A DNA stretch of 50,749 nucleotides, from contig JAGOQF010000002.1 in NCBI GenBank assembly GCA_017991615.1, positions 1-50,749 on the forward strand. The letters are read 5' to 3'. Every line of letters begins with the position of its first letter. Position 1 is the stretch's first letter. Made by a program: the position numbers and the translations under genes. Shown here piece after piece: positions 1 to 50,749 of this stretch. The notes under the pieces were generated by a model that did not search any database, was not told the DNA's origin, and saw only the letters and a list, made by a program, of their open reading frames with translations. This DNA is from Candidatus Shapirobacteria bacterium (lineage in GTDB: Bacteria > Patescibacteriota > Microgenomatia > UBA12405).

Positions 1-497
<497 letters not shown>

Positions 498-617
498 AAC
501 ATCCCGATAAATCGAGATATGATTGATCAAATATCAATCGAAAAATTTTGAATTATCCTGCAAAAGCAGGAGTTCGCTTTCTGGTACTAACAGTTTTGGC
601 TCTAAATGAATGCATTG
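498..617 (-). other. 16S leader with stem-loops
   Basis: This 120-nt leader between boxA and the 16S 5' end holds short stem-loops on the minus strand: TCCTGC-TTTT-GCAGGA, GATTGAT/ATCAATC and ATCTCGA/TCGGGAT. The string GTTAGTAC occurs twice, once before the hairpins and once directly before the 16S start. Such leaders usually contain the upstream half of the RNase III processing stem; the partner half would lie after 16S, outside the window. No protein-coding gene is seen here. Confidence 0.45.
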
Positions 618-666
618 AAATTTTAAAGAACAACTCTGCCTGAAATCAGGCAGTGTGGTTATTATA
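618..666 (-). promoter_or_regulatory. rRNA promoter -10 and leader antitermination-like elements
   Basis: On the minus strand a TATAAT -10 (661-666) is followed by a hairpin CTGCCTGA/TCAGGCAG (636-653) and then TGTTCTTTAAAATTT (618-632). The last motif resembles the rRNA boxA antitermination element (E. coli TGCTCTTTAACA, Bacillus TGTTCTTTGAAAA), and the hairpin sits where rrn boxB stands. The -35 region is weak (GTGCAA at 17-nt spacing). The promoter overlaps the end of recF. Motif resemblance is direct; the antitermination role is inference. Confidence 0.6.
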
Positions 667-688
667 ATACACAATTTGAAGTTTTGCA

Positions 689-1762
689 CTAAGCGAGTTT
701 AATTATCTTGGCAGTATCAAGAATTTTAAGACTATCCGATTCAGCAGAAGTAAAGATGGTTTGATATTGGCGGCAAACTTTGACAACTAATTGCTGATGT
801 TGACTATCAAGTTCAGAAAAAATATCATCAAGCAAAAGAATAGGTTTATCTTGATAAGTGATTTCCAAAAAATTTATTTGACCCAGGCGGAGAGCCAAAA
901 CAGCGAGGCGTTGTTGTCCCCGACTGCCCCAAAAAGCCAAATTTTTGTCGGCTGAAGGAAAAGAAGAATTGTCAAAACTAAAATCATCCCGGTGAGGGCC
1001 GGCTTGGGTATGACCGCGTTCAAGATCAAGAGGATAATTTTTTTTAAGCTTATCTTCGGTAAGAATTGAAGGTCGATAATTAAGACTGAGAGTGTTGATT
1101 TGAGAATCGGAGTGACTGACAAAAAATTCATTGACAGATTTAATAAATTTAAGACGGAAGTTATGAATAATATTGGAATTTTTGACTAGGACTTGATCCC
1201 AATAAAAAAGCTCACTTGGTTGAGCAAAATTAAGTCTGATTTGATCCAAAAGTCGATTGCGATGCTTGAGAGCCCGACTATATTGTGACAAAGCGGAAGT
1301 ATAGCGCCATTCAGTTTGAGAAAAAATTTCATCTAAAAAATCGCGGCGGCGATTGGGCGAGCCGGTAACTAAACGAATATCTTCTGGTTGAAAAACAACA
1401 TTTTTGACAACACCAAGATATTTTTTTCGCGGTTTGGCGACCTGATTAATAAAAAATTTACGAGAAATACTGTTGTTGGGAGAATTGATATCCTTGATAA
1501 GTTTGATTTCTATTTTGGATTCATCGCCCTGGTTGTCGACTAAAACAGCTCTGACAGAAGCAAAGTTTTGATACCAGTTAATTAGTTTTGACTGACCGGT
1601 AGATCGAAAACTTTTGCCAGATGAAAGGAAAAAAATTGATTCCAAAATATTGGTTTTACCTGAACCGTTGGGACCTAGGATGAGATTAAATTTGGAGTCG
1701 AATTCAAAAATTTGACTATCGTAGGAACGAAAATTTTGGAGTAAAAGTTTGGAAAGATACAC
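689..1762 (-). CDS. recF: DNA replication/repair protein RecF
   Basis: RecF is an SMC-like ATPase that loads RecA at single-strand gaps together with RecO and RecR. The 357-aa product has the family's N-terminal KLLLQNFRSY segment, Walker A GPNGSGKT at residues 30-37, an ABC-type signature around SRGQQRLA near residue 280, and Walker B LLLDDIFSELD at about 309-319. Length matches the family (about 360 aa). The start codon is GTG at 1760-1762; a TACAAT hexamer six bases upstream argues for this start and for a leaderless message. It is not beside dnaA/dnaN here but beside the rRNA gene, whose promoter overlaps its 3' end. Confidence 0.95.
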   Translation of the reverse strand: MYLSKLLLQNFRSYDSQIFEFDSKFNLILGPNGSGKTNILESIFFLSSGKSFRSTGQSKLINWYQNFASVRAVLVDNQGDESKIEIKLIKDINSPNNSISRKFFINQVAKPRKKYLGVVKNVVFQPEDIRLVTGSPNRRRDFLDEIFSQTEWRYTSALSQYSRALKHRNRLLDQIRLNFAQPSELFYWDQVLVKNSNIIHNFRLKFIKSVNEFFVSHSDSQINTLSLNYRPSILTEDKLKKNYPLDLERGHTQAGPHRDDFSFDNSSFPSADKNLAFWGSRGQQRLAVLALRLGQINFLEITYQDKPILLLDDIFSELDSQHQQLVVKVCRQYQTIFTSAESDSLKILDTAKIIKLA

Positions 1763-1768
1763 AAGAGT

Positions 1769-1774
1769 ATTGTA
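1769..1774 (-). promoter_or_regulatory. -10 element of recF (leaderless type)
   Basis: TACAAT is followed after six bases by the GTG start of recF, with no Shine-Dalgarno sequence. The transcription start expected 6-7 bases past the -10 would coincide with the start codon. Confidence 0.5.
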
Positions 1775-1885
1775 ACAGTTTAAAGAAAAATTTTAAGAAT
1801 GGTGGTTTTAAATAACCGTTTTTTTGGTTGATAAAACTGGTCGTATTCAAAGTGTTTAATTAATTTTGTGTTATTTAAAATTAAA

Positions 1886-2965
1886 TTAATTAGAGTCAAT
1901 TTGTTGTTGAAGACGGGTATCAAGGTCCGAATAGGTTTGATGTTCTAAAAATTCGGTTTCAATTAGTTCAAAAACACCAAAATTTTTAATATCCTCAAAG
2001 TTAACTCGACGAGAATCGGCGATTGCCCCCAGTTTTTTTAATTCTTCGTCGGTCATTAAAGCAACGACAATAGGTGGGTCATATTTTTGAAGTTGAGGAA
2101 TGTGATCAATACAGTTGTAAACAGATTTAATTGTTTCAGCTAAAGCCTGTCGATTTAATTTCTTCTCATAGTAAGAGTACATAATATCTTTAACTTGTCT
2201 AAATTTAACGGCAGTATTAGAGTCACTGAAAGAAACTTTGCCACTAGTGGCACTTTCGCGGATTAAAGCAAAAATACACTGATTAATTCGATCACGCTGA
2301 GTGCCGGGAAAATAAGAATCAATTAAACGATAGTCTGATTCTGAAATCAGATCGAACCGACGGAGGTCGTTGATATCAGAAAAAATAGAAGTGATTTTGT
2401 CACTATACATAATCACTAAATTTTCATTAATAGATTTATTATTATGATAAAGTTCACCGGAACCACGGGAGTGTTCAAGAATTCCATTAATTGTTTCTTT
2501 GGTCAGATTGAGACCACTACCATTCCTTTCAATAAAGGTACTGATAATACCACTAAATCTTTCGTGGAAAAATTCAATTCCCAATTCGTGACTAACTTGT
2601 TCAAACATATGACCACCAGGACCATGCCCCAAATCATGACCTAAAGCTGAAGCTTTGATAAGTTCAGTATTTAAACCTAAAGACTGACCAATAGTATTAG
2701 CAGTAGCCGTAACTTCATGGGTATGACTAAGGCGATTGCGAACATGAGGATTGTTGATATCAAAAAAAACTTGAGTTTTGTCAGTCAACCGACGAATAGA
2801 TTTACTACAAAGAATTTTATTTTGATCCATCTCAAAAGGGTCGACGGCTGAAGAAAATTTAAGGTCAGAATCAGAAATATTGGGAACAAGTGAAATACGT
2901 GTAACCACCTCTGGTTGATAACGTTGTTGTTTGAGACAGTGAAAAGGGATAGATTCCGGACTCAT
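1886..2965 (-). CDS. HD-domain dGTP triphosphohydrolase-like protein
   Basis: This 359-aa protein belongs to the dGTPase (Dgt) branch of the HD superfamily, which splits dNTPs to deoxynucleoside and triphosphate. Visible motifs are RRLTDKTQVF at about 58-67, the histidine pair in SHTHEV (80-85) and the metal-binding HD in GHDLGHGPGGH (109-119), all typical of Dgt-type enzymes. The start gives an N-terminus beginning MSPESIPFHC. Dgt homologues range from about 330 to 500 aa, so the size is ordinary. A likely role is dNTP pool control, but the substrate cannot be read from sequence. It is a lone gene with 123 nt to recF. Confidence 0.85.
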   Translation of the reverse strand: MSPESIPFHCLKQQRYQPEVVTRISLVPNISDSDLKFSSAVDPFEMDQNKILCSKSIRRLTDKTQVFFDINNPHVRNRLSHTHEVTATANTIGQSLGLNTELIKASALGHDLGHGPGGHMFEQVSHELGIEFFHERFSGIISTFIERNGSGLNLTKETINGILEHSRGSGELYHNNKSINENLVIMYSDKITSIFSDINDLRRFDLISESDYRLIDSYFPGTQRDRINQCIFALIRESATSGKVSFSDSNTAVKFRQVKDIMYSYYEKKLNRQALAETIKSVYNCIDHIPQLQKYDPPIVVALMTDEELKKLGAIADSRRVNFEDIKNFGVFELIETEFLEHQTYSDLDTRLQQQIDSN

Positions 2966-3072
2966 ATATTTGAAAAACTAAAAAAAATGATTTTTGGTTA
3001 GAAAAAATCTTTATATTATATATAATAATATTATATTATAACATAATATAACTTGCTTTACAAAAAGAAATG
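2966..3072. other. AT-rich intergenic stretch
   Basis: Around 3010-3055 the sequence is almost pure A/T with overlapping ATTATAT and TATAATA strings that can fold back on each other. It probably contains the promoters of the flanking minus-strand dGTPase-like gene and tRNA, but overlapping -10-like hexamers prevent choosing one. No gene is seen. Confidence 0.4.
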
Positions 3073-3144
3073 TCCAGCAGGTTGGAGTTGAACCAACTTA
3101 CGACAGTTTTACAGACTGTTGCCTAACCGTCCGGCTCCTGCTGG
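3073..3144 (-). tRNA. tRNA-Tyr (anticodon GTA), archaeal/eukaryotic-like form
   Basis: The minus strand folds as a cloverleaf: acceptor CCAGCAG/CTGCTGG, D-arm GCC/GGC with GG in the loop, anticodon stem ACAGT/ACTGT with loop CTGTAAA (anticodon GTA), a five-base variable loop CGTAA, T-arm GTTGG-TTCAACT-CCAAC, and discriminator A. CCA is not fully encoded (A-C-A follows the stem). Bacterial tRNA-Tyr is normally a class II tRNA with a long variable arm and G1:C72; this one has a short variable loop and C1:G72, as in archaea and eukaryotes. Positions 8-9 are GA instead of the usual TA, and the D-arm is slightly irregular. Confidence 0.88.
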
Positions 3145-3225
3145 GTTATAGTGGTTAAGATTATACCAAAATTTAAATCTTAACTACTTGCATAAGTAAT
3201 AATTAAAAGAATATGATGAATACAG

Positions 3226-3612
3226 ATGCAGGAAAGACTGGGATTGAGAATCCCAGATTTGGAAACTAAAAATAGAGCAGTTAATCCAAATACGGGAGCA
3301 TTGATGCCTCATAGTGTATCTAGTCATAGAAATGGTGTTTTTAGAGAAAATGGTAATAGATTTGGACAAGGGACATTGTTTCCTACACACATAAAATCGG
3401 GAGATATAACTAAAATTGAAAGGATGGTAGCTTTGGAATATTATAAATTTCGAAAAGGTCGGGAATCAAAAATTTTAAGCTGTCAGAATGCCGGTGGAGC
3501 GGACAGAATTACTATGAATTTGAACCGATTTGGGGTGAAAATAATTGGTTCATTTGTAAGAAGAGGTAGTTTGTGTACAGTTTTTCCTGAAGAGAGTAAA
3601 GAACGAATTTAA
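3226..3612 (+). CDS. Small protein of unknown function (128 aa)
   Basis: I do not recognise this protein. It is soluble and basic, with no signal peptide or membrane segment. The middle is rich in Gly, Asn and Arg (SHRNGVFRENGNRFGQG, about residues 33-49), and two Cys are near 84 and 116. It stops 16 nt before exonuclease III on the same strand, so both may share a transcript. The start at 3226 is the only in-frame ATG at this end; no clear Shine-Dalgarno site precedes it. Codon choice resembles the flanking genes, which supports it being real, but without a family match a spurious frame cannot be fully excluded. Confidence 0.55.
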   Translation: MQERLGLRIPDLETKNRAVNPNTGALMPHSVSSHRNGVFRENGNRFGQGTLFPTHIKSGDITKIERMVALEYYKFRKGRESKILSCQNAGGADRITMNLNRFGVKIIGSFVRRGSLCTVFPEESKERI

Positions 3613-3617
3613 TTTGT

Positions 3618-3623
3618 TATGAT
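3618..3623 (+). promoter_or_regulatory. -10 element of exonuclease III gene (leaderless type)
   Basis: TATGAT stands five bases before the ATG at 3629, with no ribosome binding site, the same arrangement seen at many other genes in the window. Confidence 0.4.
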
Positions 3624-3628
3624 TTCTT

Positions 3629-4402
3629 ATGACGGAAATTAAAATCATTTCATGGAACGTAGCTGGGATCAGAGCCGGAATTAGAAAGGGGTTGTGGCAA
3701 AAGATGAGAGATATGGGAGCAGATATTTATTGTTTTCAGGAAACTAAAGCTAGAAAAGACCAAGTGCCTATGGGGGTGGAATATCCTCAAGAATACAAAG
3801 ATTTTTGGAATCCGGCCGAAAAAGCGGGTTATTCGGGAGTAGCCACTTTTTCTAAATTGGAACCGAAAAAAGTGATAGTTGGCGATAAAGACAATGATTG
3901 GGATGACGAAGGTCGGGTAATAATCACAAAATTTGATGAATTTAGTTTGCTAAATGTTTATTTTCCCAACGGCAAAAGAGATAAAGGAAGATTGATGTAC
4001 AAGATGGAATTTTATGAATATTTTTTGAAGTATATAAATAATTTAAGAGACAAAGGAGAAAGGGTGATTTTTTGTGGCGATGTCAACACGGCTCATACTG
4101 AAATTGATTTGGCACGCCCCAAAGAAAATGCCAAAACATCAGGGTTTTTGGAAATAGAACGACAATGGATAGATAAATTGATAGCTAACGACTGGGTGGA
4201 TACTTTTAGGGAATTCAACCAAGAAGGCGGTCACTACAGTTGGTGGGATCAATATACCCGAGCCAAAGAAAGAAACGTAGGCTGGCGGATTGATTATTTT
4301 TTTATCGACCGGACACTGAGAAAAAATTTAAAATCGGCTTTTATTTTGCCAGAAGTGGAAGGATCGGATCATTGTCCGGTAGGAATTACAATAGATTTAT
4401 AA
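3629..4402 (+). CDS. xth: Exodeoxyribonuclease III (AP endonuclease)
   Basis: A member of the exonuclease III/APE1 family, which cuts DNA at abasic sites and removes 3'-blocking groups in base excision repair. The 257-aa chain shows the family motifs in order: SWNVAGIRA (8-16) with the metal-site Asn, the catalytic Glu in FQETKA (36-41), GDVNTAH near 150, and the C-terminal SDHCPV with Asp247-His248. Length is typical (about 250-268 aa). It sits 16 nt after a small unknown gene and converges with the YgjP-like gene, with one base between the stop codons. Confidence 0.96.
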   Translation: MTEIKIISWNVAGIRAGIRKGLWQKMRDMGADIYCFQETKARKDQVPMGVEYPQEYKDFWNPAEKAGYSGVATFSKLEPKKVIVGDKDNDWDDEGRVIITKFDEFSLLNVYFPNGKRDKGRLMYKMEFYEYFLKYINNLRDKGERVIFCGDVNTAHTEIDLARPKENAKTSGFLEIERQWIDKLIANDWVDTFREFNQEGGHYSWWDQYTRAKERNVGWRIDYFFIDRTLRKNLKSAFILPEVEGSDHCPVGITIDL

Positions 4403-4403
4403 A

Positions 4404-5096
4404 TTAAAATAGAAATAACTTAGTCCCCTCTCGTTTGAGCCAGAGATTGTTGGCTTTGGCGTTGAGATCGTATTGAGTTAATTGATGCCAAAATTTGGAA
4501 GAGTGATTTTTGATATCAAGGTGAGTCAATTCATGGAGAAGAAGATGACGGAATTTGTCGGGAGGAAAAAAGATAATTTGCCAATTAAAACTAAGATTAC
4601 CCTGGGAGGAGCAGGAGCCAAAACGGGAGGATTGATTGCGAACAGTGACGCGACCGTAGTCAAAACCAAACTGACGTTTAAGTAAAAGAAGTTGATTTTT
4701 GATAAGCGATAAAGCTAACGGACGAAGCTTTTTTTCAAGTACTTTTTTAATGTAAGAATCGGTATTTTTTGATATATTTGCATAAATCTTTTTTTCATTT
4801 TGGTAGACAATCACAGAGTCGGATTGAGTGGGGATAAAAATCAAATCAAAAACTTCGCCAAGAATTGATAATTTATTTAAATTGGAAATTGAGCGACGGG
4901 GAGGAATTTTTTGGGCATGGGATAGAATCCAACTACTATTTTGATTAATAAATCGATTAATAACAAATTCTGGGGTGAATCTGGGGACAGAAACTACAAA
5001 AGAACGACGGGATTGGAGACGAAGCCGAAGGGAAGCAATATTTTTTCTGACAATTTGATAGGAGAATTTAGTGCCGCCGAGAAGAATTGAAGCCAT
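4404..5096 (-). CDS. YgjP/SprT-like zinc metallopeptidase (DUF45 family)
   Basis: The C-terminal half has the YgjP pattern: RNQSSRFGSCSSQGNLSFNW followed by a gluzincin-type HELTH motif at residues 188-192 and a further His in NHSSKFW. Family members are small zinc metalloproteases (M48-like, DUF45). The 230-aa length is usual. The protein has no signal peptide and would act in the cytoplasm. Its start is preceded by TAAAAT eight bases upstream. It converges with exonuclease III and diverges from rpiB with only 37 nt between start codons. Its physiological substrate is unknown. Confidence 0.88.
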   Translation of the reverse strand: MASILLGGTKFSYQIVRKNIASLRLRLQSRRSFVVSVPRFTPEFVINRFINQNSSWILSHAQKIPPRRSISNLNKLSILGEVFDLIFIPTQSDSVIVYQNEKKIYANISKNTDSYIKKVLEKKLRPLALSLIKNQLLLLKRQFGFDYGRVTVRNQSSRFGSCSSQGNLSFNWQIIFFPPDKFRHLLLHELTHLDIKNHSSKFWHQLTQYDLNAKANNLWLKREGTKLFLF

Positions 5097-5133
5097 GTAG
5101 ATATATTTTAAAGCAAAAATGTTATATTTAATT

Positions 5134-5586
5134 ATGAGAGAAGTGATAATGGGGGCTGATCATCGAGGGTTTGAATTGAAGGAAAAAATTAAAAAACACC
5201 TAAGAAAGGAGGGTTGGAATATTAGTGATTTGAATCCGAAGTTTAAAGCGGGCGATGATTATCCAGATATTGCTTTTGAGGTGGGTGAAGAGGTGGTTAG
5301 AGTTAACGGAGTGGGAATTTTGATTTGCGGTTCAGGAGCGGGAGTCTGTGTGGCGGCCAACAAAGTTAGTGGGGTCAGAGCGGCAATAGCTATAAATCCG
5401 CGACAAACCAGAAAAATGAAAGAAGATGATGATATTAACGTGGTGTGTTTGGCCAGTGATTTTGTAGGTGAAGAAGAAAATATGGAAATGGTTGATGAAT
5501 TTTTGAAGGCAATTTTTATGACCGAAGAACGGTTTATCAGAAGAGTCCAAAAAATTAAACAATATGAAAAACTTAAGGTCAGTTGA
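5134..5586 (+). CDS. rpiB: Ribose-5-phosphate isomerase B
   Basis: RpiB interconverts ribose-5-phosphate and ribulose-5-phosphate. From the ATG at 5134 the protein starts MREVIMGADHRGF, aligning with the usual family N-terminus; an upstream ATG at 5119 would add five non-family residues and lies before a TATATT hexamer, so 5134 is preferred. The catalytic Cys65 is in ICGSGAGV, and GVRAA and the NVVCLAS strand also fit. The length of 150 aa is normal. Its end overlaps pgk by 23 nt, so the two are probably translated together. Together with rpe (7814) and the split transketolase (23.3-25.0 kb) it supplies the non-oxidative pentose phosphate route. Confidence 0.93.
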   Translation: MREVIMGADHRGFELKEKIKKHLRKEGWNISDLNPKFKAGDDYPDIAFEVGEEVVRVNGVGILICGSGAGVCVAANKVSGVRAAIAINPRQTRKMKEDDDINVVCLASDFVGEEENMEMVDEFLKAIFMTEERFIRRVQKIKQYEKLKVS

Positions 5587-6589
5587 AGAAATTGGCACAG
5601 GACTAAATGTAGCGCTCCGGATAGATACGGATTTACCGATAGATAACGGGGTAATTTTAGATAATAGTCGATTGATGAAATCAATTCCGACCATCAGGTG
5701 GTTGTTGGAAAAAAATTGCCGGTTGATGATTTTAGGACACAGAGGTCGACCGCAAGGGAGGGATGAAAATTTATCGCTGAGAGGAGTTTATCTAGAATTG
5801 ATGAATTTGTTGGAAAATGACCAAAATATAATTGAAAGTGTCTTTATAGATGATATTGAAGATGAGCAAAAAATAGCTGAAGCGTTGGTAAACAATCAGA
5901 TAATTTTTGGGGAAAATCTGAGATTTTGGAGCGAAGAAGAAAGAGGAGAGACGGTCATGTTTGAAGCTATTAAAAGACGATTTGGGGTCTTGGTTAATGA
6001 CGCTTTTGCGGTGGCGCATCGAAGAAACGCATCAGTGATTTTGCACCGGGAAATGGAAACATATTATGGTTTCAGTTTTATAGAAGAGGCTGAAAAAATA
6101 AGCCAAATTTTAGAAAGAAAACAACGACCGATAATGGTGATATTGGGCGGAGCCAAGGAAGATAAATTGAAATATCTGCCAGAACTAGCAACAATAACTG
6201 ACTATATTTTGATAGGAGGCAAATTACCAAAATTGATGAGTGAATCGGTGATAATTAATAATGAAAAAATCATAATAGCTGAGTTGAGAGAGGATGGACT
6301 GGATTTAAGTGAGACTGATATTAAAAAATTCAGAGAGAAAATAAGAGAGAGTCGGACGATTGTTTGGGCGGGAGCAATGGGAATGTATGAAGCAGAAAAT
6401 TGTCGTCGGGGGACAAATGAGATAGCTAAGGCAGTGGCAGAGATTGAAGGTTATAAAATAATTGCCGGAGGCGATACGGGGGCGTCGATAAAAAATTTAG
6501 GACTAAAAAATAAAATTGATTTTATTTGTTCGGGTGGCGGGGTGATGTTGGAGATGTTGACTAAGGGTGATTTGCCAGCATGGAATTAA
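5564..6589 (+). CDS. pgk: Phosphoglycerate kinase, short divergent form
   Basis: Pgk transfers phosphate between 1,3-bisphosphoglycerate and ADP. The 341-aa product is clearly shorter than the usual 385-415 aa; the missing part lies mostly in the C-terminal nucleotide domain between GGKLPK and TIVWAGA. Recognisable motifs are LRIDTDLP (usually VRVDFNVP), GHRGRP, VNDAFAVAHR, GGAKEDKL, AGAMGMYE (usually NGPxGxFE), AGGDTGAS and CSGGG. The phosphoglycerate-binding His and Arg and the GGAK lysine are kept. The gene overlaps rpiB by 23 nt. It ends just before a repeat-filled spacer; gap follows. Function as Pgk is likely, because no other pgk is seen and gap, gpmI and eno are also present. Confidence 0.88.
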   Translation: MKNLRSVEEIGTGLNVALRIDTDLPIDNGVILDNSRLMKSIPTIRWLLEKNCRLMILGHRGRPQGRDENLSLRGVYLELMNLLENDQNIIESVFIDDIEDEQKIAEALVNNQIIFGENLRFWSEEERGETVMFEAIKRRFGVLVNDAFAVAHRRNASVILHREMETYYGFSFIEEAEKISQILERKQRPIMVILGGAKEDKLKYLPELATITDYILIGGKLPKLMSESVIINNEKIIIAELREDGLDLSETDIKKFREKIRESRTIVWAGAMGMYEAENCRRGTNEIAKAVAEIEGYKIIAGGDTGASIKNLGLKNKIDFICSGGGVMLEMLTKGDLPAWN

Positions 6590-6788
6590 GTTAGATCTTA
6601 GATCGTAGATGATAGATCGTAGATTGTTAAGTTAAAAGTTCATCAAGTTCATAAAGTTCATCAAGTTCGTCAAGTTGTAAGTTTATAAAGATCTCAGTTG
6701 GTCAGATCTCAGATCTCAGGAAAACAATAAAACAGATTTGAGATGACAGATAATGGATTGTCGGTGGGAGATGGGATAGAATTATTTT
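6590..6788. repeat. Simple-repeat spacer between pgk and gap
   Basis: This non-coding spacer is made of imperfect short repeats: AGATCGTAGAT-type units (6596-6625), AAGTTCATC/AAGTTCATA units (6636-6675), AAGTTTATAAAG, and AGATCTCAG units (6690-6720). The AAGTTTATAAAG string recurs at the eno-gpmI junction (37430-37450). Unit spacing is irregular and there are no unique spacers, so it is not CRISPR. The right end carries the gap promoter. Confidence 0.6.
6777..6782 (+). promoter_or_regulatory. -10 element of gap (leaderless type)
   Basis: TAGAAT is followed after six bases (TATTTT) by the gap ATG at 6789; there is no Shine-Dalgarno sequence. Confidence 0.5.
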
Positions 6789-7823
6789 ATGAAGAAAGAT
6801 AAAAAAATAAGAATCGGGATTAATGGTTTTGGCAGAATCGGGAGTGTGGCTTTGAGAGCGGTATTGATGGAAAAGTATGATGTGGAAGTGGTGGCAATCA
6901 ATACAATTAAGTATGAAATGGAAACTTTTGCAATGCAGTTTAAATATGACTCAGTTTATGGTAGATTTCCGGCAAGAATAGGTTTTTTGGACCCGGAGAG
7001 AGCCGGTGAAATCGGCAGATTGGAAGTCGGCGATAAAGTTATTCCTTTTTTAAGCGAAATGGAGCCGGCCAAAATCGGTTGGAAGAATTATGATGTGGAT
7101 GTAGTTTTGGAATGCACCGGAGCTTTTACTGATAGTAAGGCGATGGCTCATATCAAAGCTGGAGCTAAAAAAGTTATAATTTCAGCGCCAGCTAAGGATC
7201 CAAAGATTCCAACTTATATTTTGGGAGTAAACGATAAAAACTATAAGGGAGAAAAACTAATATCCAATGGCTCATGCACCACTAATTGCGTAGCGCCAGT
7301 AGTCAAATTAATTGATGAAAAAATTGGTTTTGAGGAAGGAACACTAACAACGATTCATGCCTATACCACTAATCAAAATATTGTTGATGGCAATGGCAAG
7401 GATCCAAGACGAGCCAGAGCAGCGGCAATAAACATAGTGCCGACAACTACCGGAGCGGCAGAAGCAGTGATTGCGGTATACCCGGAGGCTGAAGGAAGAT
7501 TTGGAGGGACAGCCATCAGAGTTCCAGTGGTCTGCGGCAGTTACTCTGACTTAACCTTTAAACTGGTGAGAAAAACTACAGTGGAGGAAGTGAATTCAAT
7601 TTTTAGTGATGCCAGTGTCAGCCGAGAGTTGGTGAGCAAATTAAAAGTATCTTATGAACCATTAGTGTCATCAGATATTTTAGGAAATAGTGCCTCATGT
7701 GTAATTGATGCTCGAATGACAAAGGTAATTTCGGATGATATGGTGAGTATTGGGGCTTGGTACGATAATGAATATGGGTACAGCTGTCGGTTAGTAGAAA
7801 ATGCGATAGCAATATGCAAATAA
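6789..7823 (+). CDS. gap: Glyceraldehyde-3-phosphate dehydrogenase
   Basis: GAPDH oxidises glyceraldehyde-3-phosphate to 1,3-bisphosphoglycerate. The 344-aa chain has the dinucleotide fold GINGFGRIG (10-18), the catalytic Cys163 in SNGSCTTNC, the THAYT and phosphate-site segments, and the C-terminal WYDNEYGYS. After the second strand the sequence is VVAINT, where NAD-specific enzymes normally have an Asp (AIND); loss of that Asp may relax or shift preference toward NADP, which is inference. It overlaps the next gene (rpe) by 10 nt, forming an operon of gap, rpe and a LOG-family gene. Confidence 0.97.
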   Translation: MKKDKKIRIGINGFGRIGSVALRAVLMEKYDVEVVAINTIKYEMETFAMQFKYDSVYGRFPARIGFLDPERAGEIGRLEVGDKVIPFLSEMEPAKIGWKNYDVDVVLECTGAFTDSKAMAHIKAGAKKVIISAPAKDPKIPTYILGVNDKNYKGEKLISNGSCTTNCVAPVVKLIDEKIGFEEGTLTTIHAYTTNQNIVDGNGKDPRRARAAAINIVPTTTGAAEAVIAVYPEAEGRFGGTAIRVPVVCGSYSDLTFKLVRKTTVEEVNSIFSDASVSRELVSKLKVSYEPLVSSDILGNSASCVIDARMTKVISDDMVSIGAWYDNEYGYSCRLVENAIAICK

Positions 7824-8452
7824 TTCCGACAATTTTAGAAAAGGAGTTTGACAGAGCCAAGGAGAAAATTTTGGCAGTAAAGGAGTGGGTAAAGATGATT
7901 CAGATTGATGTAATTGATGGACAGTTTACTTTTGGAAAAACTTTTGAACTGGAACTAATAAATAAAATTGAAGGGGTGGAAGATGTTTTATGGGAAACTC
8001 ATTTAATGGTCAAAGAACCGATAAACTGGATCGAAAAGTCAATTTTTATCGGCAGTCACAGGATAGTGGGGCAAGTGGAACAAATGAGTAGCCGAGAGCG
8101 GTTTGTGGAAGCGGTTAAAGAGACGGGAGCAGAGGCTGGATTAGCTTGGGATATTGAGACTAAGATTGGGGAGATACCGACGGAAACTGATATAGTGTTA
8201 TTATTAGGACGAAAAGCAGGGTTTGGTGACCGAAAATTTGATGAAAAAGTATGGCAAAAAGTAGGAAAACTGAATAAGTTGAAACAAAATTCAGATTATA
8301 ATTTTAAAATTGCTCTGGACGGAGGAGTGAATGCAACTAATATTATCAAAGCAAAAGAGATGGGTGTAGAAATCGCGTATTGCGGTAAATCGGTGTTTGA
8401 TGGTAAGGTTAAAGATAATTTAGATAAATTGATTTATGCTGGTAAAAACTAA
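7814..8452 (+). CDS. rpe: Ribulose-phosphate 3-epimerase family protein
   Basis: A (beta/alpha)8-barrel protein of 212 aa, matching the length of ribulose-5-phosphate 3-epimerase. Family landmarks are IIPTIL at the N-terminus, the metal-ligand strand IQIDVIDGQF (usually HIDVMDGHF), HLMVKEP, and the phosphate-site ALDGGVNATN. The second His of the usual MDGHF motif is Gln here and the C-terminal phosphate loop reads YCGKSVFDG, so the enzyme is divergent and its exact substrate is less certain. It overlaps gap by 10 nt and the next gene by 17 nt, consistent with coupled translation of sugar-phosphate enzymes. Confidence 0.82.
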   Translation: MQIIPTILEKEFDRAKEKILAVKEWVKMIQIDVIDGQFTFGKTFELELINKIEGVEDVLWETHLMVKEPINWIEKSIFIGSHRIVGQVEQMSSRERFVEAVKETGAEAGLAWDIETKIGEIPTETDIVLLLGRKAGFGDRKFDEKVWQKVGKLNKLKQNSDYNFKIALDGGVNATNIIKAKEMGVEIAYCGKSVFDGKVKDNLDKLIYAGKN

Positions 8453-9059
8453 AAGAAATATTAAACGGGTAGCTATATTTGGCGATTCGGAGGCAAAAAA
8501 AACCGACCGTCATTTTATTGAGGCTTACAATGTGGCTAAATTATTAGGACAAAAGGGCTATATTATTTTAAACGGTGGTGGACCAGGGGTGATGTTGGCG
8601 GCGACTTTGGGAGGGAAAGTTGGTGGGGGTAAAGTGGAAGTGGTAGTGATTGAGGCAAAAAAAAGGTTAAAAAACTATGAGGGGTCAAGTGAAGATAATT
8701 GCAATATGGCGGATAAAATTGTATATACAAGAAATTACTTGGAAAGGATAGATAAACTAATAAAAATGGCTGATGCCTACATTTTTCTTAAAGGTGGAGT
8801 GGGAACATTGTCGGAGATAGGCTTGGCATGGCAAATGGCAAAATTTGATTATGGTCGACACAAACCAATGGTTTTTTTAGGAAAGGAAATAAGCCAAACA
8901 ATTGAAGAAATGGTACATCGACTAGAATTTGATCAAATAGAAGTTGATTTATATCAACAGACAATGACTCCAGAGGAAGCAGTAGAAGTAATTAAAAATA
9001 AGGAAGGTGTAAAAGAAAATGGTGGGCTAATGGAGAGATTATTAAGGTTGTTTGATTAG
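8436..9059 (+). CDS. LOG-family (TIGR00730-like) Rossmann protein
   Basis: The 207-aa protein belongs to the LOG/lysine-decarboxylase-like family, whose characterised members are cytokinin riboside-5'-monophosphate phosphoribohydrolases or nucleotide-binding proteins. The signature is GGVGTLSE (usually PGGxGTxxE) near residue 114, with LNGGGPGVMLAA near 50 and GDSEAKKTD at the N-terminus. In bacteria such enzymes probably release bases from nucleotide monophosphates, although the cellular role here is unknown. It is the last gene of the gap-rpe operon and converges with the CapA-like gene, overlapping it by 18 nt at the 3' ends. Confidence 0.82.
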   Translation: MLVKTKRNIKRVAIFGDSEAKKTDRHFIEAYNVAKLLGQKGYIILNGGGPGVMLAATLGGKVGGGKVEVVVIEAKKRLKNYEGSSEDNCNMADKIVYTRNYLERIDKLIKMADAYIFLKGGVGTLSEIGLAWQMAKFDYGRHKPMVFLGKEISQTIEEMVHRLEFDQIEVDLYQQTMTPEEAVEVIKNKEGVKENGGLMERLLRLFD

Positions 9060-10013
9060 TTCGGGTCGAGAATTAAACTTGATAATCAGAGGATAGTCTT
9101 TGGTAGTGATAATTTCATCTCGAGTGACAGTAAGCAGAGTCAGTTGAGAAAGAGAAGTTTCTTGGGACCAGTTTTGATCAAAAATAAAATTTCCCAGAGA
9201 ATAAAAAATTGGTTTATCGCAATAAATTTCGACTTCTTGAAGAACATGGGGATGGTGACCATGAATGATATCGGCGCCAGCGTCAACTAATTGATGAGCT
9301 AAAGTACGCCGCCAGGTTTCGGCTTGAGGTAAATACTCATTGCCCCAATGAAGAGAAACAATCAACCAATCAACCTGGGAATTATATTGAGAAACCAAAT
9401 CAATAATTTTTTGATGATCAAACCGAGGATAAGTAATGAGGTCAAAGCCTAAAAATCCAAAAGAAATATTGTTGATAGTAGTGTGATAAAACTCAGAGTC
9501 GGAGGTCTGAGAGTGAAAATAACCAATCTGATTTTGAGAGAGAAAAGTTTGGGTTTGACGAAAGCCGTCCTGACCATAATTGTAAATATGATTGTTGGCA
9601 AGATTAAAAATAAATTTGTTTTGTTTGAGATGAGGTAAAAAACGGCTATCGCCACAAAAAGTAAAAGTGCCAGTTTTGCCTTCGGGACAATCATTGATAA
9701 TTGGACTTTCAAGATTGGCGAGGTTAAAATCAGCAGATTGAAGCAAATCGGCAACACCAGAAAAACTCCAAGAAAAATCATTTTTTGATCTGGCGGTAGC
9801 AGTGATAAAACGACCCAAACCAAGATCACCAACCAAACCAAAAGTAACGGTAGAAACGGGGGTAGGAGTTGGTGAGAGTGTCGGAGTGAAAGAAAATTGC
9901 CAGGAAGGAGTAAGTAAACCGGATTGGGATTGGGAGCGAAAGAAAAAAAGAAGGCTAAGGCCAAAAATAAATATAAAAAACAAAAAAATAATTAAATGTT
10001 TTTTTAGTTTCAT
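9042..10013 (-). CDS. CapA-family (PGA_cap) metallophosphoesterase-like protein
   Basis: The family is named for CapA of poly-gamma-glutamate capsule synthesis and has a calcineurin-like phosphoesterase fold. From the ATG at 10013 the 323-aa protein starts with MKLKKH and one hydrophobic anchor, then a Pro/Thr-rich linker and the catalytic domain. Motifs: FGLVGDLGLGR, LANLESP, LANNHIYNYGQDG, SLHWGNEY, GADIIHGHHPHVLQ and YSLGNFIFDQ. An in-frame start further upstream (10076) would run into the divergent lipoprotein gene, so the inner start is chosen. It probably faces the outside of the cell membrane. No other capsule genes are adjacent. Confidence 0.87.
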   Translation of the reverse strand: MKLKKHLIIFLFFIFIFGLSLLFFFRSQSQSGLLTPSWQFSFTPTLSPTPTPVSTVTFGLVGDLGLGRFITATARSKNDFSWSFSGVADLLQSADFNLANLESPIINDCPEGKTGTFTFCGDSRFLPHLKQNKFIFNLANNHIYNYGQDGFRQTQTFLSQNQIGYFHSQTSDSEFYHTTINNISFGFLGFDLITYPRFDHQKIIDLVSQYNSQVDWLIVSLHWGNEYLPQAETWRRTLAHQLVDAGADIIHGHHPHVLQEVEIYCDKPIFYSLGNFIFDQNWSQETSLSQLTLLTVTRDEIITTKDYPLIIKFNSRPELIKQP

Positions 10014-10055
10014 AAGTAATTTAGGTAACAGAGTTTGATAAACTAAAAGCACACC

Positions 10056-10880
10056 ATGAAGAATAGATGGAAACAATTAGTTTTAATAATTATATCAAGC
10101 CTATTTTTAGGTGGATGTGTGGTGTCGACAAAAAGGTCAGCGGTAGAGATAAATAGTTATCCGGTAGCTAAAGTCTATATTGATGGCAAAGAAATGGGAT
10201 TGACTCCATATCGAAATCGACAACTGAAACCGGGTGAAATTGAAGTCAAGCTAATAACCAGTGAAGCGGAGTGGTCAAAGAGAATTAAATTACAAAATAA
10301 TATTAGTACGGTGGTAGATTGGGAATTCGGTAAAACAGAGGATGAATCAGGGGGGTATATATTATATTTAGAAAAAACCGGAGATAAAAAAAATGCAGGT
10401 TTAATGGTTAATACTAACCCTAATAAAAGTACCATAACGATTGATAACGAAGTTAAGGGTTTGTCGCCAATAAAAATAAATAATATTGGACAAGGAGACA
10501 GGCATTTAGCCTTAAGTTTTCCAGCGCATAAAACAATGGATGTATTTGTTAAGTCATTAAATGAATATCAACTGATAGTGGATGCAGTACTTAAAAAAGA
10601 CAAAGTTGAAGTTAAACCGGAAGAAGAGGTAAAAATAGACAATGCTGATTTACTAGAAAAACCGGTAATAGTCAATATTAGGATCAAACCAACAGAAACT
10701 GGTTGGTTGAGAGTCAGAGAACAAGATTTTGCGGGAGCAAAAGAGATTGGTAGGGTAACTCCGGGAGAAACCTATCCCTTGCTGGAGGAAAAACCAGAGT
10801 GGTATAAAATTGATTTAGGTGATAACAAGAGTGGGTGGATTTCGGCTAGTTACGGCGAGAAAAGCGAAACAGAAAACTAA
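10056..10880 (+). CDS. PEGA- and SH3-domain lipoprotein
   Basis: A 274-aa surface lipoprotein. The N-terminus is a signal peptide ending in the lipobox LGGC, with Cys21 as the lipidation site. Two PEGA-type beta modules follow: SYPVAKVYIDGKEMGLTPYR (about 34-53) and a second around NTNPNKSTITIDNEVKGLSP (about 120-140). The C-terminal 70 residues form a bacterial SH3-like domain (WLRVREQ to GWISASYG), which commonly contacts cell-wall material. It diverges from the CapA-like gene with 42 nt between starts and overlaps the 3' end of the WecA/TagO-like gene by 35 nt. A role in envelope anchoring is inferred from the domains. Confidence 0.82.
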   Translation: MKNRWKQLVLIIISSLFLGGCVVSTKRSAVEINSYPVAKVYIDGKEMGLTPYRNRQLKPGEIEVKLITSEAEWSKRIKLQNNISTVVDWEFGKTEDESGGYILYLEKTGDKKNAGLMVNTNPNKSTITIDNEVKGLSPIKINNIGQGDRHLALSFPAHKTMDVFVKSLNEYQLIVDAVLKKDKVEVKPEEEVKIDNADLLEKPVIVNIRIKPTETGWLRVREQDFAGAKEIGRVTPGETYPLLEEKPEWYKIDLGDNKSGWISASYGEKSETEN

Positions 10881-11901
10881 AAAAGAGAAGAGCAAAACCA
10901 ATAAAAACATAGGCTTTTTGGGAACTGTTGAGAAATAAGGAAATTAACCCCAAAACTAAACTAAATGCCCAATAAATCAGAGCAATGGAACGGCGACTGA
11001 AACCATGTTTGAGAAGTTGATGATGGAAATGTTGACCGTCACCAAGATAAATAGGTCGGCGTTGAATTAAGCGACGGATAATGGTGTAGACAGCATCTAT
11101 CATAGGGATAGCCAGTAAAAAGAGAAGGGTGGCCATTTTGGCGCCGGAGAGGATGGAAAGAACCGCTAAAAAAAATCCGGCTAAACTTTTGCCACTGTAA
11201 CCGGGCATAATGCTTTGAGGGAAGAAATTAAAAGGCAAGAAACCGAGGTAAGCACCACAAACAGCTCCGGAAAGAATAATCACCGGCCATTGAGTAATGT
11301 CGGCAGAATAGCGAAAACCAATTAAACCAATAAAGAAGGCAGAAATAGCGGTAAAACCGGGTAATTGACCGTCGACACCGGTAGCCCAACCAACAATATT
11401 CATACACCAAACAATCCAAATAATGGCAATTAAATCAGAAATGACCCAAATGCTATGATTACCCAGAAAATTAAAATTAATTTTCAGAAAAGAAAGATCA
11501 AAAACTCCACCACTTATAGGATTGGAGATATAAGCGATACCAATACCAGAGCCAACAACAATGAGAGCAGTGAGAATGTTAGCTAAAAATCGGAATAAAG
11601 GGCTAATATCTTTGATATCATCCCAGACACCAACAATTAGACTAACAAGGGCGGCAATTAAAATACCGATAAGATGTTTGTCTAAAGGTAAAAGTAGTAA
11701 AGAGGTAATAGTAACGGCAATAAAAATAGGAATTCCACCACCTCGAGGAACAGCGGAAATAGCGGTAGCGTTGTGAGTTTTTTTGTCTTTAACAACTGGA
11801 TCTTCAATCCAACCACGAGAAATAAAAAAATTTCTGACTACTGGGGTTAAAATAAAAGAAATAACGAAAGCAATTAAGATAGAAATGAAGAAAAAAGTCA
11901 T
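10846..11901 (-). CDS. MraY/WecA/TagO-family polyprenyl-phosphate glycosyl-1-phosphate transferase
   Basis: An integral membrane enzyme of 351 aa with about ten hydrophobic segments that loads a sugar-1-phosphate from a UDP-sugar onto undecaprenyl phosphate. Family motifs: the Asp pair in GVWDDIKD (D94-D95), NIVGWATGVDGQ in the middle, and the cytoplasmic loop DGQHFHHQLLKHG near residue 307, which resembles the WecA/TagO histidine motif more than MraY. It is the last gene of a four-gene minus-strand operon with two glycosyltransferases, which suggests initiation of a cell-surface polysaccharide or teichoic-acid-like polymer. The exact donor sugar is not known. Confidence 0.88.
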   Translation of the reverse strand: MTFFFISILIAFVISFILTPVVRNFFISRGWIEDPVVKDKKTHNATAISAVPRGGGIPIFIAVTITSLLLLPLDKHLIGILIAALVSLIVGVWDDIKDISPLFRFLANILTALIVVGSGIGIAYISNPISGGVFDLSFLKINFNFLGNHSIWVISDLIAIIWIVWCMNIVGWATGVDGQLPGFTAISAFFIGLIGFRYSADITQWPVIILSGAVCGAYLGFLPFNFFPQSIMPGYSGKSLAGFFLAVLSILSGAKMATLLFLLAIPMIDAVYTIIRRLIQRRPIYLGDGQHFHHQLLKHGFSRRSIALIYWAFSLVLGLISLFLNSSQKAYVFIGFALLFFSFLFRFSRRN

Positions 11902-11902
11902 A

Positions 11903-12283
11903 TCAGGAAATCAGATAAACTATTTTGACTAGGGTGACGAGAAAGAAAAATGAAACAGCCAGAGAGGCAAAGATAAGAAGACGAGAAAGAAGAGTATTAG
12001 TGGTAGCCAGACTGATAGAAAAAAGATTATTAATCAACAGAATAACTAAAGAAAAGGTAGGTAATAAAAACAGAGCTGAGGCGGAGGCAAGTTGGATTTC
12101 ACCCCAAGGCAGGGAATAATAGAGAGGGACTTGTGAAGGTAAGTTGGTAAACCGCCAAACTAAGACTGAAATTTGAAGGATAATAAAAAAAAGATTCCAT
12201 CTAAAAATAGAACTATTGGCTTTTTCCTGCCAAAAATGACCAAGACGAGCAAGAGGTTGAATAACAGAATTAAAAAATGACAT
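11903..12283 (-). CDS. Small membrane protein of unknown function
   Basis: A 126-aa protein with three predicted membrane helices (about residues 28-46, 66-88 and 97-120). The loop LPSQVPLYYSLPWGEIQLAS between helices one and two resembles the DUF1648-type pattern only loosely. It is squeezed between the GT39-like gene (2 nt away) and the WecA/TagO-like gene (1 nt away), so it is almost certainly cotranscribed and may serve the same surface-polymer pathway. Function is not known. Confidence 0.75.
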   Translation of the reverse strand: MSFFNSVIQPLARLGHFWQEKANSSIFRWNLFFIILQISVLVWRFTNLPSQVPLYYSLPWGEIQLASASALFLLPTFSLVILLINNLFSISLATTNTLLSRLLIFASLAVSFFFLVTLVKIVYLIS

Positions 12284-12285
12284 AG

Positions 12286-13725
12286 TTATCTTTTTTTGAA
12301 AATCAAAGCGGAATCAAAGCTTTGATCAAGAGAATAATAACGGCTTAAAAATAAATCCAGTTCAGGGAAAGGCCGCGACGGCATGGAAGAATAGACAATA
12401 AATTTAGGTAGGCGGGCTTTGAGACTATCAAGAGTTTCTTGATGACCATTAAAGTCGACGATATGATAAGCGACAGTATAACGTCCTGGAGGGAGTCGAT
12501 CAGAGAGCGCATAAATATAAGGATGATCACCCCAAACAAAAATCCGATCGTCGGTAAGAGAGTTTTGACGGATATAATTGGATATCTGGGTAACATCAGC
12601 CACATAACTACCAAAAAAATTATGGAAATAAGGAATACCTTTGAAAGAATAAAATTGGCGGTAATAAGAAACAGTGGGGTAAAAATAAAATTTATATTTA
12701 ATAATTGAGACAACCACTACTAAAAGTCCCAAAATTAAGGTAAAAGACAATTTAGGATTGATTTTGGTAAAAAATAAACCGATCAAAAGACAGAACGGAG
12801 GTAGAAGCTGGATAAGGTAGTGAGGGTAGGGTCGGCCGGAAAGCAGAGATCCAAAAACAGTGGCCATCAGCCAAATTAAAATAAAAGTTGCTTTGAGAGA
12901 TAAATAGCGACGGCGATAAGCAAAATAAATAAGAGACCAAAGAACTAACAGAATAAGAAAACGATAAATCAAACCACCACTAAGGGCAGAACTTGATTGA
13001 TTACCAGTAGCCCAAGAAGAAAGATAAGAAAAGTTTTGGAGAAGAGTTGAAGAGAGAAAAGGTTTAAGAGTGTCGACAGACAAAAAATATAAAAAGTAAA
13101 TGAAAGTAGGAATGAGAAACCCAAGTCCAATAAGAAATCCGGGAAAAAGTGAGGAAAGATGGCGGCGAACTGATAGTTTTTGTAAAGAAATCCAAAGAAT
13201 AAGGAAACCGGCTTCAATGAAAACAGGGATTTTGATAGTAAAGGCTAAGCCTAAAAGAAAACCTAAACATAAATAGTCGAGAGGTTTTTTGGCCTGAGTA
13301 AAGAAATAAAAGGCTAAGACAGTGGGGAAAAGCATAAAAACTTCAGCATTGGCAATATTACCCTCAAGAGTAGGAAGCGAGGTAAGAATAACAAAAAATA
13401 GAAGAGAAATTCTGGCAGATTTGGGAGTAAGAAAATAAAGACAAAGACGATAGAAAAAATAAACAGTCGGGATCATAACCAGGGTGAGTAGGAGGCGAAA
13501 TCCAAAAACAGTTTGGCTGAGGGCAGCAAGATAATAAAGAGTAGGAGGTTTATTATCATGAATCTGACGATAAAGGATCTCCCCTTTTCTAATAGCCTGA
13601 CCAAGAGTTAGATAAATACCCTCATCACCATACCAATAGGGTTCAAAAAGGGACGGTAGACGAAGAAAAATAAACAAAATAATGACAAAAACCCAGTATT
13701 TGTGCCGGGATAAAAATTTAGTCAT
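12286..13725 (-). CDS. GT39/ArnT-like polytopic glycosyltransferase
   Basis: A 479-aa membrane protein with roughly ten to twelve hydrophobic segments and a soluble C-terminal tail, the layout of GT-C enzymes (PMT/ArnT/GT39) that take sugars from polyprenyl-phosphate donors. The acidic pair expected in the first outer loop is present in YWYGDEGIYL (D34-E35), followed by RQIHDNKPPTLYY. The GT-C class is secure from layout and this motif; the acceptor is unknown. It lies 14 nt after the GT2-like gene in the operon that ends with the WecA/TagO-like enzyme. Confidence 0.82.
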   Translation of the reverse strand: MTKFLSRHKYWVFVIILFIFLRLPSLFEPYWYGDEGIYLTLGQAIRKGEILYRQIHDNKPPTLYYLAALSQTVFGFRLLLTLVMIPTVYFFYRLCLYFLTPKSARISLLFFVILTSLPTLEGNIANAEVFMLFPTVLAFYFFTQAKKPLDYLCLGFLLGLAFTIKIPVFIEAGFLILWISLQKLSVRRHLSSLFPGFLIGLGFLIPTFIYFLYFLSVDTLKPFLSSTLLQNFSYLSSWATGNQSSSALSGGLIYRFLILLVLWSLIYFAYRRRYLSLKATFILIWLMATVFGSLLSGRPYPHYLIQLLPPFCLLIGLFFTKINPKLSFTLILGLLVVVVSIIKYKFYFYPTVSYYRQFYSFKGIPYFHNFFGSYVADVTQISNYIRQNSLTDDRIFVWGDHPYIYALSDRLPPGRYTVAYHIVDFNGHQETLDSLKARLPKFIVYSSMPSRPFPELDLFLSRYYSLDQSFDSALIFKKR

Positions 13726-13739
13726 TGATAAATGATAGC

Positions 13740-15248
13740 TTATTTAGCAGCTTTTTTGTTAGTGGTTTTGTAATCAAGGCGACGGCCCAAAAAGAGTCGG
13801 GTATGAGAATGAAGACCTGGGAGAACTGACATGGTCAGGGTAGCAATAGGCATAAGTGGCCACTGGAGAATATTTTTGACAATGTTTAAGAAACCTTTCT
13901 TTTGACGGGGAGGTCGAAGTTTCCAATCTAAAATAATAAGAATAGCCAAGGGAATAAGACAAATAGTTAGGATAATATTAGAAATACGGGGAAGATTGAA
14001 ACCGAAAGTGGTTTGGAAAAATTTAGGGTTGAGAATAACCGGCAAAGAGGTACCTAGAGTTAGGATAAACCAATTACTAGACCAAATAAAGTGAGTTTGA
14101 ATAAGTTTAAAAATACGCAAGGCTCGGGTAATAAAAGGGATTTCAGGATGTTGACGAGATTGTTCAATGGCATAAGGAATATCAATAGCTCCCCAGGCAT
14201 GACGAACACATTGGGTATAGCGGTTTTTGAGAGCGTCAAAATAGTTTTTACCGTCGGGAGCATCAACAACGGTAGGTAAAAAAATAGGTTCAACCAAAGC
14301 TTTGCCAGAGGTGGCAAAAAAAGCTTGGAGGAAAATATGCCAGTCTTCAGGGATCATATCTGGATCCCAATAACCGCTATAATCGATAAGGTGAAAAGAT
14401 GAAGAGTAGCAAGAATAATTGAAAAAGAGACCGTCTGGTTCTTGAATATTGGCGATATGAATAACGTTACCGAGAATTCCGGTTATTCGAATCAGCGAAG
14501 GAACCTGATTGATATTGTTGTGCCAAAAAATAGGTGATTGCCAAAAACGATAGTAACGAGAGGAATTGGAAGCAAAATTGTAAGTGAGAGCAGAAAAATA
14601 TTTGGGGTGAAAAATAGTATCAACGTCACAGCTGGTGAGAGTCAAATGTTTAATGTCATACTTGCCAGTATCAATATATTCCTTTTTGAAGTATTTGGCG
14701 GCAAAACGTTCGTTACTATGTTTACCGGCAGTTTCACCAGGAATATCTGGAGGGTGTTCTGTGAAAATTAAATCTCCAAAAACTCCACGATATTTTTTGG
14801 AAAAATAATCAATAGTTTTTTGATTATTTTCCTGACCGGCCCGTTGTTCTTGGGCTAAAATAACATGAAGTTTTTTGAGATCAATATCAATTTGAGCGGC
14901 AAGACTACCGATGGCCATTTCAATAACTTCAACCGGTTCTTTATAAGAAGAAATGATAATAACATGGTGAATTTGGGCATATTTTAGCCAAGAAGCTAAA
15001 AATTTATCTTTGAATAATTCCAACCAGTTGGTTTTGGTGGCGCGTCTAATTTTAAAATAACCTATTAGGGCAAGAATGGCCGATTTGAATGATTGATAAA
15101 GCCAATAAAGAAGAAAAGCGATAACAAAATAGGCAACAGCCTTAGGGAAAAAGATAGCTCCCCAAATAGGAAAAAGAATTGTCATCCAGGCAAAGAATCC
15201 GGGAATCATTTCCCAGAGACGATAACGCCAGGTATTTTTGTTAACCAT
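13740..15248 (-). CDS. Membrane glycosyltransferase, family 2 type
   Basis: A 502-aa protein with two N-terminal membrane helices, a cytoplasmic GT-A-like domain and two or three C-terminal helices. The domain starts IIISSYKEP, has the metal-site pattern SCDVDTIFHP, a downstream PEDWHIFLQ acidic motif and RYTQCVRHAWG, which is close to the QxxRW motif of processive GT2 enzymes. It leads the four-gene surface-polymer operon. A TATAAT stands nine bases before its ATG. The product could extend or transfer sugars; the donor and polymer are not known. Confidence 0.8.
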   Translation of the reverse strand: MVNKNTWRYRLWEMIPGFFAWMTILFPIWGAIFFPKAVAYFVIAFLLYWLYQSFKSAILALIGYFKIRRATKTNWLELFKDKFLASWLKYAQIHHVIIISSYKEPVEVIEMAIGSLAAQIDIDLKKLHVILAQEQRAGQENNQKTIDYFSKKYRGVFGDLIFTEHPPDIPGETAGKHSNERFAAKYFKKEYIDTGKYDIKHLTLTSCDVDTIFHPKYFSALTYNFASNSSRYYRFWQSPIFWHNNINQVPSLIRITGILGNVIHIANIQEPDGLFFNYSCYSSSFHLIDYSGYWDPDMIPEDWHIFLQAFFATSGKALVEPIFLPTVVDAPDGKNYFDALKNRYTQCVRHAWGAIDIPYAIEQSRQHPEIPFITRALRIFKLIQTHFIWSSNWFILTLGTSLPVILNPKFFQTTFGFNLPRISNIILTICLIPLAILIILDWKLRPPRQKKGFLNIVKNILQWPLMPIATLTMSVLPGLHSHTRLFLGRRLDYKTTNKKAAK

Positions 15249-15257
15249 GGTCTTGTA

Positions 15258-15263
15258 ATTATA
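15258..15263 (-). promoter_or_regulatory. -10 element of the GT2 operon (near-leaderless)
   Basis: TATAAT on the minus strand, nine bases before the ATG at 15248, with no Shine-Dalgarno sequence and no good -35. Confidence 0.5.
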
Positions 15264-15285
15264 TCAAGAGAGATTGATTTTGGGA

Positions 15286-15291
15286 TAAAAT
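15286..15291 (+). promoter_or_regulatory. -10 element of nucleotidyltransferase-PBP operon (leaderless type)
   Basis: TAAAAT is seven bases upstream of the ATG at 15299. It shares a 50-nt divergent intergenic region with the GT2 promoter. Confidence 0.4.
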
Positions 15292-15298
15292 AAGATGA

Positions 15299-16072
15299 AT
15301 GAGGGTGGAAACAGCAGTTAAAAAAACTATCGATTATGCGGCTGGATTTGGGAGTCATATCAATAGGAAAGAAATTGGACAAAGACTGTTGTCGGCGGAA
15401 AAATTTTCTAAAAAAGAAATAGATCAAGTATTAAAAAAAATTGGCTGGGTAAATAAAAAAAATAAGTGGTATCAAGACAAGGTGGAAGTGGCAAAAAAAA
15501 TGGCTCAAAAAATTGAGGATGAATTTGGAGAAATTTATTTTTTGGGAATAAGCGGATCGGTGGCTTCGGGTCATCCAAAAAAAGAGGATGATATTGATAT
15601 GCTGATTATTACTAAAAATAATAAACTATGGAAAAATCGGTTTAAGTTAAGATGGTGGATGAAAAAAAATCGACTCCCCTATCGAGATCGATTGGGTAAA
15701 AGAAAAGAAAATTGTTTTTGTTTTAATTTGTGGTTGGATGAATCAGGACTTAAAATGCCTTTAAAAAAACAAAATTTAAGAAACGCTATAGATTTGATTT
15801 TGTTAAAACCACTAATAAATAAATACTATGTTTATGAAAGATTTTTGAAAGAAAACGGTTGGGTAAGAAAATATTCGGCACCGGGTTATGATAGATTGAT
15901 AAAAAAAAATAAATTAAACAAGATAAAAATAAAAAAGAGTAAAGGTGGTGTTTTGGGCAATATAATTTATTTTTGGCCTCAATATTGGTATATGAAACCA
16001 AAAATAACTAACGAAAAAGTGGGGTTACATCAGGCGTTTTTCCACAAGTCAGATGGTAAAATAGAGTCATGA
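15299..16072 (+). CDS. Nucleotidyltransferase-fold protein
   Basis: A 257-aa protein with a polymerase-beta-type nucleotidyltransferase core: GISGSVASG at 83-91 followed by the acidic triad region EDDIDMLII at 96-104. The first 80 residues are helical and probably a winged-helix-like lead; the basic C-terminal half is unassigned. Members of this broad family modify tRNAs, proteins or small molecules, so the substrate cannot be named. It overlaps the following DUF5667-like gene by four bases (ATGA), and so heads an operon with two penicillin-binding proteins. Confidence 0.75.
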   Translation: MRVETAVKKTIDYAAGFGSHINRKEIGQRLLSAEKFSKKEIDQVLKKIGWVNKKNKWYQDKVEVAKKMAQKIEDEFGEIYFLGISGSVASGHPKKEDDIDMLIITKNNKLWKNRFKLRWWMKKNRLPYRDRLGKRKENCFCFNLWLDESGLKMPLKKQNLRNAIDLILLKPLINKYYVYERFLKENGWVRKYSAPGYDRLIKKNKLNKIKIKKSKGGVLGNIIYFWPQYWYMKPKITNEKVGLHQAFFHKSDGKIES

Positions 16073-16593
16073 AATTATGGCTAAAGATATTGATGGTGGC
16101 GATGTCATTGATAATACTTTATGTGTCATTTGCGAGAGCAGGATTGGAAAAAGTAAGTCATGATGAAAGGTATGATCAATTAAGAAAAATATCAATTGCT
16201 TACCACCAAGGAAATGAGTGTTATAGACTGCCAGAGAGCCGAACACTGCCGGATAGTCCATTTTATTTTTTAAAGAAGATAAGGGATGATTTATGGATTC
16301 ATTTTACTAATAATCCTGTAGATAAGATCAGAATTGGTTTACTAGTAGCGGACAAAAAAATGACGGAGGTAATTATGATGCAGAGGCTAGGGAAAACAGA
16401 GATAGAATGGAAAGATAATTTAATGGAGGCAGAGGCTAAAATATTGAAATTAAGACAGAAAATTGCTGATCTTAATCCAGAAAATATTGAAGTTCAAGAA
16501 TTAGACGACAAAATTAATCGAGCCAATTCTTTTTATGAGGATATAATCGAACAATTATTAAAAAATGAAACTATCAGGGAATGCTATGAGTAA
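16069..16593 (+). CDS. DUF5667-like exported protein
   Basis: A 174-aa protein with one N-terminal hydrophobic segment (about residues 4-24), probably an uncleaved anchor or signal. The region LPDSPFYFLKKIRDDLWIHF (about 60-79) followed by NNPVDKIRIGLLVADKKMTE matches the pattern of DUF5667 proteins (LPxSPLYxLK...). The C-terminal half is a predicted coiled coil. It starts in an ATGA overlap with the nucleotidyltransferase gene and its end overlaps the first PBP gene by eight bases, so it probably works with peptidoglycan synthesis. Function is not known. Confidence 0.72.
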   Translation: MKLWLKILMVAMSLIILYVSFARAGLEKVSHDERYDQLRKISIAYHQGNECYRLPESRTLPDSPFYFLKKIRDDLWIHFTNNPVDKIRIGLLVADKKMTEVIMMQRLGKTEIEWKDNLMEAEAKILKLRQKIADLNPENIEVQELDDKINRANSFYEDIIEQLLKNETIRECYE

Positions 16594-18751
16594 TCTCAAA
16601 AAAAATAAGAAAAAAGGAAATAAAGGTCGGTGGCTGGGAATTATATTTATAGGGATAGTGGTAGTAGGAATAGGGATAGTAGTGTTTACTTTGTTCAACG
16701 TCCCTAGTCCGAAGAAATTGTCCAGTGGTGATTATCCCCAATCATCACAGATTTTTGATCGAAATGGAGAACTGCTGTATGAAATTTATGCAGAAAAAAG
16801 AAGATTGCCAGTAAAGCTGGAAGAAGTGCCAGACAGCTTAAAAAAAGCTACCTTGGCAATTGAGGATGCTAATTTTTATAGACACGGTGGTTTTGATATC
16901 CGAGGATTAATTAGAGGTCTGTACAGAACAGTTGTAGAAAAAAGACTGCAGGGAGGATCAACCTTAACCCAACAATTAGTTAAAAATGGGCTATTGACAC
17001 CAGAAAGGACATTATCAAGAAAATTTAAGGAAGCAGTATTGACAGTAGCGACAGAAATAATGTATTCAAAGGATGAAATTTTGGAGATGTATTTCAATCA
17101 AACCCCGTATGGAGGGACACTATGGGGAGTACAATCAGCCGCCAACGGAATATTTAACAAAGAAGTTAAAGATCTAACTTTGGCCGAATCGGCGCTATTA
17201 GCGGGATTACCGGCATCTCCAACTAGATACTCCCCTTTTTCCTATCCTGAGGCGGCGAAAGCCAGACAAATGTTAGTGCTTGATCGGATGAGGGAATTGA
17301 AAATGATTAGCCAGGAGGAATATGATCAAGCCAAAGAAGAGCATCTAAATTATCATGTTAATAAAGCTCAAATTAAAGCGCCACATTTTGTATTTTGGGT
17401 AAAAAATTTACTGACACAAAAATATGGAATTAAAAAAGTAACTGAGGGCGGACTTAAAATTACAACAACTTTAGATGTTAATATTCAAAAAATGGCCGAA
17501 GCGACAGTATCGGCAGAGTTGACTAAACTGGAAAAGTACAAAGTCAGTAACGGGGCGGCGTTGGTCACTGAACCAAAAACAGGACAAATTTTGGCAATGG
17601 TAGGGTCGGTGGATTATTTTTCGGAAAAGATTGATGGTAAATATAACGTAACCACAGCTTTAAGACAACCAGGTTCATCAATCAAACCATTGAATTACGC
17701 AGTAGGAATAGAAACTGGCAAAATAACGGCGGCATCAGTGATTTATGATGGACCAACTTGCTTTGCTCAGTCGGGACAGAAAAATTATTGTCCGACAAAT
17801 TATGGTGGAGCTTATTATGGATTACAAAATGTAAGAACATCTTTGGCAAGCTCGCTGAATATTGCAGCGGTGAAAGTATTAAAAATAAATGGACTGGAAA
17901 CTTTTGTAGCTTCAGCGTCAGCGATGGGGTTAACTACTTTTAAAAATGCTTCTGATTATGGTTTATCACTGACTTTGGGTGGCGGTGAGGTAATGATGAC
18001 GGATATGGCAACGGCTTTTGGAGTACTAGCAAATATGGGGATTAAACAAGATTTGAATCCGGTAATGAAAGTAGTGGATAAAAACGGAAAAATTTTGGAA
18101 GAATATACCCATAATCCAGGACCGAGAGTATTGTCACGAGAGACAAGTTATATTATTCAACAAATTTTGTCGGATGACGGCGCCAGAGCGATGGTATTTG
18201 GAAGAGGATCGATGTTAAACATTAAAGGTCATCCGGAAGTAGCGGTAAAAACTGGGACGACAAATGATATGAGAGATAACTGGACAATTGGTTATACTCA
18301 GGATTATGTGGTGGCTACTTGGGTGGGAAATAATGACAATTCAAGAATGGGAAACTTGGTATCAGGAACAACGGGGGCGGCACCAATTTGGAATAAGATT
18401 ATGACTCAGCTGTTGGCAGAAAAAGAAATTAAACAACCAACCAGACCGGCAGGAATTGTAGGAATGAACGTGTGTAATATGACCGGGATGGCAATTCCAG
18501 AAGGTGGATGTGAATCTCATTATGAATACTTCAAAAAAGAATTTGTGCCTGGTAAACAAACTCCGGTAAGACAGACAGTTGTGATTAATAAAGATACGGG
18601 ACGAATGGTAGTGGACAATGAGGAAGCGCCAAATGCTGAGTGGCAAGAACATTTAGTAATACAAGATGCGGCTGGAGTCAAAATTTGTTTGGATTGTCAG
18701 TCAATTGAGGAAGATCAAAATATAAAAGTCCCTGCCGCCTTAGTCAGATGA
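16586..18751 (+). CDS. Class A penicillin-binding protein (PBP1a-type), copy 1
   Basis: A bifunctional peptidoglycan glycosyltransferase/transpeptidase. From the ATG at 16586 it has 721 residues: cytoplasmic basic tail, one membrane anchor (about 17-39), a GT51 domain with catalytic Glu93 in AIEDANFYRHGG and GGSTLTQQLVKN at 123-134, then a transpeptidase domain with SSIK (S364), SLN (423-425) and KTGTT (555-559). The inner start is preferred because it gives an ATGAGTAA overlap with the upstream gene. The C-terminal tail has four Cys around NVCNMTG and CLDCQ. The next gene is a second PBP1a, joined by an ATGA overlap. Confidence 0.95.
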   Translation: MSNLKKNKKKGNKGRWLGIIFIGIVVVGIGIVVFTLFNVPSPKKLSSGDYPQSSQIFDRNGELLYEIYAEKRRLPVKLEEVPDSLKKATLAIEDANFYRHGGFDIRGLIRGLYRTVVEKRLQGGSTLTQQLVKNGLLTPERTLSRKFKEAVLTVATEIMYSKDEILEMYFNQTPYGGTLWGVQSAANGIFNKEVKDLTLAESALLAGLPASPTRYSPFSYPEAAKARQMLVLDRMRELKMISQEEYDQAKEEHLNYHVNKAQIKAPHFVFWVKNLLTQKYGIKKVTEGGLKITTTLDVNIQKMAEATVSAELTKLEKYKVSNGAALVTEPKTGQILAMVGSVDYFSEKIDGKYNVTTALRQPGSSIKPLNYAVGIETGKITAASVIYDGPTCFAQSGQKNYCPTNYGGAYYGLQNVRTSLASSLNIAAVKVLKINGLETFVASASAMGLTTFKNASDYGLSLTLGGGEVMMTDMATAFGVLANMGIKQDLNPVMKVVDKNGKILEEYTHNPGPRVLSRETSYIIQQILSDDGARAMVFGRGSMLNIKGHPEVAVKTGTTNDMRDNWTIGYTQDYVVATWVGNNDNSRMGNLVSGTTGAAPIWNKIMTQLLAEKEIKQPTRPAGIVGMNVCNMTGMAIPEGGCESHYEYFKKEFVPGKQTPVRQTVVINKDTGRMVVDNEEAPNAEWQEHLVIQDAAGVKICLDCQSIEEDQNIKVPAALVR

Positions 18752-20940
18752 TGATAGCAGAGTCGGTAATAAAATTTCTAATTAAATTAGGCCAACCATT
18801 GGTAGAGATAGTAAAGTTTTTAACATTGGGAATAAAAAAGATAATTTTATGGATAAAAACTTTTCAAATTAAGTCACTAAGGATAAATCTAAAAACAAAA
18901 TCAATAAGATTAAGACAGCCCAAAATTAAATTTAAGCCGAAACTAAAAACAAAGGAACGACAAAGAAAAGAAACAAAACCAAAAAAGATTAAGAAGATTA
19001 GATGGGGAAAAATATTGGCGATGGGGGTGATAGTGAGTGGAGTGGTAATAATTGGTTGGTGGGGATGGATAAATATTTTTAAAGATTTACCAAATGTAAA
19101 TTTAATTTATAATCCCCCAAAATTATCAACTATAATCACTGACAGAAACGGACGAGTACTATATAAGTTTTATGAAGGCGAAAACAGAACTTGGGTACCA
19201 CTTGAGAAAATGCCAAAAGATTTGATTGAAGCTACCTTGGCAATTGAGGACAAAAAATTTTATAAACACCATGGTTTGTCGTTTAAAGGGTTGATAGTGG
19301 CCATTAGATATAACTTAAAGAAAGAAACTAGCGACAAGCCGAGAGGAGGATCAACAATTACTCAACAATTAGTTAAAAATGTTTTTTTAGGTAATGAAAA
19401 AACTCTCTTAAGAAAAATAAAGGAGGTAATTCTGACACTGATGGTGGAACAGAAATTAAGTAAAGATGAAATATTGGAACGATATTTAAATCAAGTTTCT
19501 TATGGAGGCGAGGCTTATGGAGCAGAAGCGGCAGCACAGAAATATTTTGGTAAAAGTGTGACTAGAATTAACACCATTGAGGCAGCTTATTTGGCAGGAT
19601 TGCCAGCAGCACCAAGTTCTTATTCACCTTACGGTAATAATCCAGAATTGGGTTTGTTGAGAGCCAAAAAAGTGATTGAAGAAATGGTAGCTAATAAATA
19701 TTTAACTGAAGTTCAGGCAGAAAAATGGCTAAGTAAAAAAATAAACATCAAAAATAATAATAAACAAATTCTGGCACCACATTTTGTGTTTTATATAAAA
19801 AATTTAATGGAGGAAAAGTATGGATTTACTAATATTGAAAGGCGGGGATTGATAATAAAAACAACTCTAGACTTAGAGATTCAGAAAATGGTTGACAAAA
19901 TAATTAGTCAAGAAATAAATAGTATTGCCAAACTTAATGTTAGCAATGGGGCGGCAGTGGTGGTAGGAGTAAGAGAGGGAGAAATTTTGGCGATGGCAGG
20001 ATCAAAGGATTATCAAGCAAAAGATATTGATGGTAAATATAATGTGACAACAGCCTTAAGACAACCAGGATCATCGATTAAACCAATAAATTACTTATTA
20101 GCATTGGAGAATGGCTACAGTATGGCATCAAGAATTGAAGATACGCCGGTAACTTACCAAATTAAAGGTCAGAAGCCATACAGTCCACAAAATTATAATG
20201 GTAAATATATGGGGTCAGTCAGTTTGCGGACAGCGTTGGGATCGTCTTTGAATATTCCTTCGGTAAAACTGCTAGAAAAAAACGGGGTAGAAAAAATGAT
20301 TGACTTGGGAGAAAAAATGGGAATAAATTCATGGAAAGACAGAAAAAGATTTGGATTATCATTGGCTTTGGGCAGCGGTGAAGTAAAAATGACAGAAATG
20401 GCTCAGGCTTACAGTATATTCGCCAATTTAGGAGAAAAAATAGAAATAAATCCGATATTAGAAATTGATAATTATTTGGGAGAGAAAATTTATATCAAAG
20501 AGATAGAAAAAGAAAGAGTAACCAAAGCAGAGTATGCTTATATTATTAATGACGTTTTGAGTGATAATCAAGCAAGAACGCCGATTTTTGGGGCTAATTC
20601 AAAGTTAATTATAAATGGTAAAACGGTGGCAGTAAAAACAGGAACGACAAATAATTTGAAAGATAATTGGTGTATCGGGTGGACACCAACTTATTTAGTA
20701 GCCACCTGGGTGGGAAACAATGACAGTCGACCGATGAGTTGGGTGGCTTCAGGAGTAACTGGAGCTACACCAATTTGGAATAAAATCATGACAAATTTGC
20801 TTGAAGAAAAAGAAAATGAGATATGGGAAGTACCAGAAGGGTTGGTAAAAAAGAGAATCTGTGGCAAGGAAGAGTGGATGATTGAAGGCAGTGAGATTAA
20901 AGTTAACTGCCCGATGGTGACACCAACACCAATTAATTAA
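18748..20940 (+). CDS. Class A penicillin-binding protein (PBP1a-type), copy 2
   Basis: A second bifunctional PBP of 730 residues, overlapping the first by four bases. It carries a much longer cytoplasmic lead: about 90 residues that are strongly Lys/Arg-rich, before the membrane anchor near 90-110. The GT51 domain keeps AIEDKKFYKHHG and GGSTITQQLVKN, and the transpeptidase keeps SSIK in RQPGSSIKP, SLN in GSSLNIPS, and KTGTTNNLKDNW. It closely parallels copy 1 throughout and is probably a tandem duplicate that has diverged. The 3' end overlaps the convergent membrane-protein gene by eight bases. Confidence 0.95.
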   Translation: MMIAESVIKFLIKLGQPLVEIVKFLTLGIKKIILWIKTFQIKSLRINLKTKSIRLRQPKIKFKPKLKTKERQRKETKPKKIKKIRWGKILAMGVIVSGVVIIGWWGWINIFKDLPNVNLIYNPPKLSTIITDRNGRVLYKFYEGENRTWVPLEKMPKDLIEATLAIEDKKFYKHHGLSFKGLIVAIRYNLKKETSDKPRGGSTITQQLVKNVFLGNEKTLLRKIKEVILTLMVEQKLSKDEILERYLNQVSYGGEAYGAEAAAQKYFGKSVTRINTIEAAYLAGLPAAPSSYSPYGNNPELGLLRAKKVIEEMVANKYLTEVQAEKWLSKKINIKNNNKQILAPHFVFYIKNLMEEKYGFTNIERRGLIIKTTLDLEIQKMVDKIISQEINSIAKLNVSNGAAVVVGVREGEILAMAGSKDYQAKDIDGKYNVTTALRQPGSSIKPINYLLALENGYSMASRIEDTPVTYQIKGQKPYSPQNYNGKYMGSVSLRTALGSSLNIPSVKLLEKNGVEKMIDLGEKMGINSWKDRKRFGLSLALGSGEVKMTEMAQAYSIFANLGEKIEINPILEIDNYLGEKIYIKEIEKERVTKAEYAYIINDVLSDNQARTPIFGANSKLIINGKTVAVKTGTTNNLKDNWCIGWTPTYLVATWVGNNDSRPMSWVASGVTGATPIWNKIMTNLLEEKENEIWEVPEGLVKKRICGKEEWMIEGSEIKVNCPMVTPTPIN

Positions 20941-21574
20941 GATGTTTGACAGAATACCAGTAAAGAGAGTTGACTAAATCAGAAAGTTGGGGTTTGATTG
21001 AATCTAAATTGTCTACCCGAGGGATAAATATGGAAATAAGAAGGGTATTAGTGGGAAGAGAAATGAGAGTTTGATAAGTTAGACCAGAGTCAGTAGTAAT
21101 TTTTTCTTTGAAAGAAAGTCCTTGAGGAAGATTAGTGTCAATAAGAGAAGATAAAGACGGTTTAAGGGAGGAAAGGCTGGCAAGAGTCTGGTCAAAATTA
21201 AAATTATGGTAGTTGTGGGAAAAAATAGGAGAGTTGGGATTGGATTTAGTAAGAGAAATAATCGACCAATCTGACTGTGAGGATGAAACAGTAAAAATAT
21301 CGGAATTGATAGAAATATTGGAATTGGACTTTTGGGGAAGATTTAATCGGGGCAATTTAAAATTGAACCGAAGCGGCTGGTTGATAAATTTTTGAGTGGC
21401 GCGAAAACTCCAAAAGATAAAACTAAGACCAGCGGTCATAAGAAGAGAAATTAAAATAAGACGGCGTTTGAGAAGCAGACGTTTTTGAGAAATTTCAGCT
21501 TCAGATTCAGTTGAATTATCATCTTTATCTGATAGATTAGGAATTTTTTTAGATTTTTCAGGTTTGGGTAACAT
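20933..21574 (-). CDS. Single-pass membrane protein of unknown function
   Basis: A 213-aa protein I cannot assign. It has an acidic and Ser-rich cytoplasmic start (DKDDNSTESEAE at 17-28), a stretch of Arg/Lys, one membrane helix (about 38-56), then an outer region rich in Ser, Leu and Asn. It follows the PfkB kinase gene by one base in the sugar operon and converges with the second PBP gene (8-nt overlap). It may be only positionally linked to the sugar enzymes. Confidence 0.68.
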   Translation of the reverse strand: MLPKPEKSKKIPNLSDKDDNSTESEAEISQKRLLLKRRLILISLLMTAGLSFIFWSFRATQKFINQPLRFNFKLPRLNLPQKSNSNISINSDIFTVSSSQSDWSIISLTKSNPNSPIFSHNYHNFNFDQTLASLSSLKPSLSSLIDTNLPQGLSFKEKITTDSGLTYQTLISLPTNTLLISIFIPRVDNLDSIKPQLSDLVNSLYWYSVKHLN

Positions 21575-21575
21575 A

Positions 21576-22496
21576 TTAAGATTTAATTTGTTTAAGCGTC
21601 AAAAGACCAGCTTTGGCGCCGAGACGAGTGACGACGGAAGCAGAATTTTTAATGGCCCAAAAAAGGGCTTCTTGAGGAGATTTTTGATAAATAGTAGCGG
21701 CAACAAAAGCAGAACCAAAAGAGTCACCAGCGCCGGTTTCATCGACAGGAATAGTACTAATAATGGGAGAAAAATATTGACGGTGATCATTGATTAGATA
21801 AGCTCCATTTCGGCCATCAGTGACAGCGATTAAAGGCGACTTAAGATAGTGGAGCTGATTAAAGAATTCAGCGTCAGAAAAAGATAAATCCAAAAGAGTT
21901 TCAGCTTCAGTTCGATTGAGAAGTAAAAAATCAACGTATTTAAGAAGAGAAGTTAGTTGGCGGCGACGGGACAATTCCCGATTGCCAGGATTGAGAGCTA
22001 GATGAATATGATTTTCTTTGGCAAAACCAATAATTTTTTCCAACAAATCTAAATTGCCTTCAAGTGAGGTGATATAAAACCATTTAGTAGTTTTAAGTTG
22101 ACTCCAGCGGAAGTTTTTATCGGTTAAACCAAATTTACCTCGATTGGTGAGAATAGAACGGCGACCATCTTTGGAAACTAAAATGACCGAGAAATCGGTA
22201 GTATCATTTTTGTTTGAACAAATAAATTTATCAACAACCTTCTCGCGTTTGAGATCATCAAAAATATAGTCGTTAAGATAACTGCGACCAATAAGGGAAA
22301 TGCAGGCAGATTTAAGACCAAGGCGACTGAAGGCGACTGAAGAGTTAGTGGCACCACCACCGCTGCAGATAAGACTATGGCTAATTTCATTTTTAGAGGA
22401 GGTTTTAAGACCGATGAAATCGGAAGTAGAGGTAAGAGCGTCTGATTTGATAAAAATATCGACAGTAGCGGCACCAATAGAAATAACATCAAACAT
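21576..22496 (-). CDS. PfkB-family carbohydrate kinase
   Basis: A 306-aa ribokinase-fold sugar kinase. The N-terminal motif is CSGGGATNSSVAFSRLG at about 44-60 and the C-terminal signature DETGAGDSFGSAF at 252-264 holds the catalytic Asp258. The PfkB family includes ribokinase, fructokinase, 1-phosphofructokinase and nucleoside kinases. Because it is cotranscribed with a class II aldolase (8-nt overlap) and transketolase, phosphorylation of a sugar or sugar phosphate feeding the aldolase is a reasonable guess, and it could stand in for a missing phosphofructokinase. The substrate cannot be read from sequence. Confidence 0.86.
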   Translation of the reverse strand: MFDVISIGAATVDIFIKSDALTSTSDFIGLKTSSKNEISHSLICSGGGATNSSVAFSRLGLKSACISLIGRSYLNDYIFDDLKREKVVDKFICSNKNDTTDFSVILVSKDGRRSILTNRGKFGLTDKNFRWSQLKTTKWFYITSLEGNLDLLEKIIGFAKENHIHLALNPGNRELSRRRQLTSLLKYVDFLLLNRTEAETLLDLSFSDAEFFNQLHYLKSPLIAVTDGRNGAYLINDHRQYFSPIISTIPVDETGAGDSFGSAFVAATIYQKSPQEALFWAIKNSASVVTRLGAKAGLLTLKQIKS

Positions 22497-23310
22497 AGAA
22501 TTTTGACTTAATAACTTTAATAAGGTCAGTAATAACCGGGGTTAAAAGTTCATAGACTTTATCGCCAGAGTGACGAGACAAACTGGAAGATAAAGATTTA
22601 AAAAATTGACGGCGGAGATCAGTATTAATGTTAATTTTAACAATGCCAAGATTGATGGCGGAGATTAATTGATCAGGACTAATACCAGAGCCACCATGAA
22701 GGGTTAAAAATTGGCGAGGTAGAGCAGATTTAATTTGGGAGAGAAGATCAAAATTGATAATCTCGGTTGATTTCTGGCTGACACCATGAAGATTACCAAC
22801 AGAAACGGCTAATAAATCGGCTTTAGTTTTGGCAATAAATTCAGCGGCTTGAGAAGGATTGGTGAGACTATCTGGAGAAATTTGACTGTCAACTAAGTTG
22901 ATTTTATTAAACTCAGCTTCGATAAGACAATTGGGGCGAAGTTTTTTAGCTTGGTCAATAAAGGTGACAGTTTGGTTTAAGTTTTGAGAAAAATCCAAAT
23001 CTGAGCCATCAAAATGAATCATATCAAAACCAAGCTGAACCAAGTGAAGTAGACGATCTGGGTCTTTGCCGTGGTCCATATTAAGATAAATCGGCAAACC
23101 GTCGATTCTGGCTTTTTGGACCAAAATAAACAATCTTTCGGCTTGAATAAACTTATCTTCACCGGAAGAGAGTTGAACAATGCAGGGTTTGCCAATATCT
23201 TTGACAACGGCTTCAACTGCTTGATAAATCTCAAAAGAATCAATGTTAAAAGCGGGAATAGCCTGACGGTGTTGACGAGCAAAGGTTAAAACTTGATGGA
23301 GAGATTTCAT
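22489..23310 (-). CDS. fba: Class II fructose-bisphosphate aldolase family protein
   Basis: A 273-aa zinc-dependent aldolase of the FbaA/GatY/KbaY family that splits or forms ketose-1,6-bisphosphates. Visible motifs: AIPAFNIDS near the N-terminus, the metal site NMDHGKD near 78, HFDGSDLDF near 97, the metal-binding His in VGNLHGVS near 160, LHGGSGI near 192 and the phosphate loop ININTDLRR near 220. Length is near the small-subfamily norm of about 285 aa. It overlaps the transketolase C-subunit gene by four bases and the PfkB gene by eight. Fructose versus tagatose bisphosphate preference is not decidable here. Confidence 0.9.
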   Translation of the reverse strand: MKSLHQVLTFARQHRQAIPAFNIDSFEIYQAVEAVVKDIGKPCIVQLSSGEDKFIQAERLFILVQKARIDGLPIYLNMDHGKDPDRLLHLVQLGFDMIHFDGSDLDFSQNLNQTVTFIDQAKKLRPNCLIEAEFNKINLVDSQISPDSLTNPSQAAEFIAKTKADLLAVSVGNLHGVSQKSTEIINFDLLSQIKSALPRQFLTLHGGSGISPDQLISAINLGIVKININTDLRRQFFKSLSSSLSRHSGDKVYELLTPVITDLIKVIKSKFYV

Positions 23311-24260
23311 AAAAGTTTTTTGGCGGCGGCCATTAAATTTTTAACGCCTAAACCGTAATGATCATAAAGTTGATGATAATCCTTAGCAGAACGACCAAAC
23401 TGATCTTTGACAGCCAAATGAATAAATTTGGGATGAAGATTAGCTTGGAGCAAGGCGGCAGCAACCAGATGACCCAATCCCCCATTTTGGACGTGATCTT
23501 CAAGACAAATAAGACGACCAGTTTTTTTGAGACTACGAAAGATGGTATCAAAATCAAGCGGCTTAAGAGAGGAACAGTTAATAATTTCTAGGGAAATACT
23601 GGGTTTCTGAAGAGAAAGTTGAGATTGAGCAGTAAAGGCTTGGTTAAGAACAGGTCCATAACCGATGACAGTAATATGACGACCTTGTTTGAGAAGGTGA
23701 GATTTACCGATAGTAAAGTTGTGTTTAGGATTGGACAAAACAGGGGTAGATGGCCGAACCAGACGGAGATAAGCAGGGCGACGGCTACGACTGAGAACGG
23801 CGGTAATTTTTTGGGTTTCAAGGGCGTCGACCGGAGCAAAGACTTCCATATGAGGAAGGGTTGACATAAGGGCAACATCTTCCAACATCTGATGAGTGGC
23901 ACCAAGTTCTCCGGTCATTAGACCGGCATGAGAGCCAACAATTTTAACATCAAGTTGTTGGTAGCAGATTGACTGACGGATAACCGCCCAATTGATTGCC
24001 GGCGAGAAACAAGCAAAAGAACATAAAAAGACAGTGTGACCGGATTTAGCCAAACCGGCGGCAACGGCGGCGGCATTGGCTTCAGCAATACCACACTCAA
24101 TAAAACGGCGGGGATATTTTTTGGCAAATTCGGTCAGATGAAGTGATGATTTTAGATTCATACTGACAACATAAAGGCGGCGATTAGTTTTGGCCAATTT
24201 AGTAAGAGTGTCACCGAAAGCTTGACGAATAGAGATAAGGTTAGTAGGATTGGAGGTCAT
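23307..24260 (-). CDS. Transketolase, C-terminal subunit
   Basis: This 317-aa chain covers the pyrimidine-binding and C-terminal domains of transketolase. It starts IRQAFGDTLTKLA, has the thiamine-activating Glu in FIECGIAEANAAAVAAGLA (about 52-70), then SHAGLMTGELGATHQ near 110. Together with the preceding gene (20-nt overlap) it makes a two-subunit transketolase, a split layout known in archaea and several bacteria. Transketolase moves two-carbon units among pentose, triose and hexose phosphates, complementing rpiB and rpe in this window. Confidence 0.92.
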   Translation of the reverse strand: MTSNPTNLISIRQAFGDTLTKLAKTNRRLYVVSMNLKSSLHLTEFAKKYPRRFIECGIAEANAAAVAAGLAKSGHTVFLCSFACFSPAINWAVIRQSICYQQLDVKIVGSHAGLMTGELGATHQMLEDVALMSTLPHMEVFAPVDALETQKITAVLSRSRRPAYLRLVRPSTPVLSNPKHNFTIGKSHLLKQGRHITVIGYGPVLNQAFTAQSQLSLQKPSISLEIINCSSLKPLDFDTIFRSLKKTGRLICLEDHVQNGGLGHLVAAALLQANLHPKFIHLAVKDQFGRSAKDYHQLYDHYGLGVKNLMAAAKKLL

Positions 24261-25035
24261 TTTTGGCTTGGAAGTAAAGATTGGGGTCTAAATTTTTAAC
24301 ATCGTGATATTTAGGTTTGTGTTCCATAAAAGAAACTCCTCGACCGAGAACGGTGTTAGCAATAATACAACTGGGGTAACCGGAACGACGGTTATTATAG
24401 GCTGAACGGAGAGCTTTAGTCAGCTGATGAAGGTTGTGACCGTTGACAGTAGTGACTGTCCAACCAAATTGAACGTATTTGGCGGCAAGATTACCGAGCG
24501 GCATAATTTGATCGACTCGACCATCTATCTGAGTACCATTGGCATCAATAATATTAATTAAATTAGAGAGTTGATATTTTTTGGCAAACATAAGACTTTC
24601 CCAAATCTGACCCTCTTGATGCTCACCATCGGTGGTTAGACAGACAATGGTATGAGAGGGATCGCCTAAAGCTAAGCCGGCGGCAAAAGATAAGCCTTGA
24701 CCAAGAGAACCAGATGAATATTCGACCCCGGGAACATCGGTGGAGACATGACCTTGTAACGAAGAATCAAAATCGGTGTAAGTAGAGAGGAGTTTGACGG
24801 GGAAATAACCTTTGGCAGAGAGAACGGTATACAAAGCGCAAGCGAGATGACCGGCAGATAAAATAAAATGATCCTTTTTGAAGTTAAAAATATCAGAAAA
24901 ATAAATTGCAATCAGAATATCAAGGGAAGATAAACAACCACCAATATGACCACTGCCGGATTCATAGATCATATCTAGAAGTTGGAGACGAAGATCACGA
25001 CTAAGATGAGAATATGGCAGATTAGGTCTGAGCAT
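24241..25035 (-). CDS. Transketolase, N-terminal (thiamine-diphosphate) subunit
   Basis: A 264-aa chain with the pyrophosphate-binding domain of transketolase: SGSGHIGGCLSSLDILIAIY near residue 26, GSLGQGLSFAAGLA near 111, and the ThDP/Mg motif TDGEHQEGQIWES near 134 ending in NIIDANGTQIDG. It leads the five-gene minus-strand operon and overlaps the C-subunit by 20 nt. A TATACT hexamer six bases before the ATG is the probable promoter, giving a leaderless message. Confidence 0.92.
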   Translation of the reverse strand: MLRPNLPYSHLSRDLRLQLLDMIYESGSGHIGGCLSSLDILIAIYFSDIFNFKKDHFILSAGHLACALYTVLSAKGYFPVKLLSTYTDFDSSLQGHVSTDVPGVEYSSGSLGQGLSFAAGLALGDPSHTIVCLTTDGEHQEGQIWESLMFAKKYQLSNLINIIDANGTQIDGRVDQIMPLGNLAAKYVQFGWTVTTVNGHNLHQLTKALRSAYNNRRSGYPSCIIANTVLGRGVSFMEHKPKYHDVKNLDPNLYFQAKNDLQSY

Positions 25036-25041
25036 TAGTTA

Positions 25042-25047
25042 AGTATA
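25042..25047 (-). promoter_or_regulatory. -10 element of the transketolase operon (leaderless type)
   Basis: TATACT on the minus strand followed after TAACTA by the ATG at 25035; no Shine-Dalgarno sequence. Confidence 0.5.
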
Positions 25048-25107
25048 AAGCAAAGCTGTGACAGTTGCCAATAAAATTGGCAGAATTAGAAATAAAGGGA
25101 AATAGGA

Positions 25108-25113
25108 TATAAT
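25108..25113 (+). promoter_or_regulatory. -10 element of the ECF sigma gene (leaderless type)
   Basis: TATAAT followed after seven bases (CAGAGCA) by the ATG at 25121. Confidence 0.55.
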
Positions 25114-25120
25114 CAGAGCA

Positions 25121-25621
25121 ATGGAAGATTGTTATAAAAAATACAATTTGGGGATAAAAAAATTTATCCGTCAAAAAATTGATGATGAAGGAGTGGTGGA
25201 AGAGATTACTAATGATGTGATGTTAGCGGCGATGAATTCATGGAAAAATTTTAGAGGAGAATGTGCCGAATTTAGTTGGATATGCAGTATTGCTAATCAT
25301 AAAATTATTGATTATTACCGTAAAAAAAAGATTAAAACTATCTTGTTTTCAGTTAGTCCGGTGTTTGAAGAAATTGCGGATAAAGCCTTGACACCTGAAA
25401 GAGATGTATTAAAAAATGAATTAAAAGAAGAGATTAAAAAAACTTTAGCAGATTTAAAAACAGGATATAAAAATTTATTGCGACTTAAGTATATAGAAGG
25501 AAAGAAGGTGGTCGAAATTGCCAAAGAAACTAACCTGACCATAAAGGCGGTTGAGTCGAGGTTAATTAGAGCTAAAAAGCAGTTTCGGGAAGCCTGGGTT
25601 TATGATAATAAAGAGGATTAA
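25121..25621 (+). CDS. ECF-type sigma-70 family RNA polymerase sigma factor
   Basis: A 166-aa sigma factor with only regions 2 and 4. Region 2 includes EEITNDVMLAAMNSWKNFRG (about 28-47) and SWICSIANHKIIDYYRKKK (about 54-72); region 4 has an HTH around LRLKYIEGKKVVEIAKETN and AVESRLIRAKKQFREA near the C-terminus. ECF factors direct polymerase to stress or envelope promoters and are usually held by a membrane anti-sigma factor. The next gene overlaps by 20 nt and encodes a small two-helix membrane protein, which is a candidate partner. Confidence 0.9.
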   Translation: MEDCYKKYNLGIKKFIRQKIDDEGVVEEITNDVMLAAMNSWKNFRGECAEFSWICSIANHKIIDYYRKKKIKTILFSVSPVFEEIADKALTPERDVLKNELKEEIKKTLADLKTGYKNLLRLKYIEGKKVVEIAKETNLTIKAVESRLIRAKKQFREAWVYDNKED

Positions 25622-25940
25622 AAAAATTTTTAAGTTGATGGTGTTGATTGCTGCCCGGCAGATATGGAAATTATTGTGCAATTTGTATAATTTGGTTAGA
25701 GAACCAGTATTGGTGATAAAGAGTTTAATACAGAGCCGAGACAAATCACAAATATTTTTAGTAGGGTTGGTGTTATTAATGCCAATAATTTCGTATTTTT
25801 TAGCGAGAATAGTTTGGGATTATTATCGTTATGGAGTGGTAGTTAAAGAAGTAGGTTGGTGGTTTGGAGGAGCGGTAATAGTTCAGATAGGTTTATTACT
25901 GTACATAGGATACTGGGTGTTGAAATCGATAAAAAAATAG
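25602..25940 (+). CDS. Small membrane protein after the sigma factor
   Basis: A 112-aa basic protein with two clear membrane helices (about 50-68 and 84-106) and a positively charged N-terminal segment of about 45 residues. It overlaps the sigma-factor gene by 20 nt, so it is cotranslated. It lacks the zinc-binding HxxxCxxC motif of typical ZAS anti-sigma factors. A regulatory role over the sigma factor is inferred from position only; the family is not recognised. Confidence 0.66.
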   Translation: MIIKRIKKIFKLMVLIAARQIWKLLCNLYNLVREPVLVIKSLIQSRDKSQIFLVGLVLLMPIISYFLARIVWDYYRYGVVVKEVGWWFGGAVIVQIGLLLYIGYWVLKSIKK

Positions 25941-25978
25941 CGAAGGAATTTGAGAAAAATGACGACTTAATTATCACT

Positions 25979-26431
25979 ATGATTAGACATAAAATATTAA
26001 AATTCAAAACTGAAGAATATTTAGAATTTAGAGATTTAACTGAGGAAATAGAAAGGTTTTTGAAAGAGAGCGGCATAAAAGAGGGGCAAGTGCTGGTTTT
26101 TTCGAAACATACCACGGTGGCGGTTTGTATAAACGAGAAGGAAAAAGGAATTGTAAAGGATTTTAAAAACTTACTTAAAAAAATTTTACCAAAGGACGGA
26201 TATTATTGTCATAATGATTTAAAAATCAGAACAGAGAATTTGGTGTGTCAGTCGGGAGAATCGGATTGTCTTAACGGACATTCACACTGCACCCAATTGA
26301 TGATGAGAAATTCAGAAGCGATTCCAGTAATAGACGGGAAAATGACTCTGGGAGTATGGCAGAGAATTTTTGCGATTGAGTTGGATTGCTGTCGAGAAAG
26401 AGAAATCGTGGTCCAGATTATGGGTGAGTAA
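25979..26431 (+). CDS. YjbQ-family (UPF0047) protein
   Basis: A 150-aa YjbQ-type protein, a family with weak thiamine-phosphate synthase activity reported for some members. From the ATG at 25979 it starts MIRHKILKFKT. Family motifs: FSKHTTVAVCINE at about 39-51, NGHSHCTQLMM near 98, and the C-terminal LGVWQRIFAIELD near 126. A longer frame starting at 25856 would overlap the membrane-protein gene and adds no family sequence, so the inner start is chosen. Several extra Cys (four near residues 80-103) are unusual. It converges with ispH, overlapping by 14 nt. Confidence 0.86.
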   Translation: MIRHKILKFKTEEYLEFRDLTEEIERFLKESGIKEGQVLVFSKHTTVAVCINEKEKGIVKDFKNLLKKILPKDGYYCHNDLKIRTENLVCQSGESDCLNGHSHCTQLMMRNSEAIPVIDGKMTLGVWQRIFAIELDCCREREIVVQIMGE

Positions 26432-27275
26432 GAATTTGGAGACGGTCGATAACAGCATTGAGAATAGTTTCAGGAGTACTAGCCCCAGAGCTAACGACAA
26501 TGTTTTTGACGCCATTAAACCAGTCAGGTTGGAGGTCAGCGGCGGTATCAACAATGTAGGCAGTAGCACCGGCTAATTCGGCCACTTGACGGAGACTGTT
26601 GGAATTAGCGCTGGTAGGCGATCCGACAATAATGACAAACTTATATTTTTTGGCTAATTTAATAATGGCTTGCTGACGATCGGTGGTAGCCTGACAGATA
26701 TGGGGCAAAATAGTAATATCAGGATATTTGTTTTTAAGATATCTAAAAGCGGCTTTGGTTTCGGTAGTAGAGAGAGTGGTTTGAGTAACGACGACAGTTT
26801 GGTCGGGGCGGGAAATAGAATGTTGATAAATATTATCTAGAGTAACTGGGGTAATAAACTTAGGAGCTTCGCCAACAACGCCGACAGTTTCATCATGATC
26901 GACTTTGTTACATAAAAAGATAATCGATTTTTTGTTTGAAGCAAGATGACGAACAGTTTGGTGAGATTTTAGGACTAAAGGACAGGAAGCATCAACAATG
27001 GTTAATCCCCGACAGCGAAGTTGATTATAAATTTGAGGAGCAGCGCCGTGAGCACGAATGATAACGACCGAATTTTTGGGAATATCGTCGATACTAGCAA
27101 CGGTTTTAATATTTAAACTTTGCTCCAACCAGTCGACTACATGTTGATTATGAACCAATTCGCCGAGGAAAAAAATTGGTTGATGATATTTTTTGGCAGT
27201 ATCCTGAGCCAAGGCGATGGCTCGATTGATACCAAAACAAAAACCGTGAGGTTGAGCAACAATAATATTAGTCAC
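26418..27275 (-). CDS. ispH: 4-hydroxy-3-methylbut-2-enyl diphosphate reductase
   Basis: IspH is the last enzyme of the MEP isoprenoid pathway, an Fe-S protein that makes IPP and DMAPP. The 285-aa chain has all three cluster cysteines: Cys13 in GFCFG, Cys98 in DASCP and Cys194 in HICQATTDRQ (usually CNATxxRQ). The catalytic Glu region around DHDETVGVVGEA and the C-terminal SSGASTPE are also present. It overlaps thymidine kinase by eight bases on the same strand. No other MEP genes are in the window. Confidence 0.95.
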   Translation of the reverse strand: MTNIIVAQPHGFCFGINRAIALAQDTAKKYHQPIFFLGELVHNQHVVDWLEQSLNIKTVASIDDIPKNSVVIIRAHGAAPQIYNQLRCRGLTIVDASCPLVLKSHQTVRHLASNKKSIIFLCNKVDHDETVGVVGEAPKFITPVTLDNIYQHSISRPDQTVVVTQTTLSTTETKAAFRYLKNKYPDITILPHICQATTDRQQAIIKLAKKYKFVIIVGSPTSANSNSLRQVAELAGATAYIVDTAADLQPDWFNGVKNIVVSSGASTPETILNAVIDRLQILTHP

Positions 27276-27954
27276 GAGAAGATTTGGAAGTTTTTTTTAA
27301 TTTAGAAACGGGAATACCAGGACAAAACCAATGATCGGCACAACGAGCTTCATAAGTGATCGAAGAATTGTTAAATTGTTGGATAACAACGGTAGGGCTG
27401 CGGTAAGGAGCTGGTTGACCATTAATGAGACGTTGAGTCATAGTGGCGGGAGCGCCGCAGGTTTTACCATGATTATTTTTGTAGGTGCAACGAGCAGTCA
27501 GAGTTTCGACTTTGGTGGCTAAAGCTAGGAGTGATTCAATAGCTGAAAATGGTTCGCCGCGGAAACTGCGGTTAAGTCCAGAGACAACAACTTCAATATC
27601 GTCATAAAGGAGGCATTTAACGACTTCTTTGATATTTTTATCAAAAAATTGGATTTCGTCGATAGCGACCAAATTGGGACGGTGACGATGAGGCAATTTA
27701 TAAATATCTTTAAAAATAAATAAAGAATCAGCCTGATTGGGTTTAAGTCCGGGAACTGGAATGGCTGACCAGCAACCACCATTGCGGCAACGAATTTCGT
27801 GGAGATCAAAGCGGTTATCAAGGGCGGGTTTATAAACTCGGATGGAATAATTGAGGGCATCACGACATTCGGAAAGATGATCAAGTAGACGGCGAGTTTT
27901 GCTGGAATTCATAGGGCCGACGAAACAGGTGAGAGGGGCCCGCTGACGAGTCAT
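27268..27954 (-). CDS. tdk: Thymidine kinase
   Basis: Type II thymidine kinase, which phosphorylates thymidine for salvage. The 228-aa chain has the P-loop FVGPMNSSKT at 11-20, DEIQFF near 118, and two CxxC-like zinc pairs: RCTYKNNHGKTCG near 160 and RCADHWFCPG near 209. The lid and substrate region YRSPTVVIQ is present. It leads an operon with ispH (8-nt overlap). TAAAAT six bases before the ATG fits a leaderless start. Confidence 0.93.
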   Translation of the reverse strand: MTRQRAPLTCFVGPMNSSKTRRLLDHLSECRDALNYSIRVYKPALDNRFDLHEIRCRNGGCWSAIPVPGLKPNQADSLFIFKDIYKLPHRHRPNLVAIDEIQFFDKNIKEVVKCLLYDDIEVVVSGLNRSFRGEPFSAIESLLALATKVETLTARCTYKNNHGKTCGAPATMTQRLINGQPAPYRSPTVVIQQFNNSSITYEARCADHWFCPGIPVSKLKKTSKSSRD

Positions 27955-27960
27955 AGACTC

Positions 27961-27966
27961 ATTTTA
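27961..27966 (-). promoter_or_regulatory. -10 element of tdk-ispH (leaderless type)
   Basis: TAAAAT followed after GAGTCT by the ATG at 27954, with no Shine-Dalgarno sequence. Confidence 0.45.
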
Positions 27967-27999
27967 GCTTGAGAGGCGAGAATTTAAAAGACAGAAGTT

Positions 28000-28052
28000 A
28001 AAAAAAAGGCAGGGAAAACATTTTTAGGTTAGTAAAAATGCAGTCACCTGCC
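28000..28052 (-). terminator. Rho-independent terminator of the 85-residue-class small gene
   Basis: On the minus strand GGCAGG (28047-28052) pairs with CCTGCC (28008-28013), and GCATTTTTA pairs with TAAAAATG inside, followed by a run of eight T (28000-28007). It lies directly downstream of the small gene ending at 28065. Confidence 0.65.
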
Positions 28053-28064
28053 AGAAAAACAAAT

Positions 28065-28295
28065 TCAGTCAGACCATCCAGCAATCTGATTTAATTTTTG
28101 ACGATTGGCGCCGTCTAAAACCAGCTGATCACTGAATTTACGAAGGTCCTGGTCAATGATTTGATGGCGTGATGGGTTTTTGGTTTGGTTGCGGGCGGCA
28201 ACCCAATCTTTGAAGGTATCAATGCCCTCTTGAAGCCCACCAAATTCTTGATAGGAAGTCAAATCGCATTCGGGAATAATGGTACAAGTAGTCAT
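28065..28295 (-). CDS. Small protein of unknown function (76 aa) with strong RBS
   Basis: From the ATG at 28295 the protein has 76 residues and starts MTTCTIIPECDLTSYQEFGG; it is polar, with no membrane helix. An upstream in-frame ATG (28325) is rejected because the inner ATG has an excellent Shine-Dalgarno site, AAAGGAG, seven bases before it. Two Cys (C4, C10) are near the N-terminus. It follows the 137-aa gene on the same strand and is closed by an intrinsic terminator. No family is recognised. A clear RBS is rare in this window and hints at a different expression mode or origin. Confidence 0.68.
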   Translation of the reverse strand: MTTCTIIPECDLTSYQEFGGLQEGIDTFKDWVAARNQTKNPSRHQIIDQDLRKFSDQLVLDGANRQKLNQIAGWSD

Positions 28296-28344
28296 GGGAA
28301 TTCTCCTTTCTTTGGGAACCGACAAGAAATATTTTTATATTAAT

Positions 28345-28361
28345 GTGATGTTTAACATCAC
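28345..28361. promoter_or_regulatory. 17-bp palindrome between the two small genes
   Basis: GTGATGTTTAACATCAC is a perfect inverted repeat around a central T. It lacks a clear T-run, so it is a poor terminator; it could be an operator or an RNA hairpin controlling the downstream small gene on the minus strand. Confidence 0.4.
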
Positions 28362-28368
28362 AAGAATA

Positions 28369-28782
28369 TTAAACCCAGGAAATAAATTTGATGTCTTTGA
28401 CTTCGACACCATATTCTCCGAGTCTTTTTAGTAAGGTATGGTTTACACCAAACCTTACTTCTCCGGTTTCGGGATTATAATCCCAAGGGGTAAACCTTGG
28501 GGCCTTGAACCAAAAATCATAACCGGGTATTTGAAAAGCAAACTTCCTGAGCCAAAATAACCATTTGGTGACAAACCATGATTTGAAACTGATTTTGGCA
28601 TAGATGAAATTGTGGAACTGTTCAATATTTTGACTCAGTTCCAGTCGACATACAACAGCTTTATCGGTAGGGATTTTGATTTTACACAAACGGTTTATTC
28701 TCCTTATACCAAAAGGAAAGTAATACAGACCTCTGTAGTAAGCCACATACAACAAGTGTTTGATTTTTTCCAGAATACTCAT
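28369..28782 (-). CDS. Protein of unknown function (137 aa) with strong RBS and leader hairpin
   Basis: I do not recognise this 137-aa protein. It is basic and aromatic-rich; the segment KSWFVTKWLFWLRKFAFQIP (about 76-95) could be an amphipathic or membrane-associated helix, while the end (PETGEVRFGVNHTLLKRLGE) looks soluble. A Shine-Dalgarno site AAAGGAG stands eight bases before the ATG. The leader contains a long hairpin at 28828-28872. It is followed by the 76-aa gene, which has the same kind of RBS. The pair may be accessory genes; codon use differs from the flanking tdk and groEL genes. Confidence 0.65.
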   Translation of the reverse strand: MSILEKIKHLLYVAYYRGLYYFPFGIRRINRLCKIKIPTDKAVVCRLELSQNIEQFHNFIYAKISFKSWFVTKWLFWLRKFAFQIPGYDFWFKAPRFTPWDYNPETGEVRFGVNHTLLKRLGEYGVEVKDIKFISWV

Positions 28783-28827
28783 GATGATAACTCCTTTCCT
28801 TATTTTTTACGTTGATTGTTACAGGTG

Positions 28828-28872
28828 CCAATTTTATTAAATTACCCGCAAAAGGGTGATTAATAAAATTGG
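28828..28872. promoter_or_regulatory. Long hairpin in the leader of the 137-aa gene
   Basis: CCAATTTTATTAA pairs perfectly with TTAATAAAATTGG, and the inner TTACCC pairs with GGGTGA (one wobble) around the loop GCAAAA, giving about 19 pairs with one bulge. It lies 46 nt before the start codon of the minus-strand gene. No T-run follows on either strand, so it is not a simple terminator. It may be a regulatory leader structure or a double-stranded operator. Confidence 0.5.
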
Positions 28873-29033
28873 ATTATTGTACTAAAAACAGGCAGTAAAT
28901 TCAAGTTATAGGATATACTTAGTTGAGAGTGGCTGACTTTTTTGGATGGAAGTGAAAATTACAACCTAATACTTACCTGCTTTGGAATTAATAAAGAAAT
29001 TAAATAATAAATAATATAAAATTAGTAAGGTAT
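28873..29033. other. Intergenic region before the 636-aa gene
   Basis: This AT-rich stretch separates divergent genes. A TATAAA at 29015-29020 with AAGG close to the ATG at 29034 may serve the 636-aa gene. No other gene or RNA is seen. Confidence 0.35.
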
Positions 29034-30944
29034 ATGGGTTTAGACAACTTGCCAAAATTAGGCTTATCTCAGACAGTAAAAGAAAAAGAAATAAATATAC
29101 AAGATATGGATCTTTTTAATAGAGGATCTTTATCTAACCTTAGAAATAGATTGCTTAGTGATGATGCTTCAGAAAGGAGATATATGTTTGATGATTGTAT
29201 TGATATGATTGGTCAGGTTGTTTCGGCAAATGTGGAACAATTTAAAAATCACCATAATAATAAACAAAATACATTTCATAAAGAGAATCGAGAAATTCAA
29301 AGGTTACTATACCTTGAAGGAAATGAATCTGATATTGAAAGTATCTTAAAATTAACGTTTTGGACTAATAAAATGGCAAAAACTTATAATGAAGTCCTCT
29401 CTTCTGAAAAAGAAATTCTTGGACAAGAAGAACTTGTTTACTTTGAGAGAGGTGAAACCTGGTCGTATGCTCTAAAGAATGAATTTATGTCGACTCTGAT
29501 TTATCTTTTGATTAAAGATAATTATTCTGAGGTTAAAAGCTGGGGTTTTAGGAAAGGTAAAAATCCAATTCTAATTATTGATTACCCAGGTTACAACTTT
29601 CCTATTTCTTTTCATCTTGGTAAATACCCTGAAAATATTTTACCAAGAGAATTGGGTGAATTGGTTTTTGATAAAACTAAAGATGATTTCAAATATCCGT
29701 TTGATATTAAACCAAAAGGGAATTCGGTTAGCCACAAGTTAAATGAACAAGAAAAAACGGATTATCAAAGAGATTTTGACAATGAACAAACTTTTAAATC
29801 CCTTGAGAAAATTCAAAAACATCAAATATTGGTTGGGTTAGGAAAAATTAGCGAGTTGGAAACTCTATACTCAATAAAACTACCTTTAGAAGGAAGTTTA
29901 AATATAGAGCTTGATAAAAATTTTTTAACTATTAAAGATTTTGAATTTAGAAAAAAATTAGAGGAAATGATTATAAAAAAGAAAGGGGTAATTTATATAC
30001 AAAAGGGTAATAGGTTGAGTAAACATGCAATAGAATATTCTTTAAATAATTGGTGGAAAGAAAATTACTCTGATCGCAGTGATTTGGAATTTAGGGAAAC
30101 TAGACCTGGGGAAATTTTTCCTGGTGAAATTAATATAGATAATACAAAAAAGTCTGGTGAACCGTTTCAAATTAGAGAGGACGGAACTATATGTATAGAT
30201 TCTATAAGAGACAGAAGAATGGGGACTAGATCATCAATACAAAATTTAGCTAGATTAGGTTTTTATTTTCCTCAACAAATAATTGATTATGCTAATAACC
30301 CAAAGTTTAGCGAAATGATGATTGATCCAAATTATGGATTTGTATACGCTAATTTTGGTTATTTAAGAGGTAAAAGATTGTTTGATTTTGCTGAAGAAGG
30401 TTTATTAGACAAAAAGTTGACTCCTGAAGATTTTCAGCGTTATGGTCTAAAAGAAGCGTATGAAAAACAAAAACAAATTTACGAAACTTCTTTAAAAGAA
30501 ATTATGGAAAATACGGAATTTTTTGAAGGAAAAGATATAAAAAATGAAAAAATAAAAGTTGCAATTGTTTCTAAGGAGGTTATGAGTGGTTCTTATATTT
30601 GCTACTACAAATACGACTGTGATTATTATGTTTCTTTTGAGATTGTGTCTGAAAATAAAGTTAAATTTTCATGTATGGTTAATAGAGAAAAAGGGATAGA
30701 AAAGTTACCAGATAAGATGGTCCAGAAAATGAGACTTATTAATGAAAAATTAAAAAGAAATATCAGAAAGGAGGAAATATATATTCAAGAGAATAATCAA
30801 ATGATTTATATTGGTGGGTACAAAAATCCAAATAATTTACTTTATGTTTCAGATTTATTGGATGTTGATTCAAATACTTATGATTCCAAAGAACTGGCTG
30901 GAAAATTAACCGAATTCTTTAAGGAAGGATTTTTTGACACCTGA
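29034..30944 (+). CDS. Large protein of unknown function (636 aa)
   Basis: I do not recognise this protein. It is soluble-looking, Lys/Glu/Asn-rich, with no signal peptide or membrane helix and no repeat. Features seen: an Asn/His-rich patch (KNHHNNKQNT near 71-80), a likely beta-rich middle (NPILIIDYPGYNFPISFHLG, about 181-200), the segment PFQIREDGTICIDSIRDRRM near 383-402, and a Cys/Tyr-rich patch GSYICYYKYDCDYYVSFE near 519-536. Codon use (more CTT, TCT, CCT) differs from neighbouring housekeeping genes. It is followed by a decayed tRNA-Cys copy and the intact tRNA-Cys, so it is probably a horizontally acquired accessory gene. Confidence 0.78.
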   Translation: MGLDNLPKLGLSQTVKEKEINIQDMDLFNRGSLSNLRNRLLSDDASERRYMFDDCIDMIGQVVSANVEQFKNHHNNKQNTFHKENREIQRLLYLEGNESDIESILKLTFWTNKMAKTYNEVLSSEKEILGQEELVYFERGETWSYALKNEFMSTLIYLLIKDNYSEVKSWGFRKGKNPILIIDYPGYNFPISFHLGKYPENILPRELGELVFDKTKDDFKYPFDIKPKGNSVSHKLNEQEKTDYQRDFDNEQTFKSLEKIQKHQILVGLGKISELETLYSIKLPLEGSLNIELDKNFLTIKDFEFRKKLEEMIIKKKGVIYIQKGNRLSKHAIEYSLNNWWKENYSDRSDLEFRETRPGEIFPGEINIDNTKKSGEPFQIREDGTICIDSIRDRRMGTRSSIQNLARLGFYFPQQIIDYANNPKFSEMMIDPNYGFVYANFGYLRGKRLFDFAEEGLLDKKLTPEDFQRYGLKEAYEKQKQIYETSLKEIMENTEFFEGKDIKNEKIKVAIVSKEVMSGSYICYYKYDCDYYVSFEIVSENKVKFSCMVNREKGIEKLPDKMVQKMRLINEKLKRNIRKEEIYIQENNQMIYIGGYKNPNNLLYVSDLLDVDSNTYDSKELAGKLTEFFKEGFFDT

Positions 30945-30959
30945 AGAAGAACCTGTTTT

Positions 30960-31006
30960 TGAGACCCAAGTGAGAGTCGTCCCGCAGCAGCGGGATTGCA
31001 GACCGC
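30960..31006 (-). pseudogene. Decayed partial copy of tRNA-Cys
   Basis: On the plus strand TGAGACCC, GAGTCG and TTGCAGACCGCT occur here in the same order and nearly the same spacing as in the adjacent tRNA-Cys (3' end, T-arm, anticodon arm). The T-stem no longer pairs and a new hairpin CCCGC-AGCA-GCGGG (30981-30994) has replaced the variable/T region. It covers the anticodon arm to the 3' end only. Such partial 3' copies are typical leftovers of integration at a tRNA gene, or of tandem duplication. Confidence 0.62.
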
Positions 31007-31015
31007 TTTGTCTTG

Positions 31016-31086
31016 AGACCCGGATGGGAGTCGAACCCATCTATACGGTTTTGCAGACCGCTGTCTAACCGCTTGACTACCGGGTC
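31016..31086 (-). tRNA. tRNA-Cys (anticodon GCA)
   Basis: The minus strand forms a regular cloverleaf: acceptor GACCCGG/CCGGGTC, TA at 8-9, D-arm GTC/GAC, anticodon stem GCGGT/ACCGT-type with loop CTGCAAA (anticodon GCA), T-arm GATGG-GTTCGACT-CCATC and discriminator T (U73), as expected for tRNA-Cys. CCA is not encoded. The 5' end lies next to the GIY-YIG remnant and the 3' end next to a decayed partial copy of itself. Confidence 0.93.
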
Positions 31087-31089
31087 TGA

Positions 31090-31260
31090 TTAGATTTCTA
31101 AAGAGTTCTTGATTTGTAATTTTAAACTAATTTTAGCTTTTCCGCCAGACTTTAGATATTTTTCTCTATCTTGAGCATCTTTTTTATCTAAATAAGATTC
31201 GTAATAAACTAATTTTAAAGGTAAACACTTGATTGTCGAGTTAGATAAGTAAACCTGTTT
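31090..31260 (-). pseudogene. GIY-YIG endonuclease remnant (C-terminal half)
   Basis: Translation of the minus strand gives a 56-residue tail that includes PLKLVYYESYLDKKDAQDRE and EKYLKSGGKAK, the well-conserved C-terminal half of small UPF0213/GIY-YIG proteins (usual form RPLKLVYYE...A..REKYLKSG). The GIY and YIG part is absent: upstream the frame runs into the groEL terminator and then a stop codon, with no ATG or GTG. So this is a 5'-truncated gene, sitting between tRNA-Cys and groEL. Confidence 0.75.
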
Positions 31261-31264
31261 AACA

Positions 31265-31289
31265 AAAACCCGCCGAAGAGGCGGGTTTT
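31265..31289 (-). terminator. groEL rho-independent terminator
   Basis: On the minus strand AAAACCCGCC-TCTTC-GGCGGGTTTT followed by TGTT forms a strong GC stem with a T-run, 40 nt after the groEL stop. The flanking A and T runs make it potentially bidirectional. Confidence 0.85.
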
Positions 31290-31331
31290 GGTCGACTAAT
31301 CGATTTACCTTATCGACAGATGATTTTTAGA

Positions 31332-33002
<1,671 letters not shown>

Positions 33003-33045
33003 TTATATTTAATATTTAATTTTAATTTTTAATTGATAAACCCTT

Positions 33046-33060
33046 TGGTACTTCGTACCA
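33046..33060 (-). other. Hairpin in the groES-groEL spacer
   Basis: TGGTAC-TTC-GTACCA (six pairs) lies in the 91-nt spacer, next to a smaller CCCTT/AAGGG-like fold. It could set relative groES and groEL message stability. No T-run follows, so it is not a complete terminator. Confidence 0.4.
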
Positions 33061-33084
33061 CCTTTCCCTTGACAGGGCACTTAT

Positions 33085-33378
33085 TTATTTGATGGTGGCC
33101 ATGATATCGTCGAATTTGAGGAGCAATAATTCTTGATCGCCAAGTTTATATTCTTTACCACCCCATTCGCGATAGATGACAACATCACCGACACTGCAAG
33201 GAGATTTAATTTCGTGACCGTCGTCAAAAATGGAAGCACCGACAGCCAAAACTTTGCCTTGTTGGGGTTTGTCTTGATGATTGTCAGGAAGAACAATACC
33301 GGAAGCGGTAGTTTTTTCTTGCTTTTGAGGTTCAATTAACAAATAACCGGGGACAGGATGAATAGTAGTGTTAGTCAT
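33085..33378 (-). CDS. groS: Co-chaperonin GroES (Hsp10)
   Basis: The 97-aa lid of the GroEL chamber. It shows the family pattern HPVPGYLLIEP at the start, the mobile loop around EKTTASGIVLPD (about 21-32), GKVLAVG, the VGDVVIYREWGGKEYKLG segment (usually GDxVLFxxYxGxEVK) and the end LLLKFDDIMATI. Length is standard. It is transcribed with groEL from a sigma70 promoter with a CIRCE-like operator directly upstream. The 5' UTR is about 40 nt, so this gene is not leaderless. Confidence 0.97.
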   Translation of the reverse strand: MTNTTIHPVPGYLLIEPQKQEKTTASGIVLPDNHQDKPQQGKVLAVGASIFDDGHEIKSPCSVGDVVIYREWGGKEYKLGDQELLLLKFDDIMATIK

Positions 33379-33396
33379 AATATGGTGAATTAATAA

Positions 33397-33423
33397 TTAT
33401 CAGTCTTATTGATCGACTGCTAA
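33397..33423 (-). promoter_or_regulatory. CIRCE-like HrcA operator
   Basis: On the minus strand TTAGCAGTC-N9-GACTGATAA, an inverted repeat with 8 of 9 matching positions and exactly the 9-9-9 spacing of CIRCE (TTAGCACTC-N9-GAGTGCTAA). It begins directly after the -10 of the groES promoter, where HrcA binding would block transcription. Confidence 0.82.
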
Positions 33424-33424
33424 T

Positions 33425-33452
33425 ATTATAGCCAAGAAAATGGTTTGGTCAA
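33425..33452 (-). promoter_or_regulatory. groES-groEL sigma70 promoter
   Basis: TTGACC (33447-33452), a 16-bp spacer and TATAAT (33425-33430) on the minus strand. The -10 overlaps the outer edge of the CIRCE-like operator. Confidence 0.82.
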
Positions 33453-33591
33453 GAGTCTATCTGATAAAAATTAATGCGAAGAAAATAAATTATCAATTTG
33501 TATAAAATAAAAAAGATACTGGTTGGGATGATAAAATTAGACAGATTAGAGATTTGAGAATTAAGAAATTAATTAAAAAAATTTTAGGTTT
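33453..33591. other. AT-rich spacer upstream of the MBL genes
   Basis: Contains TATAAAAT-like strings near 33499 and GATAAAAT near 33530 that could be promoters for the plus-strand MBL genes, but neither is well placed relative to the ATG at 33592. No gene is seen. Confidence 0.3.
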
Positions 33592-34245
33592 ATGAGAATA
33601 ATTAAATATCCACAATCGTGTTTTTTGATAGAAAGTGAAAATAAAAAGATTTTAATTGATCCAGGACAGTTGTCGTATGAAGATTCATTTTTGGATGATT
33701 GGAAAGATGTAGATTTAATTTTGATTACTCATAGGCATGGAGATCATTGTTATACAGAAAAAATTAAAGAAATACTTAAAAATGGAAAAGTAAAAATTTA
33801 TTCATCAAAAGAAGTTCAAGAAACTAACATAGATTTACCAATTGATGTGGTTAAAATTGGAGACATTTTTAAATTTGGAAAAATAGAAATTGAAGTTGCA
33901 GAAGCTGTTCACGGATATACTCCTCTACAAAAAGATGAAATTAATGAAAATATTGGATTTATATTAACTGTTGAAGGAAAAAAAATTTATATCACAGGTG
34001 ATACCATTTGTTTTAAGAACGATTATAAATGTGACATTTTGGCTTTGCCGGTTTCAGAACATGGGTCGGTTATGGGACCATTTGAAGCAGCTTTGTTTGC
34101 TAAAAAAACTGAAGCTAATTTAGTGATTCCCATTCATATGGATAATCCAAAATTCCCTGCTGATTTGGAAAAATTAAAAAATGAATTTGAAAAAATTCAG
34201 ATAAATTATAAATTAATGAAAACAAGAGAGATCTTGGAGATTTAA
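33592..34245 (+). CDS. MBL-fold metal-dependent hydrolase (UlaG-like)
   Basis: A 217-aa metallo-beta-lactamase-fold hydrolase. The metal motif is ITHRHGDHC at about 46-54 (HxHxDH), followed by the ITGDT strand near 141 with the bridging Asp, and PIHMDNPKF near 181 as the last metal His. The layout, starting IIKYPQSCFLIESENKKILI, resembles UlaG/L-ascorbate-6-phosphate lactonase-like proteins, though the substrate is unknown. One base separates it from a second, different MBL gene. Confidence 0.86.
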   Translation: MRIIKYPQSCFLIESENKKILIDPGQLSYEDSFLDDWKDVDLILITHRHGDHCYTEKIKEILKNGKVKIYSSKEVQETNIDLPIDVVKIGDIFKFGKIEIEVAEAVHGYTPLQKDEINENIGFILTVEGKKIYITGDTICFKNDYKCDILALPVSEHGSVMGPFEAALFAKKTEANLVIPIHMDNPKFPADLEKLKNEFEKIQINYKLMKTREILEI

Positions 34246-34246
34246 T

Positions 34247-34849
34247 ATGAATAATAAAGTAAAAATTTTGCTTGAAGGATATGCAAAAGTTTATGATGAT
34301 TATGAAGATGTATCTTCATCTGTAGTTTTGATTGAAAATGAAAAACACAAGATTATAGTTGACCCAGGTTTTAATCGAAAAAATTTGTTAGAAGCGTTGA
34401 AAAAAGAAAATTTAAAAGTTGAAGATATAGATATAGTGCTGTTAACTCATTATCATATGGATCACTCTCCGTTAGCGGGATTGTTTAAAAAGGCAATTTT
34501 TATGGATAATGGTGACCAATACCTACAAAATGGAATAATAAAAAGACAAGAAGATGGAATGCTTGGCGATGGAATTGAGATTATCCAAACACCTGGTCAC
34601 GACCAATTCCATTGTTCTGTAGTTGTAGATTCTAAAGATATGGGAAAAGTAGTAATTGCTGGCGATATATTTTGGTGGATTGATGGAGAAGAACCAGAGA
34701 AAAGTTTTGAAAGTTTAATTAATTTAGAAGATCCGTATGTTAAGAATATTGATGATTTAAAAGAAAGTCGTAAAAAAATTTTAAAAATAGCTGATTGGAT
34801 AATTCCAGGACACGGAAAAATGTTTAAAAACTCTAAAAAATATGAATAA
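34247..34849 (+). CDS. MBL-fold metallo-hydrolase
   Basis: A 200-aa MBL-fold protein. Motifs: VDPGFNRKNL, the metal site LLTHYHMDHSPL at about 66-77 (HxHxDH), TPGHDQFHCSV near 117, AGDIFWW near 140 and IPGHGKMF near 187. The pattern is that of glyoxalase II/MBLAC1-like hydrolases. It shares little sequence with the preceding MBL gene outside the fold motifs, so it is not a recent duplicate. The 3' end overlaps the S51-like peptidase gene by eight bases, forming a three-gene operon. Confidence 0.86.
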   Translation: MNNKVKILLEGYAKVYDDYEDVSSSVVLIENEKHKIIVDPGFNRKNLLEALKKENLKVEDIDIVLLTHYHMDHSPLAGLFKKAIFMDNGDQYLQNGIIKRQEDGMLGDGIEIIQTPGHDQFHCSVVVDSKDMGKVVIAGDIFWWIDGEEPEKSFESLINLEDPYVKNIDDLKESRKKILKIADWIIPGHGKMFKNSKKYE

Positions 34850-35450
34850 ACTTTTTTTGGCTTCACAGTTTAACGTGGTTGGTGGCTTAGTTAAAAGATT
34901 TTTTGGTGGGTTGAATTTGGCTGATATTAAAATCGCTTATATACCCAATGCAGAACCAATGAAGGAACCAAAAGACAGAAGTAGTTACAAGACATTGGAA
35001 TTTTTAGGTTTTAAAGAAATTATAATTACCGATGTTGAAAAACTAGAAAAAGATGAAGTGAAAAATATTTTTGATGAATGTCAGGCGATTTTTGGAGCTG
35101 GCGGCGATCCAGTTTATTTGGTTGATAAACTTAGAGAAACTGAGGTTGGCAAACTATTAATTCAAGAGATTAAAAAAGGTAAATTTTATTTGGGTTCTTC
35201 GGCCGGTTCGATGATTATGGGAGAAAAAATTAAAACGACTAAATACTTAGGACAAAAAACCACACCAGGTTTTGGATTGATAAAATTTTCCATATTGCCA
35301 CATTGGGGAAATGAAGATGACAGGGATTATAAGGATAAAAAAGTGGAATTGATTCAAGAAAGTTATGATGAAAAATTGGCGATGATGACTTTGAATGACA
35401 ATCAGGTGGTGGTGGCTGAAGATAATAAAATAGAAATTTGGAATAAATAA
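34842..35450 (+). CDS. Peptidase S51 (PepE/cyanophycinase-like) family protein
   Basis: A 202-aa type-1 glutamine-amidotransferase-like protein of the S51 group, which includes aspartyl dipeptidase PepE. The nucleophile elbow is LGSSAGSMIMG near residues 125-135 with the catalytic Ser in SSAGS, and GAGGDPVYLVDKL (about 86-98) matches the family GGGNxxxLxxxL. A possible catalytic His is in LPHWGNE near 165. It is the last gene of a three-gene operon with two MBL hydrolases. Confidence 0.8.
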   Translation: MNKLFLASQFNVVGGLVKRFFGGLNLADIKIAYIPNAEPMKEPKDRSSYKTLEFLGFKEIIITDVEKLEKDEVKNIFDECQAIFGAGGDPVYLVDKLRETEVGKLLIQEIKKGKFYLGSSAGSMIMGEKIKTTKYLGQKTTPGFGLIKFSILPHWGNEDDRDYKDKKVELIQESYDEKLAMMTLNDNQVVVAEDNKIEIWNK

Positions 35451-35455
35451 ATTGA

Positions 35456-36070
35456 CTAAGAATGTTTTAGATTTATAAGTTTTTTGAGATCTTTGGCGGC
35501 TCGATTTTGAATTTCTTCTTGGTGTTTCAAAAAGAGGTTTCTGTTGCCTATTTTTTCGGTTTTATTTGAGTATAAATTTTTTGAAAAAATAACAAATTTA
35601 TAAGGACTCATATCTTCACCAATATAGGGTTCTTCTATCATGCCAACTTTTCGGTAAAGCTCAGTGGCTACTTTATTGTCTTCAAGATCGGTATATAAAC
35701 GAAAATTTCTATAGCCTAGTGTCTTTGCTTTATTCATCGTCCATAAAAATATTTTTTTACCATAACCTTTGTCTCTAAATTTAGGTAAAACACCAAACCA
35801 ACCACACCAGGCATCTTGGGTTTGAGAATATTTAGGATTTGAATAAATACCCGTCATACCAACAAATTCATTATCTTGGTTTTTACACAACCAAAAATCA
35901 ACAACTTCTTGTTCACCTTCCCCATAAATTTTTTCTATTAGACTTTTGTCGGCAGCGGCTATTAGGTTTAAGGAGCCATCTTCATTTGGAAAAATTGTTT
36001 TCTGAATTTTTATAGCCAAATTAATATTTTTGATGGTAACTTTTTCATACCTAAGAGCTGTTTCCGTCAT
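35456..36070 (-). CDS. GNAT-family N-acetyltransferase
   Basis: A 204-aa acetyl-CoA-dependent acetyltransferase. From the ATG at 36070 it starts MTETALRYEKVTIKN. The acetyl-CoA loop is FRDKGYGKKIFLWTM near 114-128 (R/QxxGxG/A pattern), preceded by AWCGWFGVLPK and followed by RLYTDLEDNKVATELYRKVG, typical of GNAT motif B. The upstream in-frame ATG (36085) is rejected because a TATAAT lies between the two, six bases before 36070. The substrate is unknown. Confidence 0.85.
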   Translation of the reverse strand: MTETALRYEKVTIKNINLAIKIQKTIFPNEDGSLNLIAAADKSLIEKIYGEGEQEVVDFWLCKNQDNEFVGMTGIYSNPKYSQTQDAWCGWFGVLPKFRDKGYGKKIFLWTMNKAKTLGYRNFRLYTDLEDNKVATELYRKVGMIEEPYIGEDMSPYKFVIFSKNLYSNKTEKIGNRNLFLKHQEEIQNRAAKDLKKLINLKHS

Positions 36071-36076
36071 AAGTCG

Positions 36077-36082
36077 ATTATA
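36077..36082 (-). promoter_or_regulatory. -10 element of the GNAT gene (leaderless type)
   Basis: TATAAT followed after CGACTT by the ATG at 36070. Confidence 0.5.
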
Positions 36083-36148
36083 CATATCTTAAATCTGTTT
36101 GAGATATAATAAATAACAGTTAAATAAAATTATTGTTTAAAAAAAAAT

Positions 36149-37426
36149 ATGTCAAAAATAAAAAATATCTTTGCCCGAGAAATATTGGCTTCAGGTGGGG
36201 CGCCGAGTTTGGAAGTAACAGTAACTTTGGAGGGTGGGGCGGTTGGCGAGGCATCGGTAAGTTATGGAGCATCGGCGGGGTCGAAAGAGGCAACGGTATT
36301 GCTGGATGGTGACAAGACTCGATACAACGGCAAGGGAATGTTGACAGCAATCAACAATGTCAACACTAAGATCAAAGAGGCGTTGGTGGGAATGGAAGCA
36401 ACCAATCAGCGAGAAATTGATCAAAAAATGATTAATCTGGATGGAACGATAAACAAAGCGGTGTTGGGGGGAAATGCGATGTTGGGAGTAAGTTTGGCGG
36501 TTTGCCGGGCCCAAGCTGGGGAAGAAAAAATGCCGCTTTATAAGTATTTGAGAAAAACTTATCAAATCGGAGAAATTGGTTGGAATTTACCAAAGCCGAT
36601 GATAGTGATGATTGAAGGCGGTAAGCATGCTGATGAAACTACCGATTTGCAAGAATTTATGGTGGGAGCGATGGGAAACAAGACAGCGGCGGAAAATGTA
36701 CGAATGGAAATGGAAATATATGAAGCATTAAAAAAGATTTTAAAAGCGGAAAAATTGTCGACCAATGTTGGCAATGAAGGCGCTTTTGCTCCCAACGGAA
36801 TTTCATCAAATGAAAAACCGATGGAATATTTGGTGGAGGCAATTAAATCGGCAGGTTACAAGCCGGGGGTAGATGCTGGAATAGGAATTGATGCGGCGGC
36901 CAGCGAATTTTATGACGAAACCACCAAAAAATATAATTTGAAATTGGAAAACAAAGAATTGACTTCGGCAGAACTAATTGAATACTACAAGCCATGGATT
37001 GACAAATATCCGATTGCGACCATGGAGGATATGTTGTCGGAGTTTGATTGGGATAATTGGCCAAAGATGGTGGAAGTGATTGGGGGTAAATTCCCGTTGA
37101 TTGCCGATGATTTGACAGTGACCAACACTAATTTGTGGAAAAAAGCGATTGAAATGAAAGCAGCCACGGCAATTTTGATTAAACTGAATCAAGCTGGAAC
37201 TCTGACAGAAACAGTTGATTGTTGTCTACTGGCAAGAGAACACAATTTGATGACGATGCCGTCTCATCGCGGCGGCGGCGAAACCAATGACACTTTTTTG
37301 GTGGATTTGGCAGTAGCGGTAGGCTCGGCTTACATAAAAGTGGGGCCGACCAGAGGCGAGAGAGTGTGTAAATACAATCGATTGATGAGAATTGAAGAAG
37401 AATTGGCAAGTTTATCAAGTTTGTAA
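36149..37426 (+). CDS. eno: Enolase, divergent at active-site loops
   Basis: Enolase converts 2-phosphoglycerate to phosphoenolpyruvate. The 425-aa chain has the core motifs: YGASAGSKEA loop, DGDKTRYNGKG, GGKHADETTDLQEFM, VGNEGAFAPN, the metal ligands in GIDAAAS, MEDMLSE and ADDLTVTN, the catalytic Lys in LIKLNQ and the IKVGP lysine. Departures from the norm: DSRGNPT is ASGGAPS (conserved Arg lost), GDEGG is GNEGA, and SHRSGET reads SHRGGGET with one extra residue. All metal ligands and the Lys/Glu pair remain. It is followed directly by gpmI. A TATAAT near 36104 leaves a leader of about 30 nt. Confidence 0.94.
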   Translation: MSKIKNIFAREILASGGAPSLEVTVTLEGGAVGEASVSYGASAGSKEATVLLDGDKTRYNGKGMLTAINNVNTKIKEALVGMEATNQREIDQKMINLDGTINKAVLGGNAMLGVSLAVCRAQAGEEKMPLYKYLRKTYQIGEIGWNLPKPMIVMIEGGKHADETTDLQEFMVGAMGNKTAAENVRMEMEIYEALKKILKAEKLSTNVGNEGAFAPNGISSNEKPMEYLVEAIKSAGYKPGVDAGIGIDAAASEFYDETTKKYNLKLENKELTSAELIEYYKPWIDKYPIATMEDMLSEFDWDNWPKMVEVIGGKFPLIADDLTVTNTNLWKKAIEMKAATAILIKLNQAGTLTETVDCCLLAREHNLMTMPSHRGGGETNDTFLVDLAVAVGSAYIKVGPTRGERVCKYNRLMRIEEELASLSSL

Positions 37427-37428
37427 AG

Positions 37429-38991
37429 TTGAAAGTTTATAAAGTTTATAAAGTATTGAAATATAAAAAAGTAATATTAATAATCAGGGATGGGTGGGGA
37501 TGGTCGGAAAATCCTTATGGCAACTTGATTATGGAAGCGAAGACGCCGAATGCCGACAGATATGTGACTGAGTACCCAAGCGCGATTTTAAAATGCACTG
37601 GTGAGGATGTAGGCAATCCAAGTTCGGCTCAAGGTGGTAGCGAGGTGGGTCATTTGACTTTGGGAGCAGGGCGAATAGTTTGGCAGCCGCAAGAATTAAT
37701 TAATCGATCAATTGCGGATGGCAGTTTTTTTGAAAATCCAGCATTGATGTTGGCTATAAAAAATTGTCAAAAAAATAATTCGGCACTACATTTGGCGGGA
37801 TTATTTTCGGACGCCGGAGTCCATTCGGATGTGAATCATTTGTTGGCTTTATTGAAACTGGCTAAAGATAACGGGTTGAGTAATGTTTTTATACATTTAG
37901 TACTAGATGGACGGGATGTACCGGAAAAGTCATCAGGAGAATTTGTCGATAAATTGAAGCAAAAAATGACAGAATTGGGAGTGGGTAAAATAGCTTCAAT
38001 TTGTGGACGGTATTATGCTATGGACAGGGATACAAATTGGGAACGAACCAAGGAAGCTTATGACTTGTGGACGGAAGGTAAGGGTTTTGAGGCTGTGGAG
38101 GCAAAAGAGGCAATTTGTGAAGCCTACAAACGAGGTGATGAAACGGATTATTATGTCCGACCGATAGTGATTAAGGAAAATGGAAAGCCGATGGCGGTGG
38201 TCAAAGATGAAGACTCATTTATTTGGTTTAATTTTAGGACTGACAGATCACGGCAAATTACAGCGATGTTTACCGGGCAAGAAATGTGTCCACCGGAATT
38301 TAGAGGCAATATTAAACCGTTTTGGGTGTGTATGTCGCGTTATGATGACAGTTGGGAGTTGCCAGTAGCTTATTTGCCACAAAAAGTGAAGAATAATTTA
38401 GCGGAAGTGTTGGCTAAAAATGGCAAAAATCAGATCAGAATTGCGGAAACGGAAAAATATGCTCATGTGACTTTCTTTTTTAATTCACAAGTAGAGACGC
38501 CGGTGGAAAATGAAGATAGAGTTTTGGTAGCTAGCCCCAAAGTCCCCTCTTATGATTTGCAGCCGGAAATGTCGGCACCAGAAGTGGCTCAAAAAGTGTT
38601 GGAAAATATTGGTAAATATGATTTTATGTTGGTTAATTTTGCCAATGCTGATTTGGTGGGTCATAGCGGAAAATTTGAGGCTATAAAAAAAGCCTGTGAA
38701 GTGGTGGATGAATTAGTGGGGAAAATTGTGGAGGCGGGAGTAGCGGCTGATTATTATGTAATAGTAGGGGCGGATCATGGCAATGCTGAACATAAATTGT
38801 ATGAAAATGGCGAGGTGGATGTCTCTCATGGGTTTAATCCAGTAAAATATTCGCTGGTGGCTAAAAAAGAAGATTTAGCAGGAATTAAACTGAGAGACGG
38901 CGGGTTGAAAGATGTGGCGCCGACAATTTTGGAACTGATGGGGATAAAAAAACCGGCAGAAATGGACGGAGAAAGTCTGATAATAAAATAA
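37429..38991 (+). CDS. gpmI: 2,3-bisphosphoglycerate-independent phosphoglycerate mutase
   Basis: GpmI interconverts 3- and 2-phosphoglycerate using two Mn ions and a phosphoserine. The 520-aa chain has LIIRDGWGWSENP near the start, the Ser nucleophile in GGSEVGHLTLGAGR (usually MGNSEVGH), GLFSDAGVHS, DGRDVPEKS, and the C-terminal metal site GADHGNAEH and DVSHGFNPVKY. No in-frame ATG exists at the N-terminus; translation must begin at TTG 37429 or TTG 37456, both inside a TTTATAAAG repeat. The gene follows eno by two bases, so both probably share a message. Confidence 0.93.
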   Translation: MKVYKVYKVLKYKKVILIIRDGWGWSENPYGNLIMEAKTPNADRYVTEYPSAILKCTGEDVGNPSSAQGGSEVGHLTLGAGRIVWQPQELINRSIADGSFFENPALMLAIKNCQKNNSALHLAGLFSDAGVHSDVNHLLALLKLAKDNGLSNVFIHLVLDGRDVPEKSSGEFVDKLKQKMTELGVGKIASICGRYYAMDRDTNWERTKEAYDLWTEGKGFEAVEAKEAICEAYKRGDETDYYVRPIVIKENGKPMAVVKDEDSFIWFNFRTDRSRQITAMFTGQEMCPPEFRGNIKPFWVCMSRYDDSWELPVAYLPQKVKNNLAEVLAKNGKNQIRIAETEKYAHVTFFFNSQVETPVENEDRVLVASPKVPSYDLQPEMSAPEVAQKVLENIGKYDFMLVNFANADLVGHSGKFEAIKKACEVVDELVGKIVEAGVAADYYVIVGADHGNAEHKLYENGEVDVSHGFNPVKYSLVAKKEDLAGIKLRDGGLKDVAPTILELMGIKKPAEMDGESLIIK

Positions 38992-39000
38992 ATTATCTTG

Positions 39001-39006
39001 TATAAT
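39001..39006 (+). promoter_or_regulatory. -10 element of the DUF2207 gene (leaderless type)
   Basis: TATAAT followed after TTGGTT by the ATG at 39013. Confidence 0.55.
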
Positions 39007-39012
39007 TTGGTT

Positions 39013-40872
39013 ATGTGGTGGTTGGTATTTTTAGGATGGTTTTTGATTAATCCAAAAACAGGTTTAGCGAAGGATTATTCGATTGATGAGGTTAAAATAA
39101 TAAACACGGTTAATCGGGATGGGTCGATGGCGGTGGAAGAGAGGCGGGTATACAATTTTGACGGTTCGTATTCGTTTGCTTATCAGTATATAAATGAAAA
39201 AGGAGAAAGAGACGAGCCTTATGTGCTGGAGAATTTTGAAATTTGTGATGAAAATAAATGTTACCGGCAGAAAGAGGATGAAAATAATGTCGCTGGAACT
39301 TTTTTTGTTAGAAATGAAGCTGACAGATATTATTTAAAATGGTTTTATAAAGCTAACAGTGAGAAAAAGACTTTTAGTTTGAAATATCGGGTAAAAAATG
39401 TGGTTGATTTGGGTCAAGATTTGGCTCAAATTTACTGGAAGCCAATAGGAAATGATTGGGGAATAAGTCAAAAAAATGTTGAAATTGAATTTAAATTACC
39501 TCCAGGAATAGGAGATAAAGAAATTAACGCCTGGGGTCACGGACCAATTGAAGGAAAAGTATCAATTCCTGATAACCAACTGGTGAAGTTTGAGGTGGAG
39601 AGAGTAAAACAAAAAGAAGGGGTGGAAACAAGAATATTGATGCCAAAAAACATTTTTGATAAGGGAGTGGTGATTGATAAGACGACTGAAGAAATAGTTG
39701 GCGAAGAAGAAGAATTTATAGCTAAAACCAAAGCAAAAATAGAAAAAGAAAAGATGATGGAGGTGGGAATAATAGTGGCGGGATTGGGATTGTTGGGGTG
39801 GCAGATAGTTAAGATCATTAAAAATATGACCCTATTTTTGAAATATGGCAAAGACAAAAAATTGCCTAAGGCGACATTATCGGGAAGATTTTGGGAGCCG
39901 CCAAGTGAGATTGATCCGGCTCAAGTGGAACAGTTGATTAACGGGACAGAAAAGTTAAGTCCAAATTCATTTACAGCCACAATTTTGTCGTTGGTAGCGG
40001 ATGGATTTTATAAAATTGAAAGGAGTAGTCAAAAGGAAGGATTAATTTTTAAGAAATACAGCTATTTTTTGGTACCGATATCAAAGATAAGGAAACCAAT
40101 GTCATCGATTCAAGTGGCAGTAGTAGATATTTTAAACAAAGTAGGTAAAGAAAAGATAAAACTAGACTCAATTTCCAAGTGGGTAAGAAAACATCAAACA
40201 GAGGCGCGAGAATTTTTTACTAAAAAATTTCCTGAAATTGTTAAAAAAGAAAACTTGAATGAAGGGTATTTTGATAAAGAATCAGTAAAACAAATTAAAA
40301 AATATGGGATTGGATTGCATTTGACAGTGGTGTTTGGCGGTATAGTTTTGATGTCAATAATGGCAGGAGTGTGGCCAAGGGTAGGAATAATATTGATATT
40401 AGTAATAAATTGGATAATAGCGTTTGTAGGGATGATGTTAGCCGGGATTTATAAGAATCTTGGACTGAAAAGAACAGAAAAAGGGCGGATAGAAGCCGCT
40501 AACTGGATAGGGTTTAAAAAACACCTCAAAGAATACAATAAAACCGTTAAAGAACCGATTGATTCGATTGTGATTTGGCAAAAATATTTAGTTTACGGGG
40601 CGGCACTGGGGATATCTTTGAAAGCTTTGGCAGAAATCCCAATAAAATTGGATCAAAATGACGAGATAATATTGATGAATAATTGGGGTGGGATGATGGG
40701 AGCAGACGGCAGAATAGATTTTGACGAAAGTTTAAAATCGATTGGAAAATCACTGGAAAGCGTATCAACCTCAATTAACCAAGGTTACGGAGCGGCGGGA
40801 GTCGGTAGTAGTGGCGGATTTAGCGGCGGTGGTGGTGGCGGAGGCGGTGGTGGGGGTGGCGGAGCTGGTTGA
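39013..40872 (+). CDS. DUF2207-family membrane protein with Gly-rich tail
   Basis: A 619-aa membrane protein of the DUF2207 type. It has a signal or anchor (MWWLVFLGWFLI), an outer beta domain (SIDEVKIINTVNRDGSMAVE, later VEIEFKLPPGIG), a membrane helix around 240-260, a cytoplasmic region, two further helices near 435-485, and a C-terminal tail of almost only Gly and Ser, as DUF2207 proteins commonly have. The ATG at 39013 is chosen because the TATAAT six bases before it would lie inside any longer frame. The function of the family is unknown. Confidence 0.86.
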   Translation: MWWLVFLGWFLINPKTGLAKDYSIDEVKIINTVNRDGSMAVEERRVYNFDGSYSFAYQYINEKGERDEPYVLENFEICDENKCYRQKEDENNVAGTFFVRNEADRYYLKWFYKANSEKKTFSLKYRVKNVVDLGQDLAQIYWKPIGNDWGISQKNVEIEFKLPPGIGDKEINAWGHGPIEGKVSIPDNQLVKFEVERVKQKEGVETRILMPKNIFDKGVVIDKTTEEIVGEEEEFIAKTKAKIEKEKMMEVGIIVAGLGLLGWQIVKIIKNMTLFLKYGKDKKLPKATLSGRFWEPPSEIDPAQVEQLINGTEKLSPNSFTATILSLVADGFYKIERSSQKEGLIFKKYSYFLVPISKIRKPMSSIQVAVVDILNKVGKEKIKLDSISKWVRKHQTEAREFFTKKFPEIVKKENLNEGYFDKESVKQIKKYGIGLHLTVVFGGIVLMSIMAGVWPRVGIILILVINWIIAFVGMMLAGIYKNLGLKRTEKGRIEAANWIGFKKHLKEYNKTVKEPIDSIVIWQKYLVYGAALGISLKALAEIPIKLDQNDEIILMNNWGGMMGADGRIDFDESLKSIGKSLESVSTSINQGYGAAGVGSSGGFSGGGGGGGGGGGGGAG

Positions 40873-40875
40873 AAT

Positions 40876-41097
40876 TTATCGTAAAATAAGTGAATCGGAG
40901 AGTGGAAATGAATGAGTTTGAGTGAGAGGGTTATAGGTTTTCTTGGTACAAAGATTGGGAATAGATTCAAAATTGGTGCGATTGTAGTCACATTGAGGAT
41001 TACCTTTTTGACAGAAACCGTCTTTTTCAAAAAGAGTTAAATTAAACGGTAGATTTTGACAAATTTTAATAGTTAAATCTGACTCGGTTTCGGTCAT
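40876..41097 (-). CDS. Small Cys-containing protein coupled to the phosphatase
   Basis: A 73-aa protein whose ATG overlaps the stop of the histidine phosphatase gene (TTATGA), a typical translational coupling. It has four Cys (13, 29, 35, 50) and no membrane helix; the spacing is not a recognised zinc finger. The family is unknown. It converges with the DUF2207 gene with 3 nt between. A frame on the same DNA that reads poly-Pro through the DUF2207 Gly tail is a shadow. Confidence 0.6.
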   Translation of the reverse strand: MTETESDLTIKICQNLPFNLTLFEKDGFCQKGNPQCDYNRTNFESIPNLCTKKTYNPLTQTHSFPLSDSLILR

Positions 41098-41717
41098 AAG
41101 AAATCGTGAATATTAAATTGATCAACAGTAAAAACTTGATTTTTTAAATTAAAAATAGTGTAGCCGCCGAGAGCGGTTTTGGCATCACGGATATCTTTGT
41201 CTGAGGGCTTAAGGGAAGGATTAAGAGAATAAACGGTGTTGCGAACAATACCACCATGAGTGGAAACCAAAATGATGGGTTGAGGAAATTGATTGGCAAT
41301 ATCAATTAAAGTTTGTTTGAATTTGGAAATAGCTTGATTGAAAGTTTGTTTACCTTGGGGTGGTAACCAGTCAGGGTTGATCATTGATTGAGTATAGAGG
41401 CGTTCTCGAACATCTTTGGGCTGAGTAAAATCAGTGGTGGGATAAAACTCGGCCAGGTCAGGGTAGACCAAAATTTGACCAATATTAAGAATATTTCTGA
41501 CAATTTCAGCACTTTGCAAAGAACGAGTGAAGGGACTGGAGAAAATATAAGGATTGTTTTTTAGACTAGGGAAACGAGTCTGAAGGGTATGCCCAAGTTT
41601 GGTAATCTGATCAATCCCCTCTAAGGTAAGAGCGTTGTGTTTATCACCAATGGAATTGTTGGTAATGTGAGAAATTTTTTGTTTGTCGCCGTGCCGAAAA
41701 AGAATAATCTGGGTCAT
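41094..41717 (-). CDS. Histidine phosphatase family protein
   Basis: A 207-aa phosphoglycerate-mutase-like phosphatase. From the ATG at 41717 it begins MTQIILFRHGDKQ, with the catalytic His in RHG; further signatures are SSPFTRSLQSAEI near 62 and the second His in LVSTHGGIVRNT near 155. The upstream TTG in frame is not needed. A TATAAT stands 12 nt before the ATG. Family members include cofactor-dependent phosphoglycerate mutases and sugar phosphatases; since gpmI is present, a general phosphatase is more likely. Confidence 0.87.
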   Translation of the reverse strand: MTQIILFRHGDKQKISHITNNSIGDKHNALTLEGIDQITKLGHTLQTRFPSLKNNPYIFSSPFTRSLQSAEIVRNILNIGQILVYPDLAEFYPTTDFTQPKDVRERLYTQSMINPDWLPPQGKQTFNQAISKFKQTLIDIANQFPQPIILVSTHGGIVRNTVYSLNPSLKPSDKDIRDAKTALGGYTIFNLKNQVFTVDQFNIHDFL

Positions 41718-41795
41718 AGCCAATGATATATTATAAACGAGATTGATGTGGAATTATGGAATAAGTGAGTAAATAATATTTTAAAATAGTACTGT

Positions 41796-41801
41796 TATAA
41801 T
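41796..41801 (+). promoter_or_regulatory. -10 element of the LssY_C gene (near-leaderless)
   Basis: TATAAT nine bases before the ATG at 41811. Confidence 0.5.
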
Positions 41802-41810
41802 TTGAGTGGT

Positions 41811-42614
41811 ATGGAATTGTGGGAACGAGGGGGAAATAATTTATTCAAATTGTTAATTCAAGCAGGAATACTGTGGCTGATCGTGTCTCAGATATTTGTC
41901 AGATTGGAAGAAAGACTGCCATTTTTTGTAGCAGCGTTGGCAACTTATGTAATTTCAGCATATGTAATACTGCCGTTTTTAGTTCAGTTTTGGTTGCTAT
42001 TGACCAGGCAAGGCAGAATCCCCCGGTTTACCAAATCTAGAGATGGACTAACGGTGGATCCAGTTAATTTGATTTTGTTAGGAACAATAGATGAATTGGA
42101 AGCGGCGTTTAAAAAAATCGATTGGCACAAAGCAGATAAAGTCAATTTAAAAACATCTATAAAAATGATCGATAGATTTATTAGAAATAAGCCATATAAA
42201 ACGGCACCGTTCAGTTATTTATTTTTATTTGGAAGAAGACAAGATATCGGTTTTCAGAAAGAAATTGGTGACAGTCCTAGAAAAAGACATCATATCAGAT
42301 TTTGGGGAGCTGACAAGAACAAAGTAATTGATCCGTTTGATGTAAATTACTGGACAAAAAAACAAAAATTTAATCATAAAAAATCAATGATGTGGATTGG
42401 GGCGGGTAGTATGGATGTGGGTTTTGGACTGACCAGGTTGACATACAGAATTTCTCATCGAGTAGATCATGATGTTGACAAGGAAAGGGATTTTATTATT
42501 AGGGAACTAAAGCAAGCTGGGTGTATTAGTAGAGTTTATTATTACAAACCAGGGGCGTTGAAGGTGGGAAAATACACTTCAGATGGAAGAATTGCAGTGG
42601 CAAAAATGATTTAA
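41811..42614 (+). CDS. LssY C-terminal-domain membrane protein
   Basis: A 267-aa protein with two N-terminal membrane helices (about 12-30 and 36-62) and an LssY_C domain. Family segments: DPVNLILLGTIDELEAAFKK near 83-102, LFLFGRRQDIGFQKEIG near 143, SPRKRHHIRFWGA near 162, MWIGAGSMDVGFG near 200 and HRVDHDVDKERDFI near 220. LssY was named in Legionella, but its biochemical role is not established. The start at 41811 is preferred over an in-frame TTG at 41802. It converges with the DUF134 gene, overlapping by four bases. Confidence 0.83.
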   Translation: MELWERGGNNLFKLLIQAGILWLIVSQIFVRLEERLPFFVAALATYVISAYVILPFLVQFWLLLTRQGRIPRFTKSRDGLTVDPVNLILLGTIDELEAAFKKIDWHKADKVNLKTSIKMIDRFIRNKPYKTAPFSYLFLFGRRQDIGFQKEIGDSPRKRHHIRFWGADKNKVIDPFDVNYWTKKQKFNHKKSMMWIGAGSMDVGFGLTRLTYRISHRVDHDVDKERDFIIRELKQAGCISRVYYYKPGALKVGKYTSDGRIAVAKMI

Positions 42615-42889
42615 GACTGACTAATTTTTATGGCTTTACCTTTGATTATGGCAGTAGCAATTTTTTTGTAAGCTTTATCTAAAATCCGTCCAAAAGTGGG
42701 TTGTGAGACGTTCATTTTTTTGGCGGCGGCAACCTGGTCTAGTTTGTCGACATCGTGCAATTTTAAGGCCTCCAACTCATCTGGTAACAATTCAACTTCT
42801 TCTAAGACTGATAGAGGTACACCCCGGGGTTTAAAATAAAAAACCTCGGGGTTAAACCTTAAACGTCTAGGATTTTTAGGCCTGACCAT
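42611..42889 (-). CDS. DUF134 (UPF0251) DNA-binding protein
   Basis: A 92-aa helix-turn-helix protein. It has the family opening RPKNPRRLRFNPEVFYFKPR, then the acidic DELEALKLHDVD and an HTH around QVAAAKKMNVSQPTFGRILDK (about 55-75). DUF134 genes are often paired with DUF5320 and dinitrogenase iron-molybdenum cofactor-like proteins. Here it lies six bases after a DUF5320 gene, behind a consensus promoter covered by a 24-bp palindrome. Autoregulation through that palindrome is a reasonable inference. Confidence 0.88.
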   Translation of the reverse strand: MVRPKNPRRLRFNPEVFYFKPRGVPLSVLEEVELLPDELEALKLHDVDKLDQVAAAKKMNVSQPTFGRILDKAYKKIATAIIKGKAIKISQS

Positions 42890-42895
42890 ATTATT

Positions 42896-43165
42896 TTATT
42901 TTGATTCTTGTTGAAGTTTTTTAACATCTTCAAGCTCTTCTTCTAGGGCCTGTCGATAATCTGACAGAGCTTGAGCTTTTTCTTCTTTGGTTTGGGGTTG
43001 ATTCCAACCAAAAAAACGACCTAATCCGCGACCGAAGCCTCGACCGCAGCCAAATCCAAATCTTCGGCCAAAACCTAAACTTAAACCTTGATCGCCGCAA
43101 GGACCAAGACCTCTGCCGGTACCTGGACCTTGACCGGTAGGACCGGTTTTATCTCTATTTGGCAT
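42896..43165 (-). CDS. DUF5320 domain protein
   Basis: An 89-aa protein starting MPNRDKTGPTGQGPGTGRGL, the classic DUF5320 opening (MPxxDGTGPxGxGPxTGR), followed by Cys23 and Cys40 in a Gly/Phe/Arg-rich middle and a C-terminal coiled coil (about 57-88). The family often occurs with iron-sulfur or molybdenum-related proteins, but its function is unknown. An AAAGGAAG Shine-Dalgarno sequence precedes the ATG. It is the first gene of a two-gene unit with DUF134. Confidence 0.87.
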   Translation of the reverse strand: MPNRDKTGPTGQGPGTGRGLGPCGDQGLSLGFGRRFGFGCGRGFGRGLGRFFGWNQPQTKEEKAQALSDYRQALEEELEDVKKLQQESK

Positions 43166-43185
43166 ATTGCTTCCTTTAATAAATT

Positions 43186-43209
43186 TATAATGAATATATA
43201 TTCATTATA
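43186..43209. promoter_or_regulatory. 24-bp perfect palindrome (operator candidate)
   Basis: TATAATGAATAT followed by its exact reverse complement, with no mismatch. It starts at the -10 hexamer of the DUF5320-DUF134 promoter and covers the expected transcription start, the usual position of a repressor site. DUF134, the HTH protein encoded downstream, is the natural candidate ligand. Confidence 0.72.
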
Positions 43210-43232
43210 GTTTAACTAATAAATAATGTCAA
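43204..43232 (-). promoter_or_regulatory. Consensus sigma70 promoter of DUF5320-DUF134
   Basis: TTGACA (43227-43232), exactly 17 bp spacer, TATAAT (43204-43209): a perfect match to the sigma70 consensus, which is exceptional in this window where -35 boxes are generally weak. Confidence 0.85.
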
Positions 43233-43257
43233 TAGGTAAAACTTTAATAAAATATTT

Positions 43258-44871
43258 TTAGGCTACTAGACTGTGAATAAATCTGGAATCGTTACTTAAA
43301 TATTCTCTCAAACGTTTTTCTTCTTTTGGTGTCATATCTTGAACAAGCAATCTGATATTGAACTGGCTGTTTTCATTTTTTTGTTCGATATGAACAATAT
43401 TTTTATTCATGTCACTAATTTTTTTGATGACATTAGTTAACACCTTGGGTTGATCTGGACCGATAAGTCTAATGGAGGTTATTTTGAGTTTTTCTTTGGT
43501 GATGCCAGCTAAATCCAACTCTTGAGACAGATAGTCTGTTTTAATGGAGTCGTTACCAATCATAAAGTAAAGATCGTCAACGCTTTGACAACCTAACTTA
43601 TAAAGCAATGGATTTACGGAGTCACCAATATCAGACAAGACAATTAACCCTCTTGGGATTAGAATTAGTTCCAATTTTTGTCTACCTTCAGAAATCAATT
43701 CATCTCTGCTTTGTAACATCCTTTGTCTTTCAATTATCTTTCTGGTTTGAGGTAGACAAAAATTTTCTAAACCTTCTAATGGGGCTCTTCTAGGTTCATC
43801 ATTTAAATTAACTCTGACGGTGCTAGCGTTGGGGATAACCACACTTAATGGTCTATCAGTACCGTCAACATTTATTGATTCAGCTTGAGCTAAAACTCGG
43901 GGGTTGATGACAGCGGCAAAGTCAACACCAGTAGCGTTTTTTGGAAGGAATCTGACTGTTCCGGTTGGAGTAAAGACTAATTTTAGAACATAATCTTTGG
44001 TATCTTGGTGATTGTTGATTAAATTAACGATGCCATTGTTATTGAATTCTTCCATCTCTTTGGTCATTATGGCAATTTCTACTGATCCTTGGGGAAAATT
44101 AATTGTAGTTTGTAAAGCTTGATAACCGTTGGCTCGCTTGTTGGCACCAATAAATTCATCAAATCTATCATAGTCAACCATATCTCCAAAATGGTGATGA
44201 ATTTGGTAGAGCATTTGATAACAATTAGGAATATTGTTTAGTTGAATTCGAAAGCTAATTAAATCATTTATACGATCAAAACTATAGAGATCACTTTTAC
44301 CTGCCAATGCCATTTTTTCTCTTTTTTCGTTTATTGTCCAACAACCGTTTTTTCTAGTTTCAACTTGACCACTAATATGGTTATCAATAAATAATTGTTC
44401 AATTTTACTGGTTAAATAATTGACAAAATTTGGACTGAGTCTTGGATCTGATTCTAAACTGGTTAAAGTTTGTTGATATTTGTCTGGTTCCAAGTATTTA
44501 AAACACAAATCTTCTAACTCGGTCTTGGCTTTCCAAAGTCCTAAAGATTCGGCCAATCTGGTATAGACATTCAATGTTTCTTTAGATTTGGAAATTTGTT
44601 TCTTGGGTGACATAAACTCCAAAGTCCTCATGTTGTGCAATCTGTCAGCCAGCTTGATTAAAGCGACTCCAGGATTAATGTAACTTTTATCCAAGACATC
44701 TTTAAGTGTTTCTCCATCGGTGCTTGATTTAAGTTTGGTGACGCCAATAACTAAATTAGCGGTGGCTTCACCAAATTTATTTTTAAGCTGATCATAGGTG
44801 ACTCCATCACAATCTTCGATTGTGTCATGAAGCAGGGCAGCAGCTAAGTGAGCTTCCTTTTGACTCCCCAT
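43258..44871 (-). CDS. RelA/SpoT-family (p)ppGpp enzyme, main part after frameshift
   Basis: This 537-aa frame holds most of a RelA/SpoT homologue: the second half of the HD hydrolase domain with LLHDTIED (about 13-20) and KLADRLHNMRTLEF (72-85), the synthetase domain (SFDRINDLISFRI, later GANKRANGYQALQTT), a TGS-like segment near 290-355, and a C-terminal ACT domain (LKITSIRLIGPDQPKVLTNV). The first 50-60 residues are in another frame at 44844-45038; adding one G to the GGGG at 44868-44871 would join them. The synthetase motif YQALQT and following EIAIMT differ from the usual YQSLHT and EVQIRT, so synthesis activity is doubtful. Confidence 0.82.
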   Translation of the reverse strand: MGSQKEAHLAAALLHDTIEDCDGVTYDQLKNKFGEATANLVIGVTKLKSSTDGETLKDVLDKSYINPGVALIKLADRLHNMRTLEFMSPKKQISKSKETLNVYTRLAESLGLWKAKTELEDLCFKYLEPDKYQQTLTSLESDPRLSPNFVNYLTSKIEQLFIDNHISGQVETRKNGCWTINEKREKMALAGKSDLYSFDRINDLISFRIQLNNIPNCYQMLYQIHHHFGDMVDYDRFDEFIGANKRANGYQALQTTINFPQGSVEIAIMTKEMEEFNNNGIVNLINNHQDTKDYVLKLVFTPTGTVRFLPKNATGVDFAAVINPRVLAQAESINVDGTDRPLSVVIPNASTVRVNLNDEPRRAPLEGLENFCLPQTRKIIERQRMLQSRDELISEGRQKLELILIPRGLIVLSDIGDSVNPLLYKLGCQSVDDLYFMIGNDSIKTDYLSQELDLAGITKEKLKITSIRLIGPDQPKVLTNVIKKISDMNKNIVHIEQKNENSQFNIRLLVQDMTPKEEKRLREYLSNDSRFIHSLVA

Positions 44872-45038
44872 TCATCTTTTAAGATTTTATAAACCGCTTC
44901 ACAGTGGGAAAAGTAAGGTTCGCCAGATTTTCTAAACTGACCTTCATGAGATTCTTTGGCAAAATTATAGGCTGAGTGGACTAATTCTGAATTAAATATT
45001 TCGTCAGTTTTGATTGAATTGACTGATTCTACTGTCAT
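44844..45038 (-). pseudogene. RelA/SpoT N-terminal fragment (frame-shifted from the main part)
   Basis: The 64-aa frame begins MTVESVNSIKTDEI and contains AKESHEGQFRKSGEPYFSHC, the start of the (p)ppGpp hydrolase HD domain with its first metal His. After DEWG the frame runs out of homology and stops, while the adjoining frame continues with SQKEAHLAAALLHD. A leaderless-type TAAAAT seven bases before the ATG supports this as the true gene start. A genuine mutation, a sequencing or assembly slip in GGGG, or recoding would all fit. Confidence 0.78.
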
Positions 45039-45045
45039 TTCGGTT

Positions 45046-45051
45046 ATTTTA
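45046..45051 (-). promoter_or_regulatory. -10 element of the rel gene (leaderless type)
   Basis: TAAAAT followed after AACCGAA by the ATG at 45038. Confidence 0.4.
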
Positions 45052-45172
45052 CACTTAAATTTAGAAAATCAAAGACATTATAAATAATATATAGGATGTT
45101 TTATGATGGAGACAAGAAGATTGGATTGATTTTAGATCTTATTTCTTCAGCTTATTTTCAGTTGTTGACGTC

Positions 45173-45178
45173 TATAAT
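45173..45178 (+). promoter_or_regulatory. -10 element of the response-regulator operon
   Basis: TATAAT ten bases before the ATG at 45189, again without a Shine-Dalgarno sequence. Confidence 0.5.
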
Positions 45179-45188
45179 ACTGGTTAAG

Positions 45189-45857
45189 ATGAAAATTTTG
45201 GTAGTTGAAGATGAGCATTTGATTGCCACATCTATCAAAAAAGGATTGGAACAAGAAAAATATATTGTTGATGTGGCTTTTGACGGTTTGGAAGGATATG
45301 ATTTGGCGTCTAGCGGTGACTATGATTTGATTATCTTGGATCTGATGCTTCCTAAAATAGACGGGCTGAGTATCTGTCGTCGAATTCGACAAGAAAAAAA
45401 TCACACTCCAATTTTAATGTTAACTGCCAAAAGTCAGTTAGAAGATAAAGTTGTTGGTCTTGATTCCGGAGCTGATGATTATTTAACTAAACCTTTTGCT
45501 TTTGAGGAACTTCTGGCTCGAATCAGAGCTTTGGCTCGCCGCCCTCAATCGGCTGTCAGTGAAGTCTTGTCTTTTGGGGATTTGTCTTTTGATGTCTCTA
45601 CTCTCGAAGTCTCTCGTCGGGGCAAAAATATTAAACTCTCTGGTAAAGAATATGCTTTATTAGAATGTTTGATGCGTCATCCCAAACAAATATTGAGCAA
45701 AGATCAATTGATCAAACATGTCTGGAGTTATGAATCAAACATTCTTCCTAACACGGTTGAGGTTTATATTCGCAATCTCCGTCAAAAAATTGATAAAAAT
45801 TACAAAGTAAAATTGATTAAAACTGTTCGTGGTTTTGGTTATAAAATCAGTGATTAA
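45189..45857 (+). CDS. OmpR/PhoB-family response regulator
   Basis: A 222-aa two-component regulator. From the ATG at 45189 it begins MKILVVEDEHLIA, with phospho-acceptor Asp51 in LIILDLMLP, the conserved Thr in LMLTAKSQ and Lys in DYLTKPFAFEE. The C-terminal winged helix spans about 125-222 and ends TVRGFGYKI. A longer frame from 45096 would include the promoter and is rejected. The sensor kinase follows by two bases, and a MacAB-like efflux system by one further gene, so the regulator probably controls that system. Confidence 0.95.
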   Translation: MKILVVEDEHLIATSIKKGLEQEKYIVDVAFDGLEGYDLASSGDYDLIILDLMLPKIDGLSICRRIRQEKNHTPILMLTAKSQLEDKVVGLDSGADDYLTKPFAFEELLARIRALARRPQSAVSEVLSFGDLSFDVSTLEVSRRGKNIKLSGKEYALLECLMRHPKQILSKDQLIKHVWSYESNILPNTVEVYIRNLRQKIDKNYKVKLIKTVRGFGYKISD

Positions 45858-45859
45858 CC

Positions 45860-46861
45860 ATGTTTAAACAAGCCCGACTGAAACTGACAATTTGGTATTT
45901 ACTAATCATTATGGTTATCAGTCTGTCTTTTAGCGGTCTGATTTATAAATTAATTAACTTAGAAATTAATCGTTTTGCTCATTCCCAACGTTTTCGAATT
46001 GAACGACGGTTTCAAAATTTTGATAATCCAGGTCCCCCACTACCTATTATTGATGATGATTTAATTGTGGAAAGTCAAAAACGTCTCTTAATAAATTTAA
46101 CCGTTATTAACGGAGCGATTTTGGTAGTTTCGGGTTCTTTATCTTATTTTTTGGCCGGTCGGACTCTTCGTCCGATTCAAAAAATGACTGAGGAGCAAAA
46201 ACGTTTTATCAGTGACGCTTCTCACGAATTAAAAACTCCTTTAACCGGACTTAAGACTCTGTTTGAGGTGTCTCTTCGAGATAAAAACCTCAAACTAATT
46301 GAGGCTAAAAACGTCATCAAAGAAGGTCTCATTCAAACCAATCAACTCCAACTTTTGTCTGAGTCTTTGTTGGAACTAAACTATCTTGATAGTGTGGTCT
46401 TGTTAAATTTACAGCCTGTTTCCATAAAAAAAATAATAAATGAGGCGGTCAAAAAAATTAAACCTAAAGCTGACTCTAAAAAAATTGAAATTAAGACCAA
46501 AGCGGTCGCCGACAAAGTCAAAGTTGATCAGTCAAAGATTGAGGAATTGATTTTAATTCTTTTGGATAATGCCATTAAATATAGTCCCCAATCCAGTCAA
46601 ATTAAATTGACTGCCACCAAAACAGAAAAAAATATAATTTTAAAAGTTATTGATCAAGGTAGGGGTATTTCTGAGAATGACTTACCATATATTTTTGATC
46701 GTTTTTATCAAGCCGACCAGGCTCGAACTAAAAACAGTTCTTCGGGGTATGGGCTGGGTCTTTGTATTGCCAAAACAATTGTAAAACAACATGACGGTCA
46801 AATTGAGGTTAAGAGTAAACCTAATAAAGGCAGTGAATTTAAGGTGGTTTTGCCGACATAA
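45860..46861 (+). CDS. Sensor histidine kinase
   Basis: A 333-aa membrane kinase partner of the preceding regulator. It has two membrane helices (about 8-30 and 79-99) enclosing a short outer loop of about 50 residues, then HisKA with phospho-His122 in FISDASHELKTPLTG and a HATPase domain with the N box LLDNAIKYSP, G1 VIDQGRGI, F box YIFDRFYQ and G2 GYGLGLCIAK. The small sensor loop (PGPPLPIIDDD) suggests sensing at or inside the membrane. It ends just before 11-bp direct repeats and the MacA-like gene. Confidence 0.95.
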   Translation: MFKQARLKLTIWYLLIIMVISLSFSGLIYKLINLEINRFAHSQRFRIERRFQNFDNPGPPLPIIDDDLIVESQKRLLINLTVINGAILVVSGSLSYFLAGRTLRPIQKMTEEQKRFISDASHELKTPLTGLKTLFEVSLRDKNLKLIEAKNVIKEGLIQTNQLQLLSESLLELNYLDSVVLLNLQPVSIKKIINEAVKKIKPKADSKKIEIKTKAVADKVKVDQSKIEELILILLDNAIKYSPQSSQIKLTATKTEKNIILKVIDQGRGISENDLPYIFDRFYQADQARTKNSSSGYGLGLCIAKTIVKQHDGQIEVKSKPNKGSEFKVVLPT

Positions 46862-46895
46862 TTTTCAGTTTCTTTTCAGTTTATATTTTCATAAT
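46862..46895 (+). promoter_or_regulatory. Direct repeats and -10 of the efflux genes
   Basis: TTTTCAGTTTC (46862-46872) and TTTTCAGTTTA (46873-46883) are adjacent 11-bp direct repeats, with a third partial TTTTCA at 46886. A CATAAT -10 (46890-46895) lies seven bases before the MacA-like ATG at 46903. Direct repeats with 11-bp period next to the -35 region are typical OmpR/PhoB-class binding sites; the regulator two genes upstream is the obvious candidate. Confidence 0.65.
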
Positions 46896-46902
46896 TGGGA
46901 TT

Positions 46903-48210
46903 ATGAGATTTTTAAATAAAAAGAAATTCTTATCACTGCCTGTGTACTGGAAAATTATTATTTCTGTTGTCTTGCTGGGGTTATTTTATTTGTTAATAAA
47001 TAAAATATTTTTCTCTTCAACCGCCGAACCTCAATACAAAACCAGTCAAGTTAAAAAAGGAAATATTATTCAAAGTATTTCTGTGACCGGTTCAATTACC
47101 AGTGGCAATAATACAAACATCTACACGGGAGCTTCCGGGGTGGTCAGCGCTGTTTATACCAAAAACGGAGATATGGTGAAGCAAGGTCAAAAAATTGCTC
47201 AAATCAAGCTTGATCAGGACGGCCAAAAAAAACAAAATACCGCTTGGGCGGCTTATTTGAGCGCTAAAAACGCAGTAGCCTCAGCTGAGCAAAATAAACT
47301 GACTTTGGAAAATTCACTGGAGTCATCTAAATTAGCTTTTGACCAAGCCCAAGATGCGCTGAATAAAATTGATGATTTCACTAAAACTGACCTTCAAAAG
47401 GAAGTGATTAACACCAACTACAGTACTAGCAAAAGATCTTTGACTTTGGCAGAGCAAAAATATGCCAATGCCGACTCAGCCATCAGTATTGCTAAAACCC
47501 AATTGTCAGCAGCTTGGTATGCTTATCAGCAGTCATCAAATATAATTTATGCTCCAGCCAGTGGAGTGTTAACCAATTTTGCCCTTACCGAAGGCATGTC
47601 GGTGACAAACTTATCATCAACCAATTCTTCTAGTTCGAATAATGATGCCGCCACCCAATCTGTGGGAATTATTGTTAATCCCGACAATCAAACAACAGCA
47701 ACCGTTTCTTTGACAGAAATTGATGTCACCAGTGTCAAACCTGATCAAAAGGTGATGTTAACAATGGATGCTTTTCCTGACAAGACCTTTACGGGCAAGG
47801 TATTAGCGATTAATACCAACGGTCAAGCAGTAAGTGGAGTTACCTCTTACCCCACTATGATTATTTTTGATAATAGTTTGAGTAATATGTACCCCAACAT
47901 GTCCGTCAGCGCTGACATTATTGTTGATTCCAAAACTGATGTCTTGATAGTGCCGACGGCTGCGATTTCAAACACCGATGGAGTATCAACTGTCAAAGTC
48001 ATAAAAGATAATCAAATATCTCAAGTTTCAGTTGAAGTTGGTATTTCTGATAACAGTAACAGTGAAATTATTGCCGGTTTAAACGAGGGGGATGTGGTGA
48101 TTACTTCTGTAAACAACAGTGAAACAAAAACCAATAAGTCCCCTGCCGCCACTCAATCGGTTTTTGGCGGAAACAGATTTGGCGGGATGGGCGGCGGGAT
48201 GCGTCCTTAA
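46903..48210 (+). CDS. MacA/HlyD-type efflux periplasmic adaptor-like protein
   Basis: A 435-aa membrane-fusion-type adaptor. It has one N-terminal membrane anchor (about 14-35), a lipoyl half-motif YTGASGVVSAVYTKNGDMVK near 72-91, a coiled-coil hairpin (about 115-205), the second half YAPASGVLTNFALTEGMSV near 214-232, then beta-barrel domains with TATVSLTEIDVTSVKPDQKV and a Gly/Met-rich tail. Ser/Asn-rich insertion NLSSTNSSSSNNDA is unusual. It heads a MacA-MacB-like set with the ATPase and permease genes. No outer-membrane TolC partner is seen, as expected for a single-membrane cell. Confidence 0.92.
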   Translation: MRFLNKKKFLSLPVYWKIIISVVLLGLFYLLINKIFFSSTAEPQYKTSQVKKGNIIQSISVTGSITSGNNTNIYTGASGVVSAVYTKNGDMVKQGQKIAQIKLDQDGQKKQNTAWAAYLSAKNAVASAEQNKLTLENSLESSKLAFDQAQDALNKIDDFTKTDLQKEVINTNYSTSKRSLTLAEQKYANADSAISIAKTQLSAAWYAYQQSSNIIYAPASGVLTNFALTEGMSVTNLSSTNSSSSNNDAATQSVGIIVNPDNQTTATVSLTEIDVTSVKPDQKVMLTMDAFPDKTFTGKVLAINTNGQAVSGVTSYPTMIIFDNSLSNMYPNMSVSADIIVDSKTDVLIVPTAAISNTDGVSTVKVIKDNQISQVSVEVGISDNSNSEIIAGLNEGDVVITSVNNSETKTNKSPAATQSVFGGNRFGGMGGGMRP

Positions 48211-48215
48211 AAAAA

Positions 48216-48932
48216 ATGAAAAAAACACCAATTATTTCTATTAAAAATCTGTCCAAGATTTACCAAACCGAAGTTTTGAAAACCGTGGCCTTGGATAACG
48301 TCTCTTTTGAAGTTCAAAAGGGAGAATATGTTGCCATTATGGGTCCTTCTGGTTCGGGAAAATCCACCTTGATGCATATTATTGGGGCTTTGGATAAGCC
48401 AACCGCGGGGACTTATTATCTTGATGGACAAGACGTTTCAGAATTGAATGATGACCAACTGGCAGAAATCCGCAATCAAAAAATAGGTTTTATTTTTCAA
48501 GCTTATAATTTATTACCTCGGACAACAACGGTAAAGAATGTCATGTTGCCGATGGCTTATGCTGGAATCGACAAAGAAGAAAGAGAAAACAGAGCCATAA
48601 AATATTTAAAATTGGTCGGTCTGGGTGATCATTTAAAACATACCAGCAATCAACTTTCTGGTGGTCAACAGCAAAGAGTCGCCATTGCCAGAGCTTTAAG
48701 TATGCAACCTTCGGTTTTGTTGGCCGATGAGCCGACCGGCAATATTGCCACAGCTCAAGCCAAAGAAATTATGGCTATTTTTAAAAAAATCAATGATCAA
48801 GGAAACACCATTATTATGATTACTCACGAAGAAGATATTGCCGAACATGCCAAAAGAATCATTATGATTCGAGATGGCAAAATTGTGTCTGACAATTTAA
48901 ACCGTCAACAAAAAATTAATAAAAAATTATGA
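48216..48932 (+). CDS. MacB/LolD-type ABC transporter ATPase
   Basis: A 238-aa ATP-binding subunit. Walker A GPSGSGKST at about 43-51, Q-loop IFQAYNLLPRTT near 91, ABC signature LSGGQQQRVAIARAL near 147, Walker B LLADEPTGNI near 170 and the switch His in MITHEED near 205. The sequence is of the LolD/MacB/FtsE class that works with FtsX-like permeases. It overlaps the permease gene by four bases (ATGA) and lies five bases after the adaptor. Confidence 0.96.
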   Translation: MKKTPIISIKNLSKIYQTEVLKTVALDNVSFEVQKGEYVAIMGPSGSGKSTLMHIIGALDKPTAGTYYLDGQDVSELNDDQLAEIRNQKIGFIFQAYNLLPRTTTVKNVMLPMAYAGIDKEERENRAIKYLKLVGLGDHLKHTSNQLSGGQQQRVAIARALSMQPSVLLADEPTGNIATAQAKEIMAIFKKINDQGNTIIMITHEEDIAEHAKRIIMIRDGKIVSDNLNRQQKINKKL

Positions 48933-50155
48933 AACTTAAAGAATTATTTTTTGAAAGTCTGGGCACTTTGACTATAAATAAAACTCGAACTGCTTTGGCG
49001 ATATTGGGGATAGTGATTGGGATTGGCAGTGTGATTGCGCTGATGTCTTTGGGTCAAGCGACTCAAAAATCAATTCAAAATCAAATTGAATCTCTGGGGT
49101 CAAACTTATTGACGGTTCAACCCGGAGTTTTAAGAAACAATGCTGGAGTTCGAGGAGCGCCAGGCGGTCGGACAAATCTAACTTGGGCTGACGCCAAGGC
49201 GATTGAATCTTCAAGTGAAATTACAACCATCAATAAAGTTTCTCCAGAATATGCTTCCCGGGCTCAAATTGTGACCAGTCAAGGCAATTCCAATTCTCAA
49301 GTCATAGGAGTGACTCCAAATTATCAAAGTGTTCACAAGATTGCCATTGACGAGGGGGTTTTTATCACTCAAACTGACGTTGACGGTATGAAAAAAGTGG
49401 CGGTCATCGGTCCGGATGTAGTGGCCAATCTTTTTCCTGATAACAAAAATCCTCTGGGTCAAAAAATCAGAATTAACGGTCAGAGTTTAACTGTGGTTGG
49501 AGTGACAACCGCCAAAGGCGGAACTGGTTTTAACAATCAAGATGATATTGTTTATGTTCCCCTGAGTACGGCTCAAAAACAACTTTTTGGAGTCAATCAT
49601 TTGAGTTCCATTGCAATGGAGGCTAAAAATGCCGATTTGATGGTAACAGCTCAAGATGAGGTTGGATATTTGCTTTTAAGTCGTCATAAAATCAGTAATG
49701 TTTCGGAAGCAGATTTTGTGATTATGTCTCAACAAGATATGATTGAGACTATTAGTTCCACCACCGCCACCTTTACAACTCTTTTGGCGGGAATAGCGGC
49801 CATTTCGTTGCTGGTTGGCGGCATTGGGATTATGAATATCATGTTGGTTACTGTCACAGAGAGAACTCGGGAAATAGGCTTAAGAAAAGCCCTGGGAGCC
49901 AAAAAGAAAATCATTACGACTCAATTTTTGATTGAAGCGGTAATTTTGACCTTTACTGGGGGTATTATCGGAATTATTTTGGGGGTGATTATTGCCTTGA
50001 TCATTTCAAAAGCAACCTCTTCCTTATTTATTGTTTCTCCGGCTTCGATTCTTTTGGCTTTCTTAGTATCAACCCTGATCGGAATTTTGTTCGGTTGGTA
50101 TCCGGCCAACAAGGCGGCTAAATTGGAACCAATTAATGCCCTAAGATATGAATAA
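48929..50155 (+). CDS. MacB-like ABC transporter permease (FtsX domain)
   Basis: A 408-aa permease with four membrane helices in MacB layout: one at about 17-40, a large outer domain of about 230 residues (MacB_PCD-like) and three C-terminal helices in the FtsX domain (about 285-310, 330-355, 365-390). Typical segments are RTALAILGIVIGIGSVIALM, the NIMLVTVTERTREIGLRKALG coupling helix near 300 and the end WYPANKAAKLEPINALRYE. With the adaptor and ATPase it forms a mechanotransmission-type exporter for peptides, antibiotics or lipids; the cargo is unknown. Confidence 0.95.
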   Translation: MKLKELFFESLGTLTINKTRTALAILGIVIGIGSVIALMSLGQATQKSIQNQIESLGSNLLTVQPGVLRNNAGVRGAPGGRTNLTWADAKAIESSSEITTINKVSPEYASRAQIVTSQGNSNSQVIGVTPNYQSVHKIAIDEGVFITQTDVDGMKKVAVIGPDVVANLFPDNKNPLGQKIRINGQSLTVVGVTTAKGGTGFNNQDDIVYVPLSTAQKQLFGVNHLSSIAMEAKNADLMVTAQDEVGYLLLSRHKISNVSEADFVIMSQQDMIETISSTTATFTTLLAGIAAISLLVGGIGIMNIMLVTVTERTREIGLRKALGAKKKIITTQFLIEAVILTFTGGIIGIILGVIIALIISKATSSLFIVSPASILLAFLVSTLIGILFGWYPANKAAKLEPINALRYE

Positions 50156-50185
50156 AATTTATTTATTATTTAATTTATAAAAAAA

Positions 50186-50656
50186 ATGAAAACTAATAAA
50201 ACATTTTTAATGGTAGCTCTTTTAGTTATTGTGTCTTTGGGTTCTTTTTTTGTGGGGACGAAATATCAACAAAAAAAGTTGGTGTCCGGTTTTGGGTTAC
50301 CGGCTAGATTTGGTAATACTCAAGGTCCGGGTCGAAATATGAGACCCAACGATATCAATGATGCCGGAATAAGAAATCGCGGGCAAATGCCTGGTTTTAA
50401 GCAAACTTTTGGGGAGATTATTGGTACTGATGACAAATCAATCACGGTTAAATTGGTTGACGGGAGTTCTAAAATCGTCTGGCTTTCTGACTCAACTTTG
50501 ATTAATCAATCGGTTGAGGCTTCCGTTTCGGATTTGAAAATGGGGGTTAAAGTGGCTGTTAACGGTGAAACTAACAGTGATGGTTCAGTTACAGGTAGAA
50601 ATATTGAAATAAATCCCGCGTTTGCTGCAACCATGTCTCCGGCTCCTACTAAATAA
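50186..50656 (+). CDS. DUF5666-like exported protein
   Basis: A 156-aa protein with an N-terminal membrane anchor (about 6-24), a linker rich in Gly, Arg and Asn, and a C-terminal beta domain: GEIIGTDDKSITVKLVDGSS near 76-95 and LKMGVKVAVNGETNSDGSVT near 117-136, matching DUF5666-type proteins. It follows the permease by 30 nt and is probably the last gene of the efflux unit. Such proteins often accompany this type of transporter operon in CPR genomes, but the role is unknown. Confidence 0.75.
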   Translation: MKTNKTFLMVALLVIVSLGSFFVGTKYQQKKLVSGFGLPARFGNTQGPGRNMRPNDINDAGIRNRGQMPGFKQTFGEIIGTDDKSITVKLVDGSSKIVWLSDSTLINQSVEASVSDLKMGVKVAVNGETNSDGSVTGRNIEINPAFAATMSPAPTK

Positions 50657-50749
50657 TTTATATTTAACTTTTTGGTGGCGATATAAAATTTACGTAATAT
50701 ATTTAAATGTCTAATAATTCGTGAGGTACAAAGTATCGGAATTAAGAAT
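50657..50749. other. Window end, no feature recognised
   Basis: AT-rich sequence after the DUF5666-like gene with a TATAAAAT-like string at 50685-50692. I see no terminator or gene in the remaining 93 nt. Confidence 0.3.

Follow-up and report, generated by a model that had tools for sequence, protein, structure and literature searches.

The window, the whole 50,749-nucleotide stretch analysed, comprises positions 1-50749 of contig C7 (119,724 bases) in a metagenome-assembled genome (MAG) of Candidatus Shapirobacteria bacterium consisting of 677,457 bases in 19 contigs and 95% complete. The features relevant to its tRNA-Tyr gene are as follows, with bases named by tRNA position.

1..497, minus strand: bacterial 16S rRNA gene, 5' portion only, truncated at the contig end (RF00177, 355.9 bits)
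3073..3144, minus strand: tRNA-Tyr gene, anticodon GTA, 72 nt, positions 1-73, identified by ARAGORN and the Rfam tRNA model
3144, minus strand: C1 of the identity pair C1:G72, from the sequence
3073..3074, minus strand: G72 (3074) and discriminator A73 (3073), from the sequence
3110..3112, minus strand: anticodon GTA (34-36); the next base is A37, also seen in bacterial tRNA-Tyr with a variable arm (V-arm)
3098..3102, minus strand: variable loop CGTAA, 5 nt, its last base (3098) being A48, opposite A15 (3130)
3137, minus strand: G8, in contrast to U8 in the genome's 43 other tRNAs
3131, minus strand: G14, co-varying with position 8 (G-G in place of U-A)

The tRNA-Tyr gene runs from position 1 at 3144 to position 73 at 3073, with the ARAGORN call also including 3072, and scored 53.0 bits against the Rfam tRNA model (gathering score 29). 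The acceptor stem is CCAGCAG/CTGCTGG followed by A73, and CCA is not encoded at the 3' end. Minimum-energy folding alone did not recover the D and anticodon arms of the cloverleaf, which is supported by the tRNA covariance model and by comparison of relatives. Bacterial class II tRNA-Tyr has a long variable arm and G1:C72, whereas this gene has a 5-nt loop and C1:G72; ARAGORN, the Rfam model and the sequence itself confirm the first-pass annotation of a GTA tRNA with these two features. Its further description of the tRNA as the archaeal/eukaryotic form holds for C1:G72 and the short loop but not for the tRNA body, which looks bacterial. Two open frames in the window, one of 128 aa adjoining the tRNA-Tyr gene (3226-3612) and one of 636 aa (29034-30944), had no Pfam match. 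All 44 tRNAs of the genome were typed and only one has a GTA anticodon; no second GTA tRNA, and no class II tRNA-Tyr, was found among them. As the genome is 95% complete, a second tRNA-Tyr or TyrRS could sit in the missing part.

Two class Ic synthetases are encoded in the genome. The only TyrRS (371 aa, C7:68215-69330) lies on the same contig as the window. It passes the archaeal/eukaryal model NF006330 (376.7 bits, cut-off 220) and fails the bacterial model TIGR00234 (99.7 bits, cut-off 113.8), its only domain is PF00579, with no S4 domain detected in the domain search, and its best solved relative is the Pyrococcus horikoshii TyrRS (2cyc). No bacterial-type TyrRS was found elsewhere in the 95%-complete genome. 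An archaeal-type TyrRS, one of two options suggested in the first-pass annotation from the tRNA, is present in the same bacterial genome, and neither of the two findings named there as contrary evidence, an ordinary bacterial TyrRS and a second, class II tRNA-Tyr, was made. Alignment to the M. jannaschii TyrRS (sequence identical to 1j1u) revealed equivalents of R132, Q173, R174, K175 and D286, residues which we take to contact the acceptor end or the anticodon; among the 38 archaeal-type TyrRS from bacterial hosts that were compared, R132, R174 and D286 never vary. These data suggest that, in this bacterium, tyrosine is very probably attached to a C1:G72 class I tRNA by an archaeal-type TyrRS, presumably through contacts with C1:G72. 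The TyrRS stop codon is overlapped by a gene for the epoxyqueuosine reductase QueH (PF02677; L034:5328-5855, contig C7), and the TyrRS genes of L042 and L043 are also adjoined by a frame looking like QueH; in tRNA-Tyr the wobble base is G34, at which this enzyme finishes queuosine synthesis. An archaeal identity for tryptophan as well was considered and rejected, the TrpRS on C13 being bacterial (it satisfies TIGR00233) and the genome's own tRNA-Trp having the bacterial A1:U72 and G73. Elsewhere, paired adjacent TrpRS-like frames were observed (G008:C8, G025:C36 and G032:C30; 392-394 aa beside 347-502 aa), possibly the arrangement of TrpRS-A with a bacterial TrpRS described in PMC5370408.

The genomes nearest by TyrRS that bear a name are Ca. 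Shapirobacteria (Microgenomates, CPR), and contig C7 is bacterial since the 16S 5' part at 1..497 is bacterial, both pointing to a CPR host. Such a locus might also result from archaeal DNA mixed into the bacterial bin or from a damaged copy of the tRNA gene, as the MAG is split into 19 contigs and CPR and DPANN bins are at times cross-contaminated (PMC5370408). However, tRNA-Tyr and TyrRS lie on one contig together with 16S and many bacterial genes, which excludes contamination in binning, and nearly every genome of the family has the same tRNA/TyrRS pair. An assembly or binning artefact of either kind is accordingly vanishingly improbable.

Relatives were examined in a sample of 44 genomes from the order. 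Nearly all genomes of family f1 encode a TyrRS of the same clade (67-82% identity) and a C1:G72 tRNA-Tyr lacking the V-arm, and the tRNA-Tyr of family f5 (G039) is V-armless too. Across the order, C1:G72 is present in 35 and A73 in all of the 36 V-armless tRNA-Tyr. Families f3 (G036, G040) and f4 (G041) have a TyrRS of the same clade (100/98 support) and C1:G72 together with a V-arm of 14-15 nt. An RpoB tree resolved the groups f4, (f3,f2) and (f5,f1), each at support 100. Five genomes contain a second, distant archaeal-type TyrRS with 38-39% identity to that of the window's genome (G003:C29, G014:C58, G011:C3, G038:C8 and G048:C32), which replaces or joins the first type; both are present in G011 and G038. 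Two tRNA-Tyr(GTA) genes are present in genome G024, one an ordinary C1:G72 copy and the other (L105, G024:C8:410820-411048) with A1:U72. One divergent bacterial-type TyrRS, about 30% identical to others, was observed in an otherwise archaeal-type family (L135, G034:C37), in a genome where tRNA-Tyr was not found; it may represent transfer or contamination. A relaxed scan of eight genomes in which tRNA-Tyr was missing revealed no clear tRNA-Tyr.

The origin of the V-armless tRNA-Tyr was assessed region by region over 66 bases, leaving out the variable loop. For 31 of 35 the nearest sequence was a V-arm C1:G72 tRNA-Tyr of families f2-f4, and for one of 35 it was an archaeal yardstick, of which there were two only, one of them from M. 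jannaschii. Mean matches were 50-52 of 66 to the f2-f4 V-arm tRNA-Tyr, 46.0 to the own genome's tRNA-Cys, the only tRNA-Cys used in each comparison, and 42-45 to the two archaeal tRNA-Tyr. Import of the whole tRNA and TyrRS pair from a DPANN archaeon would account for the archaeal type of the enzyme, which shares 47% identity with its nearest archaeal relative in the scan, from archaeon CG07_land. However, the tRNA body is less similar to archaeal tRNA-Tyr than to the V-arm tRNA-Tyr of sister families, A37 is present here and G37 in both archaeal yardsticks, and the V-arm is kept in sister families with the same TyrRS clade; import of the pair is improbable, and the tRNA-Tyr is probably not an archaeal import, judging by these similarities. 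Recruitment of a tRNA-Cys, through a single GCA-to-GTA change in the anticodon and a new acceptor stem, would be consistent with tRNA-Cys ranking first in similarity to the V-armless set among the genome's other tRNAs, with the short D-loop and C59 T-loop in common, and with the odd G15-G48 found also in E. coli tRNA-Cys (PMC9976931). The D-arm is about as similar to tRNA-Cys as to V-arm tRNA-Tyr. Overall similarity to tRNA-Cys is nevertheless lower than to the f2-f4 V-arm tRNA-Tyr, and the f5 tRNA-Tyr (G039) matches the V-arm tRNA-Tyr of genus g16 at 16 of 18 bases in the D-arm and 17 of 17 in the anticodon arm, making this recruitment very improbable. The closeness of the V-armless set to the f2-f4 V-arm tRNA-Tyr points to a tRNA most likely native to the lineage and an enzyme brought in from outside; with two yardsticks only and tRNAs being short, the bacterial origin of the tRNA body is supported, not proven.

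The U8-A14 tertiary pair is near-universal in tRNAs. In the 36 V-armless tRNA-Tyr, the 8-14 combination is G-G 24 times and U-A 12 times with no mixed cases, and positions 15-48 are A-A in 22, G-G in 10 and other combinations in four, whilst U8-A14 and G15-C48 are found throughout the 16 V-arm tRNA-Tyr. The mutual information of 8-14 and of 15-48 was reached by none of 20,000 shuffles (32 distinct sequences). On the TyrRS tree, which may differ from that of the tRNA, positions 8 and 14 switch together in five of five independent pairs and 15 and 48 in five of six, with a sign test p of 0.0625, so few pairs being unable to pass 0.05. A G8-G14 combination is odd for a working tRNA and counts against our preferred explanation of a functional tRNA-Tyr. 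No tRNA paper describing G8-G14 covariation was found in the literature, a search that is weak as evidence of absence, and we have moderate confidence that this co-varying core is undescribed so far.

To what extent C1:G72 signals an archaeal TyrRS was apparent from a survey of 147 genomes of the class, in which a bacterial TyrRS was absent in 16 of 21 genomes with a G72 tRNA-Tyr and in 5 of 77 with C72 (Fisher p 3e-10, a value that overstates independence because the genomes are related). The five G72 exceptions with a bacterial TyrRS are G035, G042, G070, G089 and G172, and C1 was confirmed in the last three. In all, V-arm C1:G72 tRNA-Tyr and a bacterial-type TyrRS occur together in six genomes from three families: G035, G042 and G043 (f2), G070 (f29), and G089 and G172 (f10). 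The three f2 genomes, of genus g16, yielded no archaeal-type TyrRS, and an S4 domain was found in the bacterial-type enzymes of G035 and G043. The G172 assembly (completeness 94%), whose single 1.10 Mb contig was read from end to end, encodes one tRNA-Tyr, with C1:G72 and a V-arm, and one intact bacterial TyrRS; no archaeal-type TyrRS was found in it. The enzymes of G070, G089 and G172 form one clade, separate from the g16 enzymes (100/100), indicating that at least two lines of bacterial enzyme live with C1:G72. An archaeal TyrRS is not strictly implied by C1:G72, and the proposal that this pair marks an archaeal enzyme was correct for the window's genome but, given these mixed cases, is no proof alone within the class. 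As g16 is nested among archaeal-TyrRS lineages in the RpoB tree, the simpler reading is that it went back to a bacterial enzyme; a kept intermediate state is the less simple one. With moderate confidence we consider the coexistence of a bacterial-type TyrRS with C1:G72 tRNA-Tyr to be new here.

Taken together, the gene in the window is in all likelihood the sole tRNA-Tyr of this Ca. Shapirobacteria bacterium, a home-grown tRNA that was rebuilt and would receive its tyrosine from an archaeal-type TyrRS gained by horizontal transfer and reading C1:G72, A73 and the anticodon with no variable arm needed. We infer the following order of events. An ancestor of the order with a bacterial class II tRNA-Tyr would have changed its 1-72 pair to C1:G72, and the same ancestor would have gained the archaeal-type TyrRS. 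With recognition by the S4 domain gone, the f1/f5 lineage may then have dropped the variable arm and shortened the D-loop, and its core would have been rebuilt to A-A or G-G at 15-48 and U-A or G-G at 8-14. On balance, we lean towards a joint reading of the Shapirobacteria tRNA-Tyr as a natural class II to class I conversion enabled by the enzyme swap, in which U8-A14 gave way to co-varying G8-G14 and R15-Y48 to A15-A48 or G15-G48, and in which some lineages of the class that now use a bacterial-type TyrRS kept the C1:G72 mark after losing the archaeal enzyme.

Tyrosine identity has long been cited as a domain-specific rule of the code, and the example of the CPR bacteria shows it to be exchangeable. 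The order and class hold side by side G1:C72 with a V-arm and bacterial enzyme, C1:G72 with a V-arm and either enzyme, and C1:G72 without a V-arm and with an archaeal enzyme. If G8-G14 pairs as we suppose, these tRNAs would provide a natural test of the need for the tRNA elbow once the synthetase ignores it.

The archaeal-type tyrosine system of Shapirobacteria is itself already published: Mukai et al. 2017 (PMC5370408) described CPR bacteria with C1:G72 tRNA-Tyr, many with a V-arm, and an archaeal/eukaryal-type TyrRS, listed Shapirobacteria among the groups with such an enzyme, and noted one Roizmanbacteria genome having C1:G72 tRNA-Tyr both with and without a V-arm. The present system is alike in enzyme type, identity pair and lineage name; the G8-G14/A15-A48 core and the combination of a bacterial-type TyrRS with C1:G72 tRNA-Tyr are not in the text of that paper. 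For the mixed cases in other families there is a parallel in the human mitochondrial and Plasmodium apicoplast TyrRS, which are bacterial-type and charge C1:G72 tRNA-Tyr (PMC9976931, PMC6310243), although these are organellar and such a state is absent from the window's genome. Precedents for the unusual core bases are G15-G48 in E. coli tRNA-Cys (PMC9976931) and G8 in Desulfitobacterium tRNA-Pyl (PMC7609411), which concern other amino acids and other folds; in tRNA-Pyl, G8 serves as a linker of a single base, but in the window it co-varies with G14 in a normal cloverleaf. The archaeal pairs of M. jannaschii and P. horikoshii share with the system described here C1:G72, A73, a class I tRNA, a TyrRS without S4 and the conserved TyrRS residues of the acceptor and anticodon regions, but the tRNA of the window differs in its bacterial-looking body, with A37 and its nearest similarity to V-arm bacterial tRNA-Tyr, and in its abnormal core.
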